IMG/VR virus record: IMGVR_UViG_3300043540_000114
Span: 1-44,481 of that record
Length of the DNA: 44,481 nt
Source: a virus
Strand: one strand, 5' to 3'
Part shown: piece by piece, positions 1 through 44,481 of the stretch
Layout of the letters: each line of letters begins with the position of its first letter
Position numbering within the stretch: position 1 is the stretch's first letter
The notes under the pieces: generated by a model
The model's database searches: none
What the model was told of the DNA's origin: nothing
The model's input: only the letters and a program-made list of their open reading frames with translations
Translations under genes and position numbers: made by a program

Positions 1-246
1 TACGGGGCTTATACCCGAACATTCGAATGCCAGATTGAAGCGGTATCAAAAGCTGATATCGAAGCGGAATCGATGATCGGGGACATTTTCGAAGCGGTTA
101 CAGGTGGGCCTCTCCTGTATGTAAAAAGCATGATTTATACGGGTGGAGGGGTAACAGAATATCCGGAGATCGGGGAAAGTATTATAGGCGTATCAGTGAC
201 TTTCGATATTACATATCAAACAGGGTTAGCGAAAGCTGATTTGTAA
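1..246 (+). CDS. Tail terminator-like protein, C-terminal part (gene crosses the window ends)
   Basis: Open from the first base in frame 1 to a TAA stop, 81 codons with no start of its own. The segment at 44290-44481 is exactly 64 codons and runs in the same frame, so joining the ends gives about 145 residues, a usual length for lambda U-like tail terminators. Its place between the Z-like gene at the window end and the tail tube gene here matches the lambda order Z-U-V. Such proteins cap the growing tail tube and contact the head connector. The assignment rests on position and length; no diagnostic motif is visible. Confidence 0.6.
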   Translation, partial: YGAYTRTFECQIEAVSKADIEAESMIGDIFEAVTGGPLLYVKSMIYTGGGVTEYPEIGESIIGVSVTFDITYQTGLAKADL

Positions 247-261
247 AAAAAGGGGGAGAAC

Positions 262-1275
262 ATGAGTTCAGAGAATGCGAGCATCGAGTATGAATCTTTT
301 GCCACAAAAGTAGATTTTGCGGCATTAACGGATTCGGGAGACCATCAGAAGTTTCGGTCCAGCGCTGAGTTCTGGAGCGCAAAGGAAGGTCAAGCCCCGG
401 TTGTACGACCGAATGGTATCATCACGGGCGGGCTGATTACGCCTTCAAGCGACAATGATAAGGTGGATGTAGCAGGATGTAAAGCATACCAGGCTGGGCT
501 ATTGAAAACTGTGGCGGCCTCAAATGCATTGGCGGTGACGCGGGCATCGACAGATACCCATCGTATCACCTCGATTATTGTGAATGCATCCGGGGTGATT
601 GCGACGGTAGCGGGAACAGAAGGGACGGACTTCTCGGAAGAACGCGGGACATCGGGAGGGCCTCCATGGATTCCAACTGGTGCCATCGAACTGGGACAGG
701 TCCGGCTTTCCTCCAAAACTGCTGGACTGATTTCAGTGGATGAAATTAAACAAGGTGAAAATGTTCATAAAGAGATGTCATCGTACCCCAGTTATGACAT
801 TGTCTATATGGAGGCAGATGGCGGAATTCTGGGGGCCGCAGGAGTAAACTTCAAGGCATCGCTTCCGCTCATTCATTCGGATGATGCCGGGACGACGAAA
901 GCTGCAAAAAAGGTTTATGCCCAGTATTATGAGCCTGACTTTATTCTGATTGAGGAATCGACTGGATATAGCGCGTCGGAAAGAAGCTACAGTCTGGGTT
1001 CAACCCAAATTTATGCCGGGTTGCGCACAAACATCACCTCTTCGATGGGACAAGGTGGATTTACGGTCTATTTGAAAGATGGTTTATCGGATTCCTTTTT
1101 GAAAGCCAAAGATAAAACCATCATGATCAAGTTCTATCCTGATCGAAACATTACTGGAACATACGAGGTTGAGGTAGGAAAACTGGGAGTCAAGCGAACG
1201 TGGTCAGCAAACGGGGACGTTATGGCTGTATGCACGTTGTCACCGATTCAGGAAGGAATCGAGGTTTACGAATAA
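262..1275 (+). CDS. Major tail tube protein
   Basis: A 337-residue protein directly followed by the tail assembly chaperone and tape measure genes, which is the conserved place of the tail tube subunit in long-tailed phages. The ATG is preceded by a GGGGGAG ribosome site. The protein is rich in beta-type sequence and ends with a compact segment (about residues 265-335) in which charged and aromatic strands alternate. No transmembrane segment is visible. Its stop overlaps the next start as TAATG, so translation is probably coupled. It is longer than lambda V (246 residues), so it may carry an added domain. Role inferred from gene order. Confidence 0.65.
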   Translation: MSSENASIEYESFATKVDFAALTDSGDHQKFRSSAEFWSAKEGQAPVVRPNGIITGGLITPSSDNDKVDVAGCKAYQAGLLKTVAASNALAVTRASTDTHRITSIIVNASGVIATVAGTEGTDFSEERGTSGGPPWIPTGAIELGQVRLSSKTAGLISVDEIKQGENVHKEMSSYPSYDIVYMEADGGILGAAGVNFKASLPLIHSDDAGTTKAAKKVYAQYYEPDFILIEESTGYSASERSYSLGSTQIYAGLRTNITSSMGQGGFTVYLKDGLSDSFLKAKDKTIMIKFYPDRNITGTYEVEVGKLGVKRTWSANGDVMAVCTLSPIQEGIEVYE

Positions 1276-1745
1276 TGAGCTATGATTTCAAGACGTTAAA
1301 GACTGCAAAACCGCGAGAGGAAGATATTGAAGTTCCGGAACTTGCGGATATATGGGAAGGAGATGGTCCGCCGGTATGGCGTATTCGGTCGATGTCGGGG
1401 GATGCAATCGGTTTTGCGAACCTTCAGGCTTCTGAAGAGATGCAACGTAGAGTAAAAAACCTGACTGAGGCTATCGCAGCAGGAGCGGGGCTTACGGATG
1501 CCCTGATGGATATGATCGGGAATAGCCCAGATCGAGTAACGCCAGATGCGATACGCCGCACCCATTATCTGGTAGCAGGAAGCGTTGAACCAAAAATGGA
1601 TTTCAAAACGGCAACGCAGTTGAGGAAGACCTGTTACTCTGCCTTTGTGAAAATCACAGATCGAATCATTGTTCTGAGCGGTCAAGGGTATGATCTGGGA
1701 AAATCGAAGCCCTCTGGAGAGACCCCGAAATCCAATGCGGATTGA
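1275..1745 (+). CDS. Tail assembly chaperone, short form (gpG-like)
   Basis: A 156-residue protein between the tail tube and tape measure genes. The start is the ATG that overlaps the tail tube stop (TAATG) rather than a GTG farther upstream inside that gene. Short-form chaperones of this type coat the tape measure during tail polymerisation and are absent from the finished virion. The frame contains the slippery heptamer GGGAAAA at 1697-1703, 14 codons before its stop, where some ribosomes should move to the -1 frame and make the longer form. The C-terminal residues read by unshifted ribosomes are polar and low in complexity, as expected for a tail that only exists without the shift. Confidence 0.75.
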   Translation: MSYDFKTLKTAKPREEDIEVPELADIWEGDGPPVWRIRSMSGDAIGFANLQASEEMQRRVKNLTEAIAAGAGLTDALMDMIGNSPDRVTPDAIRRTHYLVAGSVEPKMDFKTATQLRKTCYSAFVKITDRIIVLSGQGYDLGKSKPSGETPKSNAD

Positions 1746-1876
1746 CCCTTGCGGCTACCAGAGGGCGCTTTTTATATGAAATACTGCCCACCCATTTCCC
1801 TTCGCAATATCTAACCCCCCAAGAGATCGCTTTGTGGGGCCGGTATTATCAGGAGCTGAATACAAAGCATGGCTGA
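1275..1876 (+). CDS. Tail assembly chaperone, -1 frameshifted long form (gpGT-like)
   Basis: A -1 slip on GGGAAAA (1697-1703) extends translation through a frame that is open from 1694 to a TGA at 1874-1876. The product is about 200 residues: 143 from the zero frame and 57 from the -1 frame. The added part has well-formed protein character, including ALWRDPEIQCGLTLAA and the segment YLTPQEIALWGRYYQEL. It overlaps the first bases of the tape measure gene, exactly as the T domain does in lambda. In lambda the long form bridges the short form and the tape measure protein. Shift efficiency cannot be judged from sequence. Confidence 0.8.
1697..1703 (+). other. Slippery heptamer for programmed -1 frameshift
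   Basis: GGGAAAA is read as G GGA AAA in the chaperone frame, which is the X XXY YYZ pattern. Lambda uses the near-identical GGGAAAG for G/GT. It lies just after the -1 frame opens (upstream stop at 1691-1693). Confidence 0.85.
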
Positions 1877-4622
1877 TCTCACCAAAATCGTTTCCATTCT
1901 TTTCGAGGCCGATGACCAAATGTCGGCCTCACTTTCCACTATATCTTCCTCGTTCGACTCATTCGAGTCAAAGATCAGCAGTATCGCTTCCCCACTATCT
2001 GATATAGCAGACAAGATTATCAAGCTGGATACTGCGCTTGCTGCCATGGCAGTTGGTGGGGCGGCTTATGCCATTGGTAAGTTCTCGGAATTCGAAGATA
2101 AAATGCTGACCGTCAAGGGTATTATGCAGGCTTCGGATTCGGATTACGAGCGGCTGACCGAGTTGACCAAGGGGCTTGGTGAAACAACTCGCTACACGGC
2201 TGAACAGGCTGCAGAGGGGTTACAGTATTTGGCAATGTCAGGTATGAAAACCAATGATGCTATCGGTGCCCTGCCTGAAACCCTGAAGCTTGCCCAAGCC
2301 GCGAATGTGAGCTTGGGAGAGGCAGCGAATATTGTTGTGAATATCATGGCTGGATATGGCAAACAGGTATCAGAGTTGCCGTCTGTGAACGATACCTTGG
2401 TAGCAACTTTTACCAATACTAACACCAATCTGACCCAACTCTACGATGGCTTCAAAATGGTTGGCCCTTTAGCGAAGGCAATGGGGGTTGACATTCAAGA
2501 CCTTTCGGCGGTTCTGGGAGCCCTGGCTAATGCGGGTTATCAAGGCGAGATGGGCGGTACTGCCTTGCGTAATATTTTGGTTGCGCTGGCTGAACCCACC
2601 AAAGACATGTCCAAGGTAATGGAAAAGCTTGGAGTGGACACCTCGGCTATGGGGGTAGAGCTTGGTAGCGGTCAAAAAGCCATGGAAAGCCTTGGCGTGA
2701 AGGTGAAGGACGCCAACGGCAATATGCGGCCCTTGGTGGATATCATAGCCGACCTTCAGAAGGGAATTCAAAATATCCATGATCCGGTTGATCAGGCTGG
2801 AATTTTGATGGAAATATTTGGCAAGAGAGGCGGTCCGCAGATGGCGGCACTGCTGACCCAGGGTGGCGATGCGATACGGGCTTTAGAGGAAAAAATAAAA
2901 TCAGCGGGAGGGATAACATCCTCTATCGCAGACATAATGGAAAGCCGTATGGGTGGAGCCATACGGGCGCTGAAATCAGCCATTGAAGCGGCCGTAATAA
3001 ATATCGGTGATGAATTAAAAAAAGGTGTAGAGCCTGCAACAGAGGGAATGACTGCACTGTTTCGGGCAATAGCCTCGGCGGTGAAAACAGGCAGTTTTGA
3101 TGATGTTTTCCAGGTTGTCCAGAACATGGGGGTTGATCTTGAAGAAGCATTAAAAACAATCGCCCAAAATCTTCCGGAGGCGCTTGAAAAGGTTGATTTT
3201 TCTGGGTTTCTGGATGCTTTGGGCGAGTTCGGGGACACGATTAAAGGGTTTTTTCAAGACGATATCGACCTAACAACGGTTGAAGGGCTTGCAAATGCTC
3301 TTCAGGGGGTTGTGGATTTCCTCACCGGATTGGTGCGGGTTACAAACGGGATGGCTGAAAGTATCGGGCCTGTTTTCAAGACTATCGTGGAAGGGGTTCA
3401 ATCGGTTGCGACGGCGGATAAAGAGCAGTCGGGGACCCTTGGAAATATTTTGGGGGCCTCCAAACTGATTGTGGAACTTGGTGGGTCTGTGGTTGCGGCG
3501 CTGGCCTTGATTGAGCAGAGTGGGACCTCAGTACAAAGCGTTTATGATGTGTTGGCAGGAAGCATTAAAACCGCCTGGAACACGTTACAGGTTGGTTTTG
3601 ATTCTATTGTACTGCTCATCGCAGAATCGGTAACCGCGATCCTGGATTCGGTCAACACGCTAACCTTTGGTTCCTTTTCAAACGAAATCCAGCAGGCAAG
3701 GGATAGTGTTGAAAGATTTAGAAGTGCCGTGGCCACTGATTTTACAGCCCAGATGCAGGACTTGGGAGATGGCCTGGATCAGATCGGCAGGGGGTTTACT
3801 GGGGCGGGGGATAGTGCAGCGGAAGCTGCTGACAAAATTGGCGACGTATCGGAGGCCATGGCAGATGTTCCTGAAAAAATCGATACCGGTGTTGATGTTT
3901 TTTTGACGGGAGAGGAAAAGGTCGATTCGTGGTTGATGAGTATGCACAATATCGATGCGATAACTGTTTCCACCTTTTTGGAGGTTGATGAATCGAAATC
4001 GCAAGCCGCGAAAAAAGAGCTCGAAGACGTACTCAGGTATGAAGACGGCATCCCTGTATATGCTGTAACCTATGTGGATAAAAACGCAGCAGAAAAAACC
4101 AAGAAAGAGCTTGCTGAAGCAATACCCGAAAGCAAGCAAATGGAAATCAAGCTGAAAGGTGAGATCGACAAAGAGATCACCAAGATAAAAGCTGATGCAG
4201 ATACTGTACAAACTGCGATGGAGTGGAATGCAAAACTAAATATCGCTCAGGCTGAAGCGGAAGCATCAAAGCTTGAGTCAATGATGCAAAATACCAGCGA
4301 TATCATCACAGGTATGGGGGAAACAATTTCCAGTTTATTCAGTGCTACGCCGAAAGACTCATCAAGCTGGATGGAATGGTACGATGCACTAAAACAACAA
4401 GAAAAAATTCAACAGGAAACACATGACCTGAATAAAGAAATTCTAAAACAACAAATTAAAATGATGGAGCTCAAAAATCAGAAGCTGAAAAGCGGAGATG
4501 CAATGATCAAGATTGATGCAACCAGCCTGGCCGCGCCACTGAAAACCTTATTCTGGGAACTGGTAAATATGGTTCACATTGAGGCGGATCAGATGGGGCA
4601 AGAATACCTGTTGGGGATATAG
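1869..4622 (+). CDS. Tail tape measure protein
   Basis: 917 residues, the second longest gene of the tail module, directly after the chaperone. The N-terminal 50 residues are a Ser-rich helical segment. Residues about 60-330 resemble the TP901-type core of tape measure proteins, with Gly- and Ala-rich helical repeats (for example YTAEQAAEGLQYLAMSGM). Hydrophobic stretches follow around residues 480-620, and the C-terminal 250 residues are rich in Lys, Glu and Gln and look like coiled coil. The protein sets tail length and is ejected with the DNA. From about 0.15 nm per residue a tail of roughly 135 nm is expected. The start overlaps the end of the frameshifted chaperone. Confidence 0.92.
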   Translation: MADLTKIVSILFEADDQMSASLSTISSSFDSFESKISSIASPLSDIADKIIKLDTALAAMAVGGAAYAIGKFSEFEDKMLTVKGIMQASDSDYERLTELTKGLGETTRYTAEQAAEGLQYLAMSGMKTNDAIGALPETLKLAQAANVSLGEAANIVVNIMAGYGKQVSELPSVNDTLVATFTNTNTNLTQLYDGFKMVGPLAKAMGVDIQDLSAVLGALANAGYQGEMGGTALRNILVALAEPTKDMSKVMEKLGVDTSAMGVELGSGQKAMESLGVKVKDANGNMRPLVDIIADLQKGIQNIHDPVDQAGILMEIFGKRGGPQMAALLTQGGDAIRALEEKIKSAGGITSSIADIMESRMGGAIRALKSAIEAAVINIGDELKKGVEPATEGMTALFRAIASAVKTGSFDDVFQVVQNMGVDLEEALKTIAQNLPEALEKVDFSGFLDALGEFGDTIKGFFQDDIDLTTVEGLANALQGVVDFLTGLVRVTNGMAESIGPVFKTIVEGVQSVATADKEQSGTLGNILGASKLIVELGGSVVAALALIEQSGTSVQSVYDVLAGSIKTAWNTLQVGFDSIVLLIAESVTAILDSVNTLTFGSFSNEIQQARDSVERFRSAVATDFTAQMQDLGDGLDQIGRGFTGAGDSAAEAADKIGDVSEAMADVPEKIDTGVDVFLTGEEKVDSWLMSMHNIDAITVSTFLEVDESKSQAAKKELEDVLRYEDGIPVYAVTYVDKNAAEKTKKELAEAIPESKQMEIKLKGEIDKEITKIKADADTVQTAMEWNAKLNIAQAEAEASKLESMMQNTSDIITGMGETISSLFSATPKDSSSWMEWYDALKQQEKIQQETHDLNKEILKQQIKMMELKNQKLKSGDAMIKIDATSLAAPLKTLFWELVNMVHIEADQMGQEYLLGI

Positions 4623-4625
4623 GAT

Positions 4626-4952
4626 ATGATTACGATCGTTGGGGAAATCACGAGCGAGGTACTAACGTTGGATGCTACATCGAATATTTTGGGTTTTAAA
4701 CGAAGGATTCAGACGGAAAAAACAATTGATGGCGGAGTTGTATGTATTGATTACGGGGAAGATATTGCGGGGGCTGAATTGGTGATTGAAGCGCAAGAAA
4801 CTGAATCGGCAGACGCTTTGAAAGCGATGGATCGAATTTGCCGGGAAAATGAATGGGTATATGTATCAACACCTGGGGGATATTTTAGGGGGATCCCACG
4901 GGAGTCGGAAAACGGGAAAATGACAATAATAATTGAAGAAAGGCGGGCATAA
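4626..4952 (+). CDS. Small tail protein after tape measure
   Basis: A 108-residue protein starting 3 bases after the tape measure stop. It has no recognised domain. The order (tape measure, then a roughly 110-residue protein) resembles lambda H-M, where M is a minor tail-tip protein, but no sequence relation to M is visible. The sequence is acidic and beta-rich, and its second half contains YVSTPGGYFRGIPRE. It overlaps the next gene as TAATG, so it belongs to the tail operon. A tail-tip role is inference from position. Confidence 0.6.
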   Translation: MITIVGEITSEVLTLDATSNILGFKRRIQTEKTIDGGVVCIDYGEDIAGAELVIEAQETESADALKAMDRICRENEWVYVSTPGGYFRGIPRESENGKMTIIIEERRA

Positions 4953-5398
4953 TGGCAACGATTGCAAAATTGTCAAATGAATATATGTATCAAAGGGAAC
5001 AAGGGCAAGTCAATTTGCTCTCGGATGCCCTGCATATCATTTTGATGAACGATACGTTTTATTTTGATGTATCTAACCATAAAGTTTTGGCCGATGTTAG
5101 CAGTTATCAGTTGGGGACAGGACATGGCTATACGCAGGGCGGAATCGTTGCACAGAATGTGGCGCTGGTCAGGAATTACCAGGCCAACACCGTTACGGCG
5201 ACCATGGATGATCCGATCTGGACGGCTTCGGGCGGTGATATCGGTCCCACTGGAGCAGCGATCATTTATGATGCGACAGCAACCAATAGCCCGATTATCG
5301 GATGTATCACGTTCGCCGCACCCTATACCATCCCGGATACGGCCAGCTTTCAATTGCGTGATGTGCAGATTGTTGCAACTGGCATTGTGAATTCTTAA
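4952..5398 (+). CDS. Conserved phage virion-type protein, unknown function
   Basis: 148 residues. The pattern, a short polar N-terminus followed by ALHIILMNDTFYFD, then ADVSSYQLGTGHGYTQGG and a late GAAIIYDA segment, resembles a group of small proteins seen in many phage tail regions, where a beta-sandwich fold with strands rich in Ile, Val and Thr is usual. No catalytic motif is seen. It lies between the small tail protein and the giant propeller protein, so a structural role at the tail tip or fibre base is the best inference. The similarity to that group is from memory and was not tested. Confidence 0.6.
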   Translation: MATIAKLSNEYMYQREQGQVNLLSDALHIILMNDTFYFDVSNHKVLADVSSYQLGTGHGYTQGGIVAQNVALVRNYQANTVTATMDDPIWTASGGDIGPTGAAIIYDATATNSPIIGCITFAAPYTIPDTASFQLRDVQIVATGIVNS

Positions 5399-5410
5399 GG
5401 GGCGCGGGTC

Positions 5411-8400
5411 ATGGCGTTGACATTGACGGAGAGCAGGCCAAACGGACAATCCGGCGGCCAGTCGTACTATCGCGGAAGGGCGATCAGTTCCGATGGACAA
5501 AAGATCATTGTGGCGGAGGTGCTTTCCTATGGTCGCAATATCTGGCGGAGCGATGACGGCGGGACAACATGGGCCTTGAAATCGACATACCCTTCACCGA
5601 ACGGATACCCATATAATTGTTATATTGCGGCAAGCGATGATTTTAACACAATAGTAATTGCATATAACTACGGTTATTTATGGGTTTCTGTCAACGGTGG
5701 TACGTCATGGACGCAGCGAAATACATCGGCAAGGAATTATGCGGCCTGCGCGGTCAGTGCAGACGGTTCAAAGATGTTGGCTTGTGTTCAGAACGGCCGA
5801 GCATATCGGTCCCTTGATGCAGGAACAACCTGGAGCGAGGTGCAGCCAGCAGGGGCATCCGATAAATATTGGAATATCGCCGAAATATCTGGTGATGGGT
5901 CTGTGATGATTCTGGGTATAGGCGATGGGTTATCTGGCAGAGCTTACATATCACGTAATAGCGGTGGATCATGGTACCTTTTGGACCCAAACGGATATGG
6001 TGATTCTTTTAAGTGGACATCGGCGGCGTTATCAAGCGATGGCGCAAAAATTATTTTGACGGCATCAACCGGGAACGGTTGCTTTCGAAGTAGTGATTCA
6101 GGCCAGACATGGCAATATGTGTGGCCTATGAGTGGGTCTTATGACGGTGTAAACAGATATTATTTTTCATCGGCGATCTTGCCTGATGGCAGCCGGGCAA
6201 TGATTGGAGGGTATGCCGGTTCTGGGTTGATGCCTTTTATCTATTCCAGCGTTGATGGTGGTATGACGTGGCAAAATGCGACACCATCTGGCTGTAGTGC
6301 ATATCAGGCTTTTGTGGCGGCCAATTTCAATCGGGGAACCCCGATCAAGGGGTATGCGGCGCAAACGGCAGGCGGGAAGTTTTGGTTACTGCAATATACG
6401 GCCGAAAACGTTCGGATTACGGTACCGAAGCTTGAGGGGCAAAGCAGATTTGCACTAAATAGCGCTGCAATAGTTCAGAGGGTAGTTGCGGCGCCTGCTA
6501 TTCGTTGCAATAGCAGGCTCACGGTGAAGCCATTCAACGGTTGGGAAGAGATCGTACCGGATTTCATCAATGAAACAGGATTAAGTGCCATCGGGGCCGG
6601 GTTTACCGAGCGAGGTGAAATGAAATGTACCGCGGCATTACTGGCTGGATTCATGATGGTGCAATCGCAGGTAATGATTCCACAGTTCAAGACAGACTCT
6701 GAGGCAGCATGCAGGCAAGCATTCTGTGGGAAATGGGTAGATTCTCCCTTATTTCAAGATCAATCGGTACTTGATTTTTACATTGCTGCCGGATGGCATG
6801 AGGGGTTTCCAGCGGGCAAGTTCCCGATGATCATTAAACAATATTGTCCGAGCGCAGATGGGCAAACGGTTCTGGCTATAGCAGCTTCCGACAAATATTA
6901 TTTATTCCGGAGCTTTGATGGGGGACAGAGCTGGCAGAAAATTGTATCAACCGAGTTCGGGTCGCTTAATATCGAACGAATTGCCATTTCTGGCGATGGT
7001 AAGATAATGATGGCTGTAGGGGCGACCTACTACAATGTGGATTCCCCCTTATGGTTGAGTACGGATTCGGGAAGCACCTGGCAATTGAATGATATGAAGA
7101 ATGTTGAATCGATTGCCATCAATTACGATGGCTCTGTGATCCTTGTCACCGGAGAATATTATATCAAGCAGTTTTTAATTAAGGGATATATCTCACGGGA
7201 TCGCGGAAAAACATGGCAAGTAGTTTATCCAATGGGGCGGTTCAATACTCTTAATGGACATACCGAAATTAGTGAGTTTTGGACATTTGCCGTATCGGGA
7301 GATGGAAATGTAATTATTGCATCAGGAAAGGATTTATACGATTACATTTACTTAGGACCTGGGCAGGGAGGTTATTATGAAAGAGCTCCCGATCAGAGAT
7401 GGTATCGATCTTATGATGGCGGCATGACTTGGAGCGATCCTATGCCTACATTTTATTCAGAGCATTATCCAGCTACCGAAATTCGATTGAATTACGATGG
7501 GAGCGTAGGGGAATTTGGAGTGAATGATACCCTGGAAAGTGAACCTACTCCATTTTGCTGGGTAAAGCTCCTGGATATGAACAAAGAAGACTGGGACTCT
7601 TCCTATCTTCCAACCCCTGGCTGGTCAGTAAGTCCTGATCATCCTTATTACCTGGCAACTGAATTGAAGCCAGATGGAAGCACCGATGAACGACTATTGG
7701 CGGCAGAAATGTTCACAGGACGCGTATGGTTATCATTGGATTCAGGAGCAACATGGGCTGAAACTCGACCGGCGGGAGATCGAGGATTGTTATGGAAAAA
7801 GACGTGGATTTTTCCTGACAGGATCATGGCGGATGGATTCGATGCGCAGGCCACACCACAGCGCCGGATTCTCTACATGAGCGAGAATAATGGTGCATTC
7901 TGGGAGGCTGAAGTCACTGCACAGAGCGGATACTTTTCTTGGGGTGCCGTGGCGATGAGTGCCAACGGAGACGTTCAGATTGCGGGACGAAATGGTGGCG
8001 GATGCTTTTTGAGTCATGATCGGGGGATGACGTGGGAGAGAATCGTTCCATCTGTCGGATCAGAACGTCAATGGGCGACTTTGGGCATGAGTGACGATGG
8101 GCAAGTAATCGTTGCAGGGAGTTTCATCACATTTGATGGACCCAGGGCTTTTTTTTCAGTGGATTCTGGGGCGCATTGGACCGAAATCGATCTACCTGAG
8201 CGAGGAACAGACCAGTTTCCGACTGTCGCAGTGTCACGGAGCGGTGAAAGGCTCGTTGTGGCTTATGGCTCTATTTATGATCAGGGAAGAGTCTTGATAT
8301 CCATTGATCGGGGGACGCACTGGGTGACAGCGTGGCCAAAAGGGGAACAGGTAGAAGCCGCGTGGGACTGGGTAGCCATTTACGATTCTGGGGCCGTGTG

Positions 8401-9514
8401 GGCATCAGTCGGAGAATACATGTATCGAAGCATGGATAACGGGGTGAGTTGGCTACAAAAACAGGTTCCTGGTGGTCAGGTGACGGCTGCACAGTGTGGA
8501 GATGAAAGCGGGCAAATTCTATTCGTAGGGACTCACAATGGGCGGCTGTGGAAGTCGGACGATTGGGGAGATAGTTGGGTAGAGGTTCGGCCTGCTGGGG
8601 ATACCGATGGTTACTGGTATGGGCTATCCTGCAATAGGGCGGCTGGACGGCTTATCGTGGCCAATGATGGAGGGAAAGTCTATCGATCTATGGACGCCGG
8701 GGAAACCTGGACCGATATGAAGGTCAGGGGAATTGTAGATGATCAGTGGAGCGATGTAGCGATTGATTTTAGCGGTGAAATCATGGCGGCCTGTGGAACC
8801 ATGTATTTTGCTTACGATATCGTTCGCCCTGGGGGACAAAAATATTTAGCGGATGCATATCCGTTCGAGACTCAGAGCCAAATTATCACTGAAGGGCCGA
8901 TATGGGTTTACTTACCCATCGTCCCGGAGATGATGTCTGAAGGATGCTTACTGGTTGAAAGCGCAGACGCCTGGTCGAGCACTCATTCGATTTGCCGGTA
9001 TCGCTGTTATCTGAGCAAAGAGGGACTTCCCGATCAGGAAGTGCGAGCTTCAGGGGTTGATTGTGCCATGAATAGCGAAGGAAAGAATTATCTATCGCTT
9101 GTGCTACCTGCCGTAGTCGGACTTGCAGATATTTTGACTCAATATCAGGGCGGGCAAATAGTCGTATATCAGGAATTGGTGAATCCTGATGGGGCTACAT
9201 TGAGACGGAAGCTGGCGCAGGCGGACATCGGATCGATCCGGCTGGATGCAGGCACAGGAAGTCGGAGCGTAACTATCTCAGGGTATTTTCCGGCCAAAAG
9301 CGTTCCTGATACGGTAACTTTGAAGACCACCTACGAAAGCGTTTATGAGAACGGGAAGCGACAATGGCGTTTTGCTGGGGCTCCTGTTTGGGTCCGGCCT
9401 GGGAACACCATTCAGAAACCGGACGGAACCGAAAAAATAGTCGTAGATCGAGTAACCATCTGGCTTAGCCCGTCACGTGTGCAGGTAGAGGCGACAGGGA
9501 ACATCGAGGGTTGA
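5411..9514 (+). CDS. Giant Asp-box (BNR) beta-propeller tail protein
   Basis: 1367 residues. About eighteen Asp-box motifs of the form S-x-D-x-G-x-T-W can be read, for example SDDGGTTW near residue 47, SLDAGTTW, SVDGGMTW, STDSGSTW, SLDSGATW and SMDAGETW near residue 1093. They fall in two groups, residues about 40-325 and 465-1130, separated by about 110 residues without the motif (near VRITVPKL to CGKWVDSP). The last 230 residues lack repeats and look like a virion domain. Asp-box propellers occur in sialidases and in glycan-binding proteins, so host surface binding is likely. No sialidase Arg triad was identified, so enzyme activity is not claimed. It occupies the place of lambda tail-tip genes, which are otherwise not recognised. 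Confidence 0.8.
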   Translation: MALTLTESRPNGQSGGQSYYRGRAISSDGQKIIVAEVLSYGRNIWRSDDGGTTWALKSTYPSPNGYPYNCYIAASDDFNTIVIAYNYGYLWVSVNGGTSWTQRNTSARNYAACAVSADGSKMLACVQNGRAYRSLDAGTTWSEVQPAGASDKYWNIAEISGDGSVMILGIGDGLSGRAYISRNSGGSWYLLDPNGYGDSFKWTSAALSSDGAKIILTASTGNGCFRSSDSGQTWQYVWPMSGSYDGVNRYYFSSAILPDGSRAMIGGYAGSGLMPFIYSSVDGGMTWQNATPSGCSAYQAFVAANFNRGTPIKGYAAQTAGGKFWLLQYTAENVRITVPKLEGQSRFALNSAAIVQRVVAAPAIRCNSRLTVKPFNGWEEIVPDFINETGLSAIGAGFTERGEMKCTAALLAGFMMVQSQVMIPQFKTDSEAACRQAFCGKWVDSPLFQDQSVLDFYIAAGWHEGFPAGKFPMIIKQYCPSADGQTVLAIAASDKYYLFRSFDGGQSWQKIVSTEFGSLNIERIAISGDGKIMMAVGATYYNVDSPLWLSTDSGSTWQLNDMKNVESIAINYDGSVILVTGEYYIKQFLIKGYISRDRGKTWQVVYPMGRFNTLNGHTEISEFWTFAVSGDGNVIIASGKDLYDYIYLGPGQGGYYERAPDQRWYRSYDGGMTWSDPMPTFYSEHYPATEIRLNYDGSVGEFGVNDTLESEPTPFCWVKLLDMNKEDWDSSYLPTPGWSVSPDHPYYLATELKPDGSTDERLLAAEMFTGRVWLSLDSGATWAETRPAGDRGLLWKKTWIFPDRIMADGFDAQATPQRRILYMSENNGAFWEAEVTAQSGYFSWGAVAMSANGDVQIAGRNGGGCFLSHDRGMTWERIVPSVGSERQWATLGMSDDGQVIVAGSFITFDGPRAFFSVDSGAHWTEIDLPERGTDQFPTVAVSRSGERLVVAYGSIYDQGRVLISIDRGTHWVTAWPKGEQVEAAWDWVAIYDSGAVWASVGEYMYRSMDNGVSWLQKQVPGGQVTAAQCGDESGQILFVGTHNGRLWKSDDWGDSWVEVRPAGDTDGYWYGLSCNRAAGRLIVANDGGKVYRSMDAGETWTDMKVRGIVDDQWSDVAIDFSGEIMAACGTMYFAYDIVRPGGQKYLADAYPFETQSQIITEGPIWVYLPIVPEMMSEGCLLVESADAWSSTHSICRYRCYLSKEGLPDQEVRASGVDCAMNSEGKNYLSLVLPAVVGLADILTQYQGGQIVVYQELVNPDGATLRRKLAQADIGSIRLDAGTGSRSVTISGYFPAKSVPDTVTLKTTYESVYENGKRQWRFAGAPVWVRPGNTIQKPDGTEKIVVDRVTIWLSPSRVQVEATGNIEG

Positions 9515-9517
9515 TGA

Positions 9518-11857
9518 ATGAGTAAAGGTAGAATCATTCATGCTGACGATGAGGGACGTTATCGGGTAGCCCTCGTGCGAAACATGGCATTGGTGGATAA
9601 AGCCATAGAACGATTGAACCAAGACATTGCCAAATGTGATGACGAACTGCTGCATGCTGAAAGCGATTATTGGAAAAAATATCTGGCGACACAGGATGAA
9701 GGCGAGAGGAAAAAAATCCAGACCGAATATGATATGCAGGTTGAGGGTATTAAGATCGTCAAAGTGTCTTGTGAACAGCAGGTTAAGGAATTGAAGAAGA
9801 TCGAACGTGAAAAGATAGTCGATCTATATTGCGCGGACTATTCCCTTGATTTGTCCGGAGAAGTCGGCGTTATCGAATTTTTTGGTGATCCACGAAATGG
9901 CCAGGTAATTTATCCTGGTTATGGAGGTGCTGCGGCGTTCAACAAAAAGCGAGATGGGGCTTATCAAGTCGTAAATGCACTGCATGATGCCTCTTGGTTG
10001 TGGGATTTATTGGTAGGGACGGCCTGGCAACGTTGGCGCTATGCCTATCGAGCAGCGCATATCGTATCGGTACAAGATGATCGAGCCGAAATCGAAATGG
10101 AGCAGGTCGGTGATCATTGGTCATGGGGGCTGGGACAGGATAGCGGCTTGATACTGGGTGGAGGACGCTATAGCGATGTCCCTATCTGGTATATGGACTG
10201 CAATGGACAAGCATTCGACGCCGGTGATCGGGTGATTGTGCAGATGGAGAAGGATAAACCCAAAGGGGTGATCGGTTTTGCCGACAAGCCAAAGGAATGT
10301 CCGTTAAAAATCGTGGTATTTGCATCATTTTATTCGGACGGATCGAATGGGCTGGAGGCTGGAAGAAATTATATCGGCAAATTCGTTCATGGAAAATTAA
10401 CGGCGGCATACGATATCAACCAGGTACTTGAATCTCCAAAGCAAAGCCAATTGCAAGTGTATGATGCGCAGCCAGAAACCAATAGTGTATTGGTTCAGGG
10501 CTGGAAATATTATCCAGATCGACCAAGCGTTCCTACAACCGTAAGGATTCCCATCGAGTGGTATGATTGGGAATATGCTTTTATAACAGGGGCCTTTGAG
10601 TATGCGGGGCCGTGGACTTATGGCGGAAATTTTGGTGGATATCGTTTACATGCCTGGTTTGATGCCACCAGTTTATTGGGGCAAGTTATGCGCCAAGAGC
10701 CGAGCTATGTTGATTTCCGGGTATATCCGCGTGCATGGGTAGATGAAAACCATGACAATCAGTATGAAGAATCGGAGCTCTATCCACCGGATCATAAATA
10801 TCACTATTATGAAATTCGGGGAATCGCGACCTATTATGATCGAATCGTTGTTGGATATTGGGAGGGGTATAATTCGGACCCAGATTTAGTATCTATGCCT
10901 GAAAGCCAAGTAAGAAGTGGCATCATGGAATTCGAATCGCCTCATTATGATGTTGATCAAGCTTGGTATTGGGGAGCCGATCCTTCTTTTTTTGATTATC
11001 ATTTTACCAGAGAATTGATGACATTCGAGAATCAAGATGCCTTCAAGAAGATTGTCGCAATGGCCGGTTGTGAGGGCATTTTGTATGTGGCTACAAAGGA
11101 CGATGGGGGTTGTACTCTTACAGCTTATGACACGGATGATGGTATGTCTGTTACAGGGAGTATGACCTTCGATGGTTATGAAGAAATTGGCCGCATCGTG
11201 GTCAACAGATGGCGTCCGGAAATAACTGGAGATGAATACCGGATAACTGTTGGATTAAATGCCGGGCCGGTATATGTCTTGAATTGGATGACATTAGAGG
11301 TTTTGGGGGTGATATCGGTGTCCAGTTCGATCAGTACTGGATCAGCGGTAGGAGCGAGGCCTTATCCTCCTTATTTGGCAACGCGCATTATCAACGAGTA
11401 TCGGAAAAAAAATGGCGTCAATCAACAAATTACCTATAGTGGAGCGCTTAGGGATATCGAGCAGAAGCACTTAGATTGGTTAGTGGCGAACGGAAGATAT
11501 CAACACGAAGATGCTTCAGGACGGGAGCCATGGGAGCGCATTCGTCCTGATGGATTTTGGAGCGTAAAAGAGAATATTGCCTTATTCGAAATAGGGACTC
11601 AAGAAGAAATCATCAACGAGGCAATGAGACTATGGGACGAAAGCCCACGCCATAAAGCCGCTCTTTTAGATGATCTGGGTATGGCATTTAGTTTCCAATA
11701 TCAATTGATGCCCGCAAAATGGGACAAGGTTATCGCTGGCCCTGGAATGTATGATCCAACAACCCACCAATACAGTACGGAGGATACGACTATCGAAATT
11801 CCAGAATATCAAAGAGGTAAACTCATAATAGCGGCATTTACAATCGCGCGATTTTAG
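9518..11857 (+). CDS. Tail protein with C-terminal CAP (SCP-like) domain
   Basis: 779 residues. An N-terminal coiled coil (about residues 10-100, rich in Lys and Glu) is followed by a long beta-rich region with many Tyr and Trp residues. Residues about 615-725 match the bacterial CAP/SCP-like domain: KHLDWLVANGRYQHEDASG, then VKENIALFEIG, then LWDESPRHKAALL and a Gly-Met-Ala-Phe strand. The conserved His, Glu-Asn, Glu and SPxH positions are all present. CAP domains bind ligands and in some cases may act on cell-wall or lipid targets. Placed directly after the propeller protein, this is probably a tail-tip component that meets the host surface. The CAP call is firm on motif grounds; the function is inference. 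Confidence 0.75.
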   Translation: MSKGRIIHADDEGRYRVALVRNMALVDKAIERLNQDIAKCDDELLHAESDYWKKYLATQDEGERKKIQTEYDMQVEGIKIVKVSCEQQVKELKKIEREKIVDLYCADYSLDLSGEVGVIEFFGDPRNGQVIYPGYGGAAAFNKKRDGAYQVVNALHDASWLWDLLVGTAWQRWRYAYRAAHIVSVQDDRAEIEMEQVGDHWSWGLGQDSGLILGGGRYSDVPIWYMDCNGQAFDAGDRVIVQMEKDKPKGVIGFADKPKECPLKIVVFASFYSDGSNGLEAGRNYIGKFVHGKLTAAYDINQVLESPKQSQLQVYDAQPETNSVLVQGWKYYPDRPSVPTTVRIPIEWYDWEYAFITGAFEYAGPWTYGGNFGGYRLHAWFDATSLLGQVMRQEPSYVDFRVYPRAWVDENHDNQYEESELYPPDHKYHYYEIRGIATYYDRIVVGYWEGYNSDPDLVSMPESQVRSGIMEFESPHYDVDQAWYWGADPSFFDYHFTRELMTFENQDAFKKIVAMAGCEGILYVATKDDGGCTLTAYDTDDGMSVTGSMTFDGYEEIGRIVVNRWRPEITGDEYRITVGLNAGPVYVLNWMTLEVLGVISVSSSISTGSAVGARPYPPYLATRIINEYRKKNGVNQQITYSGALRDIEQKHLDWLVANGRYQHEDASGREPWERIRPDGFWSVKENIALFEIGTQEEIINEAMRLWDESPRHKAALLDDLGMAFSFQYQLMPAKWDKVIAGPGMYDPTTHQYSTEDTTIEIPEYQRGKLIIAAFTIARF

Positions 11858-11864
11858 AGGTGTC

Positions 11865-12422
11865 ATGAATATTATAATCAGCGGAGCACACGGGACAGGT
11901 AAAACAACAGTGGCATATTTGCTGGCGGGAAAGATCAAGATGACTACTCGGGCAGATGTGCGAGTCAAAACAGAGCTGGCGCGGGAATGCCCTTTTCAGT
12001 TTTGCCAGAATCAAGACGGAAAAGAAATCAAAGCAGGAACTGAAGCACAGTGGTGGATATTCGCAAGCCAAATGTTGCGTGATCTTGAAAATAGCCGGGA
12101 TATAGATCGAATCACCATTTGTGACCGTGGACTGGTAGATGTTATCGGATATTCATCAGCTCTTGGATTTCATAATGTTGCCTTTGCCATGATGCAAGTT
12201 GCTATGGCTATGGACATCAAGAACATTTATAATCATGTGATCTTCATGCCGATATCGGATATGCCGCTTGTGAATGACGGGTGCAGGTCGTTGGATCGGG
12301 GTTTCCAACAAGAGGTCGAACACTCAATATTGAGCGCATGGAACGAGATTGGGATAAAATTCAAAACCGAAGAAGAGGTGATGCGAGCCACCATTCAATG
12401 GCCAAAGAGATATTCGGACTGA
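11865..12422 (+). CDS. P-loop NTPase, kinase-like (AAA_28/NadR type)
   Basis: 185 residues. The N-terminus is MNIIISGAHGTGKTT, a strand followed by a Walker A loop. Further on are CDRGLVDVIGY (a DRG-type motif as in nucleoside kinases and the NadR kinase domain) and an Arg-containing lid-like segment, SLDRGFQQEVEH. This suggests phosphorylation of a small molecule or nucleotide rather than motor activity. Its place is odd: it stands in the middle of the tail fibre genes, 7 bases after the CAP protein, with AGAGGTG before its ATG. The substrate cannot be deduced. Confidence 0.75.
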   Translation: MNIIISGAHGTGKTTVAYLLAGKIKMTTRADVRVKTELARECPFQFCQNQDGKEIKAGTEAQWWIFASQMLRDLENSRDIDRITICDRGLVDVIGYSSALGFHNVAFAMMQVAMAMDIKNIYNHVIFMPISDMPLVNDGCRSLDRGFQQEVEHSILSAWNEIGIKFKTEEEVMRATIQWPKRYSD

Positions 12423-12455
12423 GAGCATCGAGCAAGTAAAAGGGGAGGGGCAGAT

Positions 12456-12866
12456 ATGGGGTGCGTGGCAGTAGAGGTTGCATTGGTCATATATGAAGGG
12501 GGAACATTCGACCGAAAATTTACATGGCGAACAGGTGATCCGCCCGTAGCTGTAGATTTGACCGGGTTCCAGGCAAGAATGGCGATCAAGAAGAAAATTA
12601 CCGATACAGAACCACTTCTTGAGATCGATTCAACAAGTGATTCATGGGCGGCAGATTCAAAGACTGCTGTATTTTTTGGGACAGAAGGCGGTGAGTGGTA
12701 TTATCGGGTTTATATCCGGGATGACGATACTCTTGGGCTGTGTTCGGGGTTAAAAGATATTGATGGGGTATATGATCTCTATTTGGAGAACCCCTATGGC
12801 GAAACTGTTTTGAAACAATACGGACAAGCCAGGATTGCTGCCGCAGTGAGAAGGACTCTCCTTTGA
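12456..12866 (+). CDS. Phage tail-associated beta-sandwich protein
   Basis: 136 residues, with GGGGAGGGG before the ATG. The segment VDLTGFQARMAIKKKITDTE followed by a GGEWYYRVYIRDDD strand is typical of small proteins in phage fibre modules that attach or extend receptor-binding proteins. The protein ends with a GxARIAAAVRRTL-type strand. The stop overlaps the next start as TGATG. It has no enzyme motif. A structural role in the fibre or its base is inferred from the fold-like pattern and the neighbours. Confidence 0.6.
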   Translation: MGCVAVEVALVIYEGGTFDRKFTWRTGDPPVAVDLTGFQARMAIKKKITDTEPLLEIDSTSDSWAADSKTAVFFGTEGGEWYYRVYIRDDDTLGLCSGLKDIDGVYDLYLENPYGETVLKQYGQARIAAAVRRTLL

Positions 12867-13423
12867 TGGATTCGATCATAACCATATCCGAGTCGGTTGA
12901 AGAAATCGTTCTGGATGAAAACCAGACAGTTTCCTATTTGGAATATGAGGAAGATCATAAAATCATTCTGGTGGCAGATGATAAACCGTCAGATCAGGTC
13001 GTGACAAATTGCCAAGAGATAAGGGAGGTGATTGAGAGTATCGAGCAAGGCCCACAGGGATCCCCTGGAGGCGTGGGATTCTGGGTGACTGTTTCGACAC
13101 CAATAGGGGGGCATCGAGTAATATCAATTGATGAAAACCGGCAAGTTATTTATGCGGATTATCGCAATTGGCAATACACGAAAAGAATTATCGGTATATC
13201 TGTTACGGCATCGGCGGCTGGCGGCCAGATCAAGGTTATCAAAGAGGGTGAAATCGAAGAACCATCCTGGATGTGGGATATGACCAGGTTGATTTTTCTG
13301 GGAGAGAACGGGATATTGACTCAGGAATTGCCAGAAGATGGGGCGGTTGTTGTTCTGGGATTCCCGATCGATTCAAATAAGATGATCGTCGATATAGGGG
13401 AACCAATCATTCTTAAAAATTAG
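12866..13423 (+). CDS. Tail fibre-type protein with short collagen-like motif
   Basis: 185 residues from the ATG that overlaps the previous stop; a TTG three bases upstream is less likely. Residues about 62-70 read GPQGSPGG, a short collagen-like turn common in trimeric phage fibres. The C-terminus has an alternating pattern, FLGENGILTQELPEDGAVV followed by an Ile-rich end, that recurs in fibre tip and adhesin proteins. A role as a fibre segment is likely; the ligand is unknown. No signal peptide or membrane segment is seen. Confidence 0.55.
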   Translation: MDSIITISESVEEIVLDENQTVSYLEYEEDHKIILVADDKPSDQVVTNCQEIREVIESIEQGPQGSPGGVGFWVTVSTPIGGHRVISIDENRQVIYADYRNWQYTKRIIGISVTASAAGGQIKVIKEGEIEEPSWMWDMTRLIFLGENGILTQELPEDGAVVVLGFPIDSNKMIVDIGEPIILKN

Positions 13424-13434
13424 GGGGAAGAAGC

Positions 13435-14031
13435 ATGGCAGCAGAAAAATATTTGAAACAATCTGGCGGGTACATCAGGGAAGAGCAGGCGGTACAAAGC
13501 AGTGCGGGGACTGGAGACGCCGGCAAAATTCCTGCATTGAATGAGCAGGGCATCCTCGATGCCAGCATATTGAATGCGACCAATCAATCTACTGGAAGCG
13601 CCGATGCTGGTAAAACCGTTCTCCTTGGAGGACAGGGCAGAATCGATGAATCAATGATGCCGGTAGGAATCGGGGCGGATGTCCAGGTTATCGTGGCGAC
13701 TGAAGACCTTGCAGCCGGTGACTTTGTTAATATCTACAATCAATCTGGTGAAGGTAAAGTAAGGAAAGCGGATGCCACAACAGCAGGCAAGGAAGCTTGC
13801 GGATATGTCCGGGAGGCAGTGACATCGGGCGGTCAGGCAACGGTGTACTTCGAGGGGACCAATGATCAGGTTACGGGGCAAACTCCAGGATTTATGTTTC
13901 TATCTACAGTTGCTGGCAAGGCGACATCAATGCCACCATCGGGGAGCGGGAATGTTTTGCAGCGCGTGGGAATTGCGACCTCTCCGACGACAATCAATTT
14001 TCAAATGGGAGTCCCAATCGTCCTGAAATAA
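13435..14031 (+). CDS. Fibre or virion surface protein (DUF2190-like pattern)
   Basis: 198 residues, with GGGGGAAGAAGC before the ATG. The first 80 residues are low in complexity (Gly, Ala, Ser) and include two similar units, TGDAGKIPALNEQGILDASI and SADAGKTVLLGGQGRIDESM, a common form of repeated fibre shaft. The second half (about residues 85-198) contains ATEDLAAGDFVNIY and GYVREAVTSGGQATVYFEG, resembling small beta-barrel proteins found on phage particles. It is followed by a strong terminator-like hairpin at 14045-14084, so it may close a transcription unit. Confidence 0.55.
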   Translation: MAAEKYLKQSGGYIREEQAVQSSAGTGDAGKIPALNEQGILDASILNATNQSTGSADAGKTVLLGGQGRIDESMMPVGIGADVQVIVATEDLAAGDFVNIYNQSGEGKVRKADATTAGKEACGYVREAVTSGGQATVYFEGTNDQVTGQTPGFMFLSTVAGKATSMPPSGSGNVLQRVGIATSPTTINFQMGVPIVLK

Positions 14032-14044
14032 GTTTCAAGAAAGG

Positions 14045-14084
14045 TTAAAGGGTGGCAGTACCAGGATGGATCGCCACCCTTTAA
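14045..14084 (+). terminator. Terminator-like hairpin after fibre gene
   Basis: TTAAAGGGTGGC (14045-14056) pairs perfectly with GCCACCCTTTAA (14073-14084), giving 12 base pairs around a 16-base loop. Only TTT follows, so termination may be weak or Rho-assisted; the hairpin could instead stabilise message ends. Confidence 0.55.
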
Positions 14085-14103
14085 TTTGGGGAGAGAGGTT
14101 TTC

Positions 14104-15522
14104 ATGGAACGCTTGTTGAAACGGTATGACACAGGGCTTGAGGAAGTGGACAGTCTGGAAGACCTGGTATTACGAGATCAGGAAAGCAAGCCGACGGCGC
14201 CTGAAAGCGGATCAACAAAAATATATTCGAAAGGTAATGGGATATTTCGGCAAGACTATTCCGGCCTTGAAAAACCTGTTGGCGGGCCGGAGCTTTTAAG
14301 AAAGAAGGCTGGTGTTGCGAGATTGTGCCCGGCTTTTTGGGTAAATGCAGGGGTGCCTTTAGCAAATGAAAATCGGATATGGGCGCATATATGGCCTACT
14401 CCTCAATATCTGTATGTGATCGGGGGCTGTCTGGACGACTGGACCGTTACCGATACGGTACTTAGGGCAAGCTGGGATAATTTGACTTCTTGGGAAGAGA
14501 TCGGGACATTGCCTGCCGCTTGTTCATCGGGGGCTATCTTACAAGACATTGCGGGGGATTTATATATATTCGGCGGGTATGATTCTGAATGGAATATGTT
14601 ACATACCATCATGCGTACCGTTCAGGGTGATTTCGGGCGTTGGGAGGTTGTAAGCGGGGCTATCTCTCCGATCGTGGTTACTGAGGCCATCGCTGTTGAG
14701 GGCAAGCGGTATATGGTGGCCGGATATGATGAAAATATGATCCGGTCTGAAGTATGGGTAGCAGATGAACACGATCTGACGTCATGGCAAGTGGTATCGT
14801 ATCTGCCATCCGAACTTTACGGACAATCCCTTCTGGTGATCGATAATGTTCTATATGCAATAGGGGGGCATAGCGCCAATGGAGCCCTAAAATCTATTTA
14901 TTCGGCGCCATTGAATAATATAACAAACTGGACGACACATGCGGATTGCCTCTTCAAAGAAATATACAATTCGAATTTGCTCGTCCTGGGCGAAAAATTG
15001 ATATTGATGGGCGGATACGATTCAAGCGAAAACACCTGCGACACCATTCAATCGGTAAGCCTGAATAATATTACTGGCTCATGGCAAGCCGAAAGCGATA
15101 TCACAGATTATGCCTATGGCCGGGTTCATTTTGTGATCGATAGGGCTACACGAAAGCTGTGGCGGATAGGCGGTGAAATTATTTCAAGTGATATCAACAT
15201 GCTTTATACCGATATCAATATCAGTTTTGAACCTATCGCAGAATCTATCAATATTCCTGTCGTTCAGCAAATACCGGCGATGACGATATATCAAGATGAA
15301 GAGACAACCCTTACCGGAGCGCTATGTCTGAAGGCTTATGGCGGGGTTTTTTTCGGTGAAGAGGATAGCGCCCCGGGGGCAGGAGGGCGCAAGGGGATCC
15401 TTCAGCGTAGGACCGATGGGGCGGTAGTTCTGGTGGATGATTCTGAACGCATAGAAGGCAAAATAATTACTGAGGACGATATGGAAGCGGCGGCTTTCTA
15501 TCGTTGGGGGGCGCTGAAATGA
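14104..15522 (+). CDS. Kelch-repeat beta-propeller tail protein
   Basis: 472 residues from the ATG at 14104, which has GGGGAGAGAGG before it; an in-frame TTG at 14086 lies upstream of that ribosome site and was not chosen. Kelch-like blades recur between about residues 98 and 365: YVIGGCLDDW, YIFGGYDSEW, YMVAGYDENM, YAIGGHSANG, ILMGGYDSSE and LWRIGGE, each about 45-50 residues apart with a Trp in the following strand. Kelch propellers bind proteins or glycans. Together with the Asp-box protein upstream this gives the phage two different propeller types, both probably on the tail. The last 90 residues form a separate acidic region. Confidence 0.75.
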   Translation: MERLLKRYDTGLEEVDSLEDLVLRDQESKPTAPESGSTKIYSKGNGIFRQDYSGLEKPVGGPELLRKKAGVARLCPAFWVNAGVPLANENRIWAHIWPTPQYLYVIGGCLDDWTVTDTVLRASWDNLTSWEEIGTLPAACSSGAILQDIAGDLYIFGGYDSEWNMLHTIMRTVQGDFGRWEVVSGAISPIVVTEAIAVEGKRYMVAGYDENMIRSEVWVADEHDLTSWQVVSYLPSELYGQSLLVIDNVLYAIGGHSANGALKSIYSAPLNNITNWTTHADCLFKEIYNSNLLVLGEKLILMGGYDSSENTCDTIQSVSLNNITGSWQAESDITDYAYGRVHFVIDRATRKLWRIGGEIISSDINMLYTDINISFEPIAESINIPVVQQIPAMTIYQDEETTLTGALCLKAYGGVFFGEEDSAPGAGGRKGILQRRTDGAVVLVDDSERIEGKIITEDDMEAAAFYRWGALK

Positions 15523-15857
15523 TAGCATATCAGAAGCTTGCCGGATTGTTTTTGGACGGAACAAACGAAGTGCAGTTGTTTGAGGCGGGAGCAAACACCG
15601 AGATAAACGGGGAAGTGATAATCTGCAATATCGGGACAACCAGTGCGGCTGTATCGCTGGCATGGTGTGACCGAGGGCATGGGGATAATGCCGCCGAAAG
15701 CAAAGATTGGATCGTAAAAGATGTTGAGGTAGGGGCGGGAGGCAATCCTTTAAGGGTTCCGGTTTGGCTTGGATCAAAAGAGACGTTACGGGTTAAGGCT
15801 TCAGTCGCAAATGTGCTTGCCGCCACCCTTGGCGGCGTCAAAAAGGTCTTTTTATAA
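15519..15857 (+). CDS. Small fibre-associated protein
   Basis: 112 residues, with its ATG overlapping the Kelch gene stop (ATGA). The pattern of a short polar start, VIICNIGTTSAAVSLAWCDRG, a middle DWIVKDVEVGAGG and a terminal RVKASVANVLAATLGGVKKV resembles small beta-sandwich proteins coded at the ends of many phage tail operons, where they are thought to decorate fibres or particles. No enzyme motif is seen. Translational coupling to the Kelch protein suggests that the two are made in matched amounts. Confidence 0.55.
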   Translation: MIAYQKLAGLFLDGTNEVQLFEAGANTEINGEVIICNIGTTSAAVSLAWCDRGHGDNAAESKDWIVKDVEVGAGGNPLRVPVWLGSKETLRVKASVANVLAATLGGVKKVFL

Positions 15858-15872
15858 AAAAAAGGGGGGGCC

Positions 15873-16334
15873 ATGATGAAATCTGGATTGATAGTGCTTG
15901 GGATTACCATGATGGCTATGTTGATGTTTACTGGATGCGCGAGTCAGGAGGCATATAAAGCTTATGCGGATGCTGTGATGAAAGCGAATGCTTATAGGGT
16001 GCAACCAGGAATCGAGCAAACATTCGACCTAAGCGGGCGATTGGTTGCCCAAAAAATCATTCTTCCTGATCAGCCTGTCGCGGTGCAGCAAATCAAGGAT
16101 TCTGAATGGGCGGCGCCTCTTTCGACGGCTCTATCTCTGGGTGTTATGGGCCTTGGCCAATGGGCGGTTGTTCACGAGCTTTCAGGAGCCATTAAGACCA
16201 CTCAGCCCAACGTGACCACAAACACGAGCAGCGGCGGGCACATGGCAGGAGGGAATATAGATGCATCAACAACCAGCGCGACCACAGAAACAACCACAAG
16301 TGCTTATGCCCCAAGCAAAGGGCCGACCGAATGA
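15873..16334 (+). CDS. Lipoprotein, outer spanin candidate
   Basis: 153 residues. The N-terminus is MMKSGLIVLGITMMAMLMFTGC, a short charged start, hydrophobic core and lipobox FTGC, so lipidation at Cys22 is predicted. The mature part is polar with many Thr and Ser residues, especially in the last 45. Two start ATGs (15873 and 15876) are adjacent. The next gene overlaps its stop and codes a membrane-anchored coiled-coil protein, so the pair could act as outer and inner spanins that fuse the two membranes at lysis. That pairing is inference; it lies before the lysozyme rather than after it as in lambda. Confidence 0.6.
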   Translation: MMKSGLIVLGITMMAMLMFTGCASQEAYKAYADAVMKANAYRVQPGIEQTFDLSGRLVAQKIILPDQPVAVQQIKDSEWAAPLSTALSLGVMGLGQWAVVHELSGAIKTTQPNVTTNTSSGGHMAGGNIDASTTSATTETTTSAYAPSKGPTE

Positions 16335-16759
16335 TTGAAACAATCAAAGATCATTGGGCATTTATTGTGGTACTTGGGAGCGGCCTGATTTGGATAGGAC
16401 GAGTCAAAACGGCGCTTGACGAGATATGTCAACGGCTTCGGGATCATAGCAAAGCCATTGACGCGCTGAGAAAGGATTATTCGGGCTTGCAACTCAAAAC
16501 GGATTGCGCGGTAGTGCAAGGGCATTGTCAAGCTGATATTCATAGGGCTTTTGATGAATATCGTTTAATCTTTTCCAAGGATATTCAAGAGATAAAACAA
16601 CTGATTCAACTAATGGATCAGAAACGAGAAGAATCGCGGCGGGAACTGAGTGAACTTTTCCAAGTACTTGATGATAAACGGGAACAAGGTCAGAGGGAAT
16701 TACATCAATATTTTGATCAGATTTTGCGGCAGGGGGGATATGGCCGATCTGTGGGTTGA
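16331..16759 (+). CDS. Membrane-anchored coiled-coil protein, inner spanin candidate
   Basis: 142 residues. Residues about 9-25 (WAFIVVLGSGLIWIGRV) form one membrane segment with a short cytoplasmic start. Residues 27-135 are a long charged coiled coil with repeated Glu-Lys-Arg heptads. This topology matches inner-membrane spanins and also some holin accessory proteins. Its ATG overlaps the lipoprotein stop, and the lysozyme start lies inside its end, so the three are probably translated together. Confidence 0.55.
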   Translation: MIETIKDHWAFIVVLGSGLIWIGRVKTALDEICQRLRDHSKAIDALRKDYSGLQLKTDCAVVQGHCQADIHRAFDEYRLIFSKDIQEIKQLIQLMDQKREESRRELSELFQVLDDKREQGQRELHQYFDQILRQGGYGRSVG

Positions 16760-17168
16760 AAAAATGGTTCAGCGGCATGAGGGATTCAGGCGTGCTTTAT
16801 ACTACGACACGATGGGAAACCTGACAGGCGGGTACGGGCATTTGTTCAGGACCGGGAGTCAGCTTTCTGATGAGATTTGGAGGGAAATTTTCAAGTTGGA
16901 TATGCAAAATGCGGAAGAAGTGGTGGAGCGCTTGAGCATACCGGGTAATGTCCTGGATCAAAATAGGCGTGGGGCGCTGATTGATATGGCCTTTAATTTG
17001 GGAGCCGGGATTACCAAATTCCACAAAATGCTTGAAGCGTTGCTGGCCGGGGATTTCGGCGAGGCAGCAAGCCAAATGCTTAATAGCCTATGGGCCAAGC
17101 AGGTAGGATCAAGAGCGATGGAACTTGCAAGCTTGATGCGTTCGGGAGTTCTGCCGAATCGATTCTAA
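16740..17168 (+). CDS. Endolysin, T4-type lysozyme (GH24)
   Basis: 142 residues from ATG 16740, which is preceded by AGGGGGG. The GH24 catalytic triad spacing is exact: Glu in RHEGF, then eight residues to Asp in YYDTMG, then five residues to Thr in NLTGGYGH. Later motifs (ALIDMAFNLG and the FHKMLEALLAGDF segment) also fit the family. It hydrolyses the glycan chain of peptidoglycan. There is no signal peptide or SAR-type anchor, so release needs a holin; small membrane proteins follow directly. The length is slightly below T4 lysozyme (164). Confidence 0.92.
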   Translation: MADLWVEKMVQRHEGFRRALYYDTMGNLTGGYGHLFRTGSQLSDEIWREIFKLDMQNAEEVVERLSIPGNVLDQNRRGALIDMAFNLGAGITKFHKMLEALLAGDFGEAASQMLNSLWAKQVGSRAMELASLMRSGVLPNRF

Positions 17169-17187
17169 AAAAAAGTAAGGGAGGAGT

Positions 17188-17436
17188 ATGTTCGCTAATC
17201 TATTTTTAGGGATGATTGCCAATTGGCTCGATGGGTATAAAACCTATCTTGGAAGCATCGGCTTTATCTTGCTTGGCATTGTCCGAATAATCGGGCATTA
17301 CTGGCCTGATTTGGGGTTGCCTGGGGATGATCCTTCAAAAGCCCTGGACACCATCGGATTCGGCTTAGTTGCCCTTGGTATAGGACGCAAGGCCGATAAG
17401 ATCATTGAAGGAAGCAAACATAATGACCGAGGATAG
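17188..17436 (+). CDS. Holin-like small membrane protein
   Basis: 82 residues with an ideal GGGAGGAG site before the ATG. Two hydrophobic segments are visible, about residues 20-38 (LGSIGFILLGIVRIIG) and 53-66 (IGFGLVALGIG), with a charged C-terminus (KADKIIEGSKHNDRG). Size, topology and the place directly after the lysozyme suggest a class II holin or a related lysis-timing protein. It is not assigned to a named holin family. Confidence 0.6.
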   Translation: MFANLFLGMIANWLDGYKTYLGSIGFILLGIVRIIGHYWPDLGLPGDDPSKALDTIGFGLVALGIGRKADKIIEGSKHNDRG

Positions 17437-17722
17437 CCATCCAGAAGGCAGTGAAAAGGGGATAGATGGGGTTATTTGGCAGATCAATCTAACATGGATA
17501 TATAATCTTTTTAAGATTGCAACTTCTCGAAGGAGGGATGATGATGGGCGAAAAGATCAGGTTCATTCTGGGCAGGATGTGGGACTTTCTGGCACCGTTC
17601 ATTCGGATATTGATGACTCAGGCGGGGGAACTTCTGGCTCAAGCAGCGATGGAGGCTGTAACGGCTGTGCAATCATCCATGGCAGACCAGTCTGGAGAAG
17701 AGAAAAGGAAAGCAGCTTTTGA
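17423..17722 (+). CDS. Doubtful small ORF between holin candidates
   Basis: 99 codons starting inside the end of the holin-like gene. The first 40 residues include GVIWQINLTWIYNLFKIA, a possible amphipathic or membrane segment; the remainder overlaps the next gene in another frame and is Gly-Ser-Asp rich, so it is probably an accidental frame. It may represent a real short protein with an unusual end, or noise. The ribosome site before ATG 17423 is weak. Confidence 0.2.
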   Translation: MTEDSHPEGSEKGIDGVIWQINLTWIYNLFKIATSRRRDDDGRKDQVHSGQDVGLSGTVHSDIDDSGGGTSGSSSDGGCNGCAIIHGRPVWRREKESSF

Positions 17723-17819
17723 AGCTATTGAAAAAAGCCTTCTCCAAAACGGGGTGAAACTCGGGGCAAGCGTGATCAATATGGCAATCGAGGCGGCGGT
17801 GAACCGGATGAAAGAATAA
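17544..17819 (+). CDS. Small helical protein of lysis region, holin-like candidate
   Basis: 91 residues from ATG 17544. Three ATGs stand in a row (17538, 17541, 17544); only the third is 7 bases from AGGAGG at 17531-17536. The N-terminal part (MWDFLAPFIRILMTQAGELL) is amphipathic to hydrophobic, followed by long Ala-rich helices with a Lys-Glu segment. It resembles small phage membrane-associated proteins that follow endolysins. It is the last rightward gene before a strong hairpin. Confidence 0.55.
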   Translation: MGEKIRFILGRMWDFLAPFIRILMTQAGELLAQAAMEAVTAVQSSMADQSGEEKRKAAFEAIEKSLLQNGVKLGASVINMAIEAAVNRMKE

Positions 17820-17838
17820 TATTTCAGCAGTTGGGAAT

Positions 17839-17881
17839 ATGAATATCCCCAAAAAAGAGCAAGATAGTTGGGGATATTCAT
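17839..17881. terminator. Bidirectional terminator hairpin between converging genes
   Basis: ATGAATATCCCCAA (17839-17852) pairs perfectly with TTGGGGATATTCAT (17868-17881), giving 14 base pairs around a 15-base loop. It lies between the end of the rightward lysis genes and the end of the leftward HTH gene, so it could stop transcription from both sides. The U-tract is poor. Confidence 0.6.
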
Positions 17882-17961
17882 TTATAACTTAATGATTTTA
17901 TTTGGTGGACTGCACAAAGTTTGAATCTGCGATTTCTATCGTTTTATTGTACCTCAAACAG

Positions 17962-18153
17962 CTACTCCTTTTGATCCTCTTCCAATACTATATTCAGCAG
18001 CGATAACCGCAAGGTCTTCCCAAACGTTTCCAAAAAATGTAACAAATCGTCGCTCGAAATCCCCAAATGTTTTGCAAAAGAAGATTGACTCTCCTTCCAG
18101 TTCTTGTCCATCCATTGCTTTAAGAAAATCCTGAATTTTTCTCTGGTTTCCAT
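17962..18153 (-). CDS. Small HTH DNA-binding protein, repressor candidate
   Basis: The only leftward gene, 63 residues. It contains a helix-turn-helix pattern, SFAKHLGISSDDLLHFLETFG (first 20 quoted residues and the final Gly), about residues 24-44, with Ala-Lys-x-Leu-Gly-Ile in the turn. It is divergent from a Cro-like gene, and palindromes lie between them, which is the layout of a phage switch. It has no C-terminal dimerisation or cleavage domain, so it would be much smaller than CI. The ribosome site is weak (GATATGGT before ATG). A longer overlapping frame starting at 18163 lacks domain character. Confidence 0.6.
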   Translation of the reverse strand: METREKFRIFLKQWMDKNWKESQSSFAKHLGISSDDLLHFLETFGKTLRLSLLNIVLEEDQKE

Positions 18154-18157
18154 ACCA

Positions 18158-18170
18158 TATCATTACAGGA
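18158..18170 (+). promoter_or_regulatory. Candidate operator half, copy 1
   Basis: TATCATTACAGGA here is repeated as TATCTTTACAGGA at 18210-18222, 12 of 13 bases equal and 52 bases apart. This copy lies just upstream of the leftward HTH gene start and over its possible -10 (TAATGA on the minus strand, 17 bases from TTCACA). Confidence 0.4.
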
Positions 18171-18184
18171 AAAAATGTATTTTG

Positions 18185-18199
18185 TGAAAATTATTTTCA
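18185..18199. promoter_or_regulatory. Candidate operator, perfect 15-base palindrome
   Basis: TGAAAAT-T-ATTTTCA is a perfect 7-1-7 palindrome midway between the divergent HTH genes and next to the rightward -35 (TTGACA at 18200). Size and place suit a repressor dimer site. Confidence 0.5.
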
Positions 18200-18228
18200 T
18201 TGACATAGGTATCTTTACAGGATACATA
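18200..18228 (+). promoter_or_regulatory. Candidate rightward early promoter with operator overlap
   Basis: TTGACA (18200-18205) is followed after 17 bases by TACATA (18223-18228). The -35 is perfect; the -10 is poor. A second palindrome, GTATC-N7-GATAC (18209-18225), lies over the spacer and -10, where a bound protein would block RNA polymerase. The start codon at 18235 is very close, so either a leaderless message or a start farther upstream must be considered. Confidence 0.45.
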
Positions 18229-18234
18229 GGAGCC

Positions 18235-18441
18235 ATGAAAAAAATCAATTATTCGAAAATTGCGAAACAAGCAGGGATATCAAGACAATTTCTATGCAAC
18301 ATCCTTGCTCAAAGAAAACGTCCGGCATGGGAAAAGGCCAAGCGCCTGGCTGAAGTTACCCATACCGATCCCATCCTCTGGCTGGAGGGGACCCCTGATG
18401 AAATCAAACGCGCAATAGCCAGTAAAGCGGAGTCGGAATGA
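18235..18441 (+). CDS. Cro-like HTH regulator
   Basis: 68 residues from ATG 18235, preceded by TAGGAG. Residues about 6-30 form an HTH: YSKIAKQAGISRQFLCNIL, then KRPAWEKAKRLAEVT, which fits the HTH_3/Cro pattern in which the second helix follows Gly-Ile-Ser. A C-terminal WLEG segment is also usual in such proteins (DPILWLEGTP). Divergent from the leftward HTH gene, it probably controls the early rightward operon that begins here. Confidence 0.75.
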   Translation: MKKINYSKIAKQAGISRQFLCNILAQRKRPAWEKAKRLAEVTHTDPILWLEGTPDEIKRAIASKAESE

Positions 18442-18444
18442 CAA

Positions 18445-19212
18445 ATGATTGACTCCATCCATCAATCAATGATCGGTATGGCCCTTAAATGTGGCGAACG
18501 GTTCAGGCGGCGGTACATCGAAGGGGAACGAGCACCTGCTGGAGTCGAGGCAGCGCGTGGGCAGGGGTTGCATGCGGCCAGCAAGGTGAACCTTCGGCAA
18601 AAGGTTTTAACCGGTGTCGATCTGCCCCTATCCGACATGATGGACGCTGCTCGTGATGGGTATGTGAAGCAGATCAGCGAAGGGGTGTATATGGCCCCGG
18701 ATGATGTCCCTTTTAAGAACACCATATTGAATCAGGGGCTGAATGAAGCCATCCGATTGACCGGGATTTATGCAGAGCGTGTGGCTCCCAGGATCAAGCC
18801 AAAACGGGTAGAGGAGCCGTTCAAACTGGATATTGGGTTGCCGATACCGTTGGGCGGGATCATTGATTATGAGGAAGCGGATTCGTTGGGCGATCTGAAA
18901 TCGGCTGGGAAACCGTGGCCGGAAGGAAGGATCAAGACAGAAATCCAGGCGAAGCTGTACAGCTATGTTTTCGAAAAAAAGACCGGTATCAGGCCAAGAT
19001 TTGACTATCATATCCATTCTGTCAAAGGAATGGCCCTTCAAACGCTTTCGGTTACGCCTACCATTGATGATTACCGGGCAATGCTGATGACGGTCAAAAG
19101 GTTCTGGTTGATGGTTCAGGCGGGGATTTTCCTTCCTGCAGAACCGGGAGCGTGGTGGTGTAGTGAGCGTTTCTGTCCCTTCTATTCGAGTTGTGCGTTT
19201 GTTGGAAATTGA
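18445..19212 (+). CDS. PD-(D/E)XK nuclease with Cys cluster (Cas4/RecB-like)
   Basis: 255 residues. The nuclease core is visible: Asp in GGIIDYEE (near residue 134), the D-x-K motif in GDLKSAGKPW (near 150) and Q-x-x-L-Y-S-Y (near 168). An N-terminal Cys in MALKCGERFRRRYIEG and three C-terminal Cys in WWCSERFCPFYSSC are arranged one plus three, as in Cas4, AddB and related exonucleases that hold a 4Fe-4S cluster. It probably acts as a DNA exonuclease in phage recombination together with the neighbouring genes. It starts 3 bases after the Cro-like gene, so it is under the early promoter. Confidence 0.8.
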   Translation: MIDSIHQSMIGMALKCGERFRRRYIEGERAPAGVEAARGQGLHAASKVNLRQKVLTGVDLPLSDMMDAARDGYVKQISEGVYMAPDDVPFKNTILNQGLNEAIRLTGIYAERVAPRIKPKRVEEPFKLDIGLPIPLGGIIDYEEADSLGDLKSAGKPWPEGRIKTEIQAKLYSYVFEKKTGIRPRFDYHIHSVKGMALQTLSVTPTIDDYRAMLMTVKRFWLMVQAGIFLPAEPGAWWCSERFCPFYSSCAFVGN

Positions 19213-19226
19213 AAGGGATCGCTGGC

Positions 19227-19985
19227 ATGGATATAAAAAATGAAGTGGCAATTATCAAAATAGACGAGATTATTAGAAGAAAACCATTTGACGGCCTCTT
19301 CCAGTTAGAAATTGAGACAGTTTCAAGAATAGAAAAGAGCATCAAGGAAAACGGCTATGATGAAAAATTCCCAGTCATTGTTTGGAAGGGTGAAAATGTC
19401 TGTATCGATGGGCACCAAAGGCTTTACGCGCTTCATCTTTTGAACAAAAAAACCGTCCCGGTTGTCTATGCTGAATTCAAAGATGAAAAAGAGGCAGTTG
19501 AATACGCCATCAGGATTCAGCGAGACCGGAGAAACATAACGGATGCTGAAATCGTCAAGCGGGTTCTTCTTTTGGATGAACGGAAAGAAGTCGGCGCGAA
19601 TCGGTATTCAAATGTAGGTGGTTCAAGTGAACCACCTACAAAACAACCAGAACCATCAGCCGAAACCACAGCCAAGAAAGCCGGGACGTCTGCAACGAAG
19701 GTCAAGAAGATTCGGACAATCAAAGACCATGCACCGTCTGAAATTATGGAAGCGGTTGAATCCGGTCAAATGTCAATCAATGAAGGTTATCGTGAAACAC
19801 AAAAAACAAGAAAAACGGAGGTAGGACATGAGAAACGGGAATCAGGTGACATCATCAAATTCGAAAAATCTTTCAATGCCTTTCTTGAACAGCTTATCCG
19901 AGCAAGAAACAACGGATGGGTGTCAATCGATAGGGAATATGCAGCAGAATGCACAAAGAGGCTCTCGAATATTGTTGGCGGTTAA
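19227..19985 (+). CDS. ParB-like nuclease-domain protein 1
   Basis: 252 residues from ATG 19227. The N-terminal 90 residues follow the ParB/Srx pattern: an Ile-Lys-Ile-Asp-Glu-Ile start, FPVIVWKGENVCIDGHQRLY with the G-H-Q-R motif near residue 60, and VPVVYAEFKDE. A middle segment (about 110-195) is rich in Pro, Thr and Lys, followed by helical VKKIRTIKDHAPSEIMEAVE, similar to the central HTH-like region of ParB. No ParA partner was found. Such proteins in phages may regulate, nick or bind DNA. The last 158 bases overlap the next gene in another frame. Confidence 0.7.
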   Translation: MDIKNEVAIIKIDEIIRRKPFDGLFQLEIETVSRIEKSIKENGYDEKFPVIVWKGENVCIDGHQRLYALHLLNKKTVPVVYAEFKDEKEAVEYAIRIQRDRRNITDAEIVKRVLLLDERKEVGANRYSNVGGSSEPPTKQPEPSAETTAKKAGTSATKVKKIRTIKDHAPSEIMEAVESGQMSINEGYRETQKTRKTEVGHEKRESGDIIKFEKSFNAFLEQLIRARNNGWVSIDREYAAECTKRLSNIVGG

Positions 19986-20868
19986 TCCTAAAGATTACGC
20001 CATGAGAACGATTATCGAGCACATGCTTATGGATACAAAAGATATAAAGTTTAATGCTGAGTATCAAAGGACGCTTGAACAGTGGCGGCTTAAAAAAATT
20101 ATAGCGTCAATGCGTGCTTATGGTTATTGGCCATCTGAAGTAATCGTTTTGAATGAAAAACACGAAGTGGTTGACGGACAACACAGGACAAAAGCGGCCA
20201 TTAATATCGGCATAAAACAAGTCCCTGTTTGCATTGTCACGTTTCCGAATAAAAAGCTTGAGGCGAAGTTCTTCGCAGACAAAAGCAACTACAACTGCAA
20301 CTTAAAACCGGTTGATTTCTGGCACGCGAGATATCTTTCAGGGCACCCAGTAGCAGAAGCTTTATATAAACTTGAGGCTGACAAATCATGCAATTTGTAT
20401 AACAGAGTAGCCCTAAAAGGGCGAGAAAGCAAAACTACGAAATATATAATTAATCAAGTGCTTTCGATGTTTTGCATGATTACAAGAATGAACGATTCAA
20501 ATTGGCGGAAAGATAATGATGATCAATTGATGAATAAAATTTTAGAAATTAGTTATGACAAATTAGTGGCTAAAATTAATCAATTTACAACATGGCTGGA
20601 ACAGAGCTTCGGATTAAAGGGAGGTTCAATGGCTTATGAAACATCTCACTTCAGGTCAATCCTGAAATTTTATTCGATCATTGAAGATCATGGAGACGCT
20701 CAAAAAAGCGAGTCAATAAAAAAAATGAGGAGTTACATCTTTACATCAGAGCTATCAAAATTAACCCACACAGCGAGGGTTTATGCGTTGATAGCACACT
20801 ACAACAAGGGAAAAATGGATAAAAACAAAATTTCCTATGAGCCAATAGAGAAGGAGGAGAAAGCATGA
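19828..20868 (+). CDS. ParB-like nuclease-domain protein 2
   Basis: 346 residues if it begins at ATG 19828, which has an excellent ribosome site (CGGAGGTAGGAC) although it lies inside the preceding gene. A later in-frame ATG at 20002 would avoid the overlap but has a weak site. The ParB-like core is VIVLNEKHEVVDGQHRTKAA (near residues 103-122), containing D-G-Q-H-R, then VPVCIVTFPNK. The rest is helical and charged. The first 58 residues are Ser-, Asn- and Gln-rich, as if shaped by the overlapping frame. Two ParB-like genes side by side suggest duplication followed by wide divergence. Confidence 0.65.
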   Translation: MRNGNQVTSSNSKNLSMPFLNSLSEQETTDGCQSIGNMQQNAQRGSRILLAVNPKDYAMRTIIEHMLMDTKDIKFNAEYQRTLEQWRLKKIIASMRAYGYWPSEVIVLNEKHEVVDGQHRTKAAINIGIKQVPVCIVTFPNKKLEAKFFADKSNYNCNLKPVDFWHARYLSGHPVAEALYKLEADKSCNLYNRVALKGRESKTTKYIINQVLSMFCMITRMNDSNWRKDNDDQLMNKILEISYDKLVAKINQFTTWLEQSFGLKGGSMAYETSHFRSILKFYSIIEDHGDAQKSESIKKMRSYIFTSELSKLTHTARVYALIAHYNKGKMDKNKISYEPIEKEEKA

Positions 20869-21989
20869 AAAGCGAAGTTGAAACACTGGAAGCGGAAGTT
20901 TTAGACAGTATTCAGCCATTTACAGGAACGCCTGTTGCGAACAATGTGGCGGATCAGGTGATTTTATCTGGCGGAGCGATGCAGCAGACGAAAACGGCAT
21001 ACACAACAGCCGTTGCGGTTCAACAGCCAAGGAGTATCGCAAAAATTGCAAACAACGTCCTTGAGGAAGCCAGGCTTGCAGGTAAATCATTTTATTATCG
21101 GTGGACGGTGAAAAACAAGGATGGATCGAAGTCGATAGTTCAGGGCGCATCAATCGATTTGGCAATGGCTTTGTGCAGACATTATGGGAATTGTGTTGTG
21201 GATGTGGATGCCAGCGAGACGGCCACTCATTACATGATGAAGGGAATCTTTATCGATCTGGAATCCGGCTTCACCTGCCCCCGGCTTTTCCGGCAGCGGA
21301 AGGGGCAGGGAATAGGGATGAAGGACAAAGACCGCCAAGAGGATATCGTATTCCAGATCGGGCAATCAAAAGCGATCCGGAACGCCGTCATAAAGGCTAT
21401 GCCGGAATGGCTCATTGAGCGGGCTATTGAAGTTGCAACCGAAGCCGAACTGAACAAAGCAAAAAAAGAGAATCCCTATCTTGCCCGGCAAAAGGTCATT
21501 GAATTCTTTGGACAGTATGGCGTGACGCCCGACCGGATCGAGGCGGAGCGAAAGCGTCCGATTGATCAGTGGACACCGGATGATATCGTTGATCTTCGGG
21601 GTATGGCGTCCGCCTTGAAAGAAAGGCGTATCGGGCCGGAAGAACTGTTTCCTCCGGTTGTTCAACCCCTCCAAACTTCCCCATCAATAAGTCCGGCACA
21701 GGCCGAGACTCCCACCAAATCTAACCCGCAAAATCAATCACCGGAGACCGGAGAGGAGGCCCGGACTCCGGCCCCTACCCTTGTTCAAGAACAAAATGTG
21801 CAGGCGGAAACCTCATACACCGCAGATCAATTGAAAATACTCCGGAATCTGGACGTGGCAATCAATGATTTTCCGAATGAATACCGGGAAGCGCTGAAAA
21901 AGTTAAAGCTGAAACCTGGGAAACACGATTCCGATGAAGCTTCGAAAATCATGGCGATGATCAATCAAATTATTGATAGCAGTTTTTAG
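20865..21989 (+). CDS. Probable phage recombination or DNA-annealing-associated protein
   Basis: 374 residues, with GAAGGAGGAGAAAGC before ATG. The central region (about 65-190) has VQGASIDLAMALCRHYGN, then an acidic strand, then DIVFQIGQSKAIRNAVIKAM. This matches a widespread phage early protein family in which a Gly-x-Ser-x-Asp/Arg-Leu-Ala motif is followed by a trade-mark Ala-Asn-x-x-Ala segment; here the latter appears as QSKAIRNAV. Residues 205-260 (FFGQYGVTPDRIEAERKRP) also fit. A Pro/Gln-rich linker (265-320) and a small helical end follow. The genes around it (nuclease, SMC-like ATPase) support a recombination role, but the biochemical activity is not established here. Confidence 0.55.
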   Translation: MKSEVETLEAEVLDSIQPFTGTPVANNVADQVILSGGAMQQTKTAYTTAVAVQQPRSIAKIANNVLEEARLAGKSFYYRWTVKNKDGSKSIVQGASIDLAMALCRHYGNCVVDVDASETATHYMMKGIFIDLESGFTCPRLFRQRKGQGIGMKDKDRQEDIVFQIGQSKAIRNAVIKAMPEWLIERAIEVATEAELNKAKKENPYLARQKVIEFFGQYGVTPDRIEAERKRPIDQWTPDDIVDLRGMASALKERRIGPEELFPPVVQPLQTSPSISPAQAETPTKSNPQNQSPETGEEARTPAPTLVQEQNVQAETSYTADQLKILRNLDVAINDFPNEYREALKKLKLKPGKHDSDEASKIMAMINQIIDSSF

Positions 21990-22061
21990 GGTTAACCATT
22001 CACCTTAATGAGGCATGCCTCTCTTATTGATGGGGTATGCCGATGGCTGATGGAGGGAAAA

Positions 22062-22970
22062 ATGATAACGAAAATCAAAGGTAAAGGTTTTAAGGGTACC
22101 GATTTTATAGATTCGATAGGACGCCTCAATTTGTATATCGGGCCGAACGGATCCGGTAAAACGGCGCGAAGCATGGCCGTAGCCTTGGCGGTTCAAGGAT
22201 ATGTGCCGTCGCAGGGCAAGACGAATCAAGCTATTTTTCAAGCGGGTGCATCACCAGATAGTGACCGGTTCGCGGTTGAGGTGGAATCAAATTACAAGGT
22301 TTCATTTTACCGGAGATGGCTCAAAAGAGGTGATGGCACGGTAACTGTAGATGTATTAGTGAATGGGCGGAAAGCAAGCACACAGGTTTTTGCCGCAGAA
22401 ATGGCTCGATGCGGAGGAGGGTATGTTATCGCAGACATTTCCCTGTTCATGGGGCTGAGTGATCGGAAAAAAATCGATGAAATCTTCCGACTGTATCCCC
22501 CTGATGATGATATGGCAAATATCGAGCAGGAGCTTGAGGAAAAACGTGAAGCGCTGAATCGATGCCAGCAGCAGTTTAAGAATGCCGAAAAAATATGGGA
22601 AAGATTGACGAATCAAAAAGAACGACTGGAACAACCCCAGATGCCTCTGGAAGATTGCAAGAGCGAATATGATGCTTTGTCTATGCGACTTATCGAATTG
22701 CGCCGTGCTGCACAGGAGGAGCAAAATAGGCATCAACAGGAAACACATATAAACTTGAAGCCAGATGTTATCCCATCTGATATCGGGAAAGATGTTGCCC
22801 CATCTGATACCGGGAGAAAAGATTGGCAGCCAATTGGGGGGTTGCGACAGATGGCAATAGATGCGCTCGAAACTGTTTTGAAAACCATGATGCAAGCAGG
22901 GTGTACGAGTTGCGCAGCAGGATTGATAGCCAAGAAGCAATTAAAGAGGATCAGGGGGGCCGAGGCATGA
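22062..22970 (+). CDS. Rad50/SMC-like ATPase, N-terminal half
   Basis: 302 residues from ATG 22062 with GGAGGGA before it. Residues 26-33 are the Walker A loop GPNGSGKT, following a strand of SMC/RecF type (NLYIGPNGSGKT). A Q-loop-like region and VIADISLFMGLSDRKKIDEI follow. Residues 140-235 are strongly coiled coil. Near residue 280 comes CTSC, a C-x-x-C like the Rad50 zinc hook, close to the end of the protein. There is no ABC signature or Walker B; these lie in the next gene, whose start overlaps this stop. The two products probably join at the hook and heads to form one SMC-like unit. Confidence 0.75.
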   Translation: MITKIKGKGFKGTDFIDSIGRLNLYIGPNGSGKTARSMAVALAVQGYVPSQGKTNQAIFQAGASPDSDRFAVEVESNYKVSFYRRWLKRGDGTVTVDVLVNGRKASTQVFAAEMARCGGGYVIADISLFMGLSDRKKIDEIFRLYPPDDDMANIEQELEEKREALNRCQQQFKNAEKIWERLTNQKERLEQPQMPLEDCKSEYDALSMRLIELRRAAQEEQNRHQQETHINLKPDVIPSDIGKDVAPSDTGRKDWQPIGGLRQMAIDALETVLKTMMQAGCTSCAAGLIAKKQLKRIRGAEA

Positions 22971-23533
22971 AACAGGACATTGCAGAAGAAATCAGCGAGA
23001 TCGAAGCCAAAAAGGCATGGTTAGAAAACCAAATTCAGGTTCACAACGAGATCGCCTTACTTGAGCGGCAGATCGAAGAAATCAGGGAAGAAATGCAAGA
23101 CTCAGAAGTAATGCTTCAAGCGCTCAAAGAGGAGGTGGATGACTACGCAAGCCAGAAGGCATTTTATGTGGCGAAAACATGCAGTACATTGGCGGATAAG
23201 GCTTCGCAGCTTTTGCCGAGCGGGAGTATTTATATCGATATCGGTGAAGGAGATGTAGTAAAAATCGGGTGGATCAGGGAAGATGGCGTCATGGTGCCAT
23301 ATCCTGGACTTTCGGGAGGCCAGAAGGTGGCTTTTGATATGGCCGTTTCAGTGGCACTTTTGGGTGTAGATAAAAACAAAATCTTGGTGGTTGAGGCGGC
23401 GGAATTGGATTCTGAACATTTACTGAATTTGCTTACGCATATTCAAAAGGAGATTCCAGAACAAACACAGATAATTGTGAATACATGCCATGAAGTAGAG
23501 GCGCCTCAAGGATGGATAGTGAATAGACTTTAA
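22967..23533 (+). CDS. Rad50/SMC-like ATPase, C-terminal half
   Basis: 188 residues with its ATG overlapping the preceding stop (ATGA). The first 75 residues are a charged coiled coil. Residues about 115-120 are LSGGQK, the ABC signature, followed by a helix (VAFDMAVSVALLG) and a Walker B-like strand KILVVEAAELD near 138, where Glu-Ala-Ala-Glu stands in the place of the usual Asp-Glu. A late strand IIVNTCHEVEAP supplies the switch His. It lacks Walker A and must pair with the upstream product. This is a natural split of one SMC/Rad50 chain at the hook, not a frameshift: the frames overlap by an in-phase ATGA and each has a clean start. Confidence 0.75.
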   Translation: MKQDIAEEISEIEAKKAWLENQIQVHNEIALLERQIEEIREEMQDSEVMLQALKEEVDDYASQKAFYVAKTCSTLADKASQLLPSGSIYIDIGEGDVVKIGWIREDGVMVPYPGLSGGQKVAFDMAVSVALLGVDKNKILVVEAAELDSEHLLNLLTHIQKEIPEQTQIIVNTCHEVEAPQGWIVNRL

Positions 23534-23544
23534 CAGATACCTCC

Positions 23545-23640
23545 ACGGTCGTCGCCGGGTCCGGCCGTAGCTTGCCCTCGCAAAGCTGGTTTTCTCAATT
23601 TTATCCAGCAGAAAGGACAAGAGGCCCGGCAACAATATAG
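23545..23640 (+). ncRNA. Possible structured leader or small RNA
   Basis: The 141 bases between two genes can fold: GCCGGGTC (23554-23561) with GGCCCGGC (23623-23630) as a closing stem, and inside it AGCTT (23569-23573) with AAGCT (23583-23587) or, partly exclusive, GCTGG (23585-23589) with CCAGC (23605-23609). This could be a leader of the next gene or a small RNA. No family is recognised. Confidence 0.25.
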
Positions 23641-23674
23641 TGCGATGATAAACCAATAAATTGGAGGAAACGGA

Positions 23675-24214
23675 ATGATTTTGGACATATTAGATTATCG
23701 AGAGCGAATGAAATATTACGCTGTTGTAAGTATCTGTTTGCTATCCATCAACACGATGCTGTTGATCGGGATTTTATGGAAAGCAAAGACAGCAACTGAG
23801 GTACTTGTGCGCCAAACAGCCTTGATGGAACAAGAGAAGGTGTCGCAAGAGACAGTGGAAGATCCAAAGCCAGAAGAACAATCATCGCAAAAAATGTATT
23901 TTGAACGAATAACGTCTATCAAGGCAACCGTAACAGCCTATACAGCACACAGAAAAGAAACCGGCGGTGTTCCTAGGAGAACCGCAATTATGGAAAAACC
24001 CGTACCTGGATGGACATGCGCAGTCAGCCGTGACTTATCTCATTGGCTTGGCGGACGAGTATGGATCGAGGGCATAGGCGTTCGTAGGGTAAACGATGTA
24101 ATGAACAATCGATTTAGCCACAGGGTTGATGTGCTGGTAGGGAACTCCAGTGAAGCCGCTCAAATTGCGGCTGGGTGGAAACAAGTGGTGTACCTGGGGC
24201 GGGATCAGGGATGA
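23675..24214 (+). CDS. 3D-domain membrane protein, cell-wall lytic candidate
   Basis: 179 residues with TTGGAGG before ATG. One membrane segment spans residues about 14-35. After a polar stretch, residues about 83-175 match the 3D domain: VTAYTAHRKETGG, then TAIMEKPVPGWTCAVSRDL, then GRVWIEGIGVRRVNDVM and HRVDVLVGNSSEA, with the expected Asp residues. The 3D domain occurs in lytic transglycosylases and Gram-positive stationary phase wall enzymes. With an N-terminal anchor it would face the periplasm. It stands among early DNA genes, not in the lysis cassette, which suggests a role early in infection or in the host envelope. Confidence 0.7.
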   Translation: MILDILDYRERMKYYAVVSICLLSINTMLLIGILWKAKTATEVLVRQTALMEQEKVSQETVEDPKPEEQSSQKMYFERITSIKATVTAYTAHRKETGGVPRRTAIMEKPVPGWTCAVSRDLSHWLGGRVWIEGIGVRRVNDVMNNRFSHRVDVLVGNSSEAAQIAAGWKQVVYLGRDQG

Positions 24215-24354
24215 ATTGGAAATATTATGAGTTTTCAGAATGCCCCGAATGCGGTGAAACAATGGAGGTCCTGAAAAATGAAAACGGCAATCGTCAAACT
24301 GGAAAGCGTATCACCTATCACCTTTGGGCGTTATCATCTCACGCCGAAACTTGA
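24211..24354 (+). CDS. Small protein with one CxxC knuckle (possible)
   Basis: 47 codons. The ATG overlaps the 3D-domain gene stop (ATGA), suggesting coupling. The sequence holds SECPECGETMEVL, a C-x-x-C knuckle as in zinc ribbons, but no second pair. The last 25 codons overlap the next gene in another frame. It may be a real micro-protein or a leader that couples translation. Confidence 0.35.
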   Translation: MNWKYYEFSECPECGETMEVLKNENGNRQTGKRITYHLWALSSHAET

Positions 24355-24835
24355 TCGGGAATTAGATGACGATTATGAAAAACGCACATGGCGAGAAAAG
24401 GTTCATGCCGATCAAGATGGGAACGTGTATTTGACGCCCATGATGCTCAAAAACTGCCTTGCGGAGGCCCCGAAATTCATGGGCGCTCAAATTCCTGGAA
24501 AAGGCAAAGCAACTTACACCAAACACTTTGAGGCCGGTATTTTAATTACAGACCCCATCTATCTCGGAGTTAAAAAAGAAGATGTTGAAGAGTTATGGCT
24601 ATATGTTCCATCCGATGGACAACGAGGAGGAACCAAGCGGGTGATGAAATGTTTTCCACTCGTTCGAGAATGGAAAGGGGAAGCAACAATTTATGTGCTG
24701 GATGAAATTATCACCAAGGATGTCCTTCAGAGGTTTTTGACGGCTGCCGGGCAGTTTATTGGCATGGGTAGCCTGCGGGTACGAAACAACGGCCTTCATG
24801 GTAGATTTAATGGCCAGATAGTATCGTTCGGTTAA
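24278..24835 (+). CDS. Unknown early protein with RAMP-like Gly-rich C-terminus
   Basis: 185 residues with ATGGAGGTCC before ATG. Features are an N-terminal strand (KTAIVKLESVSPITFG), LTPMMLKNCLAEAPKFMG in the middle, and a C-terminal Gly-rich segment, AAGQFIGMGSLRVRNNG followed by LHGRF. The strand arrangement and the final Gly-rich loop recall the RAMP/ferredoxin-like fold of Cas proteins, and similar proteins are met in phage early regions. This is a fold-level impression; no RNA-processing role is claimed. It is the last gene before the pentamer/hairpin array. Confidence 0.45.
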   Translation: MKTAIVKLESVSPITFGRYHLTPKLDRELDDDYEKRTWREKVHADQDGNVYLTPMMLKNCLAEAPKFMGAQIPGKGKATYTKHFEAGILITDPIYLGVKKEDVEELWLYVPSDGQRGGTKRVMKCFPLVREWKGEATIYVLDEIITKDVLQRFLTAAGQFIGMGSLRVRNNGLHGRFNGQIVSFG

Positions 24836-24955
24836 AATGCGATGGGTAGAGATGTGTTCATGATATGAGACGGGACCGGATCGGATCAGACGCGACATGA
24901 CCGGGCATGACGGGATAAGATCGAATGGGACATGACATGACTAAACAAGAACAGA

Positions 24956-25012
24956 CATGATCAACTTTCAAGGCATCCGATGGATGTCTTGATGGGTGAT
25001 TATGTCACCAAA
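24956..25012 (+). repeat. Hairpin module 1 of pentamer array
   Basis: CATGATCA, then stem CAAGGCATCC/GGATGTCTTG (24969-24978 with 24982-24991, loop GAT, one G-U), then palindrome GGTGATTATGTCACC ending in AAA. Confidence 0.8.
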
Positions 25013-25091
25013 ACGAAGCAACCTGACTTAACATGATCGGACTTGACGAGACATGACACGATCGGACGAGACAAGATCAGACAAGACCAGA

Positions 25092-25148
25092 CATGATCAA
25101 CTCGAAACCGTTCAGATTGAACGGTTTCAGGGTGATCATGGCACCAAA
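25092..25148 (+). repeat. Hairpin module 2 of pentamer array
   Basis: CATGATCA, then stem GAAACCGTTCA/TGAACGGTTTC (25104-25114 with 25118-25128, loop GAT, perfect 11 pairs), then GGTGATCATGGCACC and AAA. The stem sequence is unrelated to module 1, but the pairing and 3-base loop are kept. Confidence 0.8.
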
Positions 25149-25227
25149 ATGAAGCGACCTGACTTGACGTGACCAGACTGGACAAGATGCGATGCGACCT
25201 GACAAGACAAGATCAGACAAGACCAGA

Positions 25228-25285
25228 CATGATCAGCTTTCAGCCCGCCAGTAATGACGGGTTGATGGGTGACCATGTCACCAAA
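25228..25285 (+). repeat. Hairpin module 3 of pentamer array
   Basis: CATGATCA, then stem CAGCCCG/CGGGTTG (25241-25247 with 25258-25264, 10-base loop, one G-U), then GGTGACCATGTCACC and AAA. This stem again differs in sequence. Confidence 0.75.
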
Positions 25286-25344
25286 ATGACTGGACAGGAC
25301 GAGACGTGACATGACGAGACGTGACGGGGCGAGACAAGACCAGA

Positions 25345-25401
25345 CATGATCAGCTTTCAAGGCATCCAATGGATGCCTTGATGGGTGATTATATCACCAA
25401 A
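25345..25401 (+). repeat. Hairpin module 4 of pentamer array
   Basis: CATGATCA, then stem CAAGGCATCC/GGATGCCTTG (25358-25367 with 25371-25380, loop AAT, perfect), then GGTGATTATATCACC and AAA. The left arm equals that of module 1; the G-U of module 1 is G-C here. Confidence 0.8.
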
Positions 25402-25497
25402 GCGAATCGACGGGACCAGACATGACAAGATTGGGCTTGACATGACGAGACAAGACGCGACACGACCAGATACCCAACAAACCAACAGGAGGCAAAA

Positions 25498-25995
25498 ATG
25501 CAAAAAGGAATCAAAGCATTATCGGTTGATGCGCAAGAAATTTACAAGAGATTGGTTAAACTGGCAGAAGGCGAAACGATCACATATCAAGAATTGAGCG
25601 ACATTATCGGTAGAGATATTCAGAAACATCGTAACTGTCTTTATACTGCTTATAAAATGGCGCTCAAAGAAAATAGAATGGTTTTTGATACCATTCGAGA
25701 CGAGGGGATTAGGCGATTGAAAAATGATGAAATCCCCAACGTGATTGGCACATATTCCATTACCAGGATCAGAAGAACATCCAGAAGGGGAGCAACCAAA
25801 ATTGTAGCCGCTGATTATAATTCGCTTTCCAATGAGATGAAGGTGAAACATAACGCCCATCTGTCGGTCTTGGGTGCATTCATACAAATGACGAAACAGA
25901 AGGCCATTGAGCGAATTGAAACTGCTGTCAGGGAGAACGAGGATTTGAACAAGATCACGTATGCCAGGACCCTGGAACAGTTCAAAACAATATAA
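25498..25995 (+). CDS. Hypothetical early protein, possible winged helix
   Basis: 165 residues with AGGAGG before ATG, directly downstream of the pentamer array. Residues about 22-70 (ETITYQELSDIIGRDIQKHR and the following helix) look like a winged-helix or similar DNA-binding fold: helix, turn at Ile-Gly-Arg, recognition-type helix, then a strand with MVFDTI. The middle has basic RIRRTSRRGATKIVAAD. A DNA-binding role, perhaps at the adjacent array, is a plausible inference but is not shown. Confidence 0.5.
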   Translation: MQKGIKALSVDAQEIYKRLVKLAEGETITYQELSDIIGRDIQKHRNCLYTAYKMALKENRMVFDTIRDEGIRRLKNDEIPNVIGTYSITRIRRTSRRGATKIVAADYNSLSNEMKVKHNAHLSVLGAFIQMTKQKAIERIETAVRENEDLNKITYARTLEQFKTI

Positions 25996-26010
25996 TTGGA
26001 AAGCGGTTGC

Positions 26011-26088
26011 ATGGCAGATATCGATGATCCAAGGGAATGGTGCATCTGCTGCGGGGAACGGCCCCCTGCGGGATATGTACGCCGATGA
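26011..26088 (+). CDS. Micro-ORF with CxxCC motif (possible)
   Basis: 25 codons: MADIDDPREWCICCGERPPA and five more residues. A C-x-C-C cluster next to a Gly-Glu-Arg-Pro turn resembles half of a zinc-binding knuckle. The ribosome site (TGGAAAG) is moderate. It lies in the 147-base gap between two genes and may be a remnant. Confidence 0.25.
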   Translation: MADIDDPREWCICCGERPPAGYVRR

Positions 26089-26142
26089 TGACCATTTTCC
26101 TGACGCCACGAAAATGGTCCAATGTGGAGGGATAGAAAAAAA

Positions 26143-26529
26143 ATGGAAGAACCGGTATGGATTACAGGACAACAGGCATCAGAAATTATTGGCTGTCATA
26201 TTCTCACCGTATATCGTTTCTCCAGGATAGGCTGGTTAAAAAGGAAAAAAGACCCTGAGCGCAAAATAGCTCTGTTTTTGGAATCTGACGCGAAAAATCT
26301 AAAAATTACCAGAGCCGAAGCGATACGGGTAAAGGCGGAACGAAGGAAGGAAACCGGCTATAAGAAGGGGAAAAAAAGAATCGAGGCAATATGCCCAAGA
26401 TGCAAAAAGGTCCACATGAGCTCAAGAGAATGGACCGGAACAGGAAGACCGTATTTCTTTTGCCAGAAATGCCAAAAGACTGAAGCGTATGGTATGGCGT
26501 CCCCATGGCAGAATATGGCGGTGATATGA
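26143..26529 (+). CDS. HTH plus zinc-ribbon DNA-binding protein
   Basis: 128 residues from ATG 26143 (GGAGGG lies 11 bases upstream; an in-frame ATG at 26122 overlaps that site). The N-terminal 50 residues, VWITGQQASEIIGCHILTVYR followed by FSRIGWLKRKK, have the excisionase/MerR-type helix-turn-helix pattern (first 20 residues here counted from WITG). The C-terminal half holds CPRC (near 82) and CQKC (near 107) with aromatic residues between them, a zinc ribbon. The combination suggests a transcription or replication regulator of the early region. Confidence 0.6.
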   Translation: MEEPVWITGQQASEIIGCHILTVYRFSRIGWLKRKKDPERKIALFLESDAKNLKITRAEAIRVKAERRKETGYKKGKKRIEAICPRCKKVHMSSREWTGTGRPYFFCQKCQKTEAYGMASPWQNMAVI

Positions 26530-26543
26530 GTGGTGATTGATTC

Positions 26544-27077
26544 GTAGAAAATACCGCACTTCATAGGTTTCTACATATAGAAACGAGGTTTTTATATGTA
26601 GAAATCCAATATGAGGAAAAATAATGGGCAGACCTGTTAAAGATACCGTGGATTATTTTCCGCATTATTGTGTTCACAAAAGCACGATGTTCATCATTGA
26701 ACAGAGATATGGGAATGACGGATATGCCTTTTGGTTCAAGCTGTTAGAGATTTTAGGCTCAACGGAGGGACATTATCTGGATTGCAATGATTTAATGAGA
26801 TGGGAGTTTCTACAGGCAAAAACCCGGACGAACGAGAGTTTCTGTACCGAAATCCTGGATTTGCTGTGTAGATTGAATGCAATTGATCCCGAATTATGGA
26901 AAAAACGGATAATTTGGTCCCAAAATTTCATTGATGGCATTGCCGAGGTGTATCGAAATCGCAGAAAACCAGTACCATCAAAACCAGCTATTTCAGGGTT
27001 ATTAGGTGTAGAAACTGAGTTATTAGATGTAGAAACCCCGGCAGAACAGAGTTTCTACTCCCAATCTATGGTAGAAA
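26544..27077. repeat. Iteron-like GTAGAAA / TTTCTAC repeats, candidate origin
   Basis: GTAGAAA or its reverse occurs at 26544, 26568, 26598, 26807, 27008, 27029, 27052 and 27071; TAGAAAC at 26578 completes a perfect 7-4-7 palindrome with the copy at 26567 (GTTTCTA-CATA-TAGAAAC). Three copies extend to GTAGAAAC or its reverse inside the initiator gene. Chance expectation for a 7-mer on either strand in this length is well below one. They are followed by a purine run and the C-rich palindrome at 27120-27144. The arrangement is that of an origin inside an initiator gene, as in lambda O. Confidence 0.6.
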
Positions 27078-27586
27078 AGCGACAGAGTAGAGTAGAGAAA
27101 AGAAAAGAAGAGAATATAACCCCCCCTTACCCCCCCTTAGGGGGTGATGAAGACGTTCCCAAAATTAAGTCCCCCAAAAAATCAGACATGACGACCACCC
27201 AACGAAATCGATTCGAACGATTTTGGTCCGCCTACCCCAAGAAGGTCGCAAAAGGCAAAGCTGAAAAGGCATGGAAGTCAATCCCAATCGACGAACCCAT
27301 GTTAGAACAGATGCTGCGGAAAATCGAAGAATCGAAGCTGACGGACATGTGGCGAAAAGATAACGGACAATTCATCCCTTATCCTGCGAGTTGGCTGAAC
27401 GCGAAACGATGGTTAGACGATCTTGATAGCGGGGCAGACATTGAACAACGTCAAAGGGCAATTGAAAGCGCAGAATCGATTCTGCATTTCGATGGGGAGG
27501 TAAATTTCTTGGCATTCTGTGAAGAAAAGGGGATCAAACCGGAAGAGGTGGGCTTATGGAATTCAAGACATTCGAGGCCGAATTAG
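26624..27586 (+). CDS. Replication initiator (DUF4373/Lin1244-like N-terminal domain)
   Basis: 320 residues. The first 115 residues, beginning VDYFPHYCVHKS and containing YGNDGYAFWFKLLEILGSTE, match the phage replisome-organiser domain of DUF4373 type, a winged-helix DNA binder. A Pro- and Lys-rich linker follows (about 125-190). Residues about 195-270, RFERFWSAYPKKVAKGKAEK and PYPASWLNAKRW, match the C-terminal helical domain of many phage initiators, thought to bind the helicase or its loader. The next gene overlaps its end. Iterons around and within it suggest that it binds its own coding region. Confidence 0.75.
   Translation: MGRPVKDTVDYFPHYCVHKSTMFIIEQRYGNDGYAFWFKLLEILGSTEGHYLDCNDLMRWEFLQAKTRTNESFCTEILDLLCRLNAIDPELWKKRIIWSQNFIDGIAEVYRNRRKPVPSKPAISGLLGVETELLDVETPAEQSFYSQSMVEKRQSRVEKRKEENITPPYPPLGGDEDVPKIKSPKKSDMTTTQRNRFERFWSAYPKKVAKGKAEKAWKSIPIDEPMLEQMLRKIEESKLTDMWRKDNGQFIPYPASWLNAKRWLDDLDSGADIEQRQRAIESAESILHFDGEVNFLAFCEEKGIKPEEVGLWNSRHSRPN
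27120..27144. other. C-tract palindrome in initiator linker
   Basis: C7-TTA-C7-TTA-G5. CCCCC and GGGGG (27132-27144) form a 5-pair stem around TTA, in the DNA coding the Pro-rich linker of the initiator. A cis role in origin melting or pausing is possible. Confidence 0.4.
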
Positions 27587-28077
27587 GAAGCATTTACGAC
27601 TATTTTCAGGCGAAAATGCCGACACAAAACACGATGAGGCTATGGTTCGCCGATATAAAATTCATACCATCCGGGGAACCGCTGAAATTTATAACATCGG
27701 GGATCAAGAACATGGACGCATTGCCTCGGAATATTGCAAAAGCTTTCAAGTCCGGCTGGGATTCATGGACCAGGATCAACCAAGACAAGATTCAGCAGGT
27801 GCAAAATCAAGCGACAACGAAATGTGCGGAATGTGGGGGAGTTGGGCTTATTTTTTTCATTGATCAGCGGACCGAGTATCCGTATCGGCGGGTATGCCGA
27901 TGTGCTTCATGCAAGAATTGGGAAAGCAAGATTGATGAAAGTTTTCCTGCTGCAACGGTTCAGGAATTGGAAAATAGCGGATTCACCATTGATCGGGTTA
28001 AAAGAGTCCCCAACACAATCAGGTCACCTGGCGGAATAACCAAATTGGCTGACAGAATAGGAAACCTGATGGAGTAA
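27556..28077 (+). CDS. Helicase-loader-like protein with zinc motif
   Basis: 173 residues starting inside the end of the initiator gene. The N-terminal 75 residues, helical with YDYFQAKMPTQNTMRLWFAD and LPRNIAKAFKSGW, resemble the helicase loader/inhibitor domain of phage replication proteins (G39P type). Residues about 92-120 have CAECGG and CRCASC, a DnaJ-like zinc centre. The C-terminus is helical. Together with the upstream gene it forms an initiator-loader pair. No helicase or primase is recognised in the window, so host DnaB and DnaG are probably recruited. Confidence 0.6.
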   Translation: MEFKTFEAELGSIYDYFQAKMPTQNTMRLWFADIKFIPSGEPLKFITSGIKNMDALPRNIAKAFKSGWDSWTRINQDKIQQVQNQATTKCAECGGVGLIFFIDQRTEYPYRRVCRCASCKNWESKIDESFPAATVQELENSGFTIDRVKRVPNTIRSPGGITKLADRIGNLME

Positions 28078-28113
28078 GGAGATTTTAGACACCACACAGG
28101 GAGGCGATATAAC

Positions 28114-28323
28114 ATGAGTAGCAGCATGGAAACGCTCGTTCTTGATAGGGATTCGGATCCGGATGAAAAAAAGCTTCCGATGGACTGGAAATCAGTTTTA
28201 CGGCAGCATTTCAAATTGCAAGCCAATGGATGTGCATGGAGAGATGTTCACGGACGGTGCAGACCGGCAGAATCATTATGCTGCATGGAGATATGCGAAT
28301 TTATGCGGAGGTATGGATCATGA
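28114..28323 (+). CDS. Small Cys-containing hypothetical protein
   Basis: 69 residues with GGGAGGCG before ATG. The start is acidic (DRDSDPDEKK), and the C-terminal half holds five Cys (CAWRDVHGRC and ESLCCMEIC) that might bind a metal ion. The order suggests a compact zinc module of non-standard spacing. The stop overlaps the next ATG (ATGA). The function is unknown. Confidence 0.5.
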   Translation: MSSSMETLVLDRDSDPDEKKLPMDWKSVLRQHFKLQANGCAWRDVHGRCRPAESLCCMEICEFMRRYGS

Positions 28324-28538
28324 CAAAAGGGGGTGAGCAGATAATTTTAACACAGCTTATCGAGCTTGAATCCAAAATGCGCGAAATAGGAGTCATGATG
28401 ATGGAAACCGGGGAAACCCAGATCATGCTGCATGGGGAAGAGCTTATGGATGCTGCATGGATTGTGAAAGACTGGATTGAATGGATGAAGCCAGAATCAA
28501 CCTACAAACAAAACAAACATGAAGGGGCAAACAAATGA
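28320..28538 (+). CDS. Small helical hypothetical protein
   Basis: 72 residues, coupled by ATGA to the preceding gene, and overlapping the HU/IHF gene start by four bases. The sequence is helical and Met- and Glu-rich, with LTQLIELESKMREIGVMMME followed by ELMDAAWIVKDWIEW. No known domain was recognised. Coupled translation between the small Cys protein and HU suggests a DNA-metabolism operon. Confidence 0.5.
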   Translation: MTKGGEQIILTQLIELESKMREIGVMMMETGETQIMLHGEELMDAAWIVKDWIEWMKPESTYKQNKHEGANK

Positions 28539-28834
28539 ATCGATCAGAGATGATCAAAGCATGTGCCGAAGCGGCAAGGGTAACTCAAAAACAGGCAGGA
28601 GAGGTCCTCGACGCTTTTGTTCGGGAAGTTAGAAGTAACGCAGAAACTGTAATCAGAGGTTTTGGGACATTTCGCTTTATGGTGATGCCCGAACGCAAGG
28701 CACGGAATCCGAAAACCGGGGAAACGGTTATAGTCCCGGAGCGGACCGTTTTGAGATTCAAGCCTGCGTGCGCGAAGGAGATCAGGCGTTTCGTGATTGA
28801 CGGAGCCAGGCGACAGGGTGAAGGATTGAGGTGA
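28535..28834 (+). CDS. HU/IHF-family DNA-bending protein
   Basis: 99 residues. The HU pattern is clear: an N-terminal two-helix part with RVTQKQAGEVLDAFVREV, then RGFGTFRFMVMPERKARNPK and TGETVIVPERTVLRFKPA. The Arg-Asn-Pro-Lys at the arm tip (near residues 63-66), including the Pro that intercalates in DNA, is present. It probably helps origin structure, recombination or packaging. A phage-borne HU beside an iteron region suggests a DNA-bending role there. Confidence 0.9.
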   Translation: MNRSEMIKACAEAARVTQKQAGEVLDAFVREVRSNAETVIRGFGTFRFMVMPERKARNPKTGETVIVPERTVLRFKPACAKEIRRFVIDGARRQGEGLR

Positions 28835-28845
28835 AATCGGGGTTG

Positions 28846-28965
28846 ATGCTTTTCGAAAAAACCTCACTAGGCAAAAGGACAGCCCGTTTGGCTGGAAATT
28901 ATGGCCCGGGGTATATATTGATATGCCCTGGGTTAAAAATGCTGCTTAAAAAGGCCCTGGCTTGA
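28846..28965 (+). CDS. Micro-ORF, doubtful
   Basis: 39 codons in the gap after HU, preceded by GAGGTGAAATCGGGG. It is basic at the start and hydrophobic in the middle (YGPGYILICPGLKMLL), ending near the MazG-like start. The same bases can form a stem between CCCGGGGTATA and TATGCCCTGGG, so the stretch may be a leader hairpin instead of a gene. Confidence 0.25.
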   Translation: MLFEKTSLGKRTARLAGNYGPGYILICPGLKMLLKKALA

Positions 28966-28967
28966 TT

Positions 28968-29249
28968 ATGGAAAAAGAAAATGTGGATATGCTTTTTGTG
29001 CGGGCAATAAGACACTGGGGAGAAAAAAATCAGATGCTGATGGCCGTTGAGGAGGCTACAGAAATGATCCAGGCCATTTTGCATTATTTACGCCAGAGAA
29101 ACACGATTGAAGAGGTAGCGGAAGAGGTGGCTGACGTGATCATAATGGCTCAACAGATGCGAATCATATTTGGTGTCGAAAAAGTGGACCGATTTATAAA
29201 CGAGAAGTTAAATCGGCTTAAATTACGGATAGATAAAGACGTTATGTAG
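28968..29249 (+). CDS. MazG-like nucleotide pyrophosphohydrolase
   Basis: 93 residues. The family metal-binding motifs are visible: EEATE near residues 27-31 and EEVAEEVADVI near 50-60 (E-x-x-E, then E-x-x-D), all in a short all-alpha chain. Such enzymes hydrolyse NTPs, dNTPs or alarmones to monophosphates. In phages they may adjust nucleotide pools or remove modified or harmful nucleotides. It is shorter than host MazG, as usual for phage forms. It begins the nucleotide/DNA group followed by RusA, SLOG and PRTase-like genes. Confidence 0.8.
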   Translation: MEKENVDMLFVRAIRHWGEKNQMLMAVEEATEMIQAILHYLRQRNTIEEVAEEVADVIIMAQQMRIIFGVEKVDRFINEKLNRLKLRIDKDVM

Positions 29250-29266
29250 ATAAAAAATAGAGGGAG

Positions 29267-29764
29267 ATGAAACAATTGAGACAGCAGATCATGATTACTA
29301 TCATGGGGCAGCCCATCGCTAAAAATAGACCAAGATTTGCACGAAAAGGCAAATATGTTAAGGTCTATTCTGACCAGGAAACAGAGGAAGGGTTGTGGAT
29401 TTTATCTGCGAGACATCAGATTGCAACAAAATATGGTCAAGATGTTTTTTTCGATGGGCCGGTTGAAATCACAACAACCTTCTGGGTACAGCGACCGAAA
29501 AGCCATTATGGGACAGGAAAAAATTCGAATACATTAAAACCGTCTGCACCAAAAGTGCCAATATCAAAGCCGGATTGCGATAACTACTTAAAATTTAGTC
29601 TTGATTGCCTGAATCATTGCGGGGTTTGGGAGGACGACGCTTTTATAACTGATATCCGGGCATGTAAACGGTATGCTGATGCTATGCAGGGGCCGAGGAC
29701 TGAAATTGTCATTATCTCCCATGATAGGGAAAATTTGAATACCAATTCATTGGAGGAACAATGA
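29267..29764 (+). CDS. RusA-like Holliday junction resolvase
   Basis: 165 residues. The RusA pattern is clear: an N-terminal GQPIAKNRPRF, then SKPDCDNYLKFSLDCLN near residue 100 with the catalytic Asp residues, WEDDAF near 120 and Lys in ACKRY near 132. It cuts branched DNA during phage recombination or before packaging. The ATG at 29267 touches the AGGGAG site, so translation may begin at the TTG of 29276 or the ATG of 29291. The next start overlaps its stop. Confidence 0.88.
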   Translation: MKQLRQQIMITIMGQPIAKNRPRFARKGKYVKVYSDQETEEGLWILSARHQIATKYGQDVFFDGPVEITTTFWVQRPKSHYGTGKNSNTLKPSAPKVPISKPDCDNYLKFSLDCLNHCGVWEDDAFITDIRACKRYADAMQGPRTEIVIISHDRENLNTNSLEEQ

Positions 29765-30156
29765 AAGTAATTATTGCTGGAAGCAGGAAAAGCTTAGATG
29801 TGCCCACAAAAAAAGGCTCCGTTATGATGGATATTAAACCTGTCGAAAGAGCCATCGAGGAATCCGGTTACGAAATCACAGAGATTGTGAGCGGGGGAGC
29901 CCCTGGGCCAGATACGGCTGCTGTATGTATTGCAAAACAAAGGAATATTCCTCGCAAGATGTTCTATGCCCTGTGGAATAAATATGGGACAGCAGCAGGG
30001 CCTCTACGCAACAAACAGATGGCAGAGTATGCCGATGCGCTCATTGCTATATGGGATGGCCAATCAAGAGGAACCAAGAACATGATCGACACAATGGAAA
30101 AGATGGGAAAGCCGGTTTATGTTCACCTCATTCAGGACCGGAAGAATTCGGTATGA
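29761..30156 (+). CDS. SLOG/YspA-like nucleotide-binding protein
   Basis: 131 residues. It has a Rossmann-like start (VIIAGSRKS), SGGAPGPDTAAVCIAK near 44-60, and GPLRNKQMAEYADALIAIWD followed by GQSRGTKNMID, which is the SLOG/DUF2493 pattern. SLOG proteins bind nucleotides or derivatives and are often linked with nucleotide signalling or defence. It overlaps the RusA stop by four bases and the next start by ATGA. The ligand is unknown. Confidence 0.78.
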   Translation: MKVIIAGSRKSLDVPTKKGSVMMDIKPVERAIEESGYEITEIVSGGAPGPDTAAVCIAKQRNIPRKMFYALWNKYGTAAGPLRNKQMAEYADALIAIWDGQSRGTKNMIDTMEKMGKPVYVHLIQDRKNSV

Positions 30157-30647
30157 ACGAGCGGGTTTTGAAAATTCAGGAACGAAGCCGTAATGGAATA
30201 CGGTTTTTCTCTATCATGTCCCGTTCGGGGTGCTGCAAGAAATTACTGGAGATAAAGAAAAAACGGGACTCAAGCTTGATCGACTCCGATCCGCTTATTC
30301 AGGCTATCATTCGGTATGTGGCAACATTCGCTATTCGTGGAAAATATCAGGTGATCACTGTGCCGCCGGCAAGCAAGGCCGGGGTATGTTGGGCAGGAGA
30401 TATTGCGGAGAGGATAGCGCGGATATCCGGGTTACCATTCTGCCAGTTTTTCGAGCCCCACAATCAGGGCAAGCGGTTTTACCTTGCAGCGAAATTCAAA
30501 CCCATCGAATTTAGATGGACGGTGGAATGCACATGGCAACGTGTGTTGGTTTTTGATGATTTTTCACTGACAAATATCACCATCACCAACACGATAAGAG
30601 AAATCAGAAAGAAAGCTGTTTGCGATGGAATCGTCATGTGCGTATAG
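30153..30647 (+). CDS. Phosphoribosyltransferase-like protein (ComF type)
   Basis: 164 residues from the ATG that overlaps the SLOG stop. The middle VITVPPASKAGVCWAGDIAE and C-terminal VLVFDDFSLTNITITNTIRE, with the PRPP-loop-like D-D-x-S-x-T segment, recall type I PRTases of ComF type. The usual DDVxTTG form is altered (FDDFSLTNIT), so activity could be changed or lost. Coupling to the SLOG gene and the nearby MazG gene suggests nucleotide salvage or signalling. Confidence 0.6.
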   Translation: MNERVLKIQERSRNGIRFFSIMSRSGCCKKLLEIKKKRDSSLIDSDPLIQAIIRYVATFAIRGKYQVITVPPASKAGVCWAGDIAERIARISGLPFCQFFEPHNQGKRFYLAAKFKPIEFRWTVECTWQRVLVFDDFSLTNITITNTIREIRKKAVCDGIVMCV

Positions 30648-30707
30648 GTTCATAAGTATTGGGGGGGGACGTAACAGGTTCTTTCTATTGGGAAAAATGC
30701 ATCGGGT

Positions 30708-30717
30708 GCCCGACTCG
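30708..30717 (+). other. Small hairpin in 198-base intergenic gap
   Basis: CGGG-TG-CCCG lies in the gap 30648-30845. The gap also has a G8 run at 30661-30668 and AT-rich stretches toward the ParB-like start; no clear promoter or gene was seen. Confidence 0.25.
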
Positions 30718-30845
30718 CCTTTTTCGGGTAGATTGAGGGGTAAAAAACGTGTTAATCTTAACCTATGGATAGAACCGAAAATAGGCAAAAAGGTAATATT
30801 AAAGCATCCATAGAGGTTGATAGACTTGATAAAATGAGGGATATA

Positions 30846-31529
30846 ATGGCAAAGCAGAATAAAGAAAAATCCGAAAAAGCGAAAATCTATTGTGCGTATG
30901 ATAAGCTTGTTCCGGTAAAGGAGATCAAGCCGAACCCCAAAAACCCGAACCAGCATCCGGTGGAACAGATTGCATTGCTGGCGAAAATCATCACTGAACA
31001 GGGCTGGCGTTGCCCCATAACGGTGTCAAACCGATCGGGGTATGTTGTCAGGGGGCATTGCAGGCTTGCGGCGGCAAAACGGGCTGGACTCATCGATGCC
31101 CCGGTGGACTACCAGGATTATGAATCGGATGAGGCGGAGATTGCCGACCTTATCGCGGATAATAAAATTCAGGAGCTTGCTATTCTGGATGAAGACTTAG
31201 CGCTTGAATTGGTCAGGGGACTTGATCAGTTGGGTTTTGATGTTGCCCTGGCTGGATATGATCCGGAGGATATTATCGGTGATGGTGATTCGGAAGAGGA
31301 ACAAGAGGAAAAGCCGGAAGTCGAGTTTAGCGAAGAGTTGATGGAATCTCATAATTACATCGTTCTGAAATTCGATAATGATATTGATTGGCTGAATGCA
31401 CAGACCCTTTTCAACCTGAAGACTGTAAAAAGTTTGGATTCCAAACCAAGCTTTCAACATCAGGGAATCGGTCGGGTAATTAACGGGGCTGATGCGATAC
31501 ATGCGATCATAGGGGCGAGCCGACAATGA
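30846..31529 (+). CDS. ParB-like nuclease-domain protein 3
   Basis: 227 residues from ATG 30846, preceded by GAGGGATATA. Residues about 20-115 are a ParB N-terminal domain: IKPNPKNPNQHP, then ITVSNRSGYVVRGHCRLAAA with G-H-C-R near residue 68, then IADLIADNKIQELA. The second half is acidic with an E-rich patch (SEEEQEEK) and ends in a folded region. In many phages such proteins stand beside terminase or DNA-modification genes. The next gene overlaps its stop and codes a candidate glycosyltransferase. Confidence 0.75.
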   Translation: MAKQNKEKSEKAKIYCAYDKLVPVKEIKPNPKNPNQHPVEQIALLAKIITEQGWRCPITVSNRSGYVVRGHCRLAAAKRAGLIDAPVDYQDYESDEAEIADLIADNKIQELAILDEDLALELVRGLDQLGFDVALAGYDPEDIIGDGDSEEEQEEKPEVEFSEELMESHNYIVLKFDNDIDWLNAQTLFNLKTVKSLDSKPSFQHQGIGRVINGADAIHAIIGASRQ

Positions 31530-32305
31530 AAATATCCGTGAATGCTCCGAGTTACAAGCGAGCTGGCGGGGTTGATACGCTGCAATATTACCCCGACTGT
31601 CAAATCTGGGTATGTGAAACAGAGGAAGATCAGTATCGCAAAAAAAATCCGGGAGCCAAAATCATTCCAGTCCCCAGCGGAGTACAGGGGAATCTGTGCA
31701 GGATCCGGAACTGGATTTTGGACCGTGAATATGAGCGAGGAATCGATGCGGTTTGCTTAATCGATGATGATCTTCGGGGAATCGGATATTATGAGGGTAA
31801 TACAAGAAAAAAAGTGAAGACAGGGGATTTTTTCTTATGGATTCAAAAATATACCTCACTGGCTGACGAGTGGGGTGTCAAGCTGTGGGGCATAAACTGT
31901 GTGCAAGACAAACAAGCGTATCGAGAATACACACCATTTTCAACCCTATCATATATCGGCGGTCCTTTTTCGGTTCATGTGAGATCAGACATCCGGTATG
32001 ATGAAAGATTGCCCCTGAAAGAAGATTATGACATGACTCTTCAGCACCTAAATAAATATCGACAGGTTTTACGGCTGAACAAATTCCATTATTACGTCAA
32101 ACAGGCTGGAAGCGGAACGGGTCAAATCGGTGGATGCGCAACATATCGTACTCGTCAGAATGAACAGAAACAGTTGAATTTGTTACAAAAAAAATGGGGA
32201 ACTCGAATAGTTAAGGTAGATGTGCAAGATCGAAACCATAAAACTAAAAAGGTGAAGTCCGATGATATCAACCCAATAATCAGTGTGCCAATCAGGGGAA
32301 TATGA
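31526..32305 (+). CDS. Glycosyltransferase-like protein, candidate DNA-base modifier (TAGT type)
   Basis: 259 residues. A GT-A-like pattern is visible: a start strand KISVNAPSYKRAGG, an acidic triad CLIDDDLRGIGY near residue 78, GGPFSVHVR in the middle, and LKEDYDMTLQHL near 165, followed by a basic C-terminus. This order resembles the TET-associated glycosyltransferases described from phages and GREB1 proteins, which add sugars to hydroxymethylated DNA bases. Its coupling to a ParB-like gene fits that setting. No TET/JBP oxygenase or thymidylate-synthase-like gene was recognised, so the acceptor is unknown. Confidence 0.5.
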   Translation: MKISVNAPSYKRAGGVDTLQYYPDCQIWVCETEEDQYRKKNPGAKIIPVPSGVQGNLCRIRNWILDREYERGIDAVCLIDDDLRGIGYYEGNTRKKVKTGDFFLWIQKYTSLADEWGVKLWGINCVQDKQAYREYTPFSTLSYIGGPFSVHVRSDIRYDERLPLKEDYDMTLQHLNKYRQVLRLNKFHYYVKQAGSGTGQIGGCATYRTRQNEQKQLNLLQKKWGTRIVKVDVQDRNHKTKKVKSDDINPIISVPIRGI

Positions 32306-32832
32306 GCGGCAAAAAGTATGGAGATGCAAAAGACCTTGCTGGACTATTGGGTGTAAGCCGACCTCGTATTACTGCGCTGATAAAGCGCGGGATATTTGGT
32401 GATGTCGCAAAGCGAAAAAAAGACGGTACATATCGAATTGATCTGGAGGCGGCAGCGGCAATAGCAAGACAAAATATTGATCCTGCCCAGCCTGCGGGTA
32501 AGATCAAAGGGGCAGACAGCAGCGCCCGTGGTGTCAAACCGACGGGAGGAATTGATTATGTCACCGCGCGGGCACTCAATGAGCAGTATAAGGCAGCGGT
32601 CAAAAAATTGGAATATGAGGAACGAATCGGAAAATTGGTTGATGCAAAAAAGGTTCAGGAGATCGCCTTCGATACGGCAAGGAGAGTAAGAGATAGCCTG
32701 TTGAACATACCGGATCGGCTTTCGGCGCTCTTGGCGGCGGAACCGAATGAAATAAAAGTCCGGGAATTATTGACGAAGGAGATTCGGCAGGCGCTGTCGG
32801 AATTGGTGGATAATAATGGCGCAGCAACTTGA
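32302..32832 (+). CDS. Terminase small subunit (Nu1-like)
   Basis: 176 residues, its ATG overlapping the glycosyltransferase stop. The N-terminus has a winged-helix/HTH: YGDAKDLAGLLGVSRPRITA, then LIKRGIFGDV, as in lambda Nu1. A Gln-Ala-rich linker and C-terminal helices (LNEQYKAAVKKLEYEERIGK) follow, the usual region for contact with the large subunit. It recognises cos or pac DNA. Terminase large follows with overlap. Confidence 0.85.
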   Translation: MSGKKYGDAKDLAGLLGVSRPRITALIKRGIFGDVAKRKKDGTYRIDLEAAAAIARQNIDPAQPAGKIKGADSSARGVKPTGGIDYVTARALNEQYKAAVKKLEYEERIGKLVDAKKVQEIAFDTARRVRDSLLNIPDRLSALLAAEPNEIKVRELLTKEIRQALSELVDNNGAAT

Positions 32833-34660
32833 TGCAAGACAGATTTATTTGACGGCATTCCATGATGGACTGAGGCCGGATCCGGAGTTAACGGTGTGGG
32901 AATGGGCGGATGAGCGGCGGATGCTGACTGCTGGGGCATCGCGCGAAGCAGGGAAATACCGAACAAGTCGGACACCATACCTGAAAGAAATTATGGACTG
33001 CCTTTCGGCAAATAACCCGGTCACCGAAATTGTTCTGATGAAGCCCACCCAGATCGGTGGTTCTGAAGTCGCAAACAATTTCATTGGATATGTGATCGAT
33101 TGCGCTCCTGGACCGATTCTATATATGCTTCCAACAGTAGAGCTTGCAGAAGATCATTCCAAAAATCGCATAGCACCGATGATCGAAAAAACTCCCTCAC
33201 TTGCTGCCAAGGTGAACCCGGCCAAAAGTCGTGATGGTGGAAACACGGTACTGTCAAAGAAATTCCTGGGGGGAGCGCTTTATATGGCTGGATCGAACTC
33301 CGGGGCTTCCTATCGGAATAAATCAATCCGGTATCTGATTTTGGACGATATCGATGGTTTTGAACCGGACGTTGACGGTGAAGGGAACCCGGTGCATTTG
33401 GCGGAAAAGCGGACCGACACCTATGCCAGTCGAAAAAAGATATTCAAGATCAGCACGCCCACCAACAAAGGGGCATCGCTGATCGAAGCTGAGTTCTTAA
33501 AAAGCGACCAGAGATATTACCATGTCCCATGCCCCTTTTGTGGTTGCAAACAGGTTCTCGAATGGGGCGGGAAAGACAAAAATTACGGAATCAAATTCAT
33601 GGTTCATGAAAGCGAGATCGTTGATGTTTGGTATGAGTGCAAATCATGCCATCAACGAATCGATGAGCATCACAAAACAAGGATGCTTGAACAGGGGGAA
33701 TGGATACCGAGGTTTCCCAAACGGTCAAAGCGGGGATATCATATAAATGGATTGATGTCCCCTCTTGGTTTCGTCACATGGTACCAGATTGCCGCTGAAT
33801 TTCTTGCTGCTCGAAAGGACCGACTTGCGCTGAAAGTTTGGGTAAATACTCGGAAAGGGGAGACCTTCGAGGAACCCGGCACGCAGCCGGAATGGGCTTT
33901 ACTCCAAGCTCGTTGTGAGCCCTATGCTTTGATGACGGTTCCATCTGGGGGGCAATTCATCACGGGGGGCGTTGATGTTCAGGAAGACCGTATCGCGATT
34001 GTATTGCGGGCTTGGGGCTTCGGGGAAGAAAGCTGGTTGATTTGGCACGGGGAAATCTTTGTTGATCCGTTCGACCAGTTGGACAAATTACTGGTGACGC
34101 AGATTTACAGCACCGATCAGCGGTTGATACCAATCGTGGGAGTGGGTATCGATTCAGGATTTAGGACACACGAGGTGTACAATTATTGTAGGCTTCGAGG
34201 GCCGCGTGTTTTCGCGCTGAAAGGCGAGCGGGCGAAAAATAAGCCTGTCATTGGGCGACCCACGCCTCAAGATGTCAACTGGAAAGGCAAGATGATCCCG
34301 AATGGCATCAAATTATGGCCGATCGGAACGGATACAGCGAAAGCAACTATTTATAGTAGATTTAGGGAAAAGATCAACCCAGGGCCTGGGTGCTATCACT
34401 GGTATATCGGAACTTCGGAAGAATACTTTCAGCAGGTGACAGCAGAAAGGATTGAGACACGGATAAAAGACGGTTTTCCGACCATGGAATGGGTGAAGAC
34501 GAGAGATCGCAACGAAGCGTTAGACTGTGAGGTGTACGCCTATGCAGCGGCGATTCGAGCTGGACTCGTGTGGATGCAAGAAGAAAATAACAGCAACCCG
34601 GCAAAACAACAGCCGAAAAAACCGGCAGTTACCGTTAAAAGCAGTTTTATGAATCGATAG
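32816..34660 (+). CDS. Terminase large subunit (lambda gpA family)
   Basis: 614 residues. Walker A-like PTQIGGSE lies near residues 76-83, and a Walker B-like YLILDDIDGFEPD near 172. A zinc-type pair, CPFCGC near 239 and CKSC near 275, is common in this family. In the nuclease part, GVGIDSGF near 443 and EALDCEVYAYAA near 568 give acidic residues for metal binding. It packages DNA into the prohead and cuts it. Length is close to lambda A (641). The family predicts cohesive ends, although the cos site is not located. Confidence 0.95.
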   Translation: MAQQLDARQIYLTAFHDGLRPDPELTVWEWADERRMLTAGASREAGKYRTSRTPYLKEIMDCLSANNPVTEIVLMKPTQIGGSEVANNFIGYVIDCAPGPILYMLPTVELAEDHSKNRIAPMIEKTPSLAAKVNPAKSRDGGNTVLSKKFLGGALYMAGSNSGASYRNKSIRYLILDDIDGFEPDVDGEGNPVHLAEKRTDTYASRKKIFKISTPTNKGASLIEAEFLKSDQRYYHVPCPFCGCKQVLEWGGKDKNYGIKFMVHESEIVDVWYECKSCHQRIDEHHKTRMLEQGEWIPRFPKRSKRGYHINGLMSPLGFVTWYQIAAEFLAARKDRLALKVWVNTRKGETFEEPGTQPEWALLQARCEPYALMTVPSGGQFITGGVDVQEDRIAIVLRAWGFGEESWLIWHGEIFVDPFDQLDKLLVTQIYSTDQRLIPIVGVGIDSGFRTHEVYNYCRLRGPRVFALKGERAKNKPVIGRPTPQDVNWKGKMIPNGIKLWPIGTDTAKATIYSRFREKINPGPGCYHWYIGTSEEYFQQVTAERIETRIKDGFPTMEWVKTRDRNEALDCEVYAYAAAIRAGLVWMQEENNSNPAKQQPKKPAVTVKSSFMNR

Positions 34661-34670
34661 GGAGGGCAAA

Positions 34671-34877
34671 ATGGTAGATGGTGGGCAATTTATGTATGTC
34701 AAAAGAGCGGCGCTGGCACTGTGTTGTACCGAAAAACATATTTACCAACTCATTAAAGATGGAAAAATCGAGGCAATACGCCTCGGAAAACGCGGGCTGA
34801 GGGTTTCCAGGAACTCGGTGGATGAATTTATTCGGAAGAATCGAGTTGATCCCATGGATTATTATACAAACAGTTAA
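34671..34877 (+). CDS. Excisionase/MerR-type HTH protein
   Basis: 68 residues. The sequence YVKRAALALCCTEKHIYQLI, then KDGKIEAIRLGKRGLRVSRN is the usual HTH_17 pattern of small excisionase-like proteins (strand Ile-Arg-Leu-Gly and a final DEFIRKN helix). It begins 10 bases after terminase with GGGAGGG before ATG. With no integrase in the window it is more likely a regulator than a true excisionase. Confidence 0.7.
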   Translation: MVDGGQFMYVKRAALALCCTEKHIYQLIKDGKIEAIRLGKRGLRVSRNSVDEFIRKNRVDPMDYYTNS

Positions 34878-34899
34878 AAATATTTGAAGAGGGAAAACG

Positions 34900-35241
34900 A
34901 TGATCGATTTTTCAAAGCTACCTCCAGAATGCGACGTTTTATGCCAATGGCGCAAATGCCTTCACAAGGGAGAGGACAAGGGGCATTTTTCGCAGGGCAG
35001 AGGTTACACCAGCTATCATCGGGAACCGGAATATTGCTGCATGACGAGGCTTATACATGGATGCCCCATTGTTGATGGGCACAGGCCAATGCCTGATATT
35101 CAGGTGATGCTGGATGACCTTGAAAGCGAAATGAATGGGATCAAAATGACCGGCAAAGCGAGAAGGCATATCAAGAAGAGCCATAACATCATTCGTATGC
35201 TGGCAAAAAGAATTTATGATGCTCAATTTGGGAATGGGTAA
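34900..35241 (+). CDS. Cys-rich hypothetical protein
   Basis: 113 residues with GAAGAGGG before ATG. The N-terminal half has five Cys (CDVLCQWRKC and YCCMTRLIHGC) with His residues between them, suggesting a metal site of no known spacing. The C-terminal half is helical and basic (KARRHIKKSHNIIRMLAK). It ends about 35 bases before the first copy of the 206-base cassette. The function is unknown. Confidence 0.5.
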   Translation: MIDFSKLPPECDVLCQWRKCLHKGEDKGHFSQGRGYTSYHREPEYCCMTRLIHGCPIVDGHRPMPDIQVMLDDLESEMNGIKMTGKARRHIKKSHNIIRMLAKRIYDAQFGNG

Positions 35242-35330
35242 AGAGAGATTTCCTATTGATCCTGGTTTCGATAGATGGGAATATAATCATATAGCCTGAC
35301 CTCTTTTTGTCGCTCATCGGGGCTGTCATG

Positions 35331-35365
35331 AAGCCGTATCCTTTTCCGGGGTACGGCTTTTTTTT
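35331..35365 (+). terminator. Rho-independent terminator in cassette copy 1
   Basis: AAGCCGTATCC pairs with GGGTACGGCTT around a short TTTTCC-type loop (one G-U), followed by eight T. It would stop transcription coming from the terminase genes. Confidence 0.85.
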
Positions 35366-35396
35366 GTCCTGACGGTAGATAAAATAAAAAAAATGT

Positions 35397-35425
35397 TTGA
35401 CATCATCTAAGAAGAGATATATTTT
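35397..35425 (+). promoter_or_regulatory. Sigma-70-type promoter in cassette copy 1
   Basis: TTGACA (35397-35402), 17 bases, TATTTT (35420-35425). A perfect -35, a good spacer and a place directly after the terminator support an independent transcription unit. Confidence 0.75.
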
Positions 35426-35479
35426 GAGCTCAAATCTTGGATGAAGTAAAACAATCAACAAGAAAAAAAAGGGGGGCAA

Positions 35480-35704
35480 ATGGAACTGAATACAGAAAAA
35501 TTTATAGCAAGTCACGGACACGCACCAAGAGGCCGCGGAACCTGGGCGTTCCGCGTTTCGGGGGCTATTGATTGTGGGGTATTCCTAACAAGTGTTGTGG
35601 TTGCCATTGGAACTCTGAGCGAGGCAAAAAAGGAAGCCTTACGGGTATTCAAGGCTTCCTCAAATAAAATCAAACGCATCACAGAAATAGTGGTTTTGCC
35701 GTAA
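35480..35704 (+). CDS. Small accessory protein of first cassette
   Basis: 74 residues, its start codon being the last three bases of the repeated cassette, with AAAAAAAAGGGGGG before it. The sequence is small and basic at the end (KASSNKIKRITEIVVLP) with GTWAFRVSGAIDCGVFL in the middle, a beta-alpha pattern. No family is recognised. Its own promoter and position upstream of an antirestriction gene suggest a role in countering host functions. Confidence 0.6.
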   Translation: MELNTEKFIASHGHAPRGRGTWAFRVSGAIDCGVFLTSVVVAIGTLSEAKKEALRVFKASSNKIKRITEIVVLP

Positions 35705-35708
35705 TCAA

Positions 35709-35729
35709 ATGCCCCGGAAACGGGGGCAT
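35709..35729 (+). other. Hairpin with GAAA loop before ribosome site
   Basis: CCCCG-GAAA-CGGGG with flanking ATG.../...CAT pairing stands 8 bases before AAGGAG of the next gene. It is one of several such leader hairpins in this island. Confidence 0.6.
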
Positions 35730-35747
35730 AAAAAGGAGACAGGGAAA

Positions 35748-35960
35748 ATGGAAAAAATATTGATTAAAAAAGGTAGGGGATGGGTTGAAATCACCCTTCG
35801 AGGCGGACAGTATCAAGTCCCAGCAGGCGATGCTGGGACGTACTTAACCAGATCAAGAGATGATGCTGAGGCCTATGCACGTAGATTCGGAGCGATCATT
35901 AGGGATTGCGATGGGAAGCCGATGAATAAGGCGGAAATCGCGAACAATAAGAACTTCTGA
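35748..35960 (+). CDS. Small accessory protein
   Basis: 70 residues from ATG 35748 (AAGGAGACAGGG upstream). An in-frame ATG at 35709 lies in a hairpin and was not chosen. The sequence is strand-rich with GWVEITLRGGQYQVPAGD, then a helix with Asp-Asp-Ala-Glu-Ala-Tyr-Ala. It has no known domain. It stands directly before the ArdC-like gene and is probably co-transcribed with it. Confidence 0.55.
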   Translation: MEKILIKKGRGWVEITLRGGQYQVPAGDAGTYLTRSRDDAEAYARRFGAIIRDCDGKPMNKAEIANNKNF

Positions 35961-35974
35961 AAAGGACAGGGAAA

Positions 35975-36004
35975 CCCGCCGTTTGCTGGCAGGCAATCGG
36001 CGGG
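35975..36004 (+). other. Long leader hairpin before antirestriction gene
   Basis: CCCGCCG (35975-35981) pairs with CGGCGGG (35998-36004), with an inner TTGC/GCAA stem across a single mismatch. It lies 36 bases before the ArdC-like ATG and may protect or control its message. Confidence 0.6.
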
Positions 36005-36040
36005 AAATAAAAAATTCTCTAACAGAAATAGGAGGCTATT

Positions 36041-36907
36041 ATGGGTAGCATTGAAGCGAAATCGGGTCAAGAAAAAATTTATCAAATGGTTACAGACCGT
36101 ATTGTCGCAATATTGGAATCCGGGGTTATCCCTTGGCGCAAACCATGGGGAGATACAGCCCCCCCTTCAAACTTCATTAGCAAGAAGGAATACCGGGGAA
36201 TCAACGTGTTCATGCTGAGTGCTGCAATGTATCAATCCCGATATTGGATGAGCTTCAAGCAGGTCACGGAGGCTGGAGGCAAAGTCAAAAAGGGTGAGAA
36301 GGGATATCCAGTTTTATTCTGGAAATGGTTAGAAATTTCTGGCGAAGATGAAATAAAACGTATTCCATTGCTCCGATATTATACCGTTTTTAACCTCTAT
36401 CAATGCGAGGGGATCAACATAGAAGATGTGTCCCGCAATGAGAATAATATTAAGCCAATCGATGCAGGGCAAAAAATTGTAGATGGGATGCCGAACAAAC
36501 CATACCTGGAACATGGGCGGACAAAAGCGGCTTATTCACCATCAAAAGATGTGATTTTTATACCTGATATGGCAAGTTTCATTGATGCCGAGGAATATTA
36601 TGCAACCCTGTTTCATGAAATGGTTCACTCAACAGGGCATGCAGCCAGATTGAATCGTTATAAGGAAGAACCGAACGATCACATGTTCGGGTCAGATGCA
36701 TATTCCAAAGAAGAACTTATTGCGGAAATGGGCGCGGCTTTTCTTTGTGCTGAGGCAGGAATCAGCCAAAAGGTGATAGAAAATCAAGCCGCCTATATTT
36801 CCGGATGGCTGGGAAAATTGAGGCGAGACAACAGGATATTGATTCAGGCGGCCAGTAAATCACAAAAGGCCGCTGATTATATTCTAAACCGGATATATGA
36901 CAAATAA
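36041..36907 (+). CDS. ArdC-like antirestriction protein
   Basis: 288 residues with AGGAGG before ATG. Residues about 8-110 match the N-terminal ssDNA-binding domain of ArdC: QMVTDRIVAILESGVIPWRK, then KEYRGINVFMLSAA, WMSFKQ and KKGEKGYPVLFW. Residues about 192-200 are HEMVHSTGH, a zinc protease H-E-x-x-H motif, and a later Glu lies in KEELIAEMGAAFL. Known members protect incoming plasmid or phage DNA against restriction. It lies between two copies of a 206-base regulatory cassette, a sign of a movable or recombined unit. Confidence 0.92.
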   Translation: MGSIEAKSGQEKIYQMVTDRIVAILESGVIPWRKPWGDTAPPSNFISKKEYRGINVFMLSAAMYQSRYWMSFKQVTEAGGKVKKGEKGYPVLFWKWLEISGEDEIKRIPLLRYYTVFNLYQCEGINIEDVSRNENNIKPIDAGQKIVDGMPNKPYLEHGRTKAAYSPSKDVIFIPDMASFIDAEEYYATLFHEMVHSTGHAARLNRYKEEPNDHMFGSDAYSKEELIAEMGAAFLCAEAGISQKVIENQAAYISGWLGKLRRDNRILIQAASKSQKAADYILNRIYDK

Positions 36908-37012
36908 TTTAATAGCCCCGCTGTATATAGAAGATATCTGAGATGGCTTTCGACGCTGGGGAATATAATCATATAGCCTGACCTCTTTTTGTCGCTCATC
37001 GGGGCTGTCATG

Positions 37013-37046
37013 AAGCCGTATCCTTTTCCGGGGTACGGCTTTTTTT
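37013..37046 (+). terminator. Rho-independent terminator in cassette copy 2
   Basis: Same hairpin as in copy 1 with seven T. It ends the antirestriction transcript. Confidence 0.85.
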
Positions 37047-37077
37047 GTCCTGACGGTAGATAAAATAAAAAAAATGT

Positions 37078-37106
37078 TTGACATCATCTAAGAAGAGATA
37101 TATTTT
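37078..37106 (+). promoter_or_regulatory. Sigma-70-type promoter in cassette copy 2
   Basis: TTGACA (37078-37083), 17 bases, TATTTT (37101-37106). It drives the second accessory unit up to the terminator at 38401-38439. Confidence 0.75.
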
Positions 37107-37161
37107 GAGCTCAAATCTTGGATGAAGTAAAACAATCAACAAGAAAAAAAGGGGGGGGCAA

Positions 37162-37398
37162 ATGTACAGAGCGTATGATCAAAATACAGGGTGGCAGGGC
37201 CAGCCACATAAGAGAATCAAAGGGGCTATGAGGGATGCCTTGTTGCACAACGACGGTTGTGCGTACCAGGGCGGATATGGCTCAGCTATCGTGGTGACGC
37301 GCGATAGCGATGGGTTCCTTGTAACGCTGGAAGGAAAACTGATCTGGCCGTCCCATGGCCGATCTAATGGTGCTGTAAGGTGGATAGAGGAAATATAA
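37162..37398 (+). CDS. Small accessory protein of second cassette
   Basis: 78 residues starting on the last three bases of cassette copy 2, with a G8 ribosome site. The sequence has GAMRDALLHNDGCAYQGGYG and a late KLIWPSHGRSNGAVRWIEEI. No known domain was recognised. It is unrelated to the gene after copy 1, so the same leader drives two different proteins. The function is unknown. Confidence 0.55.
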   Translation: MYRAYDQNTGWQGQPHKRIKGAMRDALLHNDGCAYQGGYGSAIVVTRDSDGFLVTLEGKLIWPSHGRSNGAVRWIEEI

Positions 37399-37408
37399 TA
37401 AGGAGATA

Positions 37409-37426
37409 GCCCCGCTCCGGCGGGGC
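37409..37426 (+). other. Perfect leader hairpin
   Basis: GCCCCGC-TCCG-GCGGGGC, 7 pairs with a UNCG-type tetraloop in RNA, directly before ATAAGGAG of the next gene. Confidence 0.65.
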
Positions 37427-37446
37427 ATATAAGGAGAAAACATGAC

Positions 37447-37761
37447 ATGAAGGGAATTGACGAAGTCCTAAAATGGATCGCATCAGATGATGCGGTTGAA
37501 ATACGATCTGAGATTAACGGTTGGGGGAGAGGGGATGGATACGATTGTAATATTTACCGGTCACTGACAACGGGGCGATATATTATCGTAGTTGGCACTC
37601 CCAAACGAGGTTTTTATGAATGCTATGTTGCAAAGACGGTAACTGACGCGGAAGCCTGTATTTCTGCAGGCTATACTCCCGGAACTGCTCCGGGACGCTA
37701 TCAAACGATTTGCGACGGTCGTAGGTTGAAGGAAATTCAACTACGTGCTGCCGCCGATTGA
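37447..37761 (+). CDS. Accessory hypothetical protein
   Basis: 104 residues. AAGGAGAAAACATGAC lies before this ATG; an earlier ATG at 37441 ends after one codon. The segment GYDCNIYRSLTTGRYIIVVG and the middle TVTDAEACISAGYTPGTAPG suggest a small beta-alpha fold. No family is recognised. It is followed by three leader hairpins before the next gene, so it belongs to the same accessory operon. Confidence 0.5.
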   Translation: MKGIDEVLKWIASDDAVEIRSEINGWGRGDGYDCNIYRSLTTGRYIIVVGTPKRGFYECYVAKTVTDAEACISAGYTPGTAPGRYQTICDGRRLKEIQLRAAAD

Positions 37762-37777
37762 TTTCTTTCACCACATG

Positions 37778-37847
37778 CCCCGCTCTCGCCAAGCGGGGAA
37801 CAGGCACAAGCCGGATGGCGACCGGCACACACAGCCCTGAAGAGGGC
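37778..37847 (+). other. Three consecutive leader hairpins
   Basis: CCCCGCT/AGCGGGG (37778-37784 with 37792-37798), GCCGG/CCGGC (37810-37814 with 37822-37826) and GCCCT-GAAG-AGGGC (37834-37847), followed at once by AAAGGAGG. This is an unusual triple structure before one small gene. Confidence 0.6.
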
Positions 37848-37860
37848 AAAGGAGGCTAAA

Positions 37861-38145
37861 ATGGTTGATTGTTATGAATATGTTGATGGACAGGTTGTTT
37901 ACTGCCCAGAACAAGCAAACTGTGATCGTGGGATTACTGCACATGAAGGATATGTGCATAGGATTTACCGAATGATCAGGGATGGACTTTATCTTGGATT
38001 TATAATGGCAGCCCAGTTGGAGATAGAGGGGCTGGAGGATTTTGGCTTGTGCCGAGCTGCAACTCTGGCACATCCAGGATTTATGGAAGATGCAAAACGG
38101 GAAGTGGCTTTTGTTAAGGAAGGACTGGGAAATGAAAGAAAATGA
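37861..38145 (+). CDS. Accessory hypothetical protein
   Basis: 94 residues with AAAGGAGG before ATG. The start has two Cys (MVDCYEYVDGQVVYCPEQAN and a third Cys soon after), then helical YVHRIYRMIRDGLYLGFIMA and a Leu-Glu-rich middle. A metal site is possible. The stop lies within the next gene. Its message begins with three hairpins. The function is unknown. Confidence 0.5.
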   Translation: MVDCYEYVDGQVVYCPEQANCDRGITAHEGYVHRIYRMIRDGLYLGFIMAAQLEIEGLEDFGLCRAATLAHPGFMEDAKREVAFVKEGLGNERK

Positions 38146-38377
38146 TGGAGTAAAAATCGGAGGAGGCTGGGGAGGCCCCCGTCAAGGGGGCGGTAGGAAG
38201 CCGATCAATTCGCTTTACAAGCGAGAACTTGTAACGGTCAGGCTTCCGGCATGGATGACCTACTGGCTGAGGAACCAGCCGAAAGCCGGGCGGATTATCG
38301 AGGAGGCACTTATCGCTCATTGCGGGCTGAAGGGACCGCCAAAACCGGGAAACAACGAAAGGGGGAATAAAGAATAA
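38132..38377 (+). CDS. Ribbon-helix-helix-like DNA-binding protein
   Basis: 81 residues from ATG 38132 (AAGGAAGG upstream). A Gly-rich basic start, GGWGGPRQGGGRKP, resembles an AT-hook-like tail. The segment ELVTVRLPAWMTYWLRNQPK, then AGRIIEEALIAHCGL has the strand-helix-helix pattern of ribbon-helix-helix repressors. It is the last gene before a strong terminator and so may regulate the accessory unit or the late genes that follow. Confidence 0.6.
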   Translation: MKENDGVKIGGGWGGPRQGGGRKPINSLYKRELVTVRLPAWMTYWLRNQPKAGRIIEEALIAHCGLKGPPKPGNNERGNKE

Positions 38378-38400
38378 TATTTATAGATGGAACAAAAACA

Positions 38401-38439
38401 AGCCTCTGGACCATATCAAGGTCCAGGGGCTTTTTTTTT
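38401..38439 (+). terminator. Strong rho-independent terminator
   Basis: AGCCTCTGGACC (38401-38412), loop ATATCAA, GGTCCAGGGGCT (38420-38431), then nine T. It closes the accessory island. The following 183 bases are pyrimidine- and AT-rich, without a gene. Confidence 0.92.
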
Positions 38440-38622
38440 GCTGTAATGCAATCGAGAACTTTCCTATTTTCCCAAGCTTGATCAGTTTATTTTCAAATCC
38501 CACTTTTTTTCCTACCAGACAATAAATTTACCAAACTTGTTTAACCCAAATAACCTACCTGTATTGAGTTTTTCCATTCATTCAACAAAACTAATCCCAT
38601 CAGTGAAAAAAAGGGGGATTAG
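38440..38622 (+). promoter_or_regulatory. AT- and pyrimidine-rich gap before head genes
   Basis: No gene is visible. The + strand is C- and T-rich, opposite to the purine-rich rest. It should hold the start of late head transcription and is one possible place for the packaging site. A weak match TTGTTT-N17-TGTATT was seen but is not convincing. Confidence 0.3.
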
Positions 38623-38844
38623 GTGGCATATACAGTGGATGATCTGACAGCAGTCAATTCGGCGATATCAAGGCTGATGGCCGGTGAGCGAGTGGTCCAG
38701 ATAAGCAAGGGCGATATGATGGTGGAGTATGGCCAGGCAAAGTTGCAGGAGCTACGGGATTATCGGTCGGAAATAATTGCGAGTCTCAAGGCGACAGCGG
38801 GGAGGTCGAGCCATTTTCGAGTGGCAACCAGCAAGGGGCTGTAA
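38623..38844 (+). CDS. Head-tail joining protein (gpW-like)
   Basis: 73 residues from a GTG start with GGGGGATTAG before it. The helical pattern with DDLTAVNSAISRLMAGERVV, then a strand MMVEYGQAKLQELRDYRSEI fits gpW, a small protein that closes the filled head and offers the tail-binding site. In lambda W also stands before the portal gene B. The portal ATG overlaps its stop. Confidence 0.8.
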   Translation: MAYTVDDLTAVNSAISRLMAGERVVQISKGDMMVEYGQAKLQELRDYRSEIIASLKATAGRSSHFRVATSKGL

Positions 38845-40358
38845 TGGGATACCTGAAAATATTGGATAGCAGAGGCAACAAAATTCGTATGGCGCTTCCG
38901 GATTTCGAAGGGGCTGGAAGCGGCCGGAGACTATCATCATGGGGAATGTCTTCCGCAGGCCCGAATAATACCCTGTTTTCTTCTCTTGGAACCCTTCGGT
39001 CAAGATCAAGGGAGCTTGTCCGAAACGACCCCCAGATTGATGGTGCACTGAATACGCTGGTATCCAATCTTGTTGGCATGGGTATTTCCCCGCGTTGGCA
39101 AATTCATGATTCTCAATTGAAAAAACAGATTCAGGCGTTATGGGCTGACTGGATTCTGGAGGCTGACGCCGACGGAATTCTGGATTTCTATGGACTGCAA
39201 TCCTTGGTCACACGGTCAATTATCGAAAACGGTGAAGTTTTTGTACGGTTCCGGCCTCGGCGACCGGAAGACGGGCTTTCGGTTCCCCTTCAGCTTCAGG
39301 TTTTGGAGGGTGATCACCTGGACCCAGCATACAACACGATTGCCCCGAACGGCAACGAAGTTCGAATGGGGATTGAGTTTGACGCGATAGGACGGCGGGC
39401 GGCGTACTGGATGTTCCGGGAGCATCCCGGGGAATCGTTTCTCACTGTCAGGGATCAATTCGAGCGAGTCCGGATTCCGGCAGAAGAGGTCATGCATATA
39501 TACAGACCATTGAGGGCGGGACAGAAACGGGGAATGCCATGGCTGGCCTCTGTATTGGTTACGATGCATGAACTCAATCAATTTAATGATGCGGAACTTG
39601 TCAGAAAAAAAACTGCTGCCATGTTTGGCGGATTTATTACCCAGCCCCCGGAAGATACTGAAATGCCATCGGTGCTGGGGAATCTAAATGGCACGGATGA
39701 ATCCGGGAGCCCGGTAATCGATATCGAACCGGGAACGTTTCCTGCGCTCCCCCCTGGATACGAGGTGACATTTTCTACTCCGGCGGATGTAGGGGGGAAT
39801 TATGAGTCATTTGTAAAACATCAGGAACGACGGGCGGCAAGAGGTCTTGGTGGCCTCACCTATGAGAAATTCACCGGCGATCTGAGCGGGGTCAATTATT
39901 CCTCCATCAGGGCCGGGAATCTGGAATTCCAGCGACAATGCAAGCAGTTTATTTACAACGTGTTGGCGTTTCAATTCTGTAGGCCAGTCGCTCGGTATTG
40001 GCTCAATCAAGCGTATCTTGCGAATGCTATTGATCTGCCCGGTTACGCGAAGAATCCCAAGCAATATTGGAGGATCAAATGGACCATCGATGGCTGGCCG
40101 TGGGTTGATCCTCTGAAAGACCTTAACGCCTCAAAGGGCATGGTTAGGGCAGGTTTTTCGTCACGCACCCAGGAGGTCGCGGAACGAGGCCTTGATGTAG
40201 AGGAGTTGGAAGCCGAGATTGCAGCAGATAACGAGCGGGCGGACGCCATGAATCTTGTGTTCGATTCGGACACACGTAAAACCGATATCAGTGGGAGAAA
40301 TTATAGTGCTGAACAGCAACAAAAAAATAATGTCAGCGGTGCCAGCAAGACTAATTGA
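38844..40358 (+). CDS. Portal protein (lambda gpB family)
   Basis: 504 residues. The lambda-type portal pattern is visible: an early RSRELVRNDPQIDGALNTLV, the aromatic WADWILEADADGILDFYG, QLQVLEGDHLDP near residue 155, EVMHIYRPLRAGQKRGMPWL near 215 and the GLGGLTYEKFTGDLSGVNYS segment near 340. It forms the dodecameric ring through which DNA enters. The C-terminal 30 residues are polar. The protease gene overlaps its end. Confidence 0.95.
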   Translation: MGYLKILDSRGNKIRMALPDFEGAGSGRRLSSWGMSSAGPNNTLFSSLGTLRSRSRELVRNDPQIDGALNTLVSNLVGMGISPRWQIHDSQLKKQIQALWADWILEADADGILDFYGLQSLVTRSIIENGEVFVRFRPRRPEDGLSVPLQLQVLEGDHLDPAYNTIAPNGNEVRMGIEFDAIGRRAAYWMFREHPGESFLTVRDQFERVRIPAEEVMHIYRPLRAGQKRGMPWLASVLVTMHELNQFNDAELVRKKTAAMFGGFITQPPEDTEMPSVLGNLNGTDESGSPVIDIEPGTFPALPPGYEVTFSTPADVGGNYESFVKHQERRAARGLGGLTYEKFTGDLSGVNYSSIRAGNLEFQRQCKQFIYNVLAFQFCRPVARYWLNQAYLANAIDLPGYAKNPKQYWRIKWTIDGWPWVDPLKDLNASKGMVRAGFSSRTQEVAERGLDVEELEAEIAADNERADAMNLVFDSDTRKTDISGRNYSAEQQQKNNVSGASKTN

Positions 40359-41562
40359 TACCGCCTTGATGGTGCACCCGGACCGAGCATTAGAAATTTT
40401 GCGGGCCATACAGGGTGATGTCATCTCCATTATTGACACCCCCAAAAAGATAGCAATGAGCGGTTTTTCGGACGGCATAGAATATTTGGACGACGGATAT
40501 GCCATTGTTAATGGGGTTGGCATTATCGATATATCCGGAGGCCTAATTTACAAGGGGTATGGCTGGTTTTGGGAAACATCCTACCTGGATATCAGACGGG
40601 CATTTCAGTCTGCCCTGGCGGATCCAGCGGTGAAATCCATCCTATTCGATATTGATTCACCCGGCGGCGAGGTGGCGGGGGTTTTTGATTTGGTGGATGA
40701 GATATATTCTGCGAGAGGTTATAAGCCAATTGTTGCGATGGCAAATGAAGATGCATTTTCAGCGGCCTATGCTATCGCATCGGCAGCGGATGAAGTGTAT
40801 CTGACACGAACTGCACAAGTCGGTTCGATTGGGGTTATCGCAATCCATGCAGATCAGAGCGGGTATGATGCCCAACTTGGAGTAAAATACACAGCTATTT
40901 ATGCAGGTGAGAGGAAAAATGATTTTAATCCCCATGAACCTTTGAATGATTTGGCACGTGAGTCAATACAGGCACATATCAATACGATTTACGATCTTTT
41001 TACGACTACGGTAGCGAGGAACCGGGGGATTGATCAGAATGTCATTAAAGACACACAAGCGGCGATTTTTTCAGGGGGTGACGCTGTTCGAATGGGACTT
41101 GCCGATGGGGTAAAAACATTTGAACAAGTCTATCAAGGATTATCCAAATTAGCAAAGGGGGGATTTTTTATGGGGATCGATCAGATCAAAGAAGCAATAG
41201 TGGCTGAAAAACCGGAAAACATCGAAAAGATGATGGCTGATATCGGTTTCATGCCGGTATCCGGAATGCCGGATATCGAAAAGATTAAGGCTGAGGCGAT
41301 GGAGGCTGGGCGGATCGAGGGAGCGAGGCAGGCGATTATGCAGGCGACTGAGATCGTGGAGCTCTGCGAATTGGCTGGGACAATGAATTTGGCTGGCAGC
41401 CTTCTGGGTTCCAGTATTCAGGAAGCCAAAAAGATGATCCTGGAAGAAAAAGCGAAGCAGGATAGCGCACATGTTATCAAATCAACCGTTGGGCCGATCG
41501 GGGCTGATGATGTCAATGCACTAATCGAAGATGCCAAAAGGCGGGCAGGGGTCAATAAATAA
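40306..41562 (+). CDS. Head maturation protease, S49/SppA family (lambda gpC-like) with scaffold domain
   Basis: 418 residues from GTG 40306, which has GGGAGAA six bases upstream; ATG 40330 is an alternative start. Residues 100-270 are the S49 core: ILFDIDSPGGEVAGVFDLVD near 113, AFSAAYAIASAADEVY near 150 with the nucleophile Ser, VGSIGVI near 172 and GERKNDFNP. The C-terminal 130 residues are helical and form the scaffold part. It shapes the prohead and cleaves portal and scaffold during maturation. An internal in-frame start with a strong ribosome site makes the scaffold alone. Confidence 0.92.
   Translation: MLNSNKKIMSAVPARLIDTALMVHPDRALEILRAIQGDVISIIDTPKKIAMSGFSDGIEYLDDGYAIVNGVGIIDISGGLIYKGYGWFWETSYLDIRRAFQSALADPAVKSILFDIDSPGGEVAGVFDLVDEIYSARGYKPIVAMANEDAFSAAYAIASAADEVYLTRTAQVGSIGVIAIHADQSGYDAQLGVKYTAIYAGERKNDFNPHEPLNDLARESIQAHINTIYDLFTTTVARNRGIDQNVIKDTQAAIFSGGDAVRMGLADGVKTFEQVYQGLSKLAKGGFFMGIDQIKEAIVAEKPENIEKMMADIGFMPVSGMPDIEKIKAEAMEAGRIEGARQAIMQATEIVELCELAGTMNLAGSLLGSSIQEAKKMILEEKAKQDSAHVIKSTVGPIGADDVNALIEDAKRRAGVNK
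41170..41562 (+). CDS. Nested scaffolding protein (Nu3-like)
   Basis: 130 residues from an in-frame ATG inside the protease gene. AAAGGGGGGA stands six bases before it, one of the strongest ribosome sites in the window, and the product MGIDQIKEAIVAEKPENIEK and onward is helical and charged, as scaffolds are. In lambda Nu3 is made in the same way from within C. No separate scaffold gene is seen. Start and role are inferred from this pattern. Confidence 0.8.
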   Translation: MGIDQIKEAIVAEKPENIEKMMADIGFMPVSGMPDIEKIKAEAMEAGRIEGARQAIMQATEIVELCELAGTMNLAGSLLGSSIQEAKKMILEEKAKQDSAHVIKSTVGPIGADDVNALIEDAKRRAGVNK

Positions 41563-41593
41563 GGGATAATCAACAACACAGGGGGAAAGGGCT

Positions 41594-42247
41594 ATGGCAG
41601 TACAAGCAGAAGGAAATTATCTGAATGATTTATTGAAATGGGAATTGGAAAATCTACAGTCCCGCGAAAAAGTGACTGTTCTATCTGGGCAAAACCTCAT
41701 CATGGGAGAGGTGGTCGGAAAGATCACAAAAAGCATTCCGACGACTGGAACAGCCGGGACAAATACTGGGGGTGGAACCTGTACCAGCGTGAGCGGCGGA
41801 GCAAAAACCAAGATCGGCAAATATATGCTGGTATGTACCGCGACAGCAACAAATGGCGGGACATTCCGGGTAGTCGATCCTGAAGGGTATATGCTGCCGA
41901 ACGCGGTTGTCGGAACGGCATACAATCATGAACAGATCAAGTTTATCCTCAATGATGGAACACCCGATTTTGTGGTCAATGACAGCTTCATCATTGAGGT
42001 GATGGAAGGGCCAGGGAAGGTCAAGGCAATAGATTTTGCTGCGGTTGATGGATCACAAGATGCTTTCGGATTCATGATCGGCAGTTGTGATGCGTCTCAG
42101 GCGGATACAGAGGGAGTGGCAATTGTCAGGGATGCCCAGATTGTCGCGGATTATCTATCATGGCCGACAGGCGCAACTGCAGGCCAGAAGGCCGCTGCAC
42201 TGGCTCAACTTTACGACAAGGGAATTGTCACCAGGGATGAAGCTTAA
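41594..42247 (+). CDS. Head decoration protein (lambda gpD-like)
   Basis: 217 residues with GGGGGAAAGG before ATG. The C-terminal half, KAIDFAAVDGSQDAFGFMIG, then ADTEGVAIVRDAQIVADYLS and KAAALAQLYDKGIVTRDEA, matches the HDPD family. It is twice as long as lambda D (110). The added central part (about residues 25-130) is rich in Gly and Thr with a repeated strand pattern, as in longer family members. It stabilises the expanded capsid. It lies between the protease and major capsid genes as in lambda. Confidence 0.88.
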   Translation: MAVQAEGNYLNDLLKWELENLQSREKVTVLSGQNLIMGEVVGKITKSIPTTGTAGTNTGGGTCTSVSGGAKTKIGKYMLVCTATATNGGTFRVVDPEGYMLPNAVVGTAYNHEQIKFILNDGTPDFVVNDSFIIEVMEGPGKVKAIDFAAVDGSQDAFGFMIGSCDASQADTEGVAIVRDAQIVADYLSWPTGATAGQKAAALAQLYDKGIVTRDEA

Positions 42248-42295
42248 TTGCTGACGCCTTCATTCGAATAATTCATAGATATGGAGAAATGAAAA

Positions 42296-43303
42296 ATGAT
42301 TTTGAATCCCTTTGAAACGGATGCTTTTAATTTGGTTTCGTTGACCAGGGCAATCAATATTTTGCCCAACAATTACGGGCGGGTCGGCGAGTTGGGACTT
42401 TTCCCGGATCGCGGTGTAACAACACGAACTATCATGGTTGAAGAACAGAACGGGGTGCTGAATCTGTTGCCGACCATGCCGGTCGGATCTCCCGGAACAC
42501 AGAACCAACAGGGTAAGCGGAAAGTGAGATCATTCGCTATTCCGCATATTCCCATGGATGATGTTATTTTGCCGTCAGAGTATGACAGCATTCGGGCATT
42601 CGGGACTGAGTCTAACACAGAAACTTTGGCCAGTATCTTGAATCGTCACATGCAGACGGCCAAAAACAAGTTTGCCCTTACCCTGGAGTATCTCAGAATG
42701 GGTGCACTGAAGGGCATCATTCTGGATGCTGATGGTTCCGTTCTGTACAACCTCTACACGGAGTTTGGAATTACTCCCAAAACCATTGATTTTGCTCTGG
42801 CTAATAACAACACCGAGGTACGGGAAAAATGCTTCGAGTTGTTGCGGCACATCGAGGATAATCTGAAGGGTGAGGTTATGACTGGTGTCCGGGTTCTTGT
42901 GTCTTCAGAATTTTTCGACGCCCTGGTGCACCATCCGAGTGTTGAAGACGCTTACAAGTATTCCATCGCCGCGGTGCAGACCATGGGCGGGGATATCCGC
43001 AAAGGTTTCGCTTTTGGCGGGGTCACATTCGAGGAATATCGGGGAACGGCTACCGATGCGGCCGGAACCGTTCGAAGGTTCATTGCAAGCGGTGAGGGCC
43101 ATGCCTTTCCGATGGGAACATCAGAAAGTTTTGAAACCATCTATGCCCCGGCTGATTTTCTGGAAACCGCAAACACCATCGGGATTCCATTGTATGCCAA
43201 ACAAGAGGCGCGGAAATTCAACCGAGGGGTTGATTTGCATATCCAATCGAATCCACTGCCAATCTGTTACAGGCCGGGAGTATTAGTTAAGGTGACGGCA
43301 TAA
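42296..43303 (+). CDS. Major capsid protein (lambda gpE family)
   Basis: 335 residues, close to lambda E (341). Family segments include MILNPFETDAFNLVSLTRAI at the start, RVGELGLFPDRGVTTRTIMV, RKVRSFAIPHIPMDDVILPS and, near the end, ADFLETANTIGIPLYAKQEA followed by RGVDLHIQSNPLPI. It has the HK97-like shell fold. TATGGAGAAATG lies before its ATG. The stop overlaps the next start as TAATG. Confidence 0.96.
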   Translation: MILNPFETDAFNLVSLTRAINILPNNYGRVGELGLFPDRGVTTRTIMVEEQNGVLNLLPTMPVGSPGTQNQQGKRKVRSFAIPHIPMDDVILPSEYDSIRAFGTESNTETLASILNRHMQTAKNKFALTLEYLRMGALKGIILDADGSVLYNLYTEFGITPKTIDFALANNNTEVREKCFELLRHIEDNLKGEVMTGVRVLVSSEFFDALVHHPSVEDAYKYSIAAVQTMGGDIRKGFAFGGVTFEEYRGTATDAAGTVRRFIASGEGHAFPMGTSESFETIYAPADFLETANTIGIPLYAKQEARKFNRGVDLHIQSNPLPICYRPGVLVKVTA

Positions 43304-43623
43304 TGGAACGTGTGGATGACGAGATCGAAAAAGCCTGGCGTTGTGTTGCGGATCGAATGGGGAGCATCGCAACTGTTATTCCGGCAGGAGAAGGGGATAA
43401 TCGAAACATTCCCGTTATTCTCCTGCTCGGAGAGACCGATAAACAGGTAGGGACTACCAACACCTGGGAACCCATGGATACTATCGAGTATTGGCAGTCT
43501 GATTTAGGCCGAGAGGTAGCACGGGGGGATAAATTCCAGATCGATGGCAAAACATTCGTTGTTCGTGGAATCATCGCTGATAACGGACGTTTCGTTAAGG
43601 CGGAGGTGGGGCGGGTGGCATGA
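43303..43623 (+). CDS. Head-tail connector (gpFII-like)
   Basis: 106 residues. Place and size fit lambda FII (117 residues): after the major capsid gene and before Z-like and U-like genes. A helical start is followed by beta strands with DKFQIDGKTFVVRGIIADNG, as in the FII-type beta barrel that joins the filled head to the tail. It couples by TAATG to the capsid gene and by ATGA to the next. The assignment is by order and fold pattern. Confidence 0.7.
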   Translation: MERVDDEIEKAWRCVADRMGSIATVIPAGEGDNRNIPVILLLGETDKQVGTTNTWEPMDTIEYWQSDLGREVARGDKFQIDGKTFVVRGIIADNGRFVKAEVGRVA

Positions 43624-44279
43624 TTAAGGTGGAAATTGATCAGGTGAAATATCGGGACGCTCAAAAAGCCTTGCGATCTTTACGGAAATCACTTCCTCGC
43701 GATGCTGTGTCGGCAATGTCAAAAACCGTTACAAGCATTGTACGGATACTCACCGATGCCACGGCAGACGTCCTGAACCTGACCAAGGGGCGGATCAAAG
43801 ATGATATCACTGTTGAAATCAAGGGCGCTGAAATCGATTCAGATAATGTCCTAAGTAAATTTTTAGGTGCTGTTCGATCTACCGGGCAACCCCTGGGCTT
43901 GGTTCAGTTTGCAACCAATGCGAACACTTGGCAACAGGGGCGATCAGTCAATGTCAAGATATTTAAGGGACGTGAGACAATTCGTTTCACTCATGCGTTT
44001 ATAGCGAAGGGGAGTGGGGCGAGTCTTTCACAAAAAACGGGTGATATCAAAAAACACATGTGGGAGCGGGAAGGCAAGAGGAGCGGGGCATATAATCCTC
44101 GACGGAAATATGCCCAATTACCATATTCGTATCGGTTCCCCATCAAACGATTAACGACTGTCAGAATCCAAGATATTCAAGCACAGCCGGATTTAATCGG
44201 TCAAGTCCTCAAAGACATCGGTGAAGATGCGCTAAAAGGATTACGGGATCAGATGGACATCACCATAAAAGCTGGATAA
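43620..44279 (+). CDS. Minor tail protein Z-like
   Basis: 219 residues. The start, KVEIDQVKYRDAQKALRSLR, then MSKTVTSIVRILTDATADVL and LTKGRIKDDI follow the pattern of lambda Z and related tail-completion proteins; the late GRETIRFTHAFIAKG is also usual. Z connects the DNA end or tail terminator with the head. It overlaps the FII-like gene by ATGA, and the tail terminator-like gene follows 10 bases later. Confidence 0.8.
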   Translation: MIKVEIDQVKYRDAQKALRSLRKSLPRDAVSAMSKTVTSIVRILTDATADVLNLTKGRIKDDITVEIKGAEIDSDNVLSKFLGAVRSTGQPLGLVQFATNANTWQQGRSVNVKIFKGRETIRFTHAFIAKGSGASLSQKTGDIKKHMWEREGKRSGAYNPRRKYAQLPYSYRFPIKRLTTVRIQDIQAQPDLIGQVLKDIGEDALKGLRDQMDITIKAG

Positions 44280-44289
44280 GGGGTGAGGA

Positions 44290-44481
44290 ATGACCAAAGG
44301 TAAACCGATCAGACAGTTAATCGGGGAACAACTGATCCAATTGCTAACCACAATCCGCACCCCATTATACCGCACAAATATCGGGGAACATGTATTTTGG
44401 GGTCGCGCGAAGGTTGATCCTAATACTCAACTGCCCTGTGTGGTCGTGACTCCTCAAAGGGAAACTGCAAAACGGGAGGCA
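44290..44481 (+). CDS. Tail terminator-like protein, N-terminal part (gene crosses the window ends)
   Basis: 64 whole codons from ATG 44290 (GGGTGAGGA before it) to the last base, open at the end. The segment PIRQLIGEQLIQLLTTIRTP, then a strand with LPCVVVTPQRE is a helix-then-strand start as in lambda U-type terminators. It continues in frame at base 1 of the window (AKREA then YGAYTRTFECQIEA) for 81 more codons. Together they give one protein of normal size, which is the main evidence that the window is a circle. Confidence 0.7.
   Translation, partial: MTKGKPIRQLIGEQLIQLLTTIRTPLYRTNIGEHVFWGRAKVDPNTQLPCVVVTPQRETAKREA

Follow-up and report, generated by a model that had tools for sequence, protein, structure and literature searches.

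The tandem pentamer array at positions 24867–25471 of the window (the whole stretch of 44,481 nucleotides that was analysed, from a virus record of IMG/VR) is very probably the guide-RNA locus of a VIPR system. VIPR, reported in a 2026 preprint, is a phage-borne system of a RAMP protein, Vipr, and vrRNAs of 9–16 pentamers having a GGY/NN or related consensus (PMC13142463). In each vrRNA the pentamers are followed by a structured tail, and double-stranded DNA is recognised through the NN pairs, one base being skipped (PMC13142463). The present locus extends this newly reported RNA-guided system, whose code is gapped and which has been proposed to stand at the root of CRISPR, to a GAY triplet, to a different position of the array, between vipr and its accessory gene vap, and to long covarying tails with replaceable stems. 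The original prediction, that no known element has this design, holds for most of the literature but is superseded by the VIPR preprint (PMC13142463). The features of the locus are the following.

24278–24835, plus strand: predicted vipr gene, encoding a 185-residue RAMP-type protein with the glycine loop GMGSLRVRNNGLHGRF at residues 162–177
24867–24961, plus strand: repeat block of putative vrRNA 1, 19 units, 15 of them NNGAY by unit count
24954–25006, plus strand: predicted tail hairpin of vrRNA 1, minimum free energy (MFE) −31.7, z −7.0, overlapping the last units
25023–25097, plus strand: repeat block of putative vrRNA 2, 15 units, 14 of them NNGAY by unit count
25092–25140, plus strand: predicted tail hairpin of vrRNA 2, MFE −29.3, z −6.3, with a different stem sequence and covarying pairs
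25154–25233, plus strand: repeat block of putative vrRNA 3, 16 of 16 units NNGAY, with a predicted target in the Sak4 gene of a rival phage
25226–25279, plus strand: predicted tail hairpin of vrRNA 3, MFE −30.6, z −6.0, with a third stem sequence
25286–25350, plus strand: repeat block of putative vrRNA 4, 13 units, 12 of them NNGAY by unit count
25343–25395, plus strand: predicted tail hairpin of vrRNA 4, MFE −30.8, z −6.3
25407–25471, plus strand: fifth repeat block, 13 units, 12 of them NNGAY, having no tail and running into the ribosome-binding site of vap
25498–25995, plus strand: predicted vap (vipr accessory protein) gene, encoding a 165-residue protein of the vap1 family with a predicted winged-helix-like N-terminus

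The array is located between two genes of the same strand, coding for the proteins of 185 and 165 residues, and its five blocks comprise 76 pentamers. The consensus NNGAY is found in 69 of these, including all 16 units of the third block, and this recount from the sequence agrees exactly with the numbers given previously. G is present at position 3 in 73 of the 76 units, A at position 4 in 73 and C or T at position 5 in 75, whereas positions 1 and 2 are variable, the commonest base accounting for 37–38%. When compared with 2000 dinucleotide-preserving shuffles, in which the number of GAY pairs at a distance of five bases is on average 5.2 (standard deviation 2.2, maximum 14), the 58 pairs that are observed exclude chance as the source of the period; a second-order Markov model reaches at most 28. 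Four of the blocks have 13–16 units, as expected for vrRNAs of 9–16 repeats; the first block is longer (19 units), which is a near rather than an exact fit, and its true start may be at 24862, roughly one unit further upstream. The fifth block is a candidate for either a fifth vrRNA or a 5' leader, and an array that ends directly at a ribosome-binding site, as this one does, is common among the relatives.

On the evidence of sequence comparison and structure prediction, the gene at 24278–24835 encodes a Vipr. Its product is a compact RAMP homologue with an RRM-like core and a glycine loop, and it is related to the Vipr of phage SUSP1 (PDB entry: 36pp), as shown by a phmmer search with the single sequence (E = 5.9e-5), with the family profile (E = 7.1e-7) and by the profile comparison of the family with SUSP1 Vipr by hhalign (E = 9.5e-10). 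Both proteins are included in PHROG 4652 (phrog_4652), and SUSP1 was also reached when the Vipr of a relative of the window was used as the query. The AlphaFold (AF2) model of the protein has a pLDDT of 92, and its comparison with solved folds by Foldseek identifies the type VII Cas7 (E = 2.5e-8) and Csm3 (TM-score 0.62), as well as a viral protein annotated as a Cas system-associated RAMP. No Pfam family was found for either flanking gene, and a tblastn search with the window Vipr against known phages gave no match.

The gene after the array, at 25498–25995, is a homologue of the vap1 family, placing an accessory vap beside vipr, and it is matched in profile searches by the SUSP1 vap1 gene (E = 7e-6, then 1e-13), for which the gene directly after SUSP1 vipr was taken. 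Of the 98 Vipr loci that were compared, 86 have a vap homologue on the same strand, SUSP1 vap1 being among them; the search of viral contigs with vap itself as the query gave no confirmed relative at that sensitivity, and the homologues inside the Vipr loci were found later with the profile. The AF2 model of Vap (pLDDT 90) has weak Foldseek matches to winged-helix DNA-binding folds and nothing stronger, which suggests a winged-helix-like N-terminus. The presence of a vap1-family gene suggests kinship with VIPR type II.

The blocks are separated by four modules containing GACATGATCA, which start at 24954, 25090, 25226 and 25343, and the spacings of 136, 136 and 117 bases are as originally described. 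The best predicted RNA fold of each module is one long hairpin of −29 to −32 kcal/mol (z −6 to −7), in which the outer stem is formed between GACATGATCA and TGATTATGTC or variants of the latter, and which takes in the last pentamers. The modules had been read as double hairpins; the fold with two hairpins, using the GGTGA-N5-TCACC palindrome, is 5–9 kcal/mol weaker, with the outer stem being blocked, and was rejected as the description of the module, although it could form a pseudoknot. The stem sequences differ between the modules and the stems nevertheless stay paired, with seven pairs being changed on both sides, and none of 500 shuffles is as good when considering the paired-cell and covariation measures. 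The replacement of stems with preserved pairing is therefore real and, as far as the tails are concerned, it was correct to suggest a large structured RNA in which structure, and not sequence, is selected. A structured 3' tail with a variable stem sequence follows four of the five blocks. The stem replacement is not peculiar to the window, since swapped stems in structured tails between neighbouring guides are also seen in a few relatives (for example, loci L007, L046 and L038–L040). A different arrangement is present at 3754–4201 of L074, where four or five tandem vrRNAs have a short, almost invariant tail, AAGTTTTTATTATCCCATTTATGAAATC, in contrast to the long hairpins of the window. The search of IMG/VR for a module-like pattern gave a single match, in an unrelated phage of 250 kb, which was judged to be due to chance.

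It is possible, though rather unlikely, that the vrRNAs are real and that the modules, instead of being passive tails, serve as signals for processing or act as ribozymes between the guides. Such a role would fit their location between tandem blocks, and arrays interspersed with hammerheads are reported for other VIPR types (PMC13142463). However, no Rfam family, the hammerhead included, fits the modules at the gathering level, and at a permissive threshold there are only chance matches to unrelated families. The stem is also freely replaceable, with no obvious conserved catalytic core.

When the locus, read as a VIPR system with hairpin tails, is compared with the type II system of SUSP1 (PMC13142463; vipr at 28474–29061 of KT454805.2), it is found that both are phage-borne, that both combine a Vipr RAMP protein with a vap1-family gene and that both have several vrRNAs per locus, being tandem pentamer RNAs of two variable and three fixed letters with a structured 3' tail. 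The differences concern the fixed triplet, which is GAY in the window and GGY in SUSP1, where the sequence has NNGGY arrays beside vipr; the position of the array, which is between vipr and vap in the window, whereas the SUSP1 arrays are before and after the pair; and the tail, which in the window takes the form of a long hairpin, three different stem sequences occurring within a single array, whereas the SUSP1 tail is described as invariable. The sequence identity of the two Vipr proteins is about 26%. The nearest Vipr relative (74% identity), in locus L016 (IMG/VR contig 3300020048_000562), likewise has a GAC triplet and a downstream vap, but its array consists of 30 uninterrupted units without hairpin modules. 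With the backbone proteins Cas7 and Csm3 of CRISPR-Cas types VII and III, the RAMP fold is shared and, presumably, also a periodic protein–RNA assembly, the period being five nucleotides in the window and six in those systems. No CRISPR array of direct repeats and unique spacers was found near the locus, and none of the genes that were searched against Pfam, NCBIfam and PHROGs matched a cas gene, cas1 and cas2 included.

By analogy with the published system (PMC13142463), transcription from vipr towards vap would generate four, perhaps five, vrRNAs, each consisting of 13–19 NNGAY pentamers, the first four being capped by a hairpin tail of about 53 nucleotides. Vipr, as a single-domain relative of Cas7, would polymerise on the vrRNA, and we infer that one protomer binds per pentamer. 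The earlier idea of a binding scaffold would then be right in spirit as regards its five-base steps, with a RAMP protein probably occupying each repeat. Again as proposed for VIPR (PMC13142463), Vipr would grip the fixed GAY triplet and present the programmable NN pair, the NN pairs would read double-stranded DNA in the pattern NNxNNxNNx, in which the skipped base is usually the wobble base of a codon, and the bound complex would repress genes of competing phages, with Vap helping. A system that acts on RNA, as the type III and type VII Cas7 complexes do, would be in agreement with the nearest solved folds, which are those of type VII and type III Cas7, but this is quite improbable, as the SUSP1 Vipr, the closest relative for which data are available, binds double-stranded DNA, represses through it and works on both strands (PMC13142463).

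Relatives in IMG/VR preserve the period. Arrays of period five adjoin vipr in nearly all of the 98 Vipr loci, in agreement with the original prediction that a functional element should retain its period in related phages. Automatic extraction gives 245 arrays in which two positions vary and three are fixed, a count which includes the five of the window itself and a few duplicate contigs; judged by sequence, the tandem-pentamer intergenic RNA flanking vipr is present both here and in the relatives. Besides GAY, the fixed triplets include GGC, CGC, GAC, CTC, GTT, GTC, AGT and CAC. These data also bear on whether the array is instead a double-stranded DNA scaffold with half-turn steps, such as an origin, a partition site or a nucleoid site, bound for example by the ParB-like protein encoded at 19191–19985. 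Five-base steps, local inverted repeats and a ParB-like gene 5 kb upstream would suit such a scaffold, which is nevertheless very unlikely: over about 90 phage loci the period tracks vipr and vap and not a ParB gene, so that the proposals of a replication origin and of a ParB or partition site receive no support; the tails stay paired via compensatory changes, which is typical of RNA; and the genomes of relatives such as L010 and L011 each hold several arrays, which terminate at ribosome-binding sites. Slippage is known to yield uniform units. A recent, functionless simple-repeat expansion by slippage, to which the block ends echoing each other (AAGAC CAGAC ATGAT) and a likely duplication of the 136-base module might point, can be dismissed, being refuted by the pattern of two nearly random and three fixed positions, found also in the 245 arrays with different triplets, and by the preservation of the period in relatives.

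The arrays of the relatives differ in layout. In the L010 and L011 loci, about six separate regions of CGC pentamer arrays occur within 7–12 kb, before and after most genes. Uninterrupted arrays of 34–38 units are found in L063 (7640–7829), L019 (9119–9308) and L021 (5806–5975); these are perhaps the staggered, overlapping vrRNAs of the preprint (PMC13142463).

On the Vipr tree the fixed triplet of the VIPR arrays has changed at least 17 times, and the comparison of the 98 loci narrows the search for the protein feature that determines the triplet to one candidate residue of the glycine loop. Arg165 is present in the loop of all 46 distinct proteins that go with a triplet having G in the middle. 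With a middle A, it is present in two of ten proteins, the others having Ser, Phe, Met, Val or Gln, and with a middle T in four of seven. The window Vipr, with its GAY triplet, has Ser165. Arg165 appears to have been lost perhaps six times on the tree, several nodes of which are weak, and always in lineages without a middle G; a strict phylogenetic pairing of residue 165 with the triplet leaves too few well-supported branches and pairs for significance. We tentatively propose, as a possibility somewhat short of an even chance, that in this clade the fixed triplet of the vrRNA can itself be read and can evolve, residue 165 setting it (Arg for a middle G; Ser, Phe, Met, Val or Gln for most middle A triplets) and thereby giving rise to orthogonal VIPR systems, and that the tails keep their shape while swapping stems between neighbouring guides, perhaps as a protection against recombination of the array.

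The first letter of the triplet is associated with two other Vipr residues (window numbering). When this letter is G, Lys124 and Pro111 are each found in 38 of 39 proteins; when it is C, mostly Arg124 (15 of 23) and Asn111 (13 of 23) are found. This link may reflect shared ancestry.

Possible targets of the guides were searched for on both strands of 5.7 Mb of contigs of VIPR phages, with skips of 0–3 bases. If one base is skipped, 26 of the 32 letters of guide 3 agree with L069 (2278–2325), including ten consecutive units with 19 of 20 letters, while with any other skip the guide reaches at most 22 of 32. The match is in codon phase, with the skip at the wobble position, and is located in a gene for a Sak4 single-strand annealing protein (recombinase). 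Among unit-shuffled guides, the score of 26 was reached in none of 1171 and the local score of 18 in two of 771. The core pattern of guide 3, written after the match was known, occurs in all of IMG/VR only in the L069 contig. L069 carries a VIPR locus itself, so that the targeted phage would be a rival that possesses such a system too. The Sak4 gene is a candidate natural target of guide 3, the match being graded as suggestive because five guides were tried. Exact patterns of 9–10 units from guides 2 and 3 have no perfect target in IMG/VR, and within the 5.7 Mb nothing better than chance was obtained for guides 2, 4 and 5. For guide 1, the best match (L197, nine units with 19 letters running) is likely due to chance, as the skip falls on codon position 1 and the gene is GC-rich and unrelated.

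A second case lies outside the window. The helicase gene of phage L010 agrees in 21 of 26 letters with a guide of the sister phage L011, again with the skip at the wobble position, which is better than the 18 of 26 letters in the copy of the gene that L011 itself carries. Over all 198 arrays, there are three one-skip matches scoring at least 18, versus 0, 0 and 0 in three unit-shuffled sets, and scores below 18 do not differ clearly from the shuffled sets. The enrichment of the wobble phase over all arrays was set aside and is not used as evidence, since it is largely equalled by the unit-shuffled controls.

The carriage of the locus by a phage is in agreement with the origin of the window from a virus record and with its terminase and portal genes (32816–34660 and 38844–40358), for which the closest known phage is the Wolbachia phage WO, at 41–51% identity. 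Upstream of the locus, the ParB-like gene is followed by a reading frame at 19828–20868 with a weak match to a ParB-like/GmrSD-like N-terminus. Two tandem copies of 27 bases (22763–22815) lie within an AAA ATPase gene (22008–22970), and at 22823–23533 the coiled-coil/ATPase reading continues in another frame, possibly as part of a split SbcC/Rad50-like gene. Downstream, in the gap before the gene at 26624, the 21-base tandem repeat AGGTTTCTACATATAGAAACG (26565–26604), within which there is a short inverted repeat (TTTCTA..TAGAAA), resembles a pair of operators.
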